From positions 1 through 64,000 of the forward strand of contig CALKXJ010000016.1 in NCBI GenBank assembly GCA_938003835.1: a DNA stretch of 64,000 bases. Reading direction: 5' to 3'. The notes under the pieces were generated by a model. The model ran no database searches. It worked only from the letters and a program-made list of their open reading frames with translations, and was not told the origin of the DNA. Of this stretch, positions 1 through 64,000 are shown in pieces. The position numbers were made by a program, and so were the translations under genes. This DNA is from an uncultured Bryobacteraceae bacterium. GTDB taxonomy: Bacteria > Acidobacteriota > Terriglobia > Bryobacterales > Bryobacteraceae. The number at the start of each line of letters is the position of its first letter. Positions within the stretch are counted from its first letter, which is position 1.

Positions 1-2372
1 ATTCCGTGCTGGTGACGAGCTTCTCCAGGGCGGCTGCCGCGGAGCTGGCCGGTCGGGACCTGCCGATCAGCGCAGAGCAGATTGGCACCCTGCACTCGCA
101 CTGCTACCACGCGCTGGGCGCACCCGCGATCGCTGAGGCGAACGTCGAGGAGTGGAACCGCGAGAATCCGCATCTTGCGATCACGCCGGTCAAGAAGCAA
201 GGCAGACTGGACGGGGAAGAAGGAACCGAGGACGACGAGGAACAAAAGGATGGAGATCACTGGCTACGGGAGTTGAACCGCTTTCGCGGGATGATGATCC
301 CGCCGGAATGGTGGCCGGTGAACGTGCGCCACTTCGCCTCCCGCTGGCAGCAGTACAAGGAAGCCCACGGCCTCCTGGACTTCTGCGACTTGATCGAGAC
401 CGCCCTCCGCGACATCCCCTTCGCGCCGAAGCGCCCTTCCGTGATCTTTGCCGACGAGGCCCAGGATCTCAACAAGATGCAGTTGACGCTGATCCGGAGA
501 TGGGGCGAGCGGGCGAACTACTTCATCGTGGCGGCCGACGACGATCAGTGTCAGCCACCTGGGACCATGGTGGGGACCAGGACCGGCGAGATGCCGATCG
601 AGCACTTGGACCCCGAGCACCATTCGCTGCTTGTCTATTCCCCCTTCGAAGGGCGGATCTACGGCGCCCAGTGCCGGGAGTACGGCTTCAGAAAAGCGTG
701 TCGCTCATACGACTGGGTGCTGCATACAGTTGCCGCCGGCGACCGGTTGACCCGCTGTACACCGGAGCACAAGTTCTTTGTCCGGTGGGTGAAGAATGAG
801 CTGTTGGACCGCGCGCACGTGGTGTATCTGATGCAGCAAGGCCGGCGGTTCCGCGTCGGCTGGTGCAAGCTGATCCGAACGGATGGCATCTTTCACCTCG
901 GCACTCGCGCCAGGCTGGAACACGCAGACGCAGCTTGGGTTCTGAAGGTGTTCTTCGACCGTACAGAAGCCAGTATTTACGAATCCTACATAGCGGCCAA
1001 GTACGGACTCCCCCTCGTCCCCTTCGAATCGGACAAAGGCGCTATCCACTACACCAGAGAATCCCTTGACCAGCTATTTCACATGCTCAGCGATGACCTC
1101 CCGCTGCGTGCGATCCAGTGCCTGCTCGACCATCACCGAGACCCACGCTTTCCGCTCTACACCCCTGACCGCGCCGCGGCGAAACGAGGCGGTAGTACGA
1201 CCTTCCTAACAGAAGCTTCCAATCTCCTGCCGGACATCATGGCGGTGCCCGTAGCCAATGTCCGGAATCGTGTGGATTGGGTTCCAATCCGCACCGAGGT
1301 CGAGCGCTACAGAGGGCCGGTCTACTCGCTGGAGGTCGAAAAGTACCACTCCTACGTCGCGGACGGCATTGCAACCCACAACTGCATCTACGGTTGGACG
1401 GGCGCATCGCCGGACGCAGTCCTCGACCCCGACATCCCCGCCGACCACAAGATCATCCTCAAGCAGAGCTACCGGGTACCCCGCGCTGTGCACGCCGCCG
1501 CGAACAGGCTCATCCGGCAGGTTACGCGAAGGCAGGAGAAGCCCTACCTGCCGCGGCCCGCCGATGGCGTCTCAACCTACGCGGGCGGCACTTGGCGCTT
1601 GCCGGAATACGCGATTCTCAAGGCCGCCATCCAGCACCTCGAGCGCGGCCAGACGGTCATGTTCCTGGCGAGCTGCTCGTATATGCTCCGCCCGGTGATC
1701 CAGGTGCTCCGCAAGAACGGCATCGCGTTTCACAACCCGTACCGGAAGGCGAACGGCTTCTGGAACCCGCTCCGCATGAGTCGCCGCGGATCGGCCGCCA
1801 GCCGAATCCTCGCGCTGCTTGTGGCGCACCCGGAGTTCGGGGAGGGATACCGGCCCTGGACGCACGGCGATTTGGCTCTGTGGGCGGAGTGGCTGTGCTC
1901 GAAAGGCATTCTGAAGCGGGGAGTCAAGCTTGGACTCCAGGGGGCCAATCCGGCGGAGGCGGTAACCATCGAGACGCTCGATCAGGTGTTCGAGGCCGGC
2001 GCGCTCGAAGAGCTTCTGAGCTGCTTCGAGGGCGACTACCGAAGGCTGCTCGACTGGTGGCTCCGGCGCCTCAACGCGTCGGTGGCCAAGCGGGTTGAGT
2101 TCCCAGCCGATATCGCCATGGCGCGCGGTCCGCAAGCGCTCCTGGAGACGCCGCGCGTCATCGTTGGAACGATTCATTCGGTCAAAGGCGGTGAGGCGGA
2201 CGTCGTGTTTTTGTTCCCGGACCTCAGTCAGGCCGGCGATACGGCCTATCAGCGGTTTGGGCCGCCGCGGGATGCCGTAATCCGAACCTTCTACGTGGGC
2301 ATGACGCGGGCACGCGAGGTCCTCTACATCGCCGAGAAAGCCTCGGCCATGGCGGCAACACTTCCCGTGTGA
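1..2372 (+). CDS. UvrD/REP-type DNA helicase with an intein (5' end outside window)
   Basis: This is a superfamily 1 ATP-dependent DNA helicase of the UvrD/Rep/PcrA type. The reading frame is open to the left edge, and the first visible motif is Ia (VTSFSRAAAAEL), so Walker A (motif I) lies outside the window and the gene is 5'-partial. Motif II reads VIFADEAQDL near nt 441-470. Motif III is split: AADDDQ ends at nt 548 and CIYGWTGA resumes at nt 1383, with an intein between them. A QSYRVPRAV motif IV-like region follows. Motif V (GTIHSVKGGEADVVF) and motif VI (TFYVGMTRAREVLYI) lie near the C-terminus, so the protein looks functional after splicing. The extein part in the window is about 510 residues. 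The gene ends in TGA shortly before the integrase gene and sits inside the element that ends at the tRNA-Pro fragment, so a replication or DNA-processing role for that element is likely. The exact subfamily cannot be fixed without the N-terminus. Confidence 0.9.
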   Translation, partial: SVLVTSFSRAAAAELAGRDLPISAEQIGTLHSHCYHALGAPAIAEANVEEWNRENPHLAITPVKKQGRLDGEEGTEDDEEQKDGDHWLRELNRFRGMMIPPEWWPVNVRHFASRWQQYKEAHGLLDFCDLIETALRDIPFAPKRPSVIFADEAQDLNKMQLTLIRRWGERANYFIVAADDDQCQPPGTMVGTRTGEMPIEHLDPEHHSLLVYSPFEGRIYGAQCREYGFRKACRSYDWVLHTVAAGDRLTRCTPEHKFFVRWVKNELLDRAHVVYLMQQGRRFRVGWCKLIRTDGIFHLGTRARLEHADAAWVLKVFFDRTEASIYESYIAAKYGLPLVPFESDKGAIHYTRESLDQLFHMLSDDLPLRAIQCLLDHHRDPRFPLYTPDRAAAKRGGSTTFLTEASNLLPDIMAVPVANVRNRVDWVPIRTEVERYRGPVYSLEVEKYHSYVADGIATHNCIYGWTGASPDAVLDPDIPADHKIILKQSYRVPRAVHAAANRLIRQVTRRQEKPYLPRPADGVSTYAGGTWRLPEYAILKAAIQHLERGQTVMFLASCSYMLRPVIQVLRKNGIAFHNPYRKANGFWNPLRMSRRGSAASRILALLVAHPEFGEGYRPWTHGDLALWAEWLCSKGILKRGVKLGLQGANPAEAVTIETLDQVFEAGALEELLSCFEGDYRRLLDWWLRRLNASVAKRVEFPADIAMARGPQALLETPRVIVGTIHSVKGGEADVVFLFPDLSQAGDTAYQRFGPPRDAVIRTFYVGMTRAREVLYIAEKASAMAATLPV
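549..1382 (+). other. Intein inside helicase motif III
   Basis: An in-frame insertion of 834 nt (278 codons) splits the helicase between DDDQ and CIYGWTGA. It begins with Cys1 (CQPPGTMVGT, block A). A block-B-like stretch with T-x-x-H (TPEHKFFV) comes next, and it ends in block F/G (VYSLEVEKYHSYVADGIATHN region) with the terminal His-Asn followed by an extein Cys+1. These are all the residues needed for canonical splicing. About 110-150 residues separate the N- and C-terminal splicing blocks. They lack obvious LAGLIDADG motifs. They contain VVYLM, 7 residues later FRVG, then an Arg (GTRARLEH) and a Glu (IYESYIAAKYG), in the order seen in GIY-YIG/T5orf172-type nucleases. The splicing call is strong; the nuclease assignment is inference. 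Confidence 0.9.
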
Positions 2373-2433
2373 TCCGGCTTGATTGATTATGCGGCCTGAA
2401 GGTAACTTCCCCTCGCTGACCGGAGGCTTACGC

Positions 2434-3729
2434 GTGAAGGCGAGAGTCCAGCATCCGAGAGTTCACGAGGCGATCAAGAGCCGCCAGGACGGATGGTGGT
2501 GGTTCTTCCGGTACTGGGCCGACCAAATCCGCTCAGACGGGACGGCGCAGACGGTCCGCAAGCGCCAGTGGCTCGGCCCGAGCCGGGGCGAGAAGAAGAT
2601 CTCGAAGAAGGAAGCCGAGATCGAGCGCGACAAGTTTCTGGCCAAGCTGAACGCCCCGACGGTTGAGACCGCCGTACAGCAGGCGGCAACCATGGGTGTC
2701 GCCCTGTTCGGTGAGGTCGCCCGGATGTACGAGGAGGGCTACCTGGCCCGCGAAAAGCAGATCGCCAAGCCGACGCGCGTGAAGGAGAAGTTCTACCTCC
2801 ACCGGTACATCCTGCCGAGGTGGGGCGCCCTGCGCCTAAACCAAATTCAGCCGAAGGCGGTCGAGGACTGGCTTCACACGACCTTTGACTCTTGGTGGAC
2901 CATGCACGGCGTGCGGGCCATCATGAGCCGGATCTACTACTATGCCGAAGGTCACGGACTGTGGGAAGAAGGCAGGCGCAGTCCCACCAGCAAGGCGAAG
3001 CTCGGCAAGCGGCGCTACAAGTACGAGCGCCGGATTCTCTCGTTCGACGAGACGGCCCGTGTGCTCGCTCGCCTGAAGGAACCCTACCGCCTGATCATCG
3101 AGACCTGCATCGCCACCGGCGCCCGGATCTCCGAAGTACTCGGCCTCAAGTGGAAGCATGTGGATCTGGAGGCCGGCACGATCCGGGTCGAACAGCGGGT
3201 CTGGCACCAGGACGTGGGTGCGCCCAAGAGCGAAGGCAGCCGCAGGATTCTAGGGATCGGGGATCTGGTGGCGCGCTTTCGGGCCAAGGCTGCCGAGGAG
3301 GGAGCCCAACTCGACTCCTGGGTGTTCTCCCAGAAGCGCGACCCGTCGAAGCCGCTCTGGGACTCCGGTGTGCGCGACGCCCTGCACCAAGCCGCCCAGG
3401 CCGAAGGCTGCGACTTTCCCGGCCTGGGCCCGCACTCCTTCCGCCGCGCCAACATCACCTGGCGGCAGCAAGTCGGCGGCAGCGCCATTGAAGCCTCCAA
3501 GATCGCCGGCCACAGCACCCTGGTGATGACCGGCGAGTATACCTTCGTCCCGCCGGAGCGGCAGAACGAACTCACCAGGAGAATTCAGGAGAAGCTGGCG
3601 GCCGCGGGACACGCAAGCAGTTGCCAGTGGGAACAGTCCCCTTTAGCATCCGCGCTGCGTGAGAATGCCGACCCCCCCAGCAGACTTGATGTTGCTCGCG
3701 TCGTGCCAGGTACCAGCGTTGTGCAGTGA
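2434..3729 (+). CDS. Tyrosine recombinase / phage-type integrase
   Basis: This is a site-specific recombinase that would catalyse integration and excision of the mobile element. The catalytic residues appear in order. Arg I is in TGARISEVLGLKW, Lys is in APKSEGSRR, and the HxxR box is in GPHSFRRANITW. The second His is in IAGHST, and the nucleophile Tyr is in TGEYTFVPPERQ. The N-terminal half has a WWWFFRYW core-binding/arm-type region and a SAM-like core-binding domain around residues 90-180. I chose the GTG at 2434 because GGAGG lies 7 nt upstream; an in-frame extension to ATG 2389 or TTG 2383 is possible. The residues after about 395 (ASSCQWEQ onward) look like a poorly constrained tail. 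The gene points towards the AGGTCCA repeats and the tRNA-Pro fragment 1.3 kb downstream, which are probably its own sites. It follows the helicase closely and may be co-transcribed with it. Confidence 0.93.
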   Translation: MKARVQHPRVHEAIKSRQDGWWWFFRYWADQIRSDGTAQTVRKRQWLGPSRGEKKISKKEAEIERDKFLAKLNAPTVETAVQQAATMGVALFGEVARMYEEGYLAREKQIAKPTRVKEKFYLHRYILPRWGALRLNQIQPKAVEDWLHTTFDSWWTMHGVRAIMSRIYYYAEGHGLWEEGRRSPTSKAKLGKRRYKYERRILSFDETARVLARLKEPYRLIIETCIATGARISEVLGLKWKHVDLEAGTIRVEQRVWHQDVGAPKSEGSRRILGIGDLVARFRAKAAEEGAQLDSWVFSQKRDPSKPLWDSGVRDALHQAAQAEGCDFPGLGPHSFRRANITWRQQVGGSAIEASKIAGHSTLVMTGEYTFVPPERQNELTRRIQEKLAAAGHASSCQWEQSPLASALRENADPPSRLDVARVVPGTSVVQ

Positions 3730-3839
3730 GTGCAGCGTGCACTATCGGGTGGACAATGCCCGCCGGGGTGCATGGGGCCTGTACTTCGCACCACCCTAGC
3801 TGTCCCCCCAGGCGCCTCTTTGGCTGCCACAAGCGGCCT

Positions 3840-4643
3840 TTACTTGAGGCTCTTCACAAGCTCCTTTAGCGACATTTTCCCCGTCTTATACCGCTCAACG
3901 AGGTCGATCACCATGTCCGCGAGCTCATCGGGGATGTACTCGCACATGAACTTTCCCCTCAGGCCTCGGCAGGTTCTCGTACTGAATGCGCCCTCCATCG
4001 CTTCTGTAACCAGTTCCGGAATTCTGGACGGATCACCACCACTTTCCCGCAGGATGGCTACTTGGATGTCCTGTTTAAAGCCGCCGATCTGCTCGTACAC
4101 CTCGGCCATCACCCCCGGGTCGGGGAAGGTCCGCGTGAGGGTGTAGAGTGCCTCGATCTTGGCGGGGCCCTCGCTGGTGGAGAGGCGCTGCTGGAGTTGC
4201 GGCGGCAGGGCCAGCAAGCTGAGATATTTCCGGATCGTGCCGACACTCACGCCCGTCTCTTTCGAGACGCGGCTGAAGTCTGAGCCATGGTGCTGGCTCA
4301 ACTGTTGGAAGGCGCGAGCCTTGTCCATGGGGTCCATGTCCGCCCGGTGGACGTTCTCGATGAGCGATATTGCCGTTGCATCTGTGTCATCCAGGCCGCT
4401 TCGAACGATCGCAGGGATTGACCGCATCCCGATCTTCTAGCAGGCCAGCAAGCGGCGCTGCCCAGAGATCAGTTCATAACCCTTCCCCACCGCGCGCACG
4501 ATAATCGGCTGAAGTAGCCCCTTCTCTCGGATGCTCGCGGCCAAGTCCTCGAGCGAACTGTCTTCCTGACCGGCTTCCAGCCTTTTCCGGGTGTTTTGAG
4601 CGGAAACGACGACTTTGTCAATCTCAATCTAGCGAACTTCCAT
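3840..4643 (-). pseudogene. ParB/Spo0J-family protein interrupted by two in-frame TAG codons
   Basis: Reading from ATG 4643, preceded by AGGAG about 8-9 nt upstream, gives a continuous 267-codon ParB-like protein broken only by TAG at 4629-4631 (codon 5) and TAG at 4437-4439 (codon 69). The N-terminal domain has IEIDKVVVSAQNTRKRLE, GLLQPIIVR, and a box-II-like GQRRLLAC just before the second TAG. The next part has SLIENVHRADMDPMDKARAF and a helix-turn-helix (ETGVSVGTIRKYLSLLALP), as in ParB/KorB/Spo0J. There is no frameshift. No parA partner is visible in the window. The product would be a centromere-binding or CTP-hydrolysing partition or regulatory protein of the element. Possible explanations are two nonsense mutations, suppressed amber codons, or expression of only the HTH half from ATG 4427. 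It may be a pseudogene. Confidence 0.8.
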
Positions 4644-5063
4644 GACTCATTCTCCTGTCGGGCCGCTCGCCGATTCAGCCTCTCCGCCCTTCGCGATGCG
4701 ATACGCCTGGATTATCTCACACGTCGGATCAACGGGTTCAGCGGACAAGAACGCGCGCGGTCGTCTTCGGCGGTTGTCCCTCGAGCCTTACGTAGGGGAA
4801 GGGCACGGGGCCGTGGGGTCTCTGGGGTCATCCATATATAGGCGAGGGAATTCTTCGTCTCCTGTTTCGCAAACTGAGTTTTCACGGCCGTCGGCGTAGA
4901 ATCGCGCGCGAAGCACGTGATGTACCAAGCGCTCTTTTCAGGTCCAGTGCAGGTCCACACTGGCGTGGCATGCCGGGTTTAGGTCCAATTTAGGTCCAAA
5001 ACCATCGCGGCTAAGTCTTTTGTTTTCAAACAGGGGTGTCTGTAAGTGATTGATATTTTTTCC
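4644..5063. other. Gene-free end of the integrated element
   Basis: This 420-nt stretch lies between the ParB-like gene and the tRNA-Pro fragment. I see no convincing gene in it. It holds the ribosome-binding site of the ParB-like gene (about 4650-4656, minus strand), a TATATA-rich spot near 4833-4841 that could be part of a leftward promoter, and four AGGTCCA repeats (4940-4998). From about 5000 to 5063 the sequence becomes AT-richer (TTTTGTTTTC, TGATATTTTTTCC) than its surroundings and runs directly into the tRNA-like sequence. This fits the attachment arm region of a tyrosine-integrase element. Confidence 0.55.
4940..4998 (+). repeat. Four AGGTCCA repeats in two pairs, candidate integrase arm sites
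   Basis: AGGTCCA occurs exactly at 4940-4946, 4951-4957, 4981-4987 and 4992-4998. Within each pair the copies start 11 bp apart (one helical turn), and the two pairs are offset by 41 bp (about four turns). All copies have the same orientation. They sit 66-124 bp before the tRNA-Pro fragment where the integrase is expected to cut. Phased direct repeats beside a core site are typical arm-type sites for tyrosine integrases, or sites for an excisionase or regulator. The functional assignment is inference; the repeats themselves are certain. Confidence 0.75.
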
Positions 5064-5108
5064 TTGGGGTGCAAGAGGTCCCGGGTTCAAATCCCGGCGG
5101 CCCGACCA
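5064..5108 (+). other. 3' half of a tRNA-Pro(GGG) gene, likely attR
   Basis: The 45 nt fold as the 3' half of a tRNA. They give an anticodon loop TTGGGGT (5064-5070, anticodon GGG), the 3' anticodon stem GCAAG, a variable loop AGGTC, and a T arm CCGGG-TTCAAAT-CCCGG. The 3' acceptor strand is CGGCCCG (5098-5104), followed by discriminator A and encoded CCA (5106-5108). The bases before 5064 (TTTTTCC) do not pair with the anticodon stem, and no D arm or 5' acceptor strand is present, so the gene is not intact. G37 and anticodon GGG identify proline. The break at the anticodon loop is a classic tyrosine-integrase crossover position. The complete tRNA gene should lie at the other end of the element, left of this window. 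Confidence 0.88.
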
Positions 5109-5341
5109 ATTGCCCCGGATCGCTTGCTTGGCACCCCGCGGGCGCTCAAGCGTTCATGGTGCCAGACCAGGCTCGTTTCAGGATCGCCTGCACTGGTCTT
5201 CGCCGCCCAGCTCGTAGGGGTCCCCGCAAGCGTCTTTCCCGGCCCCGTGACAAGGCTCCCGTCTAGGTTCTGCACCCAACTCTAACCCGGCCAGCGTAGC
5301 CATCACAGAAGGAAAACGCGTCGACATGAAGGATTGGGGAG

Positions 5342-6403
5342 ATGCTCGATTACCTGTATCGCGTGATGCAGATCGACGAGGCTTGGAGCGTTCGGGAAGC
5401 AAGGGGGTTTACCTGGTGGGCCTACAACCTCGCCCAGCGGGTCTGGGCCGAACCGCCCATAGAAATAGATGGCGGCAAGGTCGTGTCTTTCCGGATTCAG
5501 ACCGACGTGTTCCGGGAAGTGACGGATCTGGACGCGATCGCTTGCGCAGTTGAACTTTGGAATCGCCTCACCACGCTGAGCGGCTTCATCTTCGATAGAG
5601 CACAAGGCACGGTGAAGTTGGCCTGCTCGATGGTTTGCGAGGAGGAGAATGTTCAGAACCTCGGGAGTCTGCTCGCCGCAGCGATGGCGATCCAGTGCGC
5701 GGATGCGCACGCCGTGGCGGAGCAGGCCGCCGGGAAGCCGGGATGCAAGCCTGGCACCTCTTGTCATCCCCGGAATGGGCCCCGCCCGACGCTCGACAAG
5801 CTGCTGAGAGTCCGCGAGGAGCTTATCGCACCGCGCGGGATCGACCCGTCTCCGGTCAAGGAGGAGCACATCCGCTCTGCAGCGGCCCTACTCGAGGGCT
5901 TGCTTCGTCGGGACCGTGTAGGCACCGTCGCGATGCGGATAGAGGGGGCAAGCCTGACCGCCGAGCTGCCTTTCTGGGCCGACATTCCGACCGGCAAACA
6001 GATGCGAGCGCACGGCAGAATCATCCAGAGGATGACCTCTCAGCTCGAGGTATCTGCGCAGGTACCGCACCCTCGGTGGGGGAACGGGCTCTTCCTGCTG
6101 CCGCGGTTGCCGGTGGATGCGAAACTCGAGCCTGGCTTGGAACTGGTTCGAAAGCTCAATCGCGCCGCGGCGACCGAACCGCTCGGGTTCAGTCAATTCG
6201 GCGCCTGGAACATCGAGCCGGGCGACGACGGCGGGCTCGAGTTTCACGCATTCGTCCCGGCAGCCATCGCCCAGCCCCATCAGCTGCCATGGCTGATCGC
6301 ACAAATGTTCGCGAGGAACCTTTGGGCGCGGGATTCGTTGAGTGAGCATTTCGGCATTCGCGTCGAGCTGGCGGCGCAGCTGCCGGAGATGCTCCCGGCT
6401 TAG
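5342..6403 (+). CDS. Hypothetical protein, 353 aa
   Basis: I do not recognise this protein family. It is the first gene beyond the tRNA-Pro fragment and is therefore probably chromosomal. The sequence suggests two globular parts. One is about residues 1-135, Trp-rich at the start (FTWWAYNLAQRVW) and with beta-rich segments such as GGKVVSFRIQTDVF. The other is about residues 180-353, with mixed alpha/beta segments such as GNGLFLLPRLPV and GGLEFHAFVPAAI. A low-complexity Gly/Cys/Pro linker lies around 145-165. There is no signal peptide or membrane segment. The ATG at 5342 has AAGGA about 9 nt upstream; an overlapping ATG at 5326 is in another frame. The repeated alpha/beta layout is faintly reminiscent of YbjN or secretion-chaperone folds, but I would not assign it. 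It may be expressed alone: the next gene is convergent. Confidence 0.7.
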   Translation: MLDYLYRVMQIDEAWSVREARGFTWWAYNLAQRVWAEPPIEIDGGKVVSFRIQTDVFREVTDLDAIACAVELWNRLTTLSGFIFDRAQGTVKLACSMVCEEENVQNLGSLLAAAMAIQCADAHAVAEQAAGKPGCKPGTSCHPRNGPRPTLDKLLRVREELIAPRGIDPSPVKEEHIRSAAALLEGLLRRDRVGTVAMRIEGASLTAELPFWADIPTGKQMRAHGRIIQRMTSQLEVSAQVPHPRWGNGLFLLPRLPVDAKLEPGLELVRKLNRAAATEPLGFSQFGAWNIEPGDDGGLEFHAFVPAAIAQPHQLPWLIAQMFARNLWARDSLSEHFGIRVELAAQLPEMLPA

Positions 6404-6480
6404 TGCGCCGCCACGAGCCCTTCGCGCCGGGTCTGGCCTGCTAACAGGCCGATGTACTGGGCGCACCGGAAAACGATCGC

Positions 6481-7779
6481 TCAGAATATTACCTTCAGCC
6501 CGTCCCAGCCGCGTTCGAGCATCCCGCAGGTGGCGCAGCGGGTGGGCATGGCGCGGCAGAAGTCGAGGTTGCAGCGCACCCGCCGGCCCGCCAAGGCGAG
6601 GGCGATGCGGTCCAGCCGCTGGGTGTCGCGCCCCTTGATCAACACCACATCGCCCGCCTCCAGCAGCTCCCGCAACCGCGCGGTCACCGCGGCGATATCG
6701 CCCGGCATCTGTATGATCGCCGCGCGCGGCATGCCCGCACTCGCGGCGCCCGCGCTGTAGGCCTGGTTTTGTGAACTCGAGAACAAAGCAAGGTCCGCCA
6801 CTCGCGCGACCCGCGTGCCGATCGCCCGGTAGATCGGCCCCTGAGGACCCGGCGGCTCGCTGACATCGCCCAGTACGACGATCTTTCGCTTCGCCGGAAC
6901 TTGCGCCAGGAAATCCAGGGCGGAGTGAATCGTCTCGAGGCCAGACTTATAGAAGTCCCCCAGAATCGTCACCCCGTCCTCGAGCGGGATCAACTCCATC
7001 CGGCCCGGGGTCGGCGGCAGCCCGGCCAACCGCCCGATCGCCGTCTCGAGATCGACCCCCAGCTCGGCGGCGACCGCCAGCGCGGCCAGCGCAGGATAGA
7101 CCATGTGGCGGCCGAACAGCCGGGTTCGCACCGTCGCGGTTCCGCCGGGATGGCGGAGCGTGAACTCGGTCCCGTGCGGCCATACCAGCCGCGACTCCAA
7201 GGCTTGGAAGTCGCTTCGTTCGTCGAAGCCGAAGCTCAGCCGGCGCGCCGGCGTCTGGGCGGCCATCCAGAGCGCGTTCTCATCGTCGTGATTCACGACG
7301 ACGAATCCGTCCGGCGGCAGACGCCGGAGCATTTCCGCCTTCTCGCGGCGGGTCACCTCGAGACTGCCCAGGCTGCGGTTGTGCTCGCTGCCGACCGAAG
7401 TGACAACGCAGGCGACCGGCCGGATGACCGCGGCAAACTCGCGCATCTGCCCCGGGTGATCGATGCCCACTTCGATGACGGCGCCCGGCGCCCCCGCTTT
7501 GGTCCTGAGCAGCGCCAGCGGTATGAAGCTCTTGTCATTGAGTTCGATTTGCGGCGCGACCGGCCGGCCGAGAACCTGGGTGACGGCGCGCGTCGTGGTG
7601 GTCTTGCCGTAGCTGCCGATGACGGCGACAAGCCGGGTGCGCCGGAGGGCGGTGCGGCGCCAGGCACCGGCCAGCCGTGACATCAGGGGCCAGGCGCGGT
7701 GAAGCATTCCGCTCAGCACCTGGGAACGGCCGATGGGAGTCCGCAAGACATGATGGGCGTCCCGGAGCCGGTATCTCAA
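6481..7779 (-). CDS. Mur-ligase-like ATP-dependent ligase with a tetracysteine tail
   Basis: This is a MurF/Mur-ligase-family enzyme that would form an amide bond by an acyl-phosphate mechanism. The P-loop reads AVIGSYGKTTTTRAV. The central domain has the family's EVGIDHPGQM, VVTSVGSEHNRSLGS (His-containing) and KAEMLRRLPPDGFVVVNHDD signatures. The C-terminal domain carries PTPGRMELIPLEDGVTILGD and IKGRDTQRLDRI. At 432 aa it is close to MurF length, but it lacks the normal N-terminal UDP-binding domain and begins with a basic hydrophobic stretch. The last 30 residues hold a C-x4-C-x6-C-x2-C cluster (CNLDFC...CATC), foreign to MurF and suited to a metal site. The start is TTG 7779, overlapping the TGA of the upstream paralogue (TTGA), so the two genes are translationally coupled. 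The true substrate is unknown. Confidence 0.85.
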   Translation of the reverse strand: MRYRLRDAHHVLRTPIGRSQVLSGMLHRAWPLMSRLAGAWRRTALRRTRLVAVIGSYGKTTTTRAVTQVLGRPVAPQIELNDKSFIPLALLRTKAGAPGAVIEVGIDHPGQMREFAAVIRPVACVVTSVGSEHNRSLGSLEVTRREKAEMLRRLPPDGFVVVNHDDENALWMAAQTPARRLSFGFDERSDFQALESRLVWPHGTEFTLRHPGGTATVRTRLFGRHMVYPALAALAVAAELGVDLETAIGRLAGLPPTPGRMELIPLEDGVTILGDFYKSGLETIHSALDFLAQVPAKRKIVVLGDVSEPPGPQGPIYRAIGTRVARVADLALFSSSQNQAYSAGAASAGMPRAAIIQMPGDIAAVTARLRELLEAGDVVLIKGRDTQRLDRIALALAGRRVRCNLDFCRAMPTRCATCGMLERGWDGLKVIF

Positions 7780-9095
7780 GCTCGCCCTCCTGCCGGCTCA
7801 GGACGTCCGGCTTGGGAACCCCGCGGCGCACGCGGGCCGAGCTCGGAGCACTCGTCGCACAAGTGCCGGTATTCGCAGGTGTCCAACCAGCAACGAACCT
7901 CGGTTACCAGGTCCAGATAAATCCGCGACAGGTGGTCACGGTTTCGCCCCTTGAGCAGGATGAGGTCGCCCGAAACCGTGTTCGTCCGGAGCCAGGAGGC
8001 CGCCGCGCGGGCGTGCTCGAAGCTCAGAACTGCGCCCGAATCAAGGCCCCCTGCGTGCGCGCCCCGGGCCGCATAATGGGCCTCCGGGCCGATGAGAATC
8101 ACCATGTCGGCGGAGGCCGCGGCAAGCCTGCCCAGCTCGAAGAGCCGCTCCGGCGCCGGCCGGTCGTCGTCGGTCACGTCGCGGAGGATGGCGATGCGGC
8201 GCCGCGCGCGGGCCTGGCGGAGGACCTCGAGCGCGACGCGCGTGGTGCCGGCCGAGCCGTTGAACTCATCCCGGATCAGCACGGCGCCGCCGGCCAGCTC
8301 CACCGGCTCCAGACGCGCGGCAAAGGGCTCGAGATGCGCGATGACGGAAAGAGATCGTTTCAGATCCACGCCGCAGACTCGTCCGGCCAGCAACGCCGCC
8401 AGCACTGGCGACGCCCAGTGCGCGCCCACGAATCGGGTGGTGACCCGGTAGGATTGCTCGCCCGAGTGCACGCGGAGCCGCATCCGCTCGGGCCAGGCGC
8501 CGGAAATGTTGTCGGCCCACAGGTCAAAGGAGGGATCCGAGCCGTAGAAGTAACCGCCCCGCTACTTGCCCGAGTTGCCCATGAGACGCACGTGGGGATC
8601 ATCCCCGTTGAGGATGGCGGCGCCGTTACGCCTCAAACCGCCCAGCAGCCTCGCCTTCTCGGCGGCCGTGGACTCGAGCGTGGGGAAGTTCTCGCTGTGT
8701 TCACGGGCGACGCCGGTAATGATGACGAGGTCGGGCCGCGCGAGCCAGGCGGCGCGCCACATCTGACCCGGGGCCTCGATGCCGATTTCCACGACTGCAT
8801 AGCGATGCCAGGGCCGCGCGCCGAGAATCGTACGGATCAACCCTTGCCGGCCGTTGTGCGATGAGCGGGTCTTGTGAACACAGTACCGCGACGCCAGGAT
8901 GGCAGCCAACAGCTCCTTGGCCGTGGTCTTGCCGTTGGAGCCTGTGATGGCGACGAACGTGGTGCGGAGAAGCAGCCGCCTCCAGAGGGCGGCGGCAAGG
9001 GCCAGGGGCAGGTTGTAGAGGAAACTGCGAACCAGCCGGTATTTCCAACGACGGAGGCGCCCCCCGACCATCTCTCTTAAGGGTATCCGGCGCAA
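7776..9095 (-). pseudogene. Second Mur-ligase-like gene with tetracysteine tail, interrupted by one TAG
   Basis: This is a paralogue of the downstream gene. It has a P-loop (AITGSNGKTTAKELLAAIL), EIGIEAPGQM, ITGVAREHSENFPTLEST and AAILNGDDPHVRLMG in the first part. The C-terminal part has LRDVTDDDRPAPER and LLKGRNRDHLSRIYLDL. Only one lesion is present: a TAG at 8562-8564 after MGNSGK, with the same frame continuing as RGGYFYGSDPSFDLWAD. No frameshift is needed, so the rest reads as an intact 440-codon gene. The tail again carries Cys residues spaced C-x4-C-x5-C-x2-C (CWLDTCEYRHLCDEC). The start is TTG 9095 or the in-frame ATG 24 nt later. The two paralogues overlap and probably formed one operon. 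Either this gene is freshly inactivated, or the amber codon is read through, or the two halves are made separately. Confidence 0.8.
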
Positions 9096-9173
9096 GGACG
9101 TGGATCAAGACCACGGTTTTTTGAAGAGCTCAGGACCTGTAGAGATGAAAATTAGCTCGAGACGTTCTCGCCC

Positions 9174-12100
9174 ATGCGAGTTTGGTGGTGGGTTGGCATC
9201 TTTGCCCTGTGGGGGATCCCGGTCCCCGTAGCTAGTGCGCAGCAGCCGGTGGGAATGATCGAAGGGATCGTGAAGGACGCCACGGAGCTTCCCGTCGCCT
9301 TGGCGCGAGTCACCGTGCGGAATCTGGTCACCGGGCAGGTGCAAGAGCAGGCAGTCGCGGTAGATGGCTTGTTCCGGTTTCCGGCGCGGGCCGTGGGATC
9401 GTACTCGGTGGAGGCGGAAGCACCAGCCTTTGCGCGCTGGACGCTGCCCTCCGTGAACCTGAGCGTGGACCTGACGATTCGCCTGGACATCCGCTTGGAA
9501 CTGGCTGCGCACACCGAGGTGGTCACCGTCTCCGCCGAGGGGGCGGCGGAAGTGCAGACGATGTCGGTGGCGCACGGCAGCGCCGTGGGGCAACGGCAAG
9601 CGGTCGAGCTGCCCTGAATGGACGGAACTTCGCTCAACTCGGGCTGTTGCAGCTCGGCGTCGTGCCGCTGACGGTGGGCGTGGCGACGCACGGGGGCGTG
9701 CGGCGAAGCGGGCAGGCCTACACGGGGCGCGAATGGTCCATCGCGTCGACGGCGGCTTCGCCATCCGGCTCCCGGTGGACGCGATCGAGGAGTTCAAGAT
9801 CCTCACTGATCACCCGGTCCGGATCGAACGAACTCCACGGAAGTCTCTTCGAGTGTGTGCGCAACGACGTCATGGACGCGCGAAACACCCTCGCCCCGGC
9901 CAAGCAGCCGCTCGAGCAGCATCAGTTCGGCGGAACGCTCGGCGGACCGGTGATCGAAAACCGCCTGTTCTTTTTCGCCTACTACGAGGGCTTCGAAAAC
10001 CCTCAGGGATTGACCCGCGGCTCGAGCATCCCCGATCTGAAGCAGCGCCGGGGCGACTTCAACGAACTGGCCGGCGGGCTCATCGACCTGGAGTCCGGGC
10101 AGCCTTTGCCGGGCGGCATCCTTCCGGAAAGCCGCCTCCATCCTCTCGGCAAGCGGTATGTGGTCTTCTACCCCGAGCCGAACGTAACGCCGGCGTTTTC
10201 CTCCCGCGTGGTGATGCTCAAGAACACCGCCCATCAATGGGGAGCGAAGGGCGACTAGATGCTCACGGGCAAGGACACCGTCGCGCTGCGGTATTCCTGG
10301 TCAACCTCGGACAATGTCGTGCCGATCTCCATCCTGGGCGCTGACATTCCGAGCTTCCCCGTGGGCGATTACCCGACGTCGCACCTGGCGGCCGTCTCCC
10401 ATGTCCGAACGGTGTCGCCGCAGGTGGTTCACAATTTGCGGGCAAGCTTCTTCCGCCACGATTTCCTGATGGAGAAGCGTCTCAGCGGGCTGTCGCCGCC
10501 CGGCCTCGGCTTCGGCTACGACACGTCGCCCGAGGCCGCCAAGGGTGCGCCGTTGATGCTCGTGCACGGTTATTCGAGCATGGGAGACCCGGCCATCGGC
10601 CCGCGCGACACCGTACAGAACAACGACGAAGTCGGCGAGACGATAACGATCACCTCGGGGGCGCACATCTTCCGCTTCGGGGGAGAATTCCGCCGGATCC
10701 AGCTCAGCGCCGTGCAGGGGCATTTCAGCAACGGCGTCTTCCAGTTTTCGAGCTCCCCCACAAACAACAGCCTGGCGAACCTGCTGCTTGGACGGCTCTT
10801 CGTCTTCACGCAGGCGGGCGGAGACTTCCACCGGGCCCTGCGCGGCGGGGACTCGACGCTTTTCGTGCAGGACGATTGGCGCCTGAACCGAAATGTGACG
10901 CTCCACCGGGGCCTGCGCCATGAAATCAACACTCCCTTCGCCGAGCGGAGCGGGAAACTGACCAGTTTCTCTCCCGGGATGCAGTCCAGCCGGTTCCCGC
11001 AGGCGCCTCGCGGCCTGCTGTTTCCCGGGGATGAAGGCATCACCACGCGTATTGCCCCGATTTACAAGAAGGCCTTCGGGCCGCGCGTGGGCGTTGCCTG
11101 GGGGATCGGCGGGCCCGGCGCGATGGTCGTCCGCGCCGGCTTCGGCATCTTCTACGACCAGCTCGCCAACGGCGTCGGCGGGCCGCTGCGGGTGGCCACG
11201 CAGTCGGTGCCGTGGATCCAGGTGCGCACGATCACCGGCCCCCGGGATCGACTTCACCCAGCCGTTCGGGCCGGACCGTCCGGGCGAATTCATCAAGCCG
11301 CTTTCCACGTTCACCATTCGAGAACCGCCTGCTGCCTCCCTACGTGATGAACTGAAACTTCGGCCTCGAGCCGCGGATCGTGGGCAATACGCTCGAGGTG
11401 CGTCAGGTGGGCACCAAAGGCACGCGGCTGCCGCGCTTCGTCGAGGGCAATCCGGCCGTCTACCAGCCCGGCGCGACCGCCGCCGACGCCGAGCGCCTCC
11501 GCATTTACGCGGGCTGCCCGGCTGACGGGGCCCCTGTACGTTCGGGCACATGGGTCTGGTGACCGGATCCACGAACTCCACCTACCATGCCGCGCAGGTG
11601 GGCTTTCAAAGAGAGATCGCGCCGTTCTGGGTGCAGATCTCCTACACCTTTTCGAAGCTCCTCGATTAGGTCTCGAGCCTGCAGGTGGCCAGTCCCGCTC
11701 CGCTGCTGATCTCCGGCGAGAACGACGTGGCGCAGAACCCGTTCAACCTGCGCGGCGAGCACGGCCCATCGCTCTTCGACGCGCGGCACCGGCTGGTGGT
11801 GAACTTCAGCTACCAGGTGCCGGCGATGAGCGGCGCACCGGATTGGGTGCGGGCCGTGGCCGGCGGCTGGCAACTGCACGGGATCCTGGTGACCTCGAGC
11901 GCCACGCCGTTCACGGTCTACGACAGCCGCAACGTATCGCTCCAGGCCCCGCACCCGCCGCTGTCCGTGGCCTTCGCCAGCCGGCCGGACGCGATCGCCA
12001 ATCCCAACGGCGGCCCGCGCACGCGTGAGGAATGGGTGTCGCGTTCCGCCATCCGGTGTCTCGATCCGGTGACCGAGGCTGGCCGTTTCGGCAACGCCGG

Positions 12101-12329
12101 CCGCAACATTGTTCGCGGGCCCGGCCTGGTGAATCTCGATGTCTCGCTTACCCGCTGGTTCACCCTGAGCGAGCGCGCCCGGTTGCAACTGCGGCTGGAG
12201 TGTTTCAACGCGGGCAATTTCACCAACCTGGGCCTGCCGGTGAACGACCTGGTCTCGCCGAACTTCGGCCGGATCCTCGAGGCGGCGCCGCCGCGCCTGT
12301 TCCAGGCGGCGCTGAAACTGGGCTTCTGA
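9174..12329 (+). pseudogene. Decayed Oar-like TonB-dependent receptor
   Basis: This is the remnant of a large outer-membrane receptor with an N-terminal carboxypeptidase-regulatory-like domain, the class expanded in Acidobacteriota. It starts with a signal peptide (MRVWWWVGIFALWGIPVPVASA) and GMIEGIVKDATELPVALARVTV. Later recognisable pieces are NELHGSLFECVRNDV, KQPLEQHQFGGTLGGPVIENRLFFFAYYEGFE, the TonB barrel segments, and a C-terminal LGF. Lesions include a 1-nt deletion at about 9613 (ELPLNGRNF-like frame lost), at least two shifts between 9720 and 9840, TAG at 10256-10258, a shift near 11235, and TGA at 11353-11355 replacing a Trp. There is also a shift near 11535 and TAG at 11667-11669. 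It cannot give a full receptor. An intact homologue lies at 49677-53033. Confidence 0.88.
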
Positions 12330-12409
12330 CGCCGCGCCGGGCGCGCGGTATGCAGGCAGGTTATAGAACCTTCAGTACTCGGAATCGAAGGCGACCCTGA
12401 AGAAATTTC

Positions 12410-12438
12410 TTGTCGCGGTGAGCCCGAACCTGTATACT
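12410..12438 (+). promoter_or_regulatory. Sigma-70-like promoter of the subtilase pseudogene
   Basis: A -35 TTGTCG (12410-12415), a 17-bp spacer and a -10 TATACT (12433-12438) lie in the 239-nt gap after the receptor remnant. Transcription would start near 12446, giving a leader of about 120 nt. AGGAGG (12553-12558) sits just before ATG 12569. The leader contains CTGTAAGACAAAC but no hairpin I would call a riboswitch. Confidence 0.55.
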
Positions 12439-12568
12439 CGAAGGATCTGGGGGGCGCCAAACTGGGCATGCATTACATCTGTCCGACGACGGGAATGCCG
12501 TCGTGTCTGGGTGGGGGCCTTTTCGGGCTGTAAGACAAACTTCCGAGACATAGGAGGAGTCGCCACCG

Positions 12569-15500
12569 ATGAGGCGAGTCTCTGTTTCCGTTTTTGCCTT
12601 GCTCATGGCTTCGCTGGGCGTAGCCCACTTGCAAGGCCAACAAGGACGACCACCACCGGGCATCGCGTTCCGGAACGATCGCGCGGACGCCATTCTCGAG
12701 CTCCAGCGTCCGCTGCGGGGCAACGAGCGGGTCCAGTTCCAGGCCCAGGGCTTGCGCATCTATGAGGCGGTCGGCCCCAACCGGTTCCTGGTGCGCGTCA
12801 ACCGAAGGACGCTGGAAGCGCTCCAGCGGAATCCGCAGTTTTCGCGCCTGACACCGGTCGGGCTGGAGCGCAAAGTTTCCGCCACCCTCCGCGCCGGCAA
12901 TCCCGCACAGCATGCGCGACTGGAAAGCGGCCGGATTCAGGTGCGCGTGCGCTTCTATCCCGATGTGGAGTTCGACCATGCGCTCACGCTGGTGCGGCGC
13001 CACGGTCTGGAGCCGGAGGCGGGCGTAACGGCCTTCAGCCGGGGCAATCAGATCAGCGCCTAGGCCACGGCAGCGCAGGTCCTGGCGCTGGCTGACACCC
13101 CTTACGTGCGCTGGATCCAGGAGGTGGCCCCGCCGGCGAAGCTCCACAACGCCACCGCCGCGCAACTTTCCCGGGCCGATCTGGTGCAGGCGGCGCCCTA
13201 TAATCTGAGGGGCACGGCCGTCAACGTGGGCATCTGGGACGGCGGCCCGATCCGCACCTCCCATCAGGATCTCGGCTCACGCTTCCAACAGGTGGAGGGC
13301 GGCTCCGACAACTTCGCCAGCCAGGATCACGGCACGCACGTGGACGCAGACGGGCGGCAACAATCTGTTCGGAGCTTACGAGGGCGACGCCGTCGATTGG
13401 GATCAACTGGTGCGCGACCGTTCCACGCTCACCGTGGTCAAGAGCGCCGGCAACGACGACGGGGACTGCGGCTCGCCGGGCGATTGCGACGGGTTCAACT
13501 TCGGGGGTGAGAGCTACGACCTGATCGGCACCTTCGGCAACGCCAAGAACATCATCACCGTCGGCGCCATCAACGACGACGGAACCACCAAGGCCGGTTT
13601 CAGCGGCACGGGCCCGGCCGACGATAGCCGGATCAAGCCCGACGTGGTGGCCAACGGCGTGAGCCTGACCTCCACCTGCGCCGACAGCGACTCCGACTAC
13701 TGCTCCAAGAGCGGGACCTCGATGTCCAGCCCCGTCGTCACCGGCACGGTGGCGCTGATGATCGAGCATTACCAGAATCGCTACGGGGTCACCGCCGCCC
13801 CCTCGGCAGCTAGCATGAAGGCGCTGCTCGCCAACACCGCCGAGGACCTCGGGCGGCCGGGACCGGACTACCAGTTCGGCTTCGGCCGGGTAGACGCTCT
13901 GGGGGCGGCGCAGACCATCGACGCGGGTCCGGTCCGCATCCTGACCGGCACCGTCGACGAGGGAGACACGGACGAATATCTGCTGCCCGTGCCAGCGGGG
14001 ACACCCCAGTTGCGGGTGACGCTGAACTGGATCGACCCGCCGGGCAGCCCCAGCACGTCCGACAATGACACCGATCTGGATCTCGTCAATGATCTCGATC
14101 TCGTCCTGGTGGCGCCCGATAACAGCCTGCGCTACCCGTTCAGCGGGCCGGGTCGGGGCAACCCGACGGGCAACGCCAGCAACATCGCCCCGAACTTCAG
14201 GGACACCCTCGAGCAGGCCGTCGTCGCCAATCCGCAGCAGGGCTTCTGGAAGGCGCGCGTCCGCGGCCGGAGCGTGCCTGACGGCCCCCAGAACTACGCC
14301 CTGGTCTCGAACGTCTCCTTCAGCCTCCCCGGCCAGCCGGAGATCGAGGTGAACGCTCCGCTCGACTTCAATCAACTCTGCGTCGGCCAGAGGGAGGACC
14401 GGACGGTTTCGATCTTCAACACGGGCGGCGGCGTGCTCCAGATCTCGAGCATCGTGCTGGCGGGCTCGCCGACCTTCACCATTCTCTCGGGCCCCACGGC
14501 GCCCTTCCTCATTCTTCCGGGCGCCCACGTGGAGCTGACCATCCGCTTTGCGCCGACCCAGCAGACCATGGCCTACGGCGCCACGCTGACCATCCTGAGT
14601 AACGACGCCGACGAAGGCTCGGTGGTGATTGCGCTCTCCGGCTCGAGCGGTGCGCCGCAGATCGACACGCTGATCGCCTCGGGCGGCCAGTTCGGCAACG
14701 TCTGCCGCGAGTCGTTCCAAGATTTGACGCTCACCATCGTCAACTCCGGAAGCTGCACGTTGAGCCTCAGCAACATCACGTCGAACTCGGCCGACTTCAA
14801 GGTGGCCACCACGGTCAGCTACCCGGTCAGCGTCGGCCCCGGCGACTCGCTCCAGGTGCCCATCCGATACCAGTCCGCCGATCTGGGCCCGGACACCGGC
14901 ACCATCACCGTGACCAGCAACGCGGCGACACGAACCGTTTCGGTCTCCGGCACAACGCCTCCGGGCGACCTCCAGGTTTCTGGCTCCACCGCCTTCGGCA
15001 ACGTCTGCTCGGGGGGCGCGGAAAAGCAGGTCAGCCTGTGCAATCTCGGCCTGTGCAACATCAACGTGGCCTCGGTTGCGCTCGAGGGCTCGGCCGGCGG
15101 CGCCTGCAACGACTTCGTGATCGTCAACAACCCGTTCGCCGCACCGGCCCCGATCAGCAAGGACTTCTGCGCTCCGATCACCATTCGCTTCACGCCGAGC
15201 TCGGTGGGGGCCAAGCAGTGCACCCTGCGGATCGTCACTGATGATCCGGACACCCCGGTGGTGACCCTTCCGGTGACGGGCACGCTGCCGGCGCCGCAGC
15301 TCTCGGTGCCGGCCTCGATCAGTTACCTGCCCGAGGTCATCCAGAGCGTGGGTGCCTGCACCACTTCGAAGGCCTGGCCGGTGGCCAACACCGGCGCCTG
15401 CCCGGTGGAGGTGACGGCGGCGGCGGTTAGCACGCTCGCGAGCGACTACTCGCTTGCCGGCCTGCCCTCGACGCCGATCTCGGTCAAGCCGGGCCAGCAG

Positions 15501-15989
15501 CTCGGCCAGGGCGATCTGCGGTCGTCGTTCGGGCCGACCGAGCTTGCCCGGCAGCGCGCCGGGGTGCTCAGCGTCACCTGGAAGACCGACCCGATTCTCG
15601 GCACCACGACCACCTCGAACACCGCGGTCTGCGGCGAAGGCGTGCGGACCGGCGCCCGGGTGCTGGTCACCATCAACGGCGCACCGGCGCCTACCGGCAC
15701 CGTCGAGAAGCTGCAACTGGCGCGCATGTCCGGCAACAAGAACAGCCAGATCGTGGACACGGTGAGCGTGGCCAGGGATCTGCCGCTGGTCACCGTTCCG
15801 GCGAGCGGCGCCTGCGGCGGCTTCCAATACCACCGCGAATATGGCACCGTGGCCAACCCGTCGATGCTGATGCCGGGCTCCTACCGGGTCACCGTGACGG
15901 CGATCGTCAACGGCAAGCGCCAGAATAAGACCGTCGCCTTCGATGTCTCCACCTGCGACTTCAATCCGACGGTCGTAGTCAACTTCTGA
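12569..15989 (+). pseudogene. Subtilase (S8) with choice-of-anchor-D-like repeats, broken and internally deleted
   Basis: This is the remnant of a secreted serine protease. The signal peptide is MRRVSVSVFALLMASLGVAHL. The pro-region and the start of the S8 domain follow, with the catalytic Asp in VGIWDGG and His in DHGTHV. A TAG at 13061-13063 interrupts the pro-region. Directly after DHGTHV the frame is lost, and homology resumes as NLFGAYEGDAVDWDQL in another frame, so roughly 60-80 codons expected between the His and this point are missing. From about 13400 the frame is open: SAGND, the catalytic Ser in SGTSMSSPVVTGTVAL, and a beta-sandwich with LNWIDPPGSPS. Three ASPM/HYDIN-type repeats (DFNQLCVGQ, GQFGNVCRE, AFGNVCSG) come last. 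The downstream 859-codon frame has no signal peptide of its own. It is very probably non-functional as a protease. Confidence 0.85.
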
Positions 15990-15998
15990 CCGCTCTCA

Positions 15999-16034
15999 GA
16001 CCAGGCGGGCGCAGCGAGCTACGTCCGCCTGGTC
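15999..16034 (+). terminator. Hairpin after the subtilase pseudogene
   Basis: GACCAGGCGG (15999-16008) pairs perfectly with CCGCCTGGTC (16025-16034) across a 16-nt loop, ten bases after the TGA at 15987-15989. There is no U-tract, so it may act weakly or need Rho. Confidence 0.45.
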
Positions 16035-16104
16035 CCCTTAGCCCTCAACACGAAATTTAATGTGCGTGCCTGTCATACCTTGTGGTATCCTTTGTGTTGT
16101 GCAG

Positions 16105-16449
16105 ATGCTGCCGCGGGAGCTGTTAACTTTGGTGCTTGTGGCAGCACTCGCCCTGCTGCCCAGCGGACCCTGCTTCGGTTTCTGTGCTCCTCTGGAAAAG
16201 CGAGGCTGCTGCCCGGAAGAGTCCGCGCCCCAGCCGGACTGCTGTTGTCCCGAGGGGATTGACGTCTGCTGCAAGGCTCCGGAAAGGTCCGTCCCGACGG
16301 TGGCCTCGGCTCACGTTGCTTTGGACGCAGGCGAAGCTTCAGCCATCATCACGCCGCTGCGGGTGCGCATCGACCGGTCGCTTCGGCGCGATGGCCTCGT
16401 TCCGCTCAAGACCGATCTCTATCTGCGGATCCGTGTTCTCCTGATCTAG
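16105..16449 (+). CDS. Small secreted or anchored Cys-rich protein
   Basis: I do not recognise the family. From ATG 16105 the product is 114 aa: a short charged start (MLPRELL), a hydrophobic segment (TLVLVAALALLPSG), then a Cys-rich stretch. That stretch runs CFGFC, CC, CCC, CC within about 35 residues. A Cys-free, basic C-terminal half ends in hydrophobic LYLRIRVLLI. An in-frame ATG at 16060 would add 15 residues including two more Cys, but the shorter form places the signal sequence correctly. A CTGTCATACC and a TATCCT box just upstream may be promoter elements. The gene is followed 76 nt later by a second Cys-rich mini-protein on the same strand. The Cys clusters suggest metal binding or disulfide bonding outside the cytoplasm; this is inference. 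Confidence 0.6.
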   Translation: MLPRELLTLVLVAALALLPSGPCFGFCAPLEKRGCCPEESAPQPDCCCPEGIDVCCKAPERSVPTVASAHVALDAGEASAIITPLRVRIDRSLRRDGLVPLKTDLYLRIRVLLI

Positions 16450-16525
16450 ACCCGGCGCCGCGCAGGCTCAACTGCGCTCGAAGTGTGCGCAAACAAGGGA
16501 AAAATTAAGGAAAGGAGAACGTGAA

Positions 16526-16693
16526 ATGACTCGTTTGAAGATGATGATCGCCGGCGCCGCCCTCGTCATTGGTCTGGCAGTGGGAGGCGGCTACCTCGCC
16601 GCCAACTCCGGCCAGCAGGCAGCCGCCGGATGCACCTGCGCCCAGTGCACCTGCCAGGCCTGCGACTGCGGCGCGGGCTCCTGCCAGCGGTAA
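16526..16693 (+). CDS. Metallothionein-like Cys-rich mini-protein, 55 aa
   Basis: This is a short gene with an AAGGAG ribosome-binding site about 8 nt before ATG 16526 and a TAA at 16691-16693. Residues 1-27 (MTRLKMMIAGAALVIGLAVG...) form a signal peptide or membrane anchor. After a short linker (NSGQQAAAG) come seven Cys in 18 residues, spaced C-x-C-x2-C-x-C-x2-C-x-C-x4-C, ending SCQR. The density and C-x-C/C-x2-C spacing are metallothionein-like, but no known metallothionein signature is claimed. It follows the other Cys-rich gene and is closed by a strong hairpin at 16708-16733. The strong ribosome-binding site and clear start make a real gene likely. A role in binding thiophilic metal at the membrane or periplasm is inference. 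Confidence 0.7.
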   Translation: MTRLKMMIAGAALVIGLAVGGGYLAANSGQQAAAGCTCAQCTCQACDCGAGSCQR

Positions 16694-16707
16694 GGCGCAA
16701 AACAAAA

Positions 16708-16733
16708 GGGAGCCGGGCACGCGCCCGGCTCCC
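16708..16733 (-). terminator. Intrinsic terminator between the Cys-rich gene and nrdJ
   Basis: GGGAGCCGGGC (16708-16718) and GCCCGGCTCCC (16723-16733) form a perfect 11-bp stem with loop ACGC. Read on the minus strand it is followed by CTTTTGTTTTGC, a good U-tract, 24 nt after the nrdJ stop codon. On the plus strand it can also end the transcript of the Cys-rich genes. Confidence 0.85.
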
Positions 16734-16756
16734 TCGATCCCGCCGAACTATCCTTC

Positions 16757-19561
16757 CTATCCGCAGCCGCTCGTGGTGCCGCAGTTGTCGCAGCTATAGC
16801 AGGAGCCGGAACGCTTCATCAGGCCGCCGCATTCGGCGCACACCGGCGCGTCAGCCACCACGGGGCTGAAGGGCAGCACCTGTTGCGGCTCCGGCTCGGT
16901 GGGCCGCAGCTTGGGCGTCTCGCCCGCCTCCGTCTGCGCGTACTCCGGCCCGAGGAACTTCAGGGCGAGCCAACGGAAGATGTAGTCCATGATCGACTTG
17001 GCGTAGGGCACCTGCGGGTTGCCCGTCCAGCCGCTCGGCTCGAAGCGCACGTGGGAGAACTTGTCGACGAAGAACTTGAGCGGCACCCCATACTGGAGCC
17101 CGTAGCTGACAGCCGTGGCGAAGCTGTCCATCAGCCCGGAGATGGTCGAACCCTCCTTGGCCATGGTGATGAACAGCTCGCCGGGCGTGCCGTCCTCGTA
17201 GAGGCCCACCGTGAGGTAGCCCTCGTGGCCGCCGATCGAGAACTTGTGGGTGATCGACTGCCGCTCGTCCGGGAGCTTCCGCCGCACCGGGCGGTAGACG
17301 ATCTTCTCGGCAACGGCCGGGGCGCCGGCTTTTTTCTCTGCCGCGGCCGCCGTGCTGAGCGGCTGCACGCGCTTGGAGCCGTCGCGATAAATCGCCACCG
17401 CCTTCAGCCCCAGCCGCCAGCTCTCGATGTAGGCGTTCATGACATCCTCGACCGTGGACTCCTCGGGCATGTTGATCGTTTTCGAGATCGCCCCCGAGAT
17501 GAACGGCTGTACGGCCGCCATCATGCGGATGTGGCCCATGTGGTGGATGAAGCGGGTGCCGTTGACCGGGCGGAAGCTGGTGTCGAAGACGGGCAGGTGC
17601 TCGGGCTTCAGGTGCGGCGCCCCCTCGATGGTTCCGGTGGCGTCGATGTGGTTGACGATCTCGTCGACCTGCTTGGTGCTGTAACCCAACCGAATGAGCG
17701 CCTGCGGCACGGTGGTGTTGACGATCTTGAGGACGCCGCCGCCCACCAGCTTCTTGTACTTGATGAGAGCGAGCTCGGGCTCGATTCCCGTCGTATCGCA
17801 GTCCATCATGAAGCCGATGGTTCCGGTGGGCGCAATCACCGTGACCTGGGCGTTGCGGAAGCCGGTCCGGCGGCCGAGCTCGAAGGCGTCGCGCCAGCAG
17901 TTACGCGCCGCCTCGAGCACCTCCGGCGGCGCCAGCCGGCTGTCGATCGCATTGACCGCCTCGCTGTGCATCCGTATGACCTCGAGGAACGACTCCTCGT
18001 TGGGCGCGTACTGCGGGAACGGGCCGGTCACCTCGGCGATCCGGGCGCTCGTCAGATAGGCCTGGCCGCACATGAGCGCGGTGATCGAGGCGGCCAGCGC
18101 CCGGCCCTCGTCGCTGTCATAGGCCAGGCCCATGGCCATCAGCAGCGCACCCAGGTTGGCGTAGCCCAGCCCGAGCGGCCGGAAATCGCGCGAGTTTCTG
18201 GCAACCTTCTCCGTGGGATAGCTGGCGTTGTCGACGATGATCTCCTGCGCCAGGATCATCGTGTCGACGGCGCGGCGGAACGCCTCGACGTCAAAGGCGC
18301 CGTCCGGCCCGAGGAACTTCATCAGGTTGAGCGAGGCGAGGTTGCAGGCCGAATCGTCCAGGAACATGTACTCAGAGCAGGGGTTAGAGGCGTTGATCCG
18401 CCCGCTCGCCTTCGAGGTGTGCCAGCGGTTGATGGTCGTGTCGAACTGCATGCCCGGATCGCCGCACTGGTGCGCCGCCTCGGCGATCTGTCGCAGCAGA
18501 TCGCGCGCCTTGTAGCGCTTCACCGGCTGGCCGGAGAGCACCGAACGGGTCCACCAATCGCCGTCTTCAAGGACGGCCCGCATGAACTCGTCGGTCACCC
18601 GGACCGAGTTGTTGGCGTTCTGGAAGAAGATCGAGCTGTAGGCCTCGCCGTCGAGGCTGGCGTCGTAGCCGGCGTCGATGAGCGTGTGCGCCTTCTTCTC
18701 CTCTTTGGCCTTGCACCAGATGAAGGCCTCGATGTCGGGGTGGTCGGCGTTGAGGATGACCATCTTGGCCGCGCGGCGGGTCTTGCCCCCGCTCTTGATG
18801 ACGCCGGCGAAAGCGTCCAGACCCTTCATGAAGCTCAGCGGGCCGGAGGCGCGGCCGCCGCCGGAGAGGATGGCGTTCTCCTCGCGCAGGGTGGACAGGT
18901 TGGTGCCGGTGCCCGAGCCCCACTTGAAGAGCATGCCCTCGGTCTTGGCCAGCTCCAGAATCGACTCGAGCGAATCGGCCACCGAGTTGATGAAGCAGGC
19001 CGAGCACTGCGGCCGGGGCGCAGCCTTGCTCACCCGCTGGACCGACTGGGTCTCTTCGTCGTAGTACCAGCCATAGCCGCGAGCCTCGGGCACGCCGACG
19101 TTGAACCAGACCGGCGAGTTGAAGCTCGCCTTCTGATGGAGCATCAGATGGGCCAGATCAGCGCGAAAGTTCTCCGCATCCTGGGGGGTGCGGAAATAGT
19201 TGCCCTGCCTGCCCCACTCGGTGATGGTGTCGACGACGCGGCGCACCAGTTGGGCGACGCTGCGCTCGCGCTCAGCCGTGCCGACCTTGCCGTGGAAGTA
19301 CTTGCTGGCGACGATGTTGGTGGCCGTCTGCGACCAGTCCACGGGCACCTCCACATCGCGCTGCTCGAAGATGACCTCGCCCTTCTCGTTGGTGATGAAG
19401 GCGGTTCGGAGCTCCCAGCGGAGTTCGTCGTAGGGGGTCTTGCCGGCTTCCAGTCTGGCAGTGAAATACCGGGGAAAGACCACGCCTCTCCGTTCAGCCA
19501 CGGGGAGGGCGAGCTTGGGGGTGGCAACCTTGACACCGAGATCGATCGTTAGATGTCCCAT
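16757..19561 (-). CDS. nrdJ: Adenosylcobalamin-dependent (class II) ribonucleotide reductase
   Basis: This enzyme reduces ribonucleotides to deoxyribonucleotides with B12 as the radical source. It runs about 934 aa from ATG 19561 (MGHLTIDLG), with an AAGG ribosome-binding site upstream; an in-frame extension reaches 19618 without a better start. Family motifs are present. SFNSPVWFNVGV is near the N-terminus, with PQCSACFINSVADSLESIL carrying an active-site Cys. KWGSGTGTNLSTLREE follows. NPCSEYMFLDDSACNLASLNLMKF is the NPCSE finger loop with the radical Cys. PTGTIGFMMDCDTTGIEP is also present. The C-terminus ends in a zinc-ribbon-like set of Cys (CAECGG, CYSCDNCG, SGCG), typical of the long NrdJ form. 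The gene is monocistronic: an NrdR box lies in its promoter and a terminator follows. Confidence 0.97.
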   Translation of the reverse strand: MGHLTIDLGVKVATPKLALPVAERRGVVFPRYFTARLEAGKTPYDELRWELRTAFITNEKGEVIFEQRDVEVPVDWSQTATNIVASKYFHGKVGTAERERSVAQLVRRVVDTITEWGRQGNYFRTPQDAENFRADLAHLMLHQKASFNSPVWFNVGVPEARGYGWYYDEETQSVQRVSKAAPRPQCSACFINSVADSLESILELAKTEGMLFKWGSGTGTNLSTLREENAILSGGGRASGPLSFMKGLDAFAGVIKSGGKTRRAAKMVILNADHPDIEAFIWCKAKEEKKAHTLIDAGYDASLDGEAYSSIFFQNANNSVRVTDEFMRAVLEDGDWWTRSVLSGQPVKRYKARDLLRQIAEAAHQCGDPGMQFDTTINRWHTSKASGRINASNPCSEYMFLDDSACNLASLNLMKFLGPDGAFDVEAFRRAVDTMILAQEIIVDNASYPTEKVARNSRDFRPLGLGYANLGALLMAMGLAYDSDEGRALAASITALMCGQAYLTSARIAEVTGPFPQYAPNEESFLEVIRMHSEAVNAIDSRLAPPEVLEAARNCWRDAFELGRRTGFRNAQVTVIAPTGTIGFMMDCDTTGIEPELALIKYKKLVGGGVLKIVNTTVPQALIRLGYSTKQVDEIVNHIDATGTIEGAPHLKPEHLPVFDTSFRPVNGTRFIHHMGHIRMMAAVQPFISGAISKTINMPEESTVEDVMNAYIESWRLGLKAVAIYRDGSKRVQPLSTAAAAEKKAGAPAVAEKIVYRPVRRKLPDERQSITHKFSIGGHEGYLTVGLYEDGTPGELFITMAKEGSTISGLMDSFATAVSYGLQYGVPLKFFVDKFSHVRFEPSGWTGNPQVPYAKSIMDYIFRWLALKFLGPEYAQTEAGETPKLRPTEPEPQQVLPFSPVVADAPVCAECGGLMKRSGSCYSCDNCGTTSGCG

Positions 19562-19634
19562 CGCAGGAATCCTTTCCGGCTTGATCGGCCTTGGGATGCT
19601 CCGCGGGGAGCGGAACATCTAGGGGCCATCTGCA

Positions 19635-19664
19635 ATGATGCCACAAGATATAGTGGCCCGTCAA
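19635..19664 (-). promoter_or_regulatory. nrdJ promoter with embedded NrdR box
   Basis: On the minus strand TTGACG (19664-19659) and CATCAT (19640-19635) are separated by 18 bp. That spacer contains CCACTATATCTTGTGG (19641-19656 on the plus strand), a near-palindrome that matches the known NrdR box pattern. Binding there would block RNA polymerase. A second, weaker TATATA-centred element at about 19672-19687 is 31 bp away, as in paired NrdR sites. Confidence 0.75.
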
Positions 19665-19693
19665 GGATTTTTTCTATATACGGCATAGCTTGC

Positions 19694-21004
19694 TCATCCG
19701 CTTGCCTTTACAAGCTCCAGCTCCTTCACCCCAAGCACACGCCTGCCCATGCGGAGCTCGAAGCGGACCCGCCCGCCGCCGAGATCGGCCGGCACCCGGT
19801 AGTTGACCTCCCATTTCGGCAGCCGCGGATCGGTGAGAAACCACTCCACCGCTTCCAGCCGCCTCCCGTCGAGCCACGCCACCACCTCGCCGGGTTCGGC
19901 CACCTCCTCGACGGCGGCTTTGATCACCCCGCTCGAGATCACCTCCGCCGATAACAGGTCCACCCCGTCGGTGATGCGCACCACGTGCGGAATGGCCGGC
20001 GCTGGGCGCGTGAGCCGCAGCGTCGCGGGCCGGCACAGCGGCCGCTCGAACCAGAGCAACTCCACCGGCTGGAGGCCGGTGTCGAGCCCTTCCGGCAGCA
20101 GCACGTTCACCTGCGCGACCCCGTCGGAGGCGGGCGGGCCGATGTAAGTGACAACGCCTTGGCGGCCACCGATCCGCACGCGCAGGGCGTTCAGGTCGGC
20201 TTCATCGGTAAGCCCGCTCACCCAGAGCGAGACGGAAGCGAAGCGGCCGCGCACGGGCGCCAAGGGTTCGCCACTGAAGGCGTTCGTGATGCGGCGGATG
20301 ACGGCCGGCGGCGGTTCGACCGTCGCCAGGGCCGCCCCCCAGCCGGCGGGCCGTTTCCTCCAAGTTGTCCACAGATACTGGGTCTCGGGGCCCTCGAGCG
20401 CCAGAAGCTGAAAATCATGCGCCCGGGCGAAGGCGGCGAGCTCCGCCGCGCTGATGCGAACCCCGCACCAGGTGTCGTAGCGCGGTGCGGTCTCGGGCAA
20501 TCCGTTCACCTGGAAGCGGGCGATGCCGCCCGTCTTGAGCACGCGCCGCGTCTCCGCGAAATATCGAAAAACAACCTCCCGGGCCGGAATGTGCTGGAAG
20601 ACGGCGTAGGAATAGACGAAGTCGAAGGACTCATCGGGGAACGCGCGCAGGTCCGACTCCGGCGCATGGTGCGCGAAGGCATTGGCGAGCCCGCTCAGGC
20701 GCCGGCGCGCCAGGCGGACCATCTCTTCGGAGATGTCGACGCCGTGGATCTCCGCAAAGTGCGATGCGAGCGGCAACATCAGCCGGCCCGGCCCGCAACC
20801 GATCTCGAGCGCCCGGCGTGGAGCCGAGGCCGCAGGCAAGCGCTTCAGCTCCATCTCGAGACTGCGGGCGATCTCCCGGGCCGTAGCCTGAAACTCCTCC
20901 TCGCTCTGCCCGCGCCGGCCGAAGGCGACATAGTAATGCGCGTCCTCGCGGGCGCGCGCATCCCAGTCTCGGCGCATCTGCTCAATGAGCTCCTGCCGGC
21001 TCAC
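19694..21004 (-). CDS. SAM-dependent methyltransferase with extra C-terminal domain
   Basis: This is a class I methyltransferase of 436 aa. The SAM-binding motif I is ALEIGCGPGRLMLPL (about residues 60-75), followed by HGVDISEEM (motif II) and ESFDFVYSYAVFQHIP (motif IV region). Then come LKTGGIARFQVNG and a beta-sandwich-like C-terminal half (about 240-436) with VSLWVSGLTDEADLNALRVRIGG and VNVLLPEGLDTG. That half resembles Ig-like or carbohydrate-linked accessory domains in acidobacterial surface-glycan clusters; its exact family is not known to me. The start is GTG 21004, whose bases overlap the TGA of the upstream beta-helix gene (GTGA), so the two are coupled. The acceptor substrate is not visible; neighbours suggest a polysaccharide or surface glycan. 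Confidence 0.85.
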   Translation of the reverse strand: MSRQELIEQMRRDWDARAREDAHYYVAFGRRGQSEEEFQATAREIARSLEMELKRLPAASAPRRALEIGCGPGRLMLPLASHFAEIHGVDISEEMVRLARRRLSGLANAFAHHAPESDLRAFPDESFDFVYSYAVFQHIPAREVVFRYFAETRRVLKTGGIARFQVNGLPETAPRYDTWCGVRISAAELAAFARAHDFQLLALEGPETQYLWTTWRKRPAGWGAALATVEPPPAVIRRITNAFSGEPLAPVRGRFASVSLWVSGLTDEADLNALRVRIGGRQGVVTYIGPPASDGVAQVNVLLPEGLDTGLQPVELLWFERPLCRPATLRLTRPAPAIPHVVRITDGVDLLSAEVISSGVIKAAVEEVAEPGEVVAWLDGRRLEAVEWFLTDPRLPKWEVNYRVPADLGGGRVRFELRMGRRVLGVKELELVKASG

Positions 21005-22365
21005 AGGGCATCCTCGCAGCGGTTGTTCTCGATGACGCTCGCCTGGAGCGAGACCCCCGGCGCCGCCAGGATGCAGCGCTCGCTCATCCTGTGACCGGTG
21101 ATGACGTTGTCGCGAATCAGGTGCTCCCGCGAGGGGTCGGCGCGCCGGCCGGCCCACTCGGCGGCCAGGCGGCCCAGATAGATGCCGGCCTGGAGCACGT
21201 CCGGCTCGCCGGCAATCGCCACACAGCCGAAGCGGGCCGCGCTTTCGTTGCAGCCCGCTTGGTTGAGGCGCAGGAAGCGGTTGCCCTCCACGGTGTGGCG
21301 GCGACCGATCAGGAACAGGCCGCCGAACTTGAAGCCGTCGATCAGATTGTCGCGGATGAGGATCGCCTCCGAGCGCATGTCCGGGTTCCAGTTGTTCACC
21401 ACGATGCCGAAGTGGCCGTGCGGATAGTCTTCGGCGCGGCCGCCGTTGACGCAGGAGTTGCCGGCCACCTCGCCGTGATGGAATCCATCGAGGTCGATGC
21501 ACTTGCCGTTGATCTCCTCGAAGCGGTTGCCGGCGTAGAGCGAGAGATCCACCTCGCCCGCAGTGTCGATCGCCACGGGGGTTCCGCCGCCCTCGGCGTC
21601 TACGACCTCGATGGGGAATCCGATGCGCTGGCCGCGATTGCCCACCACGCGGACCTGGCTGGCATGGCCGACCTGAATGGCGTCGCGGCCGATCTCCTCG
21701 AACCAGTTCTCTTCGATCCGGCCGTCGCGGCTCCGGGGAGACATGTAGACGGAGTGCGTCCAGACGGCGTTGCCGCGGATGCGGCGGAAGCGGCTGGATC
21801 GCACCGCAAAGCCCAGCGTGCCTTCGGAGAAGAGCACGCCGCCGGTGGTGTTGTTGCGGCCCGATGGCCCAAGCGTGCCCGAGTCCTCGACGGTGACGCC
21901 CTCGAGCGTGACGTCGGCGGAACGGACGGCCGTGACGGCGAAGCCGGCGATCTCGCGGAAGGTTAGATTCGAGAGGCTGACCTCGCGCACGTCTTCGAGC
22001 AGGATCCCGTGGCCGTCGTAGCAGGTGGCAACGATGGCGTCGTGTGGGGGAACGGGCCAGCGGCCCTCGAAGGCGCTGCGGTTGCCCTCGATAGCGAAGC
22101 CCGTGAGGCGGACGCGGCTGGCGTGGCGGAGGGAGAGGATGGCTCGGGCGCGGAAGCCTGGGGCGGCGCGGAGGAGGGTGCCTGTTGGGTGGCCGCGGAT
22201 TTCCAGGTCATGGGCGCCGGCGGGGATACTAAGGGCGTCGTCGATCAGGAGGATGCCGGGCGGCAGTTCTACTACTCCCGTAGTTTGATGGGCGAGCTGC
22301 TCGAAACCACCCGCACAGACGCCCGCCGCCCCCAGCCACAAGCCGACTGCCAGGCGCCCCAGCAT
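21001..22365 (-). CDS. Secreted right-handed parallel beta-helix protein
   Basis: This is a 454-aa protein with a signal peptide (MLGRLAVGLWLGAAGVCAG). The rest is a series of about 20-25-residue beta-helix coils with alternating hydrophobics and N/G turns, for example LSNLTFREIAGFAVTAVRS, VRVVGNRGQRIGFPIEVVD and AILIRDNLIDGFKFGGLFL. This is the pectate-lyase-like fold used by polysaccharide lyases, epimerases and adhesins. I cannot identify catalytic residues, so lyase activity is only one option. The early GVVELPPGILLIDDALSIP segment resembles the capping start of pectate-lyase-fold proteins. It starts 21 bp from the divergent ABC-like gene and overlaps the methyltransferase start, which suggests a small surface-glycan cluster. 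Confidence 0.85.
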   Translation of the reverse strand: MLGRLAVGLWLGAAGVCAGGFEQLAHQTTGVVELPPGILLIDDALSIPAGAHDLEIRGHPTGTLLRAAPGFRARAILSLRHASRVRLTGFAIEGNRSAFEGRWPVPPHDAIVATCYDGHGILLEDVREVSLSNLTFREIAGFAVTAVRSADVTLEGVTVEDSGTLGPSGRNNTTGGVLFSEGTLGFAVRSSRFRRIRGNAVWTHSVYMSPRSRDGRIEENWFEEIGRDAIQVGHASQVRVVGNRGQRIGFPIEVVDAEGGGTPVAIDTAGEVDLSLYAGNRFEEINGKCIDLDGFHHGEVAGNSCVNGGRAEDYPHGHFGIVVNNWNPDMRSEAILIRDNLIDGFKFGGLFLIGRRHTVEGNRFLRLNQAGCNESAARFGCVAIAGEPDVLQAGIYLGRLAAEWAGRRADPSREHLIRDNVITGHRMSERCILAAPGVSLQASVIENNRCEDAL

Positions 22366-22386
22366 CCATTCGCTATTCTATCTGCC

Positions 22387-23346
22387 ATGGCGGTCACTCT
22401 TCGCCAGGCCGCACTCGGGCCCTTGACTGGCATCACCGCCTCGGCGCCCGACGGCGCCCTGGTGGGCGTCATCGGAGAGGACGACGGCGGCGCCCGGACC
22501 TTGCTTCGCCTCATCGGCGGTCTCGAGCAGCCGTCCTCGGGAGCGGTGGAAGCCTCCCTGCCGCGCCGCTGGCTCGGCCCGGACGGGCCTCTCAATTTGG
22601 CTCCGGCGGGCACGCTCGCCCTGGAACACAGCCTGGCGTTGCGCGACGCGCTTGTCCGCGCCCGGGCGCTCACCGGGCTCGAGCGGCTGCGGCGGGCCGG
22701 CGCCACCATCTTTCTGCTCACCCACGAACAGGAGCTGCTGCGTGGCGTCGCCGACGAGATCTGGTGGATCGACGGCGGGCGGCTGGTTCTGAAAGGCGAC
22801 CCTGCCGACGTGCTCGAGCGCTACAACCGCCACGTCGCCGCCCGGTTGCGCGAATGGGCGGCGACGATCTCCCAGCCGCTGGCGCCCTCGCTGCGCCGCG
22901 GTGACGGCCGCGCCGAACTGGTGAGGCTCGAAACGCTGGACGCCGAGGGCCGCCCGGCCTGGGTCTTCGAAAGCGGCGCCGGAATGGCCGTCCGAGTCAC
23001 GGTTCGTTTCCACCGGGAGGTCGCCGACCCCGTCATTGGCATCCTGATCCGCACCCGGATCGGGTTCGAGGTCTACGGGACGAACACGGAGCTGGAGAGA
23101 CTGCGGCTTGGCCCGTGCCGTGCCGGGGACACGATCGCAGTGACCTTTGCCTTTGCCTGCCAACTGTGCCCGCAGGAGTATACCCTCACCGCTGCCTCGC
23201 ACGATCCCGACGGCGTCTGGCACGACTGGCTCGAGGAGGCCCTCTCGTTTCGCGTCACCGACGCCCGGCCCACCGCCGGCGTCGCCAATCTGCACGCCCG
23301 GGTGAGTTTCGAGCGGCGGCAGGCAGATCCCTTGCAGGTTCGTTAG
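22387..23346 (+). CDS. Degenerate ABC ATPase fused to a Wzt-like C-terminal domain
   Basis: This 319-aa protein resembles the ATP-binding subunit of O-antigen/polysaccharide ABC exporters (Wzt), but its nucleotide-binding domain is reduced. The P-loop is GVIGEDDGGARTLLRL instead of GxxGxGK[ST], so the catalytic Lys is missing. The Q-loop, LSGGQ signature and Walker B region are absent; the first domain is only about 150 aa. What remains is the H-loop region (IFLLTHEQELLRGVADEIWWIDGGRLVLKGDP). Residues about 175-300 match the Wzt C-terminal carbohydrate-binding fold (VRLETLDAEG, VTVRFHREVADPVIGILIRTRIG, TFAFACQLCPQEYTLTAASHDPDG). No permease gene is nearby. It overlaps the stop of selB by 4 bases, convergently. 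It may be a regulator or glycan-binding protein rather than an active ATPase. Confidence 0.75.
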   Translation: MAVTLRQAALGPLTGITASAPDGALVGVIGEDDGGARTLLRLIGGLEQPSSGAVEASLPRRWLGPDGPLNLAPAGTLALEHSLALRDALVRARALTGLERLRRAGATIFLLTHEQELLRGVADEIWWIDGGRLVLKGDPADVLERYNRHVAARLREWAATISQPLAPSLRRGDGRAELVRLETLDAEGRPAWVFESGAGMAVRVTVRFHREVADPVIGILIRTRIGFEVYGTNTELERLRLGPCRAGDTIAVTFAFACQLCPQEYTLTAASHDPDGVWHDWLEEALSFRVTDARPTAGVANLHARVSFERRQADPLQVR

Positions 23347-25214
23347 AGAACCACGCGCCAGTCCCCCTCCCGGCGCGTCAGGCGCGCGCGGTCCAGATAC
23401 TCGAGAAGCGGGACGGCGTACTTGCGCGAGATGCCCGTCCAGTCCTTGAACTGCGAGACGGTGAAGCGCTCGCCGCGGCGGCCCGCCAGAAGTTGCCGGA
23501 GCGCCTCCAGGGCGCATGCATGGACGATCAACTCGTTTCCGACCCGCACCAGCCGGCCCTGGCGAAGCAGGATCTCGAGCAGCTTGCGCGCCCGGCCCGC
23601 TTCGACTCCCGAGCCTGCGAGCACCTCCTCAGCCCGCGGCGCCGCCAGAGCCGCCCGCTCGAACGCACTCTCGATCCGCGCGAGCGCCTCCTCGTCTTCC
23701 TGGTTCAGTACAAGCCGGTGTTCGGCCAGGCGCACCGTGTCGCCCTCGGCCACCAGGCGCGCCGAGGCTTCGAGTAACGCCTCGAGCAAAGACGGCTCGC
23801 TCGCGGGGAGCGCCTCCGCCCGGAGCGCCTCTCGCGGCATGCCGGCCGCCAGCGGTTGCTCCTGGTGAAAGCGTTCCACGGTCGCCTCGATTCGCTCGCG
23901 CAGCCGGTCGAACACGGCGCGATCGATCATCCTCGCCGGCGGCCCCTCGATCCGGACGAAAGCGCCCGAGCGGCCGGCCGCGTCGATCTCGGCAGGCGTG
24001 AGGCCGGTCCTGGCGATCAACTCGGGCAGAGTCAAGCCGTACGGCGCTTCCTTCACCCACAGCGCCAGGCGGCCGCCAGGCTCCGAAGCGGCCAGCCTCC
24101 GGAGCCGTTCTGCCGCCTCTGCGCGCCTCAGGCGCTCCGGCGGATCAATTTCGATGACCGCGCCGCCGCCGATCGTCACCACGGGCGAGAACATCCGGAC
24201 GATGAACCGGTCACCCGGAAGGACCAGCGCCGGCTCGCGCAGGTGGAACCGCACCAGGCCGCGTTCGCCGGGGGCAAGCGAGGTCGCCCGATCGAGCAGG
24301 CGCGCCTCCGCGATGACTCCCGCGGTCCCGGCATGCAGGTGGACCGGCGCGCGGTCCTTGAGCGGCCGGGCCGAGGCCAGCAGCTCGAACTCGGCGTCGA
24401 AGACGCGGGCGGGTGAGAAAAGGCCGGGCGCGACGAGGCTCACCCCCCGCGCCAGCTCCTTGATTTCGGCCCCGGCCAGGTTCAGCGCCGTGCGCTGGCC
24501 CGCCACCGCTTCCGCCACCGGCTGGTTGTACACCTGTATGCCGCGCACCCGGAAGCGCCTGCCGCCCGGCTGTAGCTCGACCTCGTCTTCCAGGCGGACG
24601 CGCCCGCTCACCAGGGTGCCGGTCACAACGGTGCCAAAACCTCGCATGGAGAAAACGCGGTCCACCGGAAGGCGGAAATGGCGCGAAGCGTCCTTCACCG
24701 GAACCTCGGCCGCCACGCGCGCCAGCGCGGCCTTGAGCTCGCCGAGCCCCTGTCCCGAAACGGCGCTAACCGCCACGACAGGGGCCCCGGCTAGAAACGA
24801 GCCCGCAACGAACTCCTCGATCTCCAGGCGCACCAGTTCCAGGATCTCCGGCTCCACCAGGTCCGCCTTGGTGAGCGCCACCAGACCGCGCGGAATCCCG
24901 AGCAGGCGGCAGATCTCGAAGTGCTCCCGCGTCTGTGGCTTGATCGATTCGTCGGCGGCGACAACGAGCAGCACCAGGTCGATGCCGGTCGAGCCGGCCA
25001 GCATGGTCCTGACGAACCGCTCGTGTCCGGGAACGTCGACGAAGCCAATGCACAGGCCGCCGGGCAATTCCAGGTGGGCAAAGCCCAACTCGATTGAGAT
25101 GCCGCGGCGTTTCTCCTCCGGCAGCCGGTCCGTGTCGATTCCGGTGAGCGCCCGCACGAGCGCGGTCTTGCCGTGATCGATGTGGCCGGCCGTGCCTGCA
25201 ATAATGTTGCGCAT
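23343..25214 (-). CDS. selB: Selenocysteine-specific translation elongation factor
   Basis: SelB delivers Sec-tRNA to UGA codons marked by a SECIS element. From ATG 25214 it is 623 aa. The GTPase domain has AGHIDHGKT (G1), [17 protein letters not shown] (G2), [12 protein letters not shown] (G3) and ALTKADLV (G4). EF-Tu-like domains II/III follow, with [23 protein letters not shown] long C-terminal region of winged-helix repeats from about residue 430 ends in [32 protein letters not shown], the mRNA-binding module. Its start codon overlaps that of the divergent VWA gene by two bases, so its promoter lies inside that gene's coding region. The selA, selC and selD genes are not in the window, and I see no selenoprotein candidate here. 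Confidence 0.95.
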
Positions 25215-26148
25215 GCGGCTGCTACTCATGCTACTACCGGCCGCATTCGGGCTCGCCGGGCAGGAAGCGGTCTTCCGCGCCGGCGTCACCCTGGTCAGGC
25301 TGGATGTCCAAGTGGTCGATGGCGGCCGGCCCGTCAGCGGGCTCCGGGCGGAGGATTTCACCGTGCTCGACGAGGGGACGCCTTCGCGAATCGTTTACTT
25401 CGGCCAAGAGCAGGAGCCGCTGTGGGTCGTCCTGCTGGTGGACGTGAGCGGCAGCATGCGGCGTTATCTCGACCAGATGGCCAGGGCGTCACGAGAGGCT
25501 CTGGCGGCCCTCGGCCCCGGCGACCGCGTCGCCCTGATGCTGTTCAGCCGCAACGTGGCGCTCGAGCTTCCCTTCACTGCCGATCGGGAAAGCGTCGCTG
25601 CCCGGATCGGCGCTGCGGTGGGCGAGGGGGGTCTGGGTTCGGGCACCGCGATCAACCTCTCGATACTCGAAGCGGCGCGCTATCTGGCCCGGGCGGCCGC
25701 CGGGGAGGCCGGCCGCCGCGCCGTCCTCATCCTGACCGACAATGCCGGGCTGAACTATCAGGCGCCCGACGAGGTGGTTCTCCGCGCTCTCTACGACGCC
25801 GACGCCGTGCTCAACGCGATTGTCACACCGGCGGCGAAACCGCCCCCGGCGCCCCCTCCGGGACGCGAACTCAATCCCGATTTCACTCCGCCCGACGTCT
25901 TCTCGCTGGCGCGCGCGACCGGCGGCGAGGTGCTCCGGGCGTCGAACGCCGGCGAGGCGTTCCGCGCCATGATCCAGAGCATCTGGGCGCGCTACAGCCT
26001 GCACTGTCCCGCCGCTGGAGGCGCCCCGGGCGCCTGGCGGCGGCTCGAAGTCCTCCTGAGCGATGAGGCGCGCCGGCGGTATCCGCGCGCCCAGATCCGC
26101 GCGCGCGCCGGCTATTTCCTTCCCCAGGCTTCAGATGAAAGCCACTGA
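25213..26148 (+). CDS. VWA-domain protein of the acidobacterial VWFA-related type
   Basis: This is a 311-aa secreted or membrane-associated protein with a signal peptide ([17 protein letters not shown]). It begins with the beta-rich VTLVRLDVQVVDGGRPVSGLRAEDFTVLDEG, the hallmark preceding VWFA-related domains in Acidobacteriota. The MIDAS motif DVSGSM is in LWVVLLVDVSGSMRR, and the domain continues with GDRVALMLFSRNVAL and ILTDNAG. It presumably mediates metal-dependent protein binding. The ATG at 25213 shares the bases of the selB start; a later ATG at 25228 is possible. It ends convergently with and overlaps the enolase-superfamily gene by 18 nt. Confidence 0.85.
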   Translation: MRLLLMLLPAAFGLAGQEAVFRAGVTLVRLDVQVVDGGRPVSGLRAEDFTVLDEGTPSRIVYFGQEQEPLWVVLLVDVSGSMRRYLDQMARASREALAALGPGDRVALMLFSRNVALELPFTADRESVAARIGAAVGEGGLGSGTAINLSILEAARYLARAAAGEAGRRAVLILTDNAGLNYQAPDEVVLRALYDADAVLNAIVTPAAKPPPAPPPGRELNPDFTPPDVFSLARATGGEVLRASNAGEAFRAMIQSIWARYSLHCPAAGGAPGAWRRLEVLLSDEARRRYPRAQIRARAGYFLPQASDESH

Positions 26149-27375
26149 GCCGTCCTCGCGGAACTCGAAGCCGCGCCGCCACGGCCGTGGCGGATATTTC
26201 TTGATCGCCTCTTCGTTGAGTTCGATGCCGAGCCCGGGCTTGTTCGGCACCGGGATGTAGCCGTCCTTGACCATCAGCGGCTCGAGCAGCACGTCCTTGC
26301 GCGGGGAAGCGTCGTCGGGATTGTACTCGAGGATCTTGAAGTTGGGCGTGGAAGCGGCAAAGTGCACGTTCACGGCCGTGGCCACCGGGCCCATCGGATT
26401 GTGCGGCGCCACCACGACGTAATGGGCTTCGGCCATGGCGGCGATCTTCTTCATCTCCATCAGGCCGCCGCAGACGCAGATATCCGGCTGGATGATGTCC
26501 AGGCACTGCGCGGCCAGGATTTCGCGGAACTCGAACTTCGTGTAGTTGCACTCGCCGCTGGCGAGCGGAATGTCCACATGCTCGGCGAGCTTGCGCATCG
26601 CGTCGGTGTTCTCCGGCCGGATCGGCTCCTCGAGCCACATCGGGTTGTACGGCTCGATCTCCTTGGCCAGGCGGATGGCGCGGTGGACTTCGAAGAAGCG
26701 GGCATGGATGTCGACGCCGATATCGACGTCGGGGCCGAGCGCCTCGCGGACGGCGCGCACCCGCTGGCCGGCGATGCGCGTCACCTGGTTGTACGGCATG
26801 CGGGTGTCGCCTACGGTGTGCGGCGCCATCTTGATGGCCGTGTAGCCGTACTTTTCCACCAGGCGCTTGGCGTGCTCGGCGACTTCGGACGGCTCGCGGC
26901 CGCCGGCGCTCTGATAGACGCGGATCTTTTCGCGCGCCTTGCCGCCCAGCAGCATGTAGACGGGCAAGCCGGCGGCTTTGCCGGAAATGTCCCAGAGGGC
27001 ATGTTCGATGCCGCTGATGGCCGCGTTGATGACCGAGCCGCCCGGGAAGCGCGTGAAGTTGTACATCATCGCCCACAGGTACTCGATGTTGCGCGGATCC
27101 TGTCCGACAAGCCAGGACTTGAAATCCTCGATCACCTTCACGGTGGCTTCGTCGGGCCCGACCGAGTAGGCTTCCCCGATGCCGTGTATGCCTTGGTCGG
27201 TTTCGACCTTGACGAAGCACCAGTTGCGGCCTCCCGGCTGGTTCCGGCTGACGGGAGTCGTGCCTACCAGGAAGGTCTTGATGTCGGTGATCTTCATGGC
27301 CGGCCGCGTGCCGACCTGAGGCGGCATGGGCATCAGAGGCGCTGCGGCGGCGCCCAGGAACTCTCTGCGACGCAT
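26131..27375 (-). CDS. Enolase-superfamily sugar-acid dehydratase with Tat-type signal
   Basis: This is a mandelate racemase/muconate lactonizing-type enzyme of 414 aa. After an N-terminal MRRREFLGAAAA, a twin-Arg signal, the capping domain begins at MKITDIKTFLVGT. The barrel carries metal ligands in GVDIHARF (Asp plus a base His), WLEEP (Glu) and ASGECNY (Glu). The C-terminal APHNPMGP supplies the second His. The D-x-H and SPH/APHNPxGP patterns match D-galactonate dehydratase-like members, so dehydration of a hexonic or aldonic acid is likely, but the substrate cannot be fixed. GGAGG precedes the ATG. No sugar-acid transporter is adjacent. An exported member of this family is unusual. Confidence 0.87.
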   Translation of the reverse strand: MRRREFLGAAAAPLMPMPPQVGTRPAMKITDIKTFLVGTTPVSRNQPGGRNWCFVKVETDQGIHGIGEAYSVGPDEATVKVIEDFKSWLVGQDPRNIEYLWAMMYNFTRFPGGSVINAAISGIEHALWDISGKAAGLPVYMLLGGKAREKIRVYQSAGGREPSEVAEHAKRLVEKYGYTAIKMAPHTVGDTRMPYNQVTRIAGQRVRAVREALGPDVDIGVDIHARFFEVHRAIRLAKEIEPYNPMWLEEPIRPENTDAMRKLAEHVDIPLASGECNYTKFEFREILAAQCLDIIQPDICVCGGLMEMKKIAAMAEAHYVVVAPHNPMGPVATAVNVHFAASTPNFKILEYNPDDASPRKDVLLEPLMVKDGYIPVPNKPGLGIELNEEAIKKYPPRPWRRGFEFREDGSVAFI

Positions 27376-27453
27376 AAGGAGGACCTCCGCTCAAATTCTC
27401 AAATCAAGAATACATGGAAGCGGCGGAGCGTCCCAGGCGAGCGCGACGCAGGA

Positions 27454-29136
27454 TCAGACGCGGATCGGGCTCTCCTGCGGAGGCGTCCATCGCGCCACCA
27501 CGAGCGTGAGGTCGTCCGTCGGCGGGCTGCCGGCGGCAAACTCCTCGATGGCTTGCCTGAGTCTCGCCACGAGATCCCCGGCCGTGAGGCCTGAGGCGGC
27601 CCGCACGGCCTCGACTAGACGGTCGTCGCCGAATTCCTCGCCGGAGACATTGGTGGCCTCGGTGACGCCGTCGCTGTAAATAACAAGCGACTGGCCGGGC
27701 TCGAGCCGCAGCTCGCGTTGTTCGTAAGGCACGCCGGAGAGAAGGCCGAGCACAGGCCCGCCGCCTTCGAGCGTTCCAATGCGCCCTCCGGGGCCGGCCA
27801 GAAGCGGCGGGTTGTGACCCGCGTTGGTGTAGGCGCACTCGCCGGTGGCCGGATCGATCAGGCAGAGAAACAGCGTGACGAACCGGTTGCCGGGGCAGAC
27901 CCTGTTCATGGCCCGATTGAGCTGTGCCGCCATTTCCGCCGGGCCGCGACAGTGCTCGGCGAGCATCTGCACGCGAGCCTGGAGATTGACCATCAGCAGG
28001 GCGGCCGACATGCCCTTGCCCGCCACATCCGCCACCGCCACCACGATCCGGCCGTCGGGCCGGCGCAGGAAGTCATAGTAGTCGCCCCCCACCGTCTGGC
28101 AGGGAGCGTTGTGTCCGGCCAGCTCGAGTCCCTCCGCCGCGGGAAACGCGGCCGGCAGGATCTGCCGCTGGATTTCGGCGGCCCGCTCGAGTTCCGCCTC
28201 CATGATGCGCTGCTGTTCCTCGACGGCGAACAGACGCTCGCGCTCGATCCGCAGCGCGGCGACGTTGGCGATCACGGTCAGCAGGTTGAGCTCCTGCGGG
28301 GTGAACTCGCGCCACAGATGCGGGGAGTCGACATAGACGAGACCCAGCACCTGGTCCTCGGTCTGGAGCGGCACGGCCATCAGCGAACGGACCTGCTGGC
28401 AAACGATGCTCTGGCGGAGCCGGAGAGCCTCATCCAGCATGGCGTCGCTCACCAGCAGCGAGGTACGCCGCTCGAGCACCCGGTCGCGCACGGCCGTGGA
28501 GATGTGGAACTGCTCGCCGCGCGAGGCCGCCACCTTCAGGCCGCCGTCCTCCTCGAGCAGCAGCACACCGCGCGTGGCGCCCACTGCTTCCATGCACAGG
28601 CTGAGTGTGTCCTCATACAGATGTGCCGGGCCCTTGCGCGCCATCAACCGCCGCCCGGCGCGCACGAGCACGCTCACCGGGTCGGACCAATCCCGGGCGG
28701 CGAGACCTGGTTGCGTGGCCTGTGTATCCTCCTTGGGGAGCAGCTCCTCGAGTGAGACGGTATGCGTGGCGGGCTGCTCGCTCCAGGCCGGCGCTTCGAA
28801 GATGACCGTGGCGGCGGGGACCGGCTCGTTCTCATCCCAGATCATCAGGATCCGGCCGGCGGCGATGCGGTCGCCCGCCTGGAGCGGCCGGGCGCCGGAA
28901 AACCGCGCCCCATTGAGATGCGTGCCGTTCTTGCTGTTGAGATCCCGGACGAGCCACCGCCCGGCTACCTGTTCGAGCACCAGGTGATGGCGCGAAAGGC
29001 CGGAGTCCTCCGGATAGGCGAGATCGTTATCGAGCGCGCGTCCGACGGTGAGCCGGTCGAAGGCGACTTCAAGAGATCTGCGGCTGCCGTCGGGTCCGAT
29101 CACGGCCAGACGGCGGGCCGGCGCGTCTTGACCCAC
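27454..29136 (-). CDS. FHA-GAF-PP2C (RsbU/SpoIIE-type) serine phosphatase
   Basis: This is a 560-aa cytosolic signalling protein. Residues about 10-100 form an FHA phosphothreonine-binding domain (LTVGRALDNDL, GLSRHHLVLE, DLNSKNGTHLNG). Residues about 170-320 form a GAF sensor (AHLYEDTLSLCMEAVGATRGVLLLEEDGG, SLMAVPLQTEDQVLGLVYVD). A coiled linker (EEQQRIMEAELERAAEIQRQILP) leads to a PP2C phosphatase with metal residues in VGGDYYDF, AVADVAGKGMSAAL, YTNAGHNPPLL, IYSDGVTEATN and TDDLTLVV. The architecture suggests control of an anti-sigma or anti-anti-sigma partner in response to kinase or small-molecule input. The start is GTG 29136 after a purine-rich ribosome-binding site. It is divergent from the kinase-like gene. 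Confidence 0.93.
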   Translation of the reverse strand: MGQDAPARRLAVIGPDGSRRSLEVAFDRLTVGRALDNDLAYPEDSGLSRHHLVLEQVAGRWLVRDLNSKNGTHLNGARFSGARPLQAGDRIAAGRILMIWDENEPVPAATVIFEAPAWSEQPATHTVSLEELLPKEDTQATQPGLAARDWSDPVSVLVRAGRRLMARKGPAHLYEDTLSLCMEAVGATRGVLLLEEDGGLKVAASRGEQFHISTAVRDRVLERRTSLLVSDAMLDEALRLRQSIVCQQVRSLMAVPLQTEDQVLGLVYVDSPHLWREFTPQELNLLTVIANVAALRIERERLFAVEEQQRIMEAELERAAEIQRQILPAAFPAAEGLELAGHNAPCQTVGGDYYDFLRRPDGRIVVAVADVAGKGMSAALLMVNLQARVQMLAEHCRGPAEMAAQLNRAMNRVCPGNRFVTLFLCLIDPATGECAYTNAGHNPPLLAGPGGRIGTLEGGGPVLGLLSGVPYEQRELRLEPGQSLVIYSDGVTEATNVSGEEFGDDRLVEAVRAASGLTAGDLVARLRQAIEEFAAGSPPTDDLTLVVARWTPPQESPIRV

Positions 29137-29232
29137 ATGCCCCCCTTCCCCTCTCTCGCGGCAGCCTCATTATCGCACGTTGCGACCGCTTTCTCACGAA
29201 ACGTTCATCCGGCTGCGCTATCATACTCGCAA

Positions 29233-30186
29233 ATGGCGGTTGTCACCGTTTCGGGTGAGCCCGGCTGCCGCATCGAGGAAACGGCCCGCCTGGCAGCCCG
29301 GCGCCTGGGCTTCGAGCTATTCACGGAACGCGCCCTGCGGCGGCTCATCGAAGAGGAGTTCGGGCCGGAGCGCCTGTTGCCGGACCGCGCCTTTCCGCAC
29401 CTGCTGACCTCGGTACTGGCCAGGCTGGCGCACGAGCATCACCTGGTGGCTTCGATTCCCGGCGCGGAGTTCCTGCTGCGGGATTTCGACGCGGTGCTGC
29501 GAGTCTGGATTGGCGCCGCGGAAACCCACCGCGTAGGCGCGCTGATGCTCGAACACCGCCTGGAGCGGCCCGAAGCGCTCGAGCTGCTGGCCAAGCTCGA
29601 GAGCGACCTCAAGGAGGACCGGCGGCGCAAGTTCGGCCGCGCGAGGGTTCCGCCGCACCTGTTCGACCTGGTGCTGAACGCCGGGACCACCGAGCCGGAG
29701 GCGATGGCCGAGCTGATCGCCACCGCGGCCGAGCAACGCTCCCTGGCGCAACGCGGCCTGCTGCCCGCACCAGTCGAGGCCCATCTTCAGTTTCAGGTCC
29801 GGCTTCAGCTTGCCCGCTACCGGATCGCTCCACCGGGCAACGTCCGGCTGGCGGCGAAGCCGTTTGTCCATCCGAGCGAGGAGATCTTCGCCAACCTGCT
29901 GGACTTCTACCGGATCGCCTGGGAGTACGAGCCGCGCAGCTTCCCGCTCGAATGGGACGACAACGGCCGGGTGAGGGAAGCCTTCACGCCGGACTTCTAT
30001 CTGCCCGAGTTCGACCTCTACGTCGAACTGACAACCCTGAAACAGGCTCTGGTAACCAAGAAGAACCGGAAGATTCGCCGCCTGAGGGAGCTCTATCCGG
30101 GCATCAACATCCAGGTCTTCTATGAGAAGGACTTCCAGAACCTGATCTTCAAGTACGGCCTGGCCGAGCGGCCCGTCGCCGTATGA
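29233..30186 (+). CDS. Cytidylate-kinase-like domain fused to a PD-(D/E)xK-like domain
   Basis: This is a 317-aa protein. Residues 1 to about 190 resemble the cytidylate-kinase-like family: VTVSGEPGCRIEETARLAARRLGFELFTERALRRLIEEEF and FLLRDFDAVLRVWIGA, with the FGRARVPPHLFDLVLNAG segment typical of nucleoside-kinase lids. As in that family, no canonical P-loop Lys is visible. Residues about 215-317 change character: PSEEIFANLLDFYRI, WEYEPRSFPLEWDD, AFTPDFYLPEFDLYVELTTLK, KKNRKIRRLRELYPGINIQVF. The Glu...PDF...E-x-T...K layout is that of a PD-(D/E)xK nuclease core. The ATG at 29233 is preceded by TATCAT at 29219-29224. Its TGA overlaps the hpt start (ATGA), so the pair is coupled. Function is unknown; the domain calls rest on motif reading. 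Confidence 0.65.
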   Translation: MAVVTVSGEPGCRIEETARLAARRLGFELFTERALRRLIEEEFGPERLLPDRAFPHLLTSVLARLAHEHHLVASIPGAEFLLRDFDAVLRVWIGAAETHRVGALMLEHRLERPEALELLAKLESDLKEDRRRKFGRARVPPHLFDLVLNAGTTEPEAMAELIATAAEQRSLAQRGLLPAPVEAHLQFQVRLQLARYRIAPPGNVRLAAKPFVHPSEEIFANLLDFYRIAWEYEPRSFPLEWDDNGRVREAFTPDFYLPEFDLYVELTTLKQALVTKKNRKIRRLRELYPGINIQVFYEKDFQNLIFKYGLAERPVAV

Positions 30187-30719
30187 GCCCGGCCCAGCCT
30201 CCCGAGATCGAGCGGATTCTGTTCACCGAGGGGGAGATCGCGCAGCGGATCGCCGCGGTGGCCGCCGAGGTCTCCGAGCGCTACCGCGGCCGCCAGCTCA
30301 AGCTCATAGCCGTGTTGAAGGGTTCGGTCTTCTTTCTGGCGGCGCTCGCGCAGCGGATCGAGGTTCCGCTCAAGATCGACTTCCTGGCCATCTCGAGCTT
30401 CGCTTCGAGCGGGAAGCCAACGGGGGTGGTTCGCATCGCCAAGGACCTGGACGAGCCGATCGAAGGCGAGGACGTGCTGCTGGTGGAGGACATTGTCGAC
30501 ACCGGCCTGACGGCGCGCTATCTGCTCCAGACGCTCGCCGGTCGCGGGCCGAACTCGCTCGCCATCTGTACGCTGCTTGACCGCACCTGCCGCCGGCTGG
30601 TGCAGGTGCCGGTGGAGTTCCGCTGCTTCGAGATCCCGGACCGTTTCGTGGTCGGCTTCGGGCTGGACTACCGCCAGCTCTACCGGAACCTGCCCTACAT
30701 CGCGGTGATGCGGCCGTAA
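30183..30719 (+). CDS. hpt: Hypoxanthine phosphoribosyltransferase
   Basis: This is a purine salvage enzyme converting hypoxanthine (and guanine) plus PRPP to IMP or GMP. It has 178 aa, the usual length. The PRPP-binding loop is VLLVEDIVDTGLTARYLLQTL. The LKGSVFFLAAL loop with its non-proline cis peptide region and YRQLYRNLPYIAVM at the C-terminus are typical. The flexible-loop segment SSFASSGKPTGVVRI carries the conserved Ser/Tyr position. It starts within the stop of the kinase-like/nuclease-like gene. Confidence 0.94.
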   Translation: MSPAQPPEIERILFTEGEIAQRIAAVAAEVSERYRGRQLKLIAVLKGSVFFLAALAQRIEVPLKIDFLAISSFASSGKPTGVVRIAKDLDEPIEGEDVLLVEDIVDTGLTARYLLQTLAGRGPNSLAICTLLDRTCRRLVQVPVEFRCFEIPDRFVVGFGLDYRQLYRNLPYIAVMRP

Positions 30720-30742
30720 GGCCCGACCGGTTCCGCGTTTCG

Positions 30743-31930
30743 CTAGACCGGAACCTGGTAGAGGTACGCGTCGGCGGCGAAGCCCTCACCGGTGACGAAG
30801 AACCGCGACATGTGAAGGCGATCTCGCCGGTTTCCCGGTCCTCGCGGGCGTAGAAATTCGAACGCTGAAGCGAGGCGTCTTCGCCCGGGCCGCGGTCGTC
30901 GACGGGGCGGACGCTGGCGCGGATGAGCAGGCCCCTCTTGCGGTCCAGCTCGCCGATGGCGAAGAGATAGCGCGAAAGGTTACCGCGCGGGTTCTCCGGG
31001 GTGATGTCGCCCAGCCCGAACAGCCGCCCGGAGGAATGCGAGAGGAGTTGCGAGCAGCAGGCCGGCGAATAAAACGGCTCGCCATTCGAGTAGGTCCACG
31101 GCTCGGGCCGGCTTCGGCGGCGGCTCCGTCGGTCGAGAACGAGACCCATTTGTAGCCCGGCAGCTGCGGGCGAACGTCGTTGGAGCCGCGCAAGACGCAG
31201 AGGATGCTGCCGTCTGCCAGCCGGCCCCGGGGTCGGCTCATCCATGCTCCGCGTCGTCCGCGCCGGATCTGCCTTGATCGGCTCGCTCCTCCGCCCCTCG
31301 AGCCGCCTCCCGCGCCAGCGGCCGATCAAGATCTAGGCGTCGTGGTAGGTGTAGCCGCCGGTCGGGTTGTAGAGAGAGCCGTCCGGCGCGAGCGGCGCGA
31401 TCACGATGGGCAGCAGGATTTCCTCGTCCACGCGGATCGGCTGGCCGGTGGCGTCGCCGAGCATGAAGCCGTTCTTGCCGATGTAGACCCAGGGCAGGGG
31501 GTGCTCCGCCGAGTACTCGGCGCCTTCGTGCACCACGGGTTCGGCGGCAGACCAGTTTCGCCCGCCGTCCTCGGAATAGCGATAGGAGAGGCGATCGCGC
31601 CGCATCCCGTCAAGCGGATCGTCGTTCGGCAACACACCCCGGATCCGGAACTCGATGTAGCGGCCGGTAGCCGGATTGACCCAGCCGGGATGGTAGAAAG
31701 GGCGCACGGTGCGGCCTTCTCGCCGCTCCTGGGTGGTGCTTGTTTCAGTGCTCGCTCCAGGTGCGGCCATTGTCCGGCGAGCGCCGGCAGAAGACGACAT
31801 CGAGCCGATCCGGGGGGACTCGTGCCCGTTGATCGAGAGCAGTTCGAGACCCTTCGGGCTCGTCTACGTGGCGATGACGCGCATGGCGACACCGATCTCG
31901 CCAATTCTGGCGGGCGAGGGAGCCGCGCCA
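30743..31930 (-). pseudogene. Decayed sialidase/BNR-repeat glycosidase
   Basis: This is the remnant of an exo-sialidase-type protein with BNR/Asp-box repeats (SPDNGRTWSE, SEDGGRNWSAAEPVV). Recognisable pieces in order on the minus strand are MRVIAT-TSPKGLELLSINGHESPRIG, then TVRPFYHPGWVNPATGRYIEFRIRG. RLADGSILCVLRGSNDVRPQLPG, EPWTYSNGEPFYSP and RLFGLGDITPENPRG come next. The end is FFVTGEGFAADAYLYQVPV with TAG at 30743-30745. Lesions are TAG at 31864-31866, TAG at 31333-31335, and at least three frameshifts (near 31780, 31225, and between about 31140 and 31060), plus one at about 30815. The 5' end is not defined. It sits between hpt and acsA and has no functional reading. Confidence 0.8.
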
Positions 31931-31939
31931 GCGAGGCGA

Positions 31940-33865
<1,926 letters not shown>

Positions 33866-33903
33866 TGCGGGATGCCCTCCTGAGTGAATAAAACAGTGAT
33901 TTT

Positions 33904-34059
33904 ATCAAAGTTCGGCAAACAGCTCTTCGAGCCGGATGTGCAGGCCGGCGAGCAGTTCGCCGCCCCGCGCCGCTCCACCAGCTCCCCGTCGACATGCTCC
34001 AGCCGCTCGAAGGCCGGGGCGGAGAGATACGGTTCGACACTGACCCGGCCGGCTGCCAC
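33904..34059 (-). pseudogene. Possible fragment of a Uma2/DUF820-like protein
   Basis: In the 258-nt gap before the xylose isomerase homologue, one frame reads VSVEPYLSAPAFERLEHVDGELVERRGA. After a frame change GGELLAGLHIRLEELFAEL runs to a TGA at about 33904. DGELVE followed by a helical segment is characteristic of the N-terminus of Uma2 (DUF820) nucleases. The fragment is short and shifted. It could equally be chance. Confidence 0.25.
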
Positions 34060-34096
34060 TCGACCGGTCAGATCCGGAGTCTACCGCGCGCTGCCC

Positions 34097-34105
34097 TGAT
34101 ATGAT
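34097..34105 (+). promoter_or_regulatory. Extended -10 promoter before the xylose isomerase homologue
   Basis: TGA-TATGAT (34097-34105) matches an extended -10 element (TGnTATAAT with one mismatch). The start codon is 18 nt downstream of the box, so the leader would be only about 10-12 nt. No good -35 is visible. Confidence 0.35.
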
Positions 34106-34123
34106 GTTTCTCCGGGACCTGCC

Positions 34124-35362
34124 ATGAAACCGATACCGGCGAGCGAACAGCGGAAGGTTGTGGAGCGGCTGATGAAGGCCTGCGGGGGCGCCTACCCGCC
34201 CGAGGTGCGCCGGCGATATTTCATTTCCGGGCCGCAATGGGCCGCAGCCTACGAGGGCCAGGCGCTATTCCACGCGCCGACCCGCGCGCCGGTGAGTTTC
34301 GAGGAGGTCATCCGGCGCTATGGCGAGATCGGCATCGGCTGGTGGAGCACCCATGACACCGACGTGATCCCGACCCGGGCGCTTGGCACCGACGAGCAGT
34401 GGGAGATCCTCGAGCGCATCAGGAAGGCGCTCGCCGAGGCGGGCGTCGCCTGCTCCATGGTCACCACGGAGACCTTTTTCCACAGGGTTTGGGCGGCCGG
34501 GCCGGCCGCCGAGTCTCCCCAGGTGCGCGACTACGCCGCCTGGCGTCTCAAGAACACCGTCAAGATCGGGCACGAACTCGGCGCCTCTTACGCCGTCTAC
34601 TGGCCGGGCTCGCTCGGCTACCTCGTGCAGGGCGCGGTGGAAGAGACCCAGACCCTGCGCTGGTATGCGGAGGCGCTCAACGCCGCCTGCCGCGCCGACA
34701 TCGAAATCGCGGCCAAGCGCGGCCGCCCGACACTGAAGCATTGCCTGGAGGCAAAGCCGTTCGAGCCGCAGGGGGAGATCCTGCTGCCCACCAGCGACGC
34801 CATGCTGGCCTTCATCGACTCCGGGCTGCTCGAGCACCCGGAAATGGTGGGGTTGAACCCCGAATACCTGCACGAGCTCATGTGGGGAGCGGCGCCGCGG
34901 GCCGCGCTGGCGCGCGTACTTTTGCGGGGCAAGCTCTGGCACTTCGATATCAACGACGGCTACCGCCTCAAGCACGATGTGGACATCGCCGTCGGGCTGG
35001 TCAATCCGCTCGACTGGCTCAACGTGCTCGTGCTGCTGCGCAGCCACGGCTACAACGGGCCGTTCAACCTGGATTACAAGCCGCCGCGCACCACCAGCAA
35101 CTGGGGCGTCTTCGCGGTCAGTTTTCCCACCGCGGTCGACCGGTTCATCACCTTGTGGGAGATGGCAGGCGACGTAATCTCCGATCCGGTCATCCAGGAG
35201 GCGACCGAAGCGCTGAAGGCGGGCGGGGAGCCGGCCGGCGCCCTCGACGCGGAAGCGATCGCGGAAGCCAACAAGGAGTTACTGAACCTGCACGAGCTGA
35301 TCGCGCATCGCCTGGTCCAGATCCTTTGGGGCCAGCACCGCGGCCGGCATTACGTCCTCTAA
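34124..35362 (+). CDS. Xylose isomerase homologue
   Basis: This is a TIM-barrel aldose-ketose isomerase of 412 aa. The pattern follows class I xylose isomerases. WWSTHDTDVIP carries the catalytic His/Asp pair, and KHCLEAKPFEP has the Glu and Lys. GLNPEYLHELMWG has the metal Glu/His, HFDINDGYRLKHDVDIAVG the second metal-site Asp residues, and NLDYKPPRTTS the last Asp. Conversion of D-xylose to D-xylulose, or a related aldose, is likely. No xylulokinase is adjacent. It precedes the DUF2905 gene by 9 bases and may share its transcript. Confidence 0.85.
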   Translation: MKPIPASEQRKVVERLMKACGGAYPPEVRRRYFISGPQWAAAYEGQALFHAPTRAPVSFEEVIRRYGEIGIGWWSTHDTDVIPTRALGTDEQWEILERIRKALAEAGVACSMVTTETFFHRVWAAGPAAESPQVRDYAAWRLKNTVKIGHELGASYAVYWPGSLGYLVQGAVEETQTLRWYAEALNAACRADIEIAAKRGRPTLKHCLEAKPFEPQGEILLPTSDAMLAFIDSGLLEHPEMVGLNPEYLHELMWGAAPRAALARVLLRGKLWHFDINDGYRLKHDVDIAVGLVNPLDWLNVLVLLRSHGYNGPFNLDYKPPRTTSNWGVFAVSFPTAVDRFITLWEMAGDVISDPVIQEATEALKAGGEPAGALDAEAIAEANKELLNLHELIAHRLVQILWGQHRGRHYVL

Positions 35363-35371
35363 GTTGGAAGT

Positions 35372-35587
35372 ATGAGCATCGGCCGGTTGCTGATCCTCTT
35401 CGGGCTGATCCTGGTGGCCGCCGGGCTCCTGGTGACGGTTCTCGACCGCCTGCCGATTCGCCTTGGGCGCCTGCCGGGCGACATCGTGCTCCGCGGAAAG
35501 AATTCGGTCTTTTACTTTCCGCTGGCCACCAGCCTGCTGCTGAGCCTCGTGCTTACGCTGGTGCTCTGGCTCTTCAGCCGGCGTTAG
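35372..35587 (+). CDS. DUF2905-family small membrane protein
   Basis: This 71-aa protein has two membrane segments: RLLILFGLILVAAGLLVTVL, and the C-terminal PLATSLLLSLVLTLVLWLF. The connecting segment IRLGRLPGDIVLRGKNSVFYFP is the family's conserved signature. The function of the family is unknown; members often lie near recombination or DNA-repair genes, but here the neighbours are sugar isomerase and lepB. Its TAG overlaps the lepB stop convergently by 4 bases. Confidence 0.9.
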   Translation: MSIGRLLILFGLILVAAGLLVTVLDRLPIRLGRLPGDIVLRGKNSVFYFPLATSLLLSLVLTLVLWLFSRR

Positions 35588-36150
35588 TAAAGCAGGCCCA
35601 TCTTCTCCGGCGGCCAGTAAACGAACACCGCCTTGCCGTAAATGTAGCGGCGGTGCACCGGCCCCCAGTTGCGGCTGTCGTTGGAGGAACTGCGGTGGTC
35701 GCCCAGGACAAAGTACTGATCCGGCGGGATCTTGAAGGGCGCCAGACGGCTCTGCCGGTCGCGAAACTCCTCCGGTACATAGGGTTCGCTCAAGGGCTGC
35801 CCGTTGACAAAGACGACGCCCTCCTCGATGGCGATCGTGTCGCCGGGAAGTCCGATCACGCGTTTGATGTAGGACTTACTTTGGTCGCCGGGAAACCAGA
35901 AGACCACCAGGTCGCCGCGCTCGATGCTGCCCAGACCGAAGCGGTAAATGAACTTGTTGATGAAAATCCGCTCCTGGTCCACGAGCGAGGGCATCATGCT
36001 GGTCCCCTCCACCTTCACCGGTTGATAGAGGAACAGGATGACGACGAGCGCTATGGCGAGCGAGAGCACCAGGTCGCGGCCCCAGGAGAGCGTGGAGCGG
36101 AGCAAGGCGGGTCTGGCCCGGAGAGGTTCACGGTGGCCGAGCTCGTCCAT
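35584..36150 (-). CDS. lepB: Signal peptidase I
   Basis: This is the membrane-bound Ser/Lys protease that removes signal peptides. It has 188 aa from ATG 36150 (GGGAG 6 nt upstream); a TTG 15 nt earlier is possible. One N-terminal membrane helix (LVLSLAIALVVILFLYQPV) leads into EGTSMMPSL with the catalytic Ser. RGDLVVFWFPGDQSKSYIKRVIGLPGD holds the catalytic Lys, followed by YFVLGDHRSSSNDSRNWGPV (boxes D/E). It is of the short Gram-positive/acidobacterial type with one anchor. Confidence 0.95.
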   Translation of the reverse strand: MDELGHREPLRARPALLRSTLSWGRDLVLSLAIALVVILFLYQPVKVEGTSMMPSLVDQERIFINKFIYRFGLGSIERGDLVVFWFPGDQSKSYIKRVIGLPGDTIAIEEGVVFVNGQPLSEPYVPEEFRDRQSRLAPFKIPPDQYFVLGDHRSSSNDSRNWGPVHRRYIYGKAVFVYWPPEKMGLLY

Positions 36151-36214
36151 GGGCGCTCCCAGCAAAGCTTACCTTTATCGTAGCCGATATGCGCCGGCGG
36201 AGCGCGGGCGCCGG

Positions 36215-37981
36215 CTAGCGGGCTCCGAGCGGCTCGCCGGTGAGGAGCCGGGCGACGACGACAACCGGCGCCGCGCCCTGCTCGAGCGCCGCGCGGTGAA
36301 ACTCGGACGCCTCGAATGCATCACCTTTTGCGCGCCGGTAGTGTTCCCGGAGCCGGCGCCAGTCGCGCCATCCGACGAAATAGGTCGCAAGCTGGCAGGA
36401 GCTGAGCTTGGCGCGCCGCAGCTTGGCGGTGGCCTCCTCCTTCTCCTGGAAGGTATCCTGCATCATCAGATCGAGCGCTTCCTGATCCGTCATCCCCAGG
36501 GTGTGCAGGCGGATGTCCAGGATGGCGTTGGCGATCATCCGCAATTGCTGCTTGAGGAACGTGAGCCGCAACTCGGGGCTGCCGTCCAGATAGCCGGCGT
36601 CGAGCGTCGCCTCGGTGGCATAAACCGCCCATCCTTCGATGTAGGGCCCGTTGCCGAAGATTCCCCGGAGCAGGCGCCGCGCCTCGGGCCGGATCTGGTT
36701 GGCGTACTCGAACTGGACCCAGTGGCCGGGCATCGCCTCGTGAATGGTCAGCAGCTTCAGGCCATAGAAGTTGTACTCGCGCAGTTTCGAGTCGACGCGC
36801 TCCTTGGGCCAGTCGGCCGGGATCGGTGTCAGCCAATAGTAGGCCCCCAGGTGCGGCTCGAGCGCCGGCGCCGGGTTGAAGCCCCCGACGGCGTAGATGC
36901 CGCGCATGAATTCCGGCGTCTCGATGAGCTGGAGATTCTCGCGCCCGGGCAGGGGCACGAGGTTGCGCTCGCGGACGAAGCGCGTGGCCTCTTCGAGGTC
37001 GCGCCGGGCGTCGGCAAAGTAGCTCTCGCGCGTCGAGCGCCGCGCGGCGATCCTTTCAAGAGCCCGCATCACGATGCGGTTGAGCGCCGCCCGGTCGCCC
37101 CGGGGAGGCGGGCTTTGGCCCGGAGCGAGCTTGAGCGCGATCTCGAGCATCTGCTCCCGGACCTCGCCGAGCGCCTTCTCGGCCTCGGCGAGAACGGCCT
37201 CCGGCGGGGCGTCGGTGGCGAGCGCGTGCCGGAACTTGAGCGCATAGTTTTCCTTGCCCAGCCGCCAGTCACGCCCGCGCCGGGCGAGATCGCTCTCGAG
37301 CCACCGGCTGAAGTCCTTGAGCGCAGCCACCGCATTGATGGCTGTCTGGTCGTAAAGCGAGCGAAGCTCGGCCGGCGCCTGCTCGCGCAGCGTGCGGTCG
37401 ATCAGGCTGATGTTGCCTTCGTTCTCCTCGCGCGCCACCTCGACCCAGATCTCGGGAGCGCTCTCGAGGTTCGCCTTGGCCTGCTCGAGCAGTGCGGGAA
37501 CGCGCTCGAGGCGCGAGACGATATGACGGAAGCGCTCGCGCTTGGAAGCGTACTCGCGGACGAAGGGATCGAACAGGGCGGTGCCGACCAGCTCGACGTA
37601 AAGCGTCGGGTTGTGCCGCCATTCGCGGATCGTATCGAGCTCGAGCAGCGCGAGCGCGATCTGATTCCGCAGGATCTCGTAGTCGGCCTGCTGCTGGGGC
37701 GAAAGCGACGCGAGGTCGACCTCGGCGCGCAGCCGCTCCGCGAAGCGGCGATAGAAACTCCGGCGGCGCTCGATGCCGGCGGGCGAGTAGTCATCGAGCC
37801 GCTCATCCAGCCGCACGCCTTCGTGCACGTGGTAGCCTGCGCCCGTGGCAGACACCGGAGAGAGCGCCAGCGAACCGTAGACGAACTCCTCGACGAGCTG
37901 GTCGAAGCCGGCTGGCCGCGGTGCGCTGCGGCAACCGGCGAAAACGAATGGAAGCACCAGCCAGATGGCGCGCGCGGTCAT
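36215..37981 (-). CDS. DUF885-family lipoprotein, predicted metallopeptidase
   Basis: This is a 588-aa protein with a lipobox-like N-terminus (IWLVLPFVFAGCRSAP), so it is probably lipid-anchored. The rest is largely alpha-helical, with the DUF885 hallmarks TIHEAMPGHWVQ (HExxPGH zinc motif), PYIEGWAVYATE and GYLDGSPELRL. HEAMPGH and the downstream Glu-rich helix are the expected zinc ligands, so proteolysis of peptides outside the cytoplasm is likely. It is not linked to an obvious operon; the divergent Nramp-like gene starts 65 nt away. Confidence 0.9.
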   Translation of the reverse strand: MTARAIWLVLPFVFAGCRSAPRPAGFDQLVEEFVYGSLALSPVSATGAGYHVHEGVRLDERLDDYSPAGIERRRSFYRRFAERLRAEVDLASLSPQQQADYEILRNQIALALLELDTIREWRHNPTLYVELVGTALFDPFVREYASKRERFRHIVSRLERVPALLEQAKANLESAPEIWVEVAREENEGNISLIDRTLREQAPAELRSLYDQTAINAVAALKDFSRWLESDLARRGRDWRLGKENYALKFRHALATDAPPEAVLAEAEKALGEVREQMLEIALKLAPGQSPPPRGDRAALNRIVMRALERIAARRSTRESYFADARRDLEEATRFVRERNLVPLPGRENLQLIETPEFMRGIYAVGGFNPAPALEPHLGAYYWLTPIPADWPKERVDSKLREYNFYGLKLLTIHEAMPGHWVQFEYANQIRPEARRLLRGIFGNGPYIEGWAVYATEATLDAGYLDGSPELRLTFLKQQLRMIANAILDIRLHTLGMTDQEALDLMMQDTFQEKEEATAKLRRAKLSSCQLATYFVGWRDWRRLREHYRRAKGDAFEASEFHRAALEQGAAPVVVVARLLTGEPLGAR

Positions 37982-38046
37982 GACATTCGCATTGTGCCAT
38001 GCAGGGCACCCGCTGCCGCGAGCTTTGGTTGAATCATAGAAACGCC

Positions 38047-39393
38047 ATGGAAGACCTTTACGCGCGACGAGCCGAGGCGGTGCGCGAGCCGCCCGGCACC
38101 ACTTGGGGCAGGTTGCGCTATCTGGGGCCGTCGCTGATCGTGACGGCCAACGTGGTCGGCTCCGGCGAGCTCATCATGACGACAACGCTCGGCGCGCGCG
38201 CCGGCTTCGTTGCGCTGTGGGTCATCCTGGTGAGCTGCTTCTTCAAGGTGGCGGTGCAGCTCGAGTTCGGCAAGCACGCCATCGACGCGGGTGAAACCAG
38301 CCTGCGGGCCTTTCAGAACCTGCCCGGACCGCGGCTAGGCCGGGTGCGCTGGAGCGTCTGGCTGTGGCTGGCAGCCAAGAGCGCCCAGGCCATCCAGTAT
38401 GGTGGCATCCTCGGAGGCGTCGCGCTGGCCCTGCATATCGCCGTCCCCACGATCGCCGTCTGGCATTGGGCCACGCTCACCGGACTGGTGACCGCGCTGC
38501 TGGTCTCCCGGGGCCAGTACCGCTGGATCGAGCGGATCTCGGTCGGCTTGATTGCGGCCTTCAGCCTCTTCACCATCGTCTGTGTCGCCGTGTTGGCCGG
38601 GACCCCCTACCGGTTCTCCTGGGCAGAGCTCTCGAGCGGGTTGAGCTTTCACCTGCCGCCGGAGGCGGTCGGCGTCGCCGTCGCCGCCTTCGCCATCACC
38701 GGCGTGAGCGCCGACGAGATCACCACCTACCCTTACTGGTGTCTGGAGAAAGGTTACGCGCGCTTCACCGGGCCGAACGACGGCTCGCCCGGCTGGGTGC
38801 GCCGCGCCCGGGGCTGGATCCGGGTCATGTACCTGGACGCCTTTGTTTCGATGATCATCTACACCGTGACCACGGCGGCCTTCTACATCCTGGGTGCGGC
38901 GATTCTTCACCGCCGCGGCGAGGTTCCCCAGGGCTACGAGACGCTGCGCACGCTCTCGCGGCTGTACACCGAATCGGTCGGCCCCTGGGCGATGGTGATC
39001 TTTCTGGCCGGGGCGGTCGTCGTGCTCTACTCCACCGTGTTCGTCGCTTGCGCCTCGGCCACCCGCACCTTCACCGACGCTTTTACACAGATCGGCTGGG
39101 CGGACTTCCAGGATCCGGCCCGCCGCGCGCGCTGGATCCGATCGCTCGCCTGGCTTCTGCCCGCCCTGTGGACGGCGCTGTTTCTGGCGGCGCGCGAACC
39201 GGTGGCCATGATCATGGTGGGCGGCCTCGCCATGGCCTGCCTGCTCGGCCTGATCGTCTTCACCGCGCTGGTATTTCGCTACCGGCGCCTGAGCCCGGCC
39301 CTGCGCCCCGGCTTGGCCTACGACCTGCTGCTCTGGACGAGCTGCCTGGCGATCGCCGGCGTGGGCGCGCGGGCCGTGGCGAGCGCCTTTTAG
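38047..39393 (+). CDS. Nramp-superfamily transporter lacking canonical metal motifs
   Basis: This is a polytopic membrane protein of 448 aa with about 11 segments. TM1 aligns with Nramp (GPSLIVTANVVGSGELIMTT), but the DPGN motif is replaced by ANVVGSG. TM6, which normally has MPH, reads AFAITGVSADEITTY. The rest keeps the family's helix order (QLEFGKHAI near TM2-3, VWLWLAAKSAQAIQYGGILGG). This marks an Nramp-related clade rather than a Mn/Fe importer, so substrate cannot be predicted. The start is ATG 38047; an in-frame extension upstream is unlikely. GC content and style match neighbours. Confidence 0.8.
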   Translation: MEDLYARRAEAVREPPGTTWGRLRYLGPSLIVTANVVGSGELIMTTTLGARAGFVALWVILVSCFFKVAVQLEFGKHAIDAGETSLRAFQNLPGPRLGRVRWSVWLWLAAKSAQAIQYGGILGGVALALHIAVPTIAVWHWATLTGLVTALLVSRGQYRWIERISVGLIAAFSLFTIVCVAVLAGTPYRFSWAELSSGLSFHLPPEAVGVAVAAFAITGVSADEITTYPYWCLEKGYARFTGPNDGSPGWVRRARGWIRVMYLDAFVSMIIYTVTTAAFYILGAAILHRRGEVPQGYETLRTLSRLYTESVGPWAMVIFLAGAVVVLYSTVFVACASATRTFTDAFTQIGWADFQDPARRARWIRSLAWLLPALWTALFLAAREPVAMIMVGGLAMACLLGLIVFTALVFRYRRLSPALRPGLAYDLLLWTSCLAIAGVGARAVASAF

Positions 39394-39412
39394 GGGATTG
39401 AGTATCCTGTCA

Positions 39413-39436
39413 CCGATTTTCCGATTTTCGATTTTT
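39413..39436 (+). repeat. Three tandem CGATTTT-type units between convergent genes
   Basis: CCGATTTT (39413-39420), CCGATTTT (39421-39428) and CGATTTTT (39429-39436) follow one another in the 41-nt gap after the Nramp-like gene and run into the last codon of the glycosidase gene. They are T-rich on the plus strand and could help end transcription, but form no strong hairpin. Three copies are too few and too short for any array call. Confidence 0.6.
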
Positions 39437-41588
39437 ATTCGAGGGTGACCATGACGTGGGGGCCGACGCGCGGCACCGTGAGGCGGATCCAGGCCCCCTC
39501 GGCGGCCGTGGGCAGGTCGCGCTGCTCCGGCCAGATGAGCCTCGCGCGGCGGGCCGGCATCAGGCGCCGCGCGATGCGCACCGGCACATCCCTGGCCACC
39601 AGATCGGTCTGCCAGTTCACCAGATGGAGCACGTGACGGCGCTCGTCCTGTTGCCGGTTCAAGCCCGCCCAGATGCGCTCAGAGGCTTCGAGCTGCCAGG
39701 GCGCCTCGGGCGCTAGCGCGCGCACCAGGTTCCGGATGAGGCCGTCGGTCCAGCGCACGCCGAAGACCAGGTCGTGGTGCCGCGAACGCGCGAAGAGCGA
39801 CGCCGCGACCCAAACGGCACGGCCTTTGCCGAAACCGTTCAGATGAATCGCCGCCCGCTCGGTCGGCCTCCAGGGTGCGTGCATCGGCGTGCCCGCGTCG
39901 CTGATCTGGCGCGCCAGGGGCCGCCCCTCGCGCGGCCGCGCCGCGACCGCGTCGCCGGGAAAGATCAGCTCCGTCCCGGGCAACCCTTCGAGCAGCGCGT
40001 GGCGATCCATGCCGGGATGGATGTAAGTCGGGCCCTTGCGGTCCGCCTCCTGCACGGCATTGCTCACCGGCTCGTCCACGCGCACGCCGAAGACGTCGCC
40101 GAGCGCAAAGTCCGGGCGCGGCGCACAGTGCTCATCCATCAGCGAGGACTCCGCCGTGGCCAGCAGCGATCCGCCCTGGGCCACCCAGTCGCGGACCGCC
40201 TGGACCTGCGCGTCGCTCATGCAGGCGGCGTTGGGCAGGATCAGGAGCTGATACGGTTTGAGGACCTCGGCGCGCAGGTTCCAGTCGGCGACGACGTCGT
40301 GCTGGATGTGCAAGGCGTCGAGCACCTTGAGCGCGGCGATCAGCTCGTTGGCGTGACTGCTGGCGTCCGAGCGGCCGCGGTAGAGCATGGTGGGCTCGCT
40401 GGTCAGCACCGCGACGTAGGGCACCGGCTCGGCGCCCTTCACGTACGGCTCCTTGCGCATTACCTCGTCGAAGATCACGGCCCAGCTCCGCGTGAAATGC
40501 TCGTTGGGGTCGCCGTTGACCGAGGTTCGGTCGTAGCGGTAAGGCTGGCCGCCGGCGGCGAGCGTGCGTCCGATCCTGGCGCGGATTTCGTCGGCGCCAA
40601 ACGGATCGAGCACCGAGTGGCGGTTCAGGAAGGTCACCTTGAAAGGCTTCGGCCAGGCCACGCCGCGGGTCCAGGTGGCGAACTCGCCCGTGCTGCCCGC
40701 CTCGGTGAAGACGTAATCGGTGAGCTGGTTGAGCGAGGGCGGCGTGGGCACGAACTTCCGGTAGCCGGTCTGCCCCGGCATCTGGATGTTGGGCCCCGGG
40801 CCGTTGAAGGTCACCTCGACGCGCGGGTCCTGCTGCTTGACCGCGTCGCGGAGCTTGCGCCAAAACTTCTCGATCTGGGCAACCTCCCAGCGCAGCGTGG
40901 CTCGCCAGTCCGGGTCCTCTTCGAGCGAACGCGGATAGGGCCGGCCCATCTCCTCGCGGAACTTCTTCACCGTATATTCCGACTGCCCGTAGCGCAGGAA
41001 ACTGAGCCCGTCGGCGAAAAAGGCCTGGCCGTGATAGGCCGGAATCAGCTCCCGGATCACCTCGACGAACCAGTCCGCCGCGGGGGAGTTGGGATCCGGG
41101 TGGTAGCCGCCGTAGCTGCCGGTATAGAGCGTCCCGTCGGGATTGCGAACCCCCCAGGATGGATTTTTCTGAATCAGCCGGTCCGCCCAGATGGTGGGCA
41201 CGTAGAGCTCCATCGCGATGCCGCGTTCGTGGCCCAATCGCACCATTTCGCGCAAATAGTCGTAGTGGAGCGTCGGATGGCGCTCGCCGACCTTGCTGTC
41301 ATAGAACATGTAGCCGGAGATCGACATGGTGAAGACCATGAGCGCGTTGGCCTTCATCTCCACCAGATGCCGGATGTGATCCTCGGCGCGCATGCGGCTG
41401 TAGTCGGCCAGCGGCCGGCCCTCGCGGTCGAGCTTGTCCACCCAGTTGAAGTCGAAACAGTAATGCCGGTAGGCCTCGCTCAGCTTGGGCACGCTCGCCT
41501 GCGCCCGGGCGAGCGCCGCGAGCAGGCACAGCAGGAAAAGAGTTCTCGTCAACGGCTTGCACATTCGCGGAGCGCCTCCCTTCGTCAC
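39435..41588 (-). CDS. Secreted glycosidase-like protein with beta-galactosidase trimerisation-like domain
   Basis: This is a 717-aa protein with a signal peptide ([18 protein letters not shown]). The N-terminal barrel resembles hypothetical glycosyl hydrolase families: [38 protein letters not shown], and a catalytic-like [14 protein letters not shown] Rossmann-like trimerisation domain follows around 395-520 ([52 protein letters not shown]), then a beta-rich C-terminus. Substrate and mechanism are not evident. Its ATG overlaps the TGA of the upstream MaoC-type gene (ATGA). It shares the barrel-plus-trimerisation layout with the proteins at 45074 and 47160. Confidence 0.8.
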
Positions 41589-42031
41589 GCTTTTCGCCTC
41601 TCAACCAGCAGGATATGCTCGCAGGCCAGCACCAGCTCGCCCCGCTGGTTGAGCACCTCCACCTTCTCGACGACACGGCCGAGCCCGGGCCGCTTCGGAT
41701 CCTCTTGTTTGGCCGCAATGGTCACGCGGCTGCGCAAGGTGTCGCCGAGGAAGACCGGCTTGATGAAGCGCAGCCGGTCATAACCGTAGCTGAAGGCGGC
41801 CGGGTTGATCTCGCCCGCCGTCAGCCCGATGCCGACCGAGAAGACCAGCGTGCCGTGGGCGATGCGCTGGCCGAACGGCGTGGAGCGGGCGAACTCCGCA
41901 TCCATGTGATGGGGGTAGAAGTCGCCCGTCTGCCCGGCATGGAGCACCAGGTCGGCCTCGGTAATGGTGCGGCCGGTCGTCTCGCGCGCCTCGCCGATCG
42001 AATAATCCTCGAAATATCGCAGCCTGGTCAC
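41585..42031 (-). CDS. MaoC-like dehydratase/hydratase
   Basis: This is a hot-dog-fold enzyme of 148 aa, likely an (R)-enoyl-CoA hydratase. The signature [13 protein letters not shown] keeps Asp and His of the family motif, and [14 protein letters not shown] completes the active-site region. The start is GTG 42031 because GGAGG precedes it by 5 nt; a TTG 21 nt earlier is possible. [18 protein letters not shown] is almost identical to the MaoC-type gene at 56846, so the two are paralogues. It is co-directional and overlapping with the glycosidase-like gene downstream. Confidence 0.85.
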
Positions 42032-42045
42032 GGAATCCTCCGGAG

Positions 42046-42074
42046 TTGACAAATGACCCGCACTGTTTTAGGAA
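42046..42074 (+). promoter_or_regulatory. Candidate promoter of the Gfo/Idh/MocA gene
   Basis: A perfect TTGACA (42046-42051) lies in the 56-bp gap to the divergent MaoC-type gene, with TAGGAA (42069-42074) after 17 bp as a weak -10. AGGAAAG before ATG 42088 can serve as ribosome-binding site. Confidence 0.4.
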
Positions 42075-42087
42075 AGCTATTTACGCC

Positions 42088-43188
42088 ATGGCAAACGCTG
42101 AAGACACCCCCGTGGAGAACAAGCCCTTGCTCGATGTCTCGTCGCTCGAGCAGAGCTGGCCCCTGCCGGCGCGGCCTCGCCCGATCGTGATCATCGGCGC
42201 CGGAGGCATCGTCAATGACGCGCACCTGCCCGCTTACGCCAAAGCCGGGCTGCCCGTCGCCGGCATTTACGACATCGACGCCGAGCGCGCCCGCGCCACC
42301 GCCCAGCGGTTCTCGATCGGCCGCGTCTTCGCGCGCCTCGAGGAGTGCTTCGAGGACCCGGAAACGGTGATCGACATCGCCGTGCCGCCGCAGAACGTGC
42401 TCGAGATCCTCGAGGCGATGCCCGAAGGCCGGACCGTGCTGATCCAGAAGCCCTTGGGGCTCGACCTGGCGCAGGCCGCCGCCATTCGCGCGATGGCGCA
42501 AGCCAGGCGGCTGTGCGCGGCAGTCAACTTTCAGCTCCGCTTCAGCCCGATGATGCTGGCCCTGCGCAGCGCCGTCGGGCAGGGCCTCCTCGGCGAGATC
42601 CTCGACGTGGACTTCCACCTGCGCGTGTTCACGCCCTGGCACCTGTTCCCCTACCTGGCCCAGCTTGAACGGGTGGAGATTCTGGTGCACTCGGTGCATT
42701 ACCTGGATTGGATCCGCTCGATGCTCGGCGAGCCGAGGGCCGTCTATGCGCGCACGGTGGGTCACCCGGCGCACCCGCAACTGAAAAGCACCCGCTCGAG
42801 CATCATTCTCGACTACGGCGAGCAAACGCGCGCCTGTCTGTCGATCAATCACAACTTTCGGCCAGAACGCCGGCACCAGAACGCCACCGTCACCGTAACC
42901 GGCAGCCGGGGCGCCGCCGTCGTCGAGCTCGGCCTGTTGCTCAACTATCCGACCGGCGAGCCGGAAACGCTCGAGATCATCGCCGACGGTTACGACTGGA
43001 CGCCGGTGGCGCTCATCGGGCGCTGGTTTCCGGACGCCTTCATCGGGCCGATGGCGAACTTGCAGCGCTACGCCGCGGGCGAGGACCCGGTTCTCCACAC
43101 CCGCGTCGAGGACGCCTACAAGACGATGGCCGTCGTCGAGGCCTGCTACGAAAGCAACGCCCGCGGCGGCGTGGCGGTGCCCGTGTGA
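42088..43188 (+). CDS. Gfo/Idh/MocA-family oxidoreductase
   Basis: This is an NAD(P)-dependent dehydrogenase of 366 aa. The Rossmann start is IVIIGAGGIVNDAHLPAY (N-terminal to GxGxxG). The QKPLGLDLAQA segment is the EKP-like catalytic-Lys motif with Gln for Glu, and HSVHYLDWIRSMLGEP forms the C-terminal catalytic His region. A beta-sheet domain follows. The substrate is probably a sugar or cyclitol derivative. It is divergent from the MaoC-type gene and convergent with the RraA-family gene, inside the catabolic locus. Confidence 0.9.
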   Translation: MANAEDTPVENKPLLDVSSLEQSWPLPARPRPIVIIGAGGIVNDAHLPAYAKAGLPVAGIYDIDAERARATAQRFSIGRVFARLEECFEDPETVIDIAVPPQNVLEILEAMPEGRTVLIQKPLGLDLAQAAAIRAMAQARRLCAAVNFQLRFSPMMLALRSAVGQGLLGEILDVDFHLRVFTPWHLFPYLAQLERVEILVHSVHYLDWIRSMLGEPRAVYARTVGHPAHPQLKSTRSSIILDYGEQTRACLSINHNFRPERRHQNATVTVTGSRGAAVVELGLLLNYPTGEPETLEIIADGYDWTPVALIGRWFPDAFIGPMANLQRYAAGEDPVLHTRVEDAYKTMAVVEACYESNARGGVAVPV

Positions 43189-43215
43189 TGCGCGCATACG
43201 CGGAGTCGCCGGGCC

Positions 43216-43884
43216 TCAGAATCGGCCGTAGCGCCGGTAGGCCTCGAGCGGGTGCACGCCCTGAAGGATCGCCTTCCGAACAAGGTTTTCCGTTGAAACG
43301 ACCTCCTCGGCTTTGCCGATGACCTCCTCGGCCAGCGCCGCCGGGATCACCACCACGCCGTCCCGGTCCCCCAGCACATAGTCACCAGGCTCGATCGTCA
43401 CGTCCCCGACGGTGATGGGCACGTTGTAGGCCTCGAGTTCCCAGCGGCCGAGAACGTCCTTCGGCGTCGTGTAGCGGCAGAAAACGGGAAAGCCGAGCCG
43501 GAAGATGTAGTCGGTGTCCCGCGCGCCGCCGTCGATCACCGCGCCCCGCGCGCCGCGGTACTTGGCGGTTTCGGCCGAAAGCTCCCCGATATGCGCCGCC
43601 ACGTCGTCGTTGGCCTGGCTCAGGAGGACATCGCCCGGCTTGACGTCGCCGAGCATCGTCAGCAGGGGCGGGAAGACCTCGTCGGGATCGGCCTTCGAGG
43701 ACGGCCGGCCGAGAATCGTCAGGGCGCGGCCGGCGACCTTCCAGCCCTCGACGAGCGGGCGAATGGTGTGGGGAAGCACCTGGCGGGTGAGACCCATCTC
43801 ATCGAGCACGTCGGCGACGGCGCCGGCGTAGGGGATGGCGGCCAGGCGGTCAATCAACTCAATCGGCGTAGCGAGTGTACTCAT
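43216..43884 (-). CDS. RraA-family aldolase/decarboxylase
   Basis: This 222-aa protein is of the RraA/HMG-aldolase fold. YAGAVADVLDEMG near the start, GDVLLSQANDDVAAHIGELSAETAKYRGARGAVIDGGARDTDYI (with the metal-binding Asp and Arg of the G-x20-R-D motif) and GDYVLGDRDGVVVIPAALAEEV are typical. Members often cleave 4-hydroxy-4-methyl-2-oxoglutarate or decarboxylate oxaloacetate at the end of aromatic-acid degradation; the regulator-of-RNase role is specific to other members. It is divergent from the LysR gene, so likely its target. Confidence 0.87.
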   Translation of the reverse strand: MSTLATPIELIDRLAAIPYAGAVADVLDEMGLTRQVLPHTIRPLVEGWKVAGRALTILGRPSSKADPDEVFPPLLTMLGDVKPGDVLLSQANDDVAAHIGELSAETAKYRGARGAVIDGGARDTDYIFRLGFPVFCRYTTPKDVLGRWELEAYNVPITVGDVTIEPGDYVLGDRDGVVVIPAALAEEVIGKAEEVVSTENLVRKAILQGVHPLEAYRRYGRF

Positions 43885-43941
43885 TCGGAAAGTCCTTCCT
43901 TCAGATGTAACGTGAGGAAGCGGCCAAATCCAATTTGAAAT

Positions 43942-43959
43942 CGATTAATCAGCGATTAA
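43942..43959 (+). promoter_or_regulatory. Paired CGATTAA sites between rraA-like and lysR genes
   Basis: CGATTAA occurs at 43942-43948 and 43953-43959, 11 bp apart, in the 132-bp divergent intergenic region. GATTAATC (43943-43950) is itself a palindrome. TACAAT at about 43994-43999 could be the -10 of the LysR gene. This fits a binding site of the LysR protein; the GATTA core recurs upstream of the TonB receptor gene. Confidence 0.45.
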
Positions 43960-44016
43960 GAGGGCCTGAAGCCCGCGCGCGAGACCGGCGTGATACAATT
44001 GCGATGCGCAACGGGA

Positions 44017-44985
44017 ATGGACGTCAGCCAGTTGCGGGCCATCGTCACGCTGGGCGAGCTGGGGAATATCTCCAAGGTCGCCGAGGCGCTGCACCTGACG
44101 CCGCCGGCCGTCTTCTCACAAATCCGCAACCTCGAAAACGAAGTGGGCGCCAAGCTCTACGAGCGGGTAGGCAACCGCCTGGAGCTGACCGGGCATGGCA
44201 AGCGGCTGGCCGAGCGGGCCCGCGAAATCCTGAGGGCGCACGATGCCACGCTGGCCGAGCTGCGCGAGCTGAGGGCCGGCGCCGGGGCCCTGCTGCGCAT
44301 CGGCTGCGGGCCCCACAGCGGCGTCTACATCATGCCGCCGCTCATCGAGCGCTTCTTCGACCGGAACCCGGCCGTAGAGATCCGGATCCTCACCGGCGGC
44401 GACGACTTCCTCCTGCATGGCGTCAGAACCGGGCTGCTCGATGCGATTCTCATTCACCTGCCGCTCGATAAGGTGGACCTCGAGGAGCATCCCCTGTTCG
44501 CCTACGAAATGGTCTTTGTCGTGCCTGCCGCTTCCGGCTCTCCGCAGCGGCCGGTGAAGCCCGCCGAGCTGGTCGGCATGCCCTACGTTCGCTGGCGCCG
44601 CCCGGTGCTGGTGGACGCGGTGCTCGAGAAGCTGAGCTGCGAGGTGGGGTTCGAGCCGCGCACCGTGGTCGAGCACGACAACCCGGCGGCCATCCTGGAG
44701 TTCGTCAAACGCGGCCTCGGCTTCGCCATCCTGCCCTACTACACGGTCGCCGCGGACCATCGGGCCCGGCGCGTGCGGGTGATCCGCCCGGCGACGCGGA
44801 GCTCGCATCTGGTCGGGCTGGCCTACCGCAGGCAAGGGTACCGGCCGCGCATGCTGCGTGATCTGCTCGCCGTGGCCGACCAGTGGCGGGAGTGGTGGCC
44901 CCTGGCGGCCCATGTGGAACCCGTTTCCGGCAACGGACCGGACGAGGCGAGGCGCAAGGGCGCGATCGAGACGGGCGCCCGGTGA
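44017..44985 (+). CDS. LysR-family transcriptional regulator
   Basis: This is a 322-aa LTTR. The HTH is near the start (MDVSQLRAIVTLGELGNISKVAEALHLTPPAVFSQIRNLE), followed by the helical linker and the periplasmic-binding-like effector domain (LLRIGCGPHSGVYIMPPLIERFFDRNPAVEIRI, HDNPAAILEFVKRGLGFAILPYYTV). I start at ATG 44017; the GTG 27 nt earlier gives a poor extension. The tail after about residue 300 is basic and probably disordered. Divergent from the RraA-family gene, it probably controls that gene and perhaps the glycosidase/TonB genes. Confidence 0.92.
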   Translation: MDVSQLRAIVTLGELGNISKVAEALHLTPPAVFSQIRNLENEVGAKLYERVGNRLELTGHGKRLAERAREILRAHDATLAELRELRAGAGALLRIGCGPHSGVYIMPPLIERFFDRNPAVEIRILTGGDDFLLHGVRTGLLDAILIHLPLDKVDLEEHPLFAYEMVFVVPAASGSPQRPVKPAELVGMPYVRWRRPVLVDAVLEKLSCEVGFEPRTVVEHDNPAAILEFVKRGLGFAILPYYTVAADHRARRVRVIRPATRSSHLVGLAYRRQGYRPRMLRDLLAVADQWREWWPLAAHVEPVSGNGPDEARRKGAIETGAR

Positions 44986-45008
44986 TTCGTTCCGGGCGAA
45001 ACGCCGAG

Positions 45009-45052
45009 TAGAAACTTTTGAATCCCGCTCCGCCCGATCCCGTGATAGGTTT
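45009..45052 (+). promoter_or_regulatory. Promoter-like element shared with the TonB receptor gene
   Basis: A 44-nt block starting TAGAAACTTTTGAAT and ending GATCCCGTGATAGGTTT aligns without gaps to 49487-49530, with about three quarters of positions identical. The conserved ends, GAAA-C/G-TTT and CCxGTGATA, sit about 26 bp apart, so it is a good candidate for an ECF- or variant sigma-dependent promoter. It lies 22 nt before ATG 45074, giving a leader of about 15-20 nt. Confidence 0.5.
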
Positions 45053-45073
45053 CGACGGGGAAGGTGTCGCACG

Positions 45074-47149
45074 ATGACGAAGATCCTCGTTTCGGCCGGC
45101 TTGGCCTGCTGCCTGCCGTTGACGGCGCAACTGGCGGAAAACCTCGGCGCGGCGGAATGGTACCGGCCGCCGCAGTTGAGCGTGATGGTCGGCTTCATCA
45201 AGGACCCGCAACACAAGCACTACAGCGTCAGGGAATGGGCGAAGGACATCGGCGCCAACTTCGATGCGGCGACCCTGGTGGCGCGCCTCAAGCGCGCTGG
45301 CGTGGTGCAGATCATCTGGTACGACAAATGGATCGACGGGCTCGTCTTCCGCAAAACGAAGACGACCACTTACACCACAGAGCGAGACTTTCTGGCGCCG
45401 CTCGCGGCCGAGTGCAAACGGCACGGCGTCAAGCTCGTCACCTACTTCAACACCTTCTATGACGGCAATCCCGAGTTCGCGCCGTGGGCCGCCCTGGACC
45501 AGCGCGGCAAGCCTATTCCGTTTTCGCCCTTCTGGCCGGAGAACCTGCTGAGCATGTACTCGCCGTTCCGCGAGAAAGCGCTCGAACAGATCCGCGAGCT
45601 GGTGGTGGACTACGGCGTCGACGGCATCTGGCTGGACGTGCCGGGCTACGCCATCATCTCGCACGACGCCTGGACGCGCGAGGCCTTCCGCAAAAAGTAC
45701 GGCAAGGACATGGATGAGGCGACGATGGCCGAGCGCTGGCGGTTCGCCAGCGAATCGGCGGTCGAGTGGAACCGGCAGGTGGCCGAGTTCGTCCGCAAGC
45801 TGAACCCCGGGGTCACGGTGACGACCAACGAAGCGGTGGACCCGGTGCTCGAGGGTCCGGCAAGGGCCGCGGGCATGGCCGCCGTGGTCGACTATTTCAG
45901 CACGGAGCTACACACGCAGGAACTGCAACTGAGCCGCACCCAGTATCTGCGCAACACGATGAAGCCGTTCGAGGCTGGCACGCTGCTCTCCGACGACTGG
46001 TTCACGCCGCTCGCCAGCGGCCCGCTGAAAAGTTCGAAAAGCGCCAACGCGATTCACGTCGAGTGCGCCAGCGTCTTGTCGGCCGGACTGAACCTGTATC
46101 TGGCAGTGACGCTGGCCCACGACGGCTCCGTCGATGAGTACACCCTCAAGCTGATCGATTTGGCGGGAGAGTGGCTGAGAGAGCGCCGGCCGTATCTTGC
46201 CGGCGCCGAGGCCGTGAGCGACGTGGCGATCCTGCTCGGCACGCCGGAGCCGAAAGCGGACGCCTGGCCTGGCGGCCCGGGCGTGAGCGAGCGCGCGACT
46301 TCCGCGATTGCGGCCGACTACAACGACCAGCTCATGAAGCTGGAGCAGCACCTCATCCGCAGCGGCTACCACCCCGAGCGCCTGATCAACCTCCCGCCGC
46401 TACGCACTTACACGGGCCTTCCACGCAGCGTGCGCGCGGTCCTCGTGCCGGACCGGGCGCAGTTGTCCGCGGCGGACCGCCAGATGGTGGAACAGTTCGT
46501 TCGCGGCGGCGGAAGCCTCATCGCGCTGGGCCGCGGAGGGACCCTGCGCGCCGTCACCTTCGACGAACCCGGCCGGGCGGATGCGCTCTTCGGCGTCACC
46601 GGCGCCGGATACACGGCGAATGGAGAGTTCACCGCGATTCTCGACAAGGACACCGAAGTCAGCCTGCGCGGACCCTTGTTGCACATCAAGGCGCAATCGG
46701 CGACACCGATCCTCTATGCCCGTCACCGCCGCGCCGGGGAGGCGCCGTTCCTCACGGTCAATCGGGTCGGCGCCGGCCGGGCGTATCTGGTCGGCTCGCC
46801 GGAAGGGACGCTGCTCGAGCGGGCCGAGGTGCTCGATTTCGTCTGGAAGGCGGCCATCGGCGAACCGGTGACGCGCCTGCTCGCGAATCCCGAACGCTAC
46901 ACGGTGCGCATCCGGCGCCAGGAGCGGCGGCTGATCGTCCACCTGATCGATTCTCCCGGTGTGACGGAAGGGCCCATGCGGCGCTACCGGCCGCTTTATA
47001 CGAGACTCGCGCTGAACAGCCAGGTTCTGCCGAAGTTCGACAAGGCCACGCTCGTGCCCTCAGGGCGGCCGCTCCAGCTCTCCTCCGACGGGATCTGGAA
47101 GGTGATCGAGCTGTTCCCGGATCCCGAACTGACGATCGTGCTGGAGTAG
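45074..47149 (+). CDS. Secreted GH29-like glycosidase with trimerisation-like domain
   Basis: This 691-aa protein has a signal-like start (MTKILVSAGLACCLPLTAQ). The barrel has GH29/fucosidase-type features. These are FDAATLVARLKRAGVVQIIWYDKWIDGLVF, TTYTTERDFLAPLAAECKRHGVKLVTYFNTFYDGNP, and VVDYGVDGIWLDVPGY, where the Asp of GIWLD is the likely nucleophile. Then come a trimerisation-like region (VRAVLVPDRAQLSAADRQMVEQFVRGGGSLIALGRG) and a beta-rich C-terminus. A fucosidase or related exo-glycosidase is the best guess; the general acid is not identified. It is convergent with, and 10 nt from, the paralogue at 47160. Confidence 0.82.
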   Translation: MTKILVSAGLACCLPLTAQLAENLGAAEWYRPPQLSVMVGFIKDPQHKHYSVREWAKDIGANFDAATLVARLKRAGVVQIIWYDKWIDGLVFRKTKTTTYTTERDFLAPLAAECKRHGVKLVTYFNTFYDGNPEFAPWAALDQRGKPIPFSPFWPENLLSMYSPFREKALEQIRELVVDYGVDGIWLDVPGYAIISHDAWTREAFRKKYGKDMDEATMAERWRFASESAVEWNRQVAEFVRKLNPGVTVTTNEAVDPVLEGPARAAGMAAVVDYFSTELHTQELQLSRTQYLRNTMKPFEAGTLLSDDWFTPLASGPLKSSKSANAIHVECASVLSAGLNLYLAVTLAHDGSVDEYTLKLIDLAGEWLRERRPYLAGAEAVSDVAILLGTPEPKADAWPGGPGVSERATSAIAADYNDQLMKLEQHLIRSGYHPERLINLPPLRTYTGLPRSVRAVLVPDRAQLSAADRQMVEQFVRGGGSLIALGRGGTLRAVTFDEPGRADALFGVTGAGYTANGEFTAILDKDTEVSLRGPLLHIKAQSATPILYARHRRAGEAPFLTVNRVGAGRAYLVGSPEGTLLERAEVLDFVWKAAIGEPVTRLLANPERYTVRIRRQERRLIVHLIDSPGVTEGPMRRYRPLYTRLALNSQVLPKFDKATLVPSGRPLQLSSDGIWKVIELFPDPELTIVLE

Positions 47150-47159
47150 CGCGCGGCGC

Positions 47160-49304
47160 TCAGCGCACGATTCGCAACGCCGTCACCGAGGGCGAAGCGC
47201 TCAACTCCGCCCGGACCGACCCCGGCCGGCGGCTGATCCTGATGGGAGTTGCCTCAGGCAGCAGTTCGATTCGGGCGACCTGGCCCAGCACGGCCTCGAG
47301 CGTGAGCTCGATCTGTTCGGGGCCGATGCGCCGCGTCGGATCCGGGGCCATTCCGGATTCTCGAAACGCGCGCGAGCCCGTGTCGCGGTTCATGAGGAAC
47401 AGCAGCAGGCTACCGTCCTTGCGGTTCATCACCATCGAATAGCTACGCCGCGCCCGAACCTGAACCGGCGGGGGACCGATCAGCCGGGCGGCGAGCTCCT
47501 GGAGCAGGCCCTCTGCCGCGGGGATTTCGCCGGCGCTCGCGTAGATTGCCTGTCCCTTGCCGAAGCGGTTTTCGACCACCGCCGGGGCGCCGCCCGCGCC
47601 TTCCCAGACGGCGAGCACCTTTCCCGTGGTCTGCCTCACCCCGAGCGCGGCCGCGTTCAGGCGCAGACGGGCCGCTAGGCCGGCCTCCGGCAGGGCGGCG
47701 AACTGCTTGTAGCCGGCAAGCTCGCCGGCGTAGCGGACGCCGTAGACATCCGCCAGGGCGAAGTCCGGGAGCCGCTTCCCCGCCTGGTCGAACAGACCGG
47801 CATGACCGACGGCGAGCAGCTTGCCGCCCGCCGACACGTAGTCGCGGATCTCGGCGCAAAGCGTCGCGTCCAGAACAGCGTTCTCCGGGATGACGACCAG
47901 CCGGAACTCGCGCCAGTTCACTTTGCGCCGCGGAAAGGCCGTTCCGGTGAACTCGGTAAAGTAGCCGGCGCTGCGCAGGGCGCGATCGGCAGGCTCACCC
48001 GGCCGGGCGGTGACGGGCTCGGTGCGCCGGTGCCAGTTCTCCCAGAGGTCTTGAAGCGAGGGCGGCGCCGCCAGTTCCGGGGAAGGATTTCCTCGCACGA
48101 TGGCCGCATCCGCATACGGGGAACCGCCTTCGAGAAACGGTTTGTGGTCCCGCAGCCAGGCGCCGATGGCGCCGAGCACGGCGAGATCGCCGTTTTCGTC
48201 GAAGACGCCCGAGTGGCCCGGCGCCATCGCCGCGTAGACGTTGGCACCCTGCGTCCAGGCGGTGGCCGCCGAGACGATCGCTTCCTCGGCCGACATGGCC
48301 GGCGGCGGCGCCTTGTCTTCCATGGGAACGTACCAGGAGGAGTTGATCAGCATGCCGACCTCGAACGGGCGGTCCATGTGGTGGCCCACGCGCGCGCCGC
48401 GGTCGATGTTCTCCACCCGGTGGCCTTCCATGGAAAAGAAGTCTGCCAGCGCGTCCACCTGGGCGGCGGTCTTCGGCGCGACAATGTCGGCCATGCCGGC
48501 CCCGTTGAAGGTCAGCGCGATGTCCGGCTGCACTGCCGCGACGGCCCTGCGGATGTCCAGCAGAAAATTGCGGCGGGTTTCGAGGGTGAACTCCGCCGCC
48601 TCGGCGACCGTAGCCTGCCCGATCGGCTTGCCGTAGCGGGCCTCGAACGCCCTCCGGGTGTACGTGTCGTGCGAGAGGCCCGGAGGCTGATTGAAGATGT
48701 CCAGCCATAGCCCGTCGAGCCGCCCGTAGAGCTTCATGATCTCGACCAGGTGATCGATGACGTACTGCCGGTAGGGAGAATGAAACGACATCCAGTCACC
48801 GGGGAAAGGCCGGCCTATGGGTTTACCCTCTCGATCGCGGCAGGCCCACTCGAGAAAGCGCGGCTCGGGATTGTAATCGTAGCCGACCGAATAGTAGACG
48901 ACGATCTTCAGGCCGTGCCGGCGCGCGGCGGCGATGGTCGGCCCCACCAGATCACGTTCGGTCCGGTAGGTGGTCAGCCGGGTGGCGTGGGGCACCAGCC
49001 CGTCGTGCCACTTGTCATAGAAGATCAGTCCCGTCGCTCCGGCCTCCTTGAAGGCCTTCACCGTCCGGTCCGCATCGTAAGAGGCGCCGAGCCCCTTGTT
49101 CCAGGCGGCGAGCGCCGCGCGCTGCTTCTCCGGCGTCCAGGGGCCGGCCACGATGAAGTCCGTGCCCCAGGTGCCGCTGGTGGTGTTGGCGATGAAACCG
49201 GTCATGACGAACAACTGAGGCGGCTCGTAAAAGGCAGCGCGGTTGGCTCCGGTCTGGCCCGGAGCAAGGGCAGCGGCCGCGAAGACCAGGCAAATGACCC
49301 GCAT
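47160..49304 (-). CDS. Secreted GH29-like glycosidase paralogue
   Basis: This is a 714-aa paralogue of the preceding gene, with signal peptide MRVICLVFAAAALAPGQ. The barrel has LIFYDKWHDGLVPHATRLTTYRTERDLVGPTIAAARRHGLKIVVYYSVGYDYNPEP and MKLYGRLDGLWLDIFNQPPG, where LDGLWLD marks the nucleophile position as in GH29. A trimerisation-like segment (FRLVVIPENAVLDATLCAEIRDYVSAGGKLLAVG) follows. Divergent from the TonB receptor gene, from which it is separated by a 372-nt regulatory region. Substrate is unknown. Confidence 0.82.
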   Translation of the reverse strand: MRVICLVFAAAALAPGQTGANRAAFYEPPQLFVMTGFIANTTSGTWGTDFIVAGPWTPEKQRAALAAWNKGLGASYDADRTVKAFKEAGATGLIFYDKWHDGLVPHATRLTTYRTERDLVGPTIAAARRHGLKIVVYYSVGYDYNPEPRFLEWACRDREGKPIGRPFPGDWMSFHSPYRQYVIDHLVEIMKLYGRLDGLWLDIFNQPPGLSHDTYTRRAFEARYGKPIGQATVAEAAEFTLETRRNFLLDIRRAVAAVQPDIALTFNGAGMADIVAPKTAAQVDALADFFSMEGHRVENIDRGARVGHHMDRPFEVGMLINSSWYVPMEDKAPPPAMSAEEAIVSAATAWTQGANVYAAMAPGHSGVFDENGDLAVLGAIGAWLRDHKPFLEGGSPYADAAIVRGNPSPELAAPPSLQDLWENWHRRTEPVTARPGEPADRALRSAGYFTEFTGTAFPRRKVNWREFRLVVIPENAVLDATLCAEIRDYVSAGGKLLAVGHAGLFDQAGKRLPDFALADVYGVRYAGELAGYKQFAALPEAGLAARLRLNAAALGVRQTTGKVLAVWEGAGGAPAVVENRFGKGQAIYASAGEIPAAEGLLQELAARLIGPPPVQVRARRSYSMVMNRKDGSLLLFLMNRDTGSRAFRESGMAPDPTRRIGPEQIELTLEAVLGQVARIELLPEATPIRISRRPGSVRAELSASPSVTALRIVR

Positions 49305-49457
49305 GGGAGGCGCTCCTTCCGGCGGTATCCGCCCGGCGGAAGTCCGGGCGGGGCCTTCTTAAGACTACACCGCAAAACCCGGAGGCCGGATTTCAAGTTG
49401 CTTAACCCGGGATTCGGAAGCGCTGAAACCGCCGGGCGCGGCCGCCGGCGGCGCGGG

Positions 49458-49488
49458 CATTGATTAATGTCACCTTAAGCATTGATTA
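49458..49488 (+). repeat. Two CATTGATTA direct repeats in the glycosidase/TonB intergenic region
   Basis: CATTGATTA is at 49458-49466 and 49480-49488, 22 bp apart, two helical turns. The second copy touches the promoter-like block. The GATTA core resembles the CGATTAA pair in front of the LysR gene. The rest of the 372-nt gap 49305-49676 holds a long leader with no gene that I can support. Confidence 0.5.
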
Positions 49489-49530
49489 GAAAGTTTCGAA
49501 TTCCTTCGCGCCGGATCCTGTGATACCTGT
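49487..49530 (+). promoter_or_regulatory. Promoter-like element of the TonB receptor gene
   Basis: This 44-nt block aligns with 45009-45052: TAGAAAGTTTCGAAT at the left, CCTGTGATACCTGT at the right. It lies about 150 nt before ATG 49677, leaving a long leader. GGGGAGGG at about 49660-49667 is the ribosome-binding site. Confidence 0.5.
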
Positions 49531-49676
49531 AGTATGCGTAGCTTTTGCGTCGAGTGATCGCGCTCGGGGGCACTCTGGGAAGCTGCATCAGCACTGCTAG
49601 ACGCTGCGCCCACCGGGGAAAAGCCGGTTTGCGGAGAGTCCTCCCGGCGAGATTTACTCGGGGAGGGTGTGTGCGA

Positions 49677-52600
49677 ATGTTAAAAGCGATTCGATCCATT
49701 CTGTCGGCGGGGATGGCTGCGGCCGTGCTGCTTGTTGTCGCGCCGCCGGCCGGCGCGCAGATTTCGACGGCGACGATCATCGGTACGGTGACCGACCCGC
49801 AGGGGGCGGTGATCCCCGGCGCGAACCTGGAGCTGGTCAACGTGGCCACGGGGGTACGCCTCCGGACCCAGACCACGCCCACAGGCAACTACCGGTTCCA
49901 GAACCTTCAGGTGGGCACCTACACGCTTTCGGCCTCCGCCGAGGGCTTCTCCACGAAACGGATCGAGCCGTTCACGCTCACGGTGAACCAGACGGTCACG
50001 CTCGACTTCACTCTCGAGGTCGGCACCGTCGCCGAGACGGTCACGGTGGAGGCCATCGGCGCCCAGGTGCAGAGCGCCTCGGCGGAGCTCGGCCAGGTGA
50101 TCGAGCAAAAGCAGGTGCTCGACCTGCCGCTCCGGGGCCGCAACTTCAGCCAGCTCATGATGCTGCAACCGGGCGTGGTGACGGTGCTTCCACCGGGGAG
50201 CCAGTCGCTCAGCTACACCCGGCCGATCGGCGAGGCCACCAATCCCTCGGTCAACGGCCAGAACAACCGTACCAACGTGTACATGCTCGACGGGGTGGTG
50301 AACTTCGAGACCTTCGGCAACGCCTGGGCCGTGCCGCCGATCATCGACGCCATCCAGGAGTTCAAGGTGCAGTCGCACAACGACTCGGCGGAGTTCGGCA
50401 TGGGCTCGGGCGGCACCGTGAATGTGGTGACCCGCTCGGGAACCAACGAACTGCACGGCACGCTGTTCTATTTCGGCCAGAATGACGCCCTCAACGCCCG
50501 GCAGTTCAACGTGGCGCGCGTGCCGGCCTACAAGCTCCACCAGTTCGGCGGCACCGCGGGCGGGCCGATCATCCGCAACAAGACGTTCTATTTCGGCGCC
50601 TATCAGGGCTACCGGTACCGGAGCCCGGCGCTGGTCTACTACAACGTGCCGAGCCAGGCGATGCTGAACGGGGATTTCAGCGGGCCGGAGAAGCAGGGCG
50701 GCGACCTCTTCGACCCGCTCACGACGCGCTACAACCCGGCCACCGGTCTTTACACCCGCGATCCGTTCCCGGGCAACCGGATCCCCGGGGCGCGCATCGA
50801 TCGCCGCATGCTCGAGTATCTGAGCGGCACCAAGGTCCCGCTGCCCACCGTAACCGACCGGCCCCAGTTCAACCAAGTGAACTCGCGGCCGCGCATCATC
50901 GGACAGGACGAGTGGCAGATCAAGGGTGATCATCACTTCTCCAGTACGGATATGGTCTGGTTCCGCTACAACGCACTGGATATGACCGACACCTCCCCGG
51001 GCCGGCACAACCTCATCACCGAGAACAAGCAGACCTCCTACAACATGGCGGGGAGCTGGGTGCACATCTTCGGCCCCACCTCGACGATGCAGGTGCAGTT
51101 CGGCCGTTCAGTCAGCGACATTCCGACAGAAACGCGTTTCGAGGACGTGCCGAAGGACTTGGTGCAGAAGGTGGGACTCGGGCCGGAGCTCGTTCAGTAC
51201 CGGCTGGGCACGGTCATTTCGGGATTCAACCCCGCCGGCTATTTTGGCGGCACGCCGATCATCGCGCCCAACCGTCCGGCGGACAACTGGCAGCTCAAGG
51301 GCAACTACACCCGGATCGTCGGACGGCACACGCTCAAATGGGGCGGCGATTTCATCAGCGCCACCATGCGGCGGCAGCAGGCCTCACACGGCGTGGATTT
51401 CACCCGGCGCGAGACGGCCGATTTAGCCCGCTCGGCCGTGACCGGCGACGCCATGGCCTCGATGCTGCTCAACGTGGCCAACTTCTCCACCCGGCGCAAC
51501 ATCGTCGAGTCGCTACGCTTCGGCGGCAATCTCGGCCTGTTCATCCAGGACACCTGGAAGCTCGGCCCAAAGCTCACCGTGAACATGGGCCTGCGCTTCG
51601 ATCACGCCTGGGTGCCTCAGTATGGCACGGTGGAGGAGGAAAACATCTATACGGGCAACGCCAACACGGACACAGGCGAGTACCTGATCCTCATGACCCC
51701 GCCGCCGTGCGCCTCCAAGGGACGGGCGCCGTGCATCCCCACTCCCGACGGCAGGCTGCCGCAGCATGTGCGTTCGCTCGACGGCGCGCCGCTGATTCCG
51801 GGCCGCGGGTCGATGTTCGGCCCGCGGTTGGGTCTGGCCTACCGGCTAACGGAACGGACCGCCCTGCGGGTCTCCGGTGGCATCTTCTATGACAACTTCG
51901 CCGGCATCTACCAGAGCTCGCGCGGCATCGGAGGCACTTGGCCGGACGTCTCGGTGACGCGCCTGGGGAACCTCAACGAGCCGACGCCGAGCAAGCCCTT
52001 CCCCGGCATTACCGGGCAGGACCCTTCGCTCGGAGCCACCGGTCTGCCCGCGCCGGATCCCTTCAACCAGGAGTGGTGGTTTGTCGACCCGGACTTCAAG
52101 CAGGCCTACTCGATGCAGTGGAACTTCGGCATCCAGCACGAGCTCGCTCAGGCGACGATCCTCGAAGTGAACTACGTGGGCTCTGGCAGCCGAGACCTGT
52201 CGGTCGGCGGCCGGTTCAACACTGCCGTGCGGCCGGGGCCGGGCGATCCGCGCGAGCGGATGCGCTTCCCCTATATGCGGCCCACCTTCTTTGAGAAATC
52301 GATCGGCCGCAGCAACTACAACAGCTTGCAGGTGGCTTTAAAGCGCAGCTTCCACCGCGGGCTGGCGATGACGCTCGCTTATACCTGGTCGAAATCGATC
52401 GACGTAGCCTGCTCGGGCTTCTTCGGCGCCGAGGCCTGCTCGGTGCAGAACGAGTACAACCTGAACGCCGACCGGAGCGTTTCGGCCTTCGACATCCCAC
52501 ACAATCTGGTGGTGAGCTGGGTCTGGGATCTGCCCTTCGGCCGCGGCAAGCGCTGGAGCTCGAACACCCCGCTCGACTACATCTTCGGCGGCTGGCAGTT

Positions 52601-53033
52601 CAATGGCATCGCCAACCTGCGTAACGGCATTCCGTACCACGTGACGGTGCCCGGCGACATCGCCAACATCTTCAACAGCGGAACATACCTCCGGGCGAAT
52701 CTCGTCGGCGACCACAAGCTCTCGAACCCGACTCCGGAGCGCTGGTTCAACACCGCGGCCTTCCAGGCGCCCGCGCCGTTCACCTTCGGCAACCTGGGAC
52801 GCAACACGCTGCGGCCGGATTGGGTGCGGCGTTTCGATCTGTCGCTGTTCCGGCGCTTCCCGATCTCGGGCGACCGGGTGAACCTGGAGCTGCGGCTCGA
52901 GGCGTTCAACGCCTTCAACACGCCGATCTTCGGCACGCCGGACGCCAACCTGGCCAGCCGCAACTTCGGCCTGGTCACCGGCGTTCAGGTGCCGCCGCGG
53001 CAGGTGCAGCTCGGAGCCAAGATCAACTTCTAA
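49677..53033 (+). CDS. Oar-like TonB-dependent outer-membrane receptor
   Basis: This is a 1118-aa receptor from ATG 49677, with GGGGAGGG 9-10 nt upstream; a longer open frame to 49545 has no better start. Signal peptide MLKAIRSILSAGMAAAVLLVVAPPAGAQ. A carboxypeptidase-regulatory-like domain (TATIIGTVTDPQGAVIPGANLELVN... TYTLSASAEGFSTK) leads into the plug (VLDLPLRGRNFSQLMMLQPGV, NGQNNRTNVYMLDGVVNF, NVVTRSGTNELHGTLFYF). A 22-strand barrel ends in LGAKINF. It imports a large or scarce substrate using the TonB-ExbBD motor. It is intact, in contrast to the remnant at 9174. The TPR gene follows 73 nt later, so a long transcript through the CoA-transferase operon is possible. Confidence 0.93.
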   Translation: MLKAIRSILSAGMAAAVLLVVAPPAGAQISTATIIGTVTDPQGAVIPGANLELVNVATGVRLRTQTTPTGNYRFQNLQVGTYTLSASAEGFSTKRIEPFTLTVNQTVTLDFTLEVGTVAETVTVEAIGAQVQSASAELGQVIEQKQVLDLPLRGRNFSQLMMLQPGVVTVLPPGSQSLSYTRPIGEATNPSVNGQNNRTNVYMLDGVVNFETFGNAWAVPPIIDAIQEFKVQSHNDSAEFGMGSGGTVNVVTRSGTNELHGTLFYFGQNDALNARQFNVARVPAYKLHQFGGTAGGPIIRNKTFYFGAYQGYRYRSPALVYYNVPSQAMLNGDFSGPEKQGGDLFDPLTTRYNPATGLYTRDPFPGNRIPGARIDRRMLEYLSGTKVPLPTVTDRPQFNQVNSRPRIIGQDEWQIKGDHHFSSTDMVWFRYNALDMTDTSPGRHNLITENKQTSYNMAGSWVHIFGPTSTMQVQFGRSVSDIPTETRFEDVPKDLVQKVGLGPELVQYRLGTVISGFNPAGYFGGTPIIAPNRPADNWQLKGNYTRIVGRHTLKWGGDFISATMRRQQASHGVDFTRRETADLARSAVTGDAMASMLLNVANFSTRRNIVESLRFGGNLGLFIQDTWKLGPKLTVNMGLRFDHAWVPQYGTVEEENIYTGNANTDTGEYLILMTPPPCASKGRAPCIPTPDGRLPQHVRSLDGAPLIPGRGSMFGPRLGLAYRLTERTALRVSGGIFYDNFAGIYQSSRGIGGTWPDVSVTRLGNLNEPTPSKPFPGITGQDPSLGATGLPAPDPFNQEWWFVDPDFKQAYSMQWNFGIQHELAQATILEVNYVGSGSRDLSVGGRFNTAVRPGPGDPRERMRFPYMRPTFFEKSIGRSNYNSLQVALKRSFHRGLAMTLAYTWSKSIDVACSGFFGAEACSVQNEYNLNADRSVSAFDIPHNLVVSWVWDLPFGRGKRWSSNTPLDYIFGGWQFNGIANLRNGIPYHVTVPGDIANIFNSGTYLRANLVGDHKLSNPTPERWFNTAAFQAPAPFTFGNLGRNTLRPDWVRRFDLSLFRRFPISGDRVNLELRLEAFNAFNTPIFGTPDANLASRNFGLVTGVQVPPRQVQLGAKINF

Positions 53034-53106
53034 GGCGGTGGGCGGGCGGCTTCGGGAGCAGGCGTGCTTCGCGAGCCGCCTAAGCCCGGTCGTTAAACTG
53101 GAATGG

Positions 53107-54525
53107 ATGCTCGCGCGGGTGGTTCTTTCGGTGTGTCTTGCCGCCACCCTAGCAGCCCCGAAAGAGCCCCCGTGCAAAGGCCCGCAAGAGCTCGAGGCGG
53201 CGGCCGCCGCTGACCCGACGGAAAAGCCCTGGCTGGCCCTCGGCCAGTGGCATGCGGCGCGAAATCAGGCCCTCTGTGCTGCTGAGGCATTCGGCGAAGC
53301 GGTGAAGCGCAACCCGCGGTCTGCCGCAGCACGGCACGCCCATGCTCTGGCGATGTTGAAGCTCGGCCGAACCGAGGAAGCCAGGTGGGAACTCGAGCAG
53401 GCCGTCGAGCTGGAGCCGGACAACGCAGCCGCACTGGTCAATCTCGGGGTTCTCCATCAACAGGCGGGCCGCAGCCGGGAGGCGGAAGAGTTTTTCCGGC
53501 GCGCTGTGGCCGCCGACCCGAAGTTTGTCCTCGGTTACCTGAACTTGGGCCTCACGCTCACTGCGCAGGCACGCCATGGCGAAGCGGAAACGGCGCTGCG
53601 CGCCGCGCAGAAATTCGAGCCTGACAATCCGGCGCTGCTCACCGCGCTCGGTATGGTGCTGGTGCGCCAGCGACGACCGGAGGAGGCGCTACCGAGCCTC
53701 CGGCGGGCTGCCGAACTTCAGCCCCGCTCGGCGGTGGCGCGCCTGAACGTCGGCCTCGCGCTCGCCGACCTCGGCTGGCACGACCGGGCCGTTAAGGAGT
53801 TCGACGAAGCCCTGCGCCTGGATCCGAAGCTGGCTGAAGCCCACTACGGCCGTGGCCGCGCCCTCTACGAGATGGGGAAGCTCGAGGAGGCGCGCCTGGC
53901 GCTCGAGCAGGCGCGGACCCTCCGGCCCAGGCATCCTGAGACGCTCATGTTCCTGGGCATGATCGAGGCCGACCTGGGCCGGACTCAGGCGGCGATTCCG
54001 CTGCTGACGGAATCGGTCACCCTGGCGCCCTCGAACCCCACGGCGCGCTACCGGCTGGGCAAGGCGCTCGTCGATCTGGGCGAGACCGAGCGCGGCATCG
54101 AGCACCTGAAGGCCGCCGTCGCGCTCGACGCGGGCCATCAACAGGCCGTCTTTCAACTCATGCGGGTCTATGCCGCGCGCGACCGGGCGATTTCCCGCCA
54201 GTACGGCGAGCAGCTCCGCGAGATCAAACAGCGCGAGGCGGCCGCGGCGCGGGCCCGCGTACTTTCCAACCAAGGGCTCGAAGCGGCCAGGCAGGGCGAT
54301 TGGCCGCTGGCGGTCGGCCGCCTGCGAGAGGCTGTGGCGGTTTGCGGGGACTGCGGTCTCGCCGCCCGGTTGCGCAAGAACCTGGGTTTGATTCTGGCCC
54401 AGTCCGGCGATGACGCAGGCGCGGTGGCCGAGCTCGAGGCGGCTCATGCGCTCGACCGCGAGGACCGCGACATCGAATACGCCCTCGAACAGGTTCGAAG
54501 GAGGACCGCCGCCGCTCGCCGCTGA
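53107..54525 (+). CDS. Secreted TPR-repeat protein
   Basis: This 472-aa protein has a signal peptide (MLARVVLSVCLAATLAAP) and about nine to ten 34-residue tetratricopeptide repeats, for example PRSAAARHAHALAMLKLGRTEEARWELEQAVELEP and PDNAAALVNLGVLHQQAGRSREAEEFFRRAVAADP. No catalytic domain is visible. Such proteins often follow TonB receptor genes in Acidobacteriota and may scaffold uptake complexes in the periplasm. The longer upstream start at 53038 would add a basic stretch before the signal peptide, so ATG 53107 is preferred. The stop is 28 nt before the first substrate-binding protein. Confidence 0.85.
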   Translation: MLARVVLSVCLAATLAAPKEPPCKGPQELEAAAAADPTEKPWLALGQWHAARNQALCAAEAFGEAVKRNPRSAAARHAHALAMLKLGRTEEARWELEQAVELEPDNAAALVNLGVLHQQAGRSREAEEFFRRAVAADPKFVLGYLNLGLTLTAQARHGEAETALRAAQKFEPDNPALLTALGMVLVRQRRPEEALPSLRRAAELQPRSAVARLNVGLALADLGWHDRAVKEFDEALRLDPKLAEAHYGRGRALYEMGKLEEARLALEQARTLRPRHPETLMFLGMIEADLGRTQAAIPLLTESVTLAPSNPTARYRLGKALVDLGETERGIEHLKAAVALDAGHQQAVFQLMRVYAARDRAISRQYGEQLREIKQREAAAARARVLSNQGLEAARQGDWPLAVGRLREAVAVCGDCGLAARLRKNLGLILAQSGDDAGAVAELEAAHALDREDRDIEYALEQVRRRTAAARR

Positions 54526-54553
54526 AGGATCCGCTCGCGATTCTCACCGTGTC

Positions 54554-55707
54554 ATGACCAATTCGATTCTGCTGCGAGGCATCACCTGGAATCACAGCCG
54601 CGGCTACACGCCGATGGCGGCAACCGCACAGCGCTACTCCGAGCTCCACCCGGGCGTGGAGATCGTCTGGGAGAAACGATCGCTTCAGGCTTTCGCCGAT
54701 GAGCCGATCGACGCGCTGGCCGAAGCCTATGACCTGCTAGTGCTCGATCACCCCTGGGCGGGCTTCGCCGCCCGGACGCGGGTCCTGCTGCCGCTCGACG
54801 AGTGGCTGGAGGCGGAGTTCCTCCATGACCAGCGGGTGAATTCCGTGGGCGCTTCCTATCCGAGCTACACCCAGGAGGGTCACCAGTGGGCGCTGGCGAT
54901 CGACGCGGCCACGCCGGTGGCCTCCTTCCGCGCGGATCTCCTCACCGCGCGCGGCCTGCGCCCGCCCGAGACCTGGGAGGAGCTGCTTGAACTGGCGGCG
55001 GCCGGCGGCGTGCTCGTGCCCGCCATCGCCATCGACACGCTCATGAATTTCTTCATGCTGTGCGCCACGCTCGGCGCAGAGGTCTGCCAGGGCGCCGAGC
55101 GCGTGGTCTCGCCCGAGGTTGGCGTGCGGGCGCTTCAGTTGCTGCGCGATCTCGTTCGGCGGCTCGACCCGCGCGTCTTCAATCTGAACCCGATTCGTGT
55201 CTATGAGGCGATGACGGCCACCGACGAGTTCCTCTACTGCCCGTTCGCCTACGGCTACTCGAACTATGCCCGCCCCGGTTACGCGCGCCGCGAGCTGGTC
55301 TTCTCCGACCTGGTGTCGCTCGAGGGGAAACGCCTGCGTTCGACGCTCGGCGGCACGGGGCTGGCGATCTCGGCGCGCTGCCGCCATCCGGAGATCGCCG
55401 CCGACTACGCCCGCTTCGTCGCCTCGGGTGAAATCCAGCGGACGCTCTACGTCGATTCGGGCGGGCAGCCCGGCCACCGCGCCGCCTGGACGGACGACCG
55501 GGTCAACCGCAACACGGGAGATTACTTCCGCAACACCCTTCCGGCGCTCGATCGCGCCTACCTAAGGCCCCGATATCATGGCTACATGCATTTTCAGGAT
55601 CGCGCCGGCGACCCCGTTCGCGCCTACCTGATGGAAGGCGGCGACGAGCGCGAGCTACTGGCCGCGCTCGACCGGCTCTATCGCGAGTCGCTCGAGGCAG
55701 GTGAGAG

Positions 55708-55711
<4 letters not shown>
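54554..55711 (+). CDS. Family-1-type solute-binding protein without signal peptide
   Basis: This 385-aa protein has the fold of ABC-importer solute-binding proteins: [94 protein letters not shown]-type hinge segments. Yet it starts directly with the first beta-strand after MTNS and has no signal peptide or lipobox, and no permease or ATPase gene follows. ATG 54554 is the only sensible start. It is the first gene of a five-gene overlapping operon and is paralogous to the last gene (58521). Either it binds a cytosolic ligand, or it has a new role linked to the CoA-transferases. Confidence 0.75.
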
Positions 55712-56845
<1,134 letters not shown>

Positions 56846-56853
<8 letters not shown>

Positions 56854-57373
56854 GAAACCGGAATCGACGCCGGTGGAGCTGCACGACAAGCTGCCGCTGT
56901 TTCAGACCGAAGACTGGATGTACGAGGAGTTCGAGATCGGCCAGAAGGTCCGCTCGATCCGCCGCACGATCTCCGAAGGCGAGGCAATGCTGTTCAACGC
57001 CCTCGTCCACGACCTGCACCCCTACGTGGCCGACGAAGTCTTCGCTCGCGAGCAGGGCGCCTTCGGACGGCGCCTCGTGGCCGGCGCCATGGTCTTCAGC
57101 TACGGCCTGGGCCTGATGGCGCACAACAATATCCACACGTTCAGCTACGGCTACGACCGGCTGCGCTTCATCCGTCCCGTCTTCATCGGCGACACCATCT
57201 ACACGATCCGCACGAACCTCGAGAAACGGCCGCGTTCGCGCGAGATGGGCCTGGTGCGCGTCAGCTACGAGGTCTTCAAAGTGCCCGGCGAGCTGGTGCT
57301 CTACTGCGAGCATCTCCAGACGGTACGGTATCGCCACCCCGAGCTCTGGCAGGACCAGGTGGAGAAAAAGTGA
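56846..57373 (+). CDS. MaoC-like hot-dog protein with altered catalytic motif
   Basis: This is a 175-aa hot-dog-fold protein related to the MaoC protein at 41585, sharing [19 protein letters not shown]. The GDxNPxH signature reads [11 protein letters not shown]: Asp stays, but the catalytic His is replaced by Val. It may be a degenerate or binding member of the family, or the active residue may have moved. It overlaps the upstream CoA-transferase by 8 nt and the next CoA-transferase start by 4 (GTGA), so stoichiometry appears tied. Mesaconyl-CoA-type hydratases are another possible comparison. Confidence 0.8.
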
Positions 57374-58524
57374 GGCCGCTCGAAGGCATCCTGGTGCTCG
57401 ATTTCGGACAGTTCCTCTCGGCGCCCTCGGCGAGTTTGCGGCTGGCCGATCTCGGCGCACGGGTAATTAAGATCGAGCGTCCGGTGACGGGCGACATCTG
57501 CCGGCAGCTGTATGTCTCCAACGTCGTGCTCGACGGCGAGTCCACGGTCTTCCACGCCATCAACCGCAACAAGGAGAGCTTCGCCGCGGATTTGAAAAAC
57601 CCGCGTGACGCCGAACGCCTCCGGCGCTTGATCCGGCATGCCGATGTGGTGATGCACAACTTCCGGCCGGGCGTCATCGAGCGGCTCGGCTTCGACTACG
57701 AAAGCGTGCGCCGCCTGAACCCGGCCGTCGTCTACGGGGAGATCTCCGGTTACGGCGCCGAAGGTCCCTGGCGCGCCAAACCGGGCCAGGATCTGCTGGC
57801 GCAGGCCCTCTCCGGCCTAATGTGGTTGAGCGGCAACGACGGCGACCCGCCGGTCCCGATGGGCCTGGCGATCGCCGACATCCTGAGCGGCATTCACCTC
57901 ACGCACGGCATCCTGGCGTGCCTGGTGCGAAGGGCCATCACCGGCGAGGGTGCGCGCGTCCAGGTGAGCATGCTCGAGTCGGTCCTCGACCTTCAGTTCG
58001 AGGTGCTGACGACCTTCTTCCAGGACGGAGGCGAACCGGTGCGCCGCAGCGCTGTGGCCAACGCGCACGCCTATCTAGGGGCGCCCTACGGGATCTATCA
58101 GACCGCCGACGGCTGGCTGGCGCTGGCGATGGGGCAGGTGCCGGTGCTCGGCCGCCTGCTCGGCTGCGCCGCGCTCGAGCCGTACACGGAACCGCGCGAG
58201 TGGTTCGACCGCCGCGACGAGATCAAACGCGTGCTCGCGGACCATCTCAAGACGCGAACGACAGCCGAGTGGCTGGCCGTGCTCGAGCCGGCCGACATCT
58301 GGTGCGCCGACGTGCTCGACTGGCGCCGCCTGCTCGCCCATGACGCCTTCCACGTGCTCGGCATGATCCAGACCGTGCGGCGCTCGAGCGGTTTCGCCTA
58401 CCGGACCTTGCGCTGCCCCATCCGCGTCGACGGCGAGCGGCTGTACTCCGAGCGCGGCTCGCCCGCCGTCGGCGAACACACCGCCGCCATCATCGAGGAG
58501 TTCAAGCTGGAAGGAGAACCATGA
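57370..58524 (+). CDS. Family III (CaiB/BaiF) CoA-transferase, second paralogue
   Basis: This 384-aa paralogue of the enzyme at 55708 starts at GTG 57370 inside the previous stop. It has [32 protein letters not shown], the catalytic Asp in [13 protein letters not shown], and [22 protein letters not shown]. The two share long blocks ([27 protein letters not shown]) but differ in the C-terminal half. A heteromer like SmtAB is possible. It overlaps the next gene by ATGA. Confidence 0.9.
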
Positions 58525-59740
58525 GCAGAAACGAAACGTTTCGCATCGCGGTGCGCAAGTTCCCTCCGTTCGAATCCGCGATCCGGAAGATCTGGGCGGA
58601 GTTCGAGCGGCGCTACGCGCCGGGCCTGCGTCTGGAGGCCGTGCCGATGGATCTCGAGCCGCTGCACGAGGCGCTGTTCGAATCAGGCGGTCTCAGAAAC
58701 GGGGCCTGGGACGTCGCGCAAATCATCACCGACTGGCTGGCCGAGGCCTACGAGGCGAAAGCGCTCGAGAATCTCAAGCCCTTGCTCGAGCGCAATCCGC
58801 CGGAGGACTACCCGGAGGGCTGGGCGCCGTCGCTGCTGGGCCTCCAGGACTTCGGCGATGCCGTCATCGGCCTGCCTTACCATGACGGGCCGGAGATGCT
58901 CATCTGGCGCCGCGACCTCTTCGAGGATCCGGGGGAGCGCGAGGCCTTCCGGGCCTGCTACGGGCGCGAGCTCACCGTGCCCCAGACCTGGGAGGAGTTC
59001 GTCGATGCGGCCCGGTTCTTCCACCGGCCGGAGCGAAACCTCTACGGGACCGTCTTCGCCGCCTATCCGGACGGCCACAACACCGTCTACGACTTCGCGC
59101 TTCAGACCTGGACGCACGGCGGCGAGCTGGTGGACGAAGCGGGCCGCGTGGTGCTGGCAAGCGACGGCGCGCGCCGCGGCATGGAGTTCTACCGCACGCT
59201 GCTGAAGGACGCCTCGGCCGTCCATCCCCGCTGCCGGGACTTCGATTCGGTGAAGTCCGGCCTCGCCTTTGCCGCCGGCGAGGTGGCGCTGATGGTCAAC
59301 TGGTTCGGCTTTGCCGCGATGTGCGAGTTCATCGCCGAGTCGAAGGTGAAGGGCAAGGTGGACATCGCCCCGGTGCCGCACGCGCCGGGCGCGCCGCTGG
59401 TTTCGCTCAACTGCTACTGGCTGTACGGCATCGCCAGCGGCAGCCCGCACAAGGAGGTTGCCTGGGAGTTCCTGCGGTTTGCGGTGAGCCGGGAAAGCGA
59501 CCTGCTGCTGACGCGCGAGGGCGCGATCGGCTGCCGCAAGTCCACCTGGCGCGACGCGGGCATCAACCAGAGCGTGCCCTACTACTGGCGGCTGGAGGAG
59601 GTGCACCGCTACGCGCGGACCTTGCCCCGCCGCGCGGACTGGGCCCGCATCGCGCACGTCATCGATCAGGTGGTGCTCGAGACGATCAACACGGACCGCC
59701 CGGTCGAGGAGATCCTGCGCGAGGGGCAGGCACGGCTCGG

Positions 59741-59744
<4 letters not shown>
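58521..59744 (+). CDS. Second signal-less family-1-type solute-binding protein
   Basis: This 407-aa protein closes the operon. It starts [44 protein letters not shown] with no signal peptide and keeps the solute-binding fold: [101 protein letters not shown]. Related to 54554 but clearly distinct. No importer genes are nearby. It ends in TAG overlapping the leuS stop by CTAG. Confidence 0.75.
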
Positions 59745-62191
<2,447 letters not shown>

Positions 62192-63074
62192 AGCTGTTTG
62201 AGCATTTCGACGTTGCGCCGGTCGTCACCCTCCTCTTTGACGGGCGTCTCGAGGATGAACGGCTTCGTCCGCAGGCGCGGGTGGGCGAGGATGCGGCGGA
62301 AACCCTCGGCGCCGATGTGGCCCTCGCCGATGTGGGCGTGACGGTCGACGCGGGAGCCGAGCGGCGCCTTCGAGTCGTTGCTGTGGATGACGCGGACGCG
62401 CTCCAGCCCGAGCACGCGCTCGGCCTCGGCGAGGGTCTTCTTCAGGCCCGCCGCCGTGGCCACATCGTAGCCGGCGGCCAGGCAGTGGGCCGTATCCAGG
62501 CAGTAGGCGATCTCGAAATCGACCCGGGCGGCGGCGCGGCGGCGAATCTCGGCCAGCTCCTCGAACCGGCTGCCGAGCGCCGCGCCCGAGCCGGCCGTGT
62601 TTTCGAGCAGGAGCACGAGGCCGTCGAGCGCCAAACCGCGCGCCGCCTCGGCGATCGATTCCGCGACCCGGTCGATCGCTTCCTCGACGGACTGGCCGGC
62701 CGAGCTTCCCGGGTGCGCCACCAGATACTCGGCGCCGATCGCCGCAGCGCGTTCGAGCTCCCCGCGAAAGGCCGCCACCGAGCGCCGCCGCAGCGCCGGA
62801 TCGGCCGCCGCCAGGTTGATCAGGTAATTGTCGTGCACGACCAGCGGCGCAAGATCCAGTCGCTCGCGCGCCTCCTTCAGGCGCCGGATCTCCTCCGCTG
62901 AGGGCGTCCGCGCCCGCCACATCCGCGGGCTGGCAGAGAAGATCTGGAAGGTGTTGGCGCCCAGCTCGTGGGCCCGCAACGCCGATTTGTCGAGCGATCC
63001 CTGAATGGAGGTGTGGATGCCGATGCGCAACGGGGTTACCGATTATCCTAGCAAAGGCGCCCCGCCGGTTTGTC

Positions 63075-64000
63075 TCAAGAGTCGAGCGGCGGCGCCGAGG
63101 GCGGCCAGCGCCAGATGCCGTAGATAACCGCGCCGGCGAGCAGCATCAGCGCAAGGGGGGAGGCTCCGTGCGGAAAGTACTCGCGAAAGGCCTCCATCCG
63201 GGAAAGCACCGTCAGGAACGGGAGCTGGAAGCCGCTGGTGAACACATGCAGCAAAGGCTCGGCGAGGCCGAAGCCGCGCTCGACGTCACGGTACATCGCC
63301 AGACACCAGGACTGCGTGACGGCGGCGACGGCAATGAGATAGAACGCGAGCCGGGGCAACCGGGCCAGAACCGGCGCGACGAGTAGGAATAGAAACGGGA
63401 AAGCGGGCGCCAGATATCGGATGCCGGTGTTGTATTGAATCCGGGCGTAATGAATGCCGCTGGCAAACAGCCACAGACCGAGCGAAAGCCCGGCGAGGGC
63501 GAACAGCTCCGGCGAGGCCAGGCGCCGGCGCGCGCCCCGATTGACCCAGGGCACGGCCAGCGCCAGCAGGAACAACGGGCACGAGACAAACAGGCCGTAA
63601 CGAAAATCGATGCCCAGAGCCACGAAGAGATCCCAGCGGGGCGCGCTGAAGCCCTGGTAGCCCTGCTCGATCCCCGGCACGGGAGGCATCCAATGTTGCG
63701 GCGGATAGAAGGGATGTCCGAAGCTCCGCCACTGGTAGAACCACAGCAGCAGAATGGGGCCGAGCGAGCCGGCCACGTAACGCAGCGCGGCGGCCCGGGC
63801 CCCGCGCCAACCTCCGGCCCGCAGGTCGCCGTAACAGGCATAGAGAAAAAGGCCGGCGAGGAAAACCACGCCCGAGTAATCGAACAGCAGCGCCGCTCCG
63901 CCCGAGAGCCCGGCCAGAAACACCCGCGCGGCGCGGCTCCACGGGAACAGGCCGCCGGGATTCCACAGACAGAGGAATCCGAAGAAGACGATGTGGCCGA
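63075..64000 (-). CDS. Polytopic membrane protein, probable glycosyltransferase-like (partial)
   Basis: The minus-strand frame is open to the right edge, so the N-terminus lies outside. The 307 visible residues hold about seven hydrophobic segments (for example VFLAGLFLYACY, LGPILLLWFYQW, LFVSCPLFLLALAVPWV, FPFLFLLVAPVLARL) separated by short loops; HYARIQYNTGIRYLAPAFPFL and GHPFYPPQHWMP are typical of GT39/ArnT-like or O-glycosylation membrane proteins. Catalytic Asp residues would be in the missing part, so the family call is weak. It ends at TGA or other stop at 63075 just after nfo start. Confidence 0.7.
   Translation of the reverse strand, partial: GHIVFFGFLCLWNPGGLFPWSRAARVFLAGLSGGAALLFDYSGVVFLAGLFLYACYGDLRAGGWRGARAAALRYVAGSLGPILLLWFYQWRSFGHPFYPPQHWMPPVPGIEQGYQGFSAPRWDLFVALGIDFRYGLFVSCPLFLLALAVPWVNRGARRRLASPELFALAGLSLGLWLFASGIHYARIQYNTGIRYLAPAFPFLFLLVAPVLARLPRLAFYLIAVAAVTQSWCLAMYRDVERGFGLAEPLLHVFTSGFQLPFLTVLSRMEAFREYFPHGASPLALMLLAGAVIYGIWRWPPSAPPLDS

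Follow-up and report, generated by a model that had tools for sequence, protein, structure and literature searches.

The question raised by this locus is whether half of a tRNA gene, lying close to an integrase gene, marks the edge of an integrated element and, if so, what kind of element ends there and where its other end lies. The window (the whole stretch of DNA analysed, 64,000 nt) is the start of contig C16 of assembly G000 (38 contigs, 5.0 Mb); draft assemblies were used throughout, for G000 and for its relatives. A first-pass annotation had read positions 5064-5108 as the 3′ half of tRNA-Pro(GGG) and as the right attachment site of an element, with mobile DNA to its left and an intact copy of the tRNA at its other end. 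On the comparisons described here, a temperate tailed phage has very likely inserted into the tRNA-Pro(GGG) gene of this Bryobacteraceae (Acidobacteriota) genome, with window 1-5108 as its right end. The features concerned are these:

1-2372, plus strand: UvrD/Rep-like phage DNA helicase, N-terminus cut by the contig start (Pfam PF00580/PF13361; PHROG 1967, E = 6e-44)
2383-3729, plus strand: tyrosine recombinase (integrase), intact reading frame (Pfam PF00589 Phage_integrase, E = 3.5e-17; PHROG 1, E = 6e-41)
3840-4643, minus strand: ParB-like gene in the cargo slot, after the integrase and before attR (NCBIfam TIGR00180, E = 5e-13, short of the curated cut-off)
4940-4957, plus strand: right-arm repeat pair R1 (AGGTCCA twice, 11-nt period)
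4981-4998, plus strand: right-arm repeat pair R2 (AGGTCCA twice, 11-nt period)
5040-5054, plus strand: CTGTAAGTGATTGAT, recurrent in right arms (read by eye)
5063-5108, plus strand: putative attR core, 3′ half of tRNA-Pro(GGG), 100% identical over 46 nt to C13:319-364
5109-5341, no strand: DNA directly adjoining the element on its right, with no relation to the sequence beside the G010 copy

A full tRNA-Pro(GGG) gene with the matching 3′ end was found on another contig of the same assembly: window 5063-5108 (+) equals positions 33-78 of an intact 78-nt gene at C13:396-319, with 46 of 46 nt identical. Searched against the whole assembly, the half tRNA gave a match of 49 nt at 98% (E = 2.4e-17), and ARAGORN found no complete tRNA in the 64-kb window. 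The tRNA with its flanks as query returned four matches in G000: besides the intact gene and the half there were two full-length relatives, one on C26 (82%, a TGG isoacceptor) and one on C5 (78%). No intact tRNA-Pro(GGG) other than the C13 copy was found in G000. The 7-nt anticodon loop TTGGGGT begins at position 5064, as the first-pass annotation had it, but the identity does not start exactly there, since it reaches one further base to the left, at 5063. At the other end the half does finish in CCA, the A of which is position 5108. In the predicted fold of the intact tRNA the acceptor, anticodon, and T stems appear, at a z of -0.70, no better than shuffled sequences. Beyond the right end of the half tRNA, at a distance of 12 nt, CGCTTGCTTGG (window 5121-5131) repeats 11 nt of the tRNA anticodon arm, possibly by chance.

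The integrase gene that had been said to flank the half tRNA is a tyrosine recombinase gene located 1.3 kb inside attR. The catalytic motif of tyrosine recombinases consists of R, HxxR, H/W, and Y, and in the alignment of the window integrase R, HxxR, H, and Y are visible. The ParB-like gene on its right has two in-frame stops, one of them common to the relative G010. The element has a GC content of 62.3%, against 67.0% for the chromosome. The helicase gene is interrupted at about 549-1382 by an intein of 278 aa, inserted at ADDDQ/CIYGW (TIGR01443 intein C-terminus, E = 6.5e-9); the helicases of related phages at seven loci (L064-L070) are without this insertion. A second tyrosine recombinase, 26% identical to the window integrase, is encoded at the start of contig C12 of the same assembly (L107:20-982).

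The right boundary is placed by a genome from another genus of the same family. Contig C8 of G010 carries window 3139-5108 at 98.9% identity over 1970 nt, ungapped; the match ends exactly at the CCA (5108), and the flanks beyond differ. Its left limit is G010's own contig end, inside the integrase gene. As nearly all of the 188.8-kb G010 contig lies outside the element, it is unlikely to be a misbinned fragment. On this comparison the left side appears in two chromosomes and can be seen to end at the CCA, which supports reading window 5063-5108 as a genuine element boundary, attR, and bears out the claim that the DNA to the left of 5064 is mobile. An unduplicated half tRNA in unbroken synteny is excluded by the duplicate on C13 together with the break in identity at the CCA. 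The near-identical copy in G010 suggests recent movement or transfer across genera, and the element may be mobile still.

The phased repeats of the first-pass annotation proved to be real: AGGTCCA occurs at window 4940, 4951, 4981, and 4992. The paired pattern AGGTCCAN{2,7}AGGTCCA is found in the 5.0-Mb assembly only at R1 and R2; the backward control pattern also has two matches, and rarity in itself is therefore weak evidence. The recurrence of the repeats at nearly fixed offsets in relatives appears to be stronger evidence. At 25 half-tRNA junctions, chosen by homology, the pairs start 109-124 and 77-84 nt before the core, with both pairs present at 18 junctions, the outer pair only at five, and neither at two (a pattern count made without a shuffle control). 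The repeats are paired with an 11-nt period, two pairs on the right and one on the left, with three left sites in G233 and G012; GTCCA is common to most variants, while the inner pair of G233 is GACCA. Where the left arm directly follows the core (L160, L164, L152) its pair stands 51 nt after the CCA, and L046 has 12-nt spacing. In these four loci right arm, core, and left arm are contiguous, and the types of the two arms agree in all four, which are the junctions showing both. A strict scan for left arms at 30 intact loci (L006-L035) returned the paired repeat at six, a TTAC-type motif at 11, and both at five, compared with no upstream pair at any of the 30 and a mean shuffle rate of 0.35%; by eye, a left arm was read in 16 of 25 loci on a hand-picked list. 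Inspection by eye also indicated that ACTTACAG, the reverse complement of the first 8 nt of CTGTAAGTGATTGAT, recurs in the left arms of relatives, and that in many junctions CTGTAAGT, ahead of the core, forms an inverted pair with ACTTACAG beyond it.

The suggestion that arm type is a read-out of the integrase N-terminal domain was rejected, the integrases of G012 and G233 being 95% identical and their arms different: the G012 left arm is AGGTCCA-type and the G233 arms are GGAGTC/GGAGACC-type. The phage stretches of these two loci (L209 in G012, L160 in G233) are 92-93% identical.

The bases immediately upstream of TTGGGG vary between elements, and the identity of element and tRNA starts at or just before TTGGGGT. 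The simplest reading is therefore that crossover took place at the anticodon loop or downstream of it, and the loop itself, 5064-5070, is the likely place. Integration into the anticodon loop of tRNA genes by a tyrosine integrase is a well known mechanism. Here, the integrase would have recombined attP with the host tRNA over a 46-nt tRNA 3′ half present in both; the core site would be the anticodon stem-loop CTTGC-TTGGGGT-GCAAG, and the arm sites, presumably bound by the integrase, would be the paired, mostly GTCCA-type repeats on both sides. The phage-supplied 3′ half would have restored the host tRNA at attL and left the chromosomal 3′ half displaced to 5063-5108 as attR.

The type of element was read from relatives in which more of it is assembled. 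A single 29.5-kb contig of G012 starts with 47 nt of chromosome, after which come the intact tRNA, a left arm, and genes for a protease, portal, helicase, primase, UvrD helicase, and finally the integrase; the 47-nt chromosomal piece is identical to the end of another G012 contig, and no terminase query matched the 29.5-kb contig. Terminase genes lie 1.7 kb (G033) and 9 kb (G170) inside the intact tRNA, portal genes are present in the elements of G033, G170, and G012, and G033 has a capsid gene as well. G010 has the intact tRNA, then two AGGTCCA repeats, then the start of a terminase. The order primase, UvrD helicase, integrase recurs at five loci (L064, L160, L205, L209, L211). This gene content between intact tRNA and integrase in relatives therefore points to a tailed prophage, and the G000 element would likewise be a whole phage. 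On the chromosomal side, the left-flank genes beside the tRNA (acyl-CoA dehydrogenase, FixC-like, and two more) are common to G000 and G033. One of the five loci, L211 (G017:C19), has two integrase genes of this family in tandem, 83% and, for a partial gene, 71% identical.

Two siblings of genus g25 appear to display the same integration event elsewhere in the family, in outline. G211 has an upstream block, the intact tRNA, 1.0 kb of unaligned sequence, and a downstream block on one contig. In G217 the upstream block, the intact tRNA, and left-arm-like sequence reach a contig end, and a second contig holds a right arm, the half tRNA, 3.2 kb of unaligned sequence, and the downstream block. The two genomes are 84% identical over 1932 nt in the upstream block and 88% over 1979 nt in the downstream one; as the 1.0 and 3.2 kb between tRNA and downstream block do not align, the empty site is not base-exact. 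The 3.2 kb in G217 begins like a left arm, and G217 may therefore carry a second, older remnant. Half tRNAs can arise via duplication, and the copy in the window might be put down to coincidence, or to a tRNA duplicate or pseudogene of the ordinary kind, formed without integration. This is hardly credible here: the nearby integrase, the repeat pairs at recurrent offsets, the cross-genus identity that ends exactly at the CCA, and the G211/G217 flank comparison all speak against it.

For G000 itself no empty site was seen, because its right-flank genes have no useful synteny with relatives and the genomes listed include no other member of its genus. The gene hyp353 is present only in G000 among 41 genomes, and the MurF-like gene reaches at most 37% identity in relatives, with one right-flank match of 38% on G033:C22. 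This orphan MurF-like gene (window 6481-7779) has no match above 37% in 40 relatives; it adjoins a second MurF-like gene (7776-9095) that is interrupted by one in-frame TAG.

Arm and core together, counted where a match reached at least 23 nt to the left of the half tRNA, were found at at least 35 places in at least 33 of 237 family genomes, and relatives of the integrase (E ≤ 1e-60) in 27 of the 237, G000 being included in both counts. Among 14 loci from named genome records, seven at 70-99% identity and one short piece at 83% are all from Acidobacteriota; the remaining six reach 25-33%, and one of these is from Acidobacteria. One of seven viral-contig candidates is a relative (71%). No half tRNA was detected at E ≤ 1e-4 on the IMG/VR terminase contigs (19 loci, L087-L105) or on L064. 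Window 1-5108 had no DNA match among deposited phages, and the integrase matched 333 deposited-phage records and 18 plasmid records, all below 60% identity; the 20 phage matches listed are 23-28% identical to it. The phage would represent a new lineage, and its site a hotspot used repeatedly in Bryobacteraceae.

The slot between integrase and attR appears to hold variable cargo. It is occupied by type I restriction genes in G033, a TGT-like protein and a DUF5591 protein in G011, an HD protein in G170, a marginal Mrr-like protein and a nucleotidyltransferase protein in G219, a pRiA4 ORF-3-like protein in G123 (L068), and the broken ParB-like gene in G000 and G010; the five ORFs in G233 had no match above Pfam cut-offs. 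The G002 slot (L044:2655-9700) encodes a TonB-dependent receptor and a CobN-like chelatase of 1337 aa, an unexpected freight for a phage.

Other DNA uses the same site. Islands in G121 (L153, 13.8 kb) and G210 (L154, 14.4 kb) extend from an intact tRNA with a left arm to an armed half tRNA and carry metabolic genes, in G121 also defence-like genes. Neither has a relative of the window integrase at E ≤ 1e-5, and no integrase domain was found among their Pfam-scanned ORFs (nine of 13 in G121, ten of 13 in G210). That tRNA-Pro(GGG) is a shared landing strip in this family, at which autonomous phages keep their integrase and islands of the G121/G210 type, as non-autonomous cargo, depend on that phage enzyme acting in trans, is a speculation to which we give little credence.

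How the two ends in G000 belong together is a separate matter. On C13, 318 nt separate the intact tRNA from the contig start, and the gene points as an attL should, with C13:318-1 as the element side; the intact and half copies are thus on different contigs (C13 and C16), each with its element side toward a contig start. No join between C13 and C16 was found; we infer that they belong together from the tRNA copy number and from the way the two copies are oriented. The prediction of an intact tRNA-Pro(GGG) at the other end of the element accordingly stands in part: the gene exists, as the sole copy found and in attL-like orientation, whereas the 318-nt C13 tail after it is without a left arm and no link to C16 was seen. 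No left-arm repeats were found in this tail and no homology to the left ends of relatives, its GC content is 70.8%, and for these reasons it was not accepted as the left end of this element. Nor does it resemble the window from 5109 onward, and the idea that it is empty chromosome running into 5109 was rejected. Outside G000, in 41 genomes, it has only three matches, of 30-61 nt.

The phage late genes of G000 lie on small contigs with no link to C13 or C16. Contigs C30, C34, and C35 share 141-nt end overlaps and encode the small and large terminase (the latter with one in-frame stop), a portal, a capsid-protease protein, and a tail protein; a primase is encoded on C32. Among the contig ends compared, no overlap was found between C13 or C16 and the bin's phage contigs, and the ends of C13 and C16 recur elsewhere in the assembly only in a match of C32 to window 3-94, in the helicase region. 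This match is only 83% over 92 nt, from a related but different phage, and the bin therefore holds more than one related phage.

An armless tail of differing GC would fit a variant of this reading in which the half tRNA is attR and the C13 tail belongs to a later element in the same tRNA, so that C13 and the window would be parts of different elements in tandem. Arrays do occur in the family. On one contig of G065 (L152, G065:C57:20501-40500), a tRNA-like copy with 4 extra nt (called Ala by ARAGORN), a 35-nt fragment, and two armed halves with 3.9 kb between them lie within 16 kb, which reads as stacked integration, and the four contiguous junctions of right arm, core, and left arm described above fit the same pattern. 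However, no second half tRNA is assembled in G000, and the C13 tail is only 318 nt long and carries no gene or element assignment. Such stacking in G000 is a real prospect, if somewhat short of an even chance. The armless tail could also mean that the left end and middle of the phage were lost after integration and the right end alone was kept. The two in-frame stops of the ParB-like gene would agree with decay, as would the both-armed islands of G121 and G210 in which no integrase was detected. Set against this are the intact integrase frame, the recent movement suggested by the near-identical G010 copy, and the phage late-gene contigs in the bin, though these are without a link; we regard a decayed remnant as rather unlikely. 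The reading as the right end of an integrated tailed phage is the one followed below.

Integration into tRNA genes was reportedly classified by Williams in 2002. A lambda-type attP has a core with arm-type repeats on both sides, in unequal numbers per arm. The sites described here would share this layout of core and unequal arms, and differ in that the repeats of this phage lineage are paired with an 11-nt period. In the Islander collection, 2083 of 3919 islands have an anticodon-centred attP (class 'A'), where an island is defined by an intact tRNA gene with a 3′ fragment of that gene in the same orientation downstream on one replicon, an interval of 2-200 kb, and an integrase inside (PMC4383910). 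With its intact tRNA, displaced 3′ fragment ending at the CCA, and tyrosine integrase on the element, the G000 locus resembles class 'A', and no categorical difference is seen from the portion of the Islander account used (PMC4383910). Prophages have been reported in Acidobacteria generally (PMC5900883), and the viruses of Acidobacteriota have been called little known in a Tunturi virus study, which also describes a Bryobacterales provirus group (i) of Caudoviricetes proviruses in Bryobacteraceae-type hosts (PMC11924767). Our element, as a putative Caudoviricetes provirus of such a host, can be likened to group (i) by description only, the consulted sections of that account giving no attachment site (PMC11924767). 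In a partial literature search, no title or abstract described this tRNA-Pro(GGG) site in Bryobacteraceae.

Taken as the right end of an integrated tailed phage, the locus would fix one end of a prophage lineage that has no close relative in the deposited phage collection searched. It would also supply attP- and attB-like sequences with recurrent arms for Acidobacteriota, and the variable slot between integrase and attR may be a place to look for lysogenic cargo in this family.
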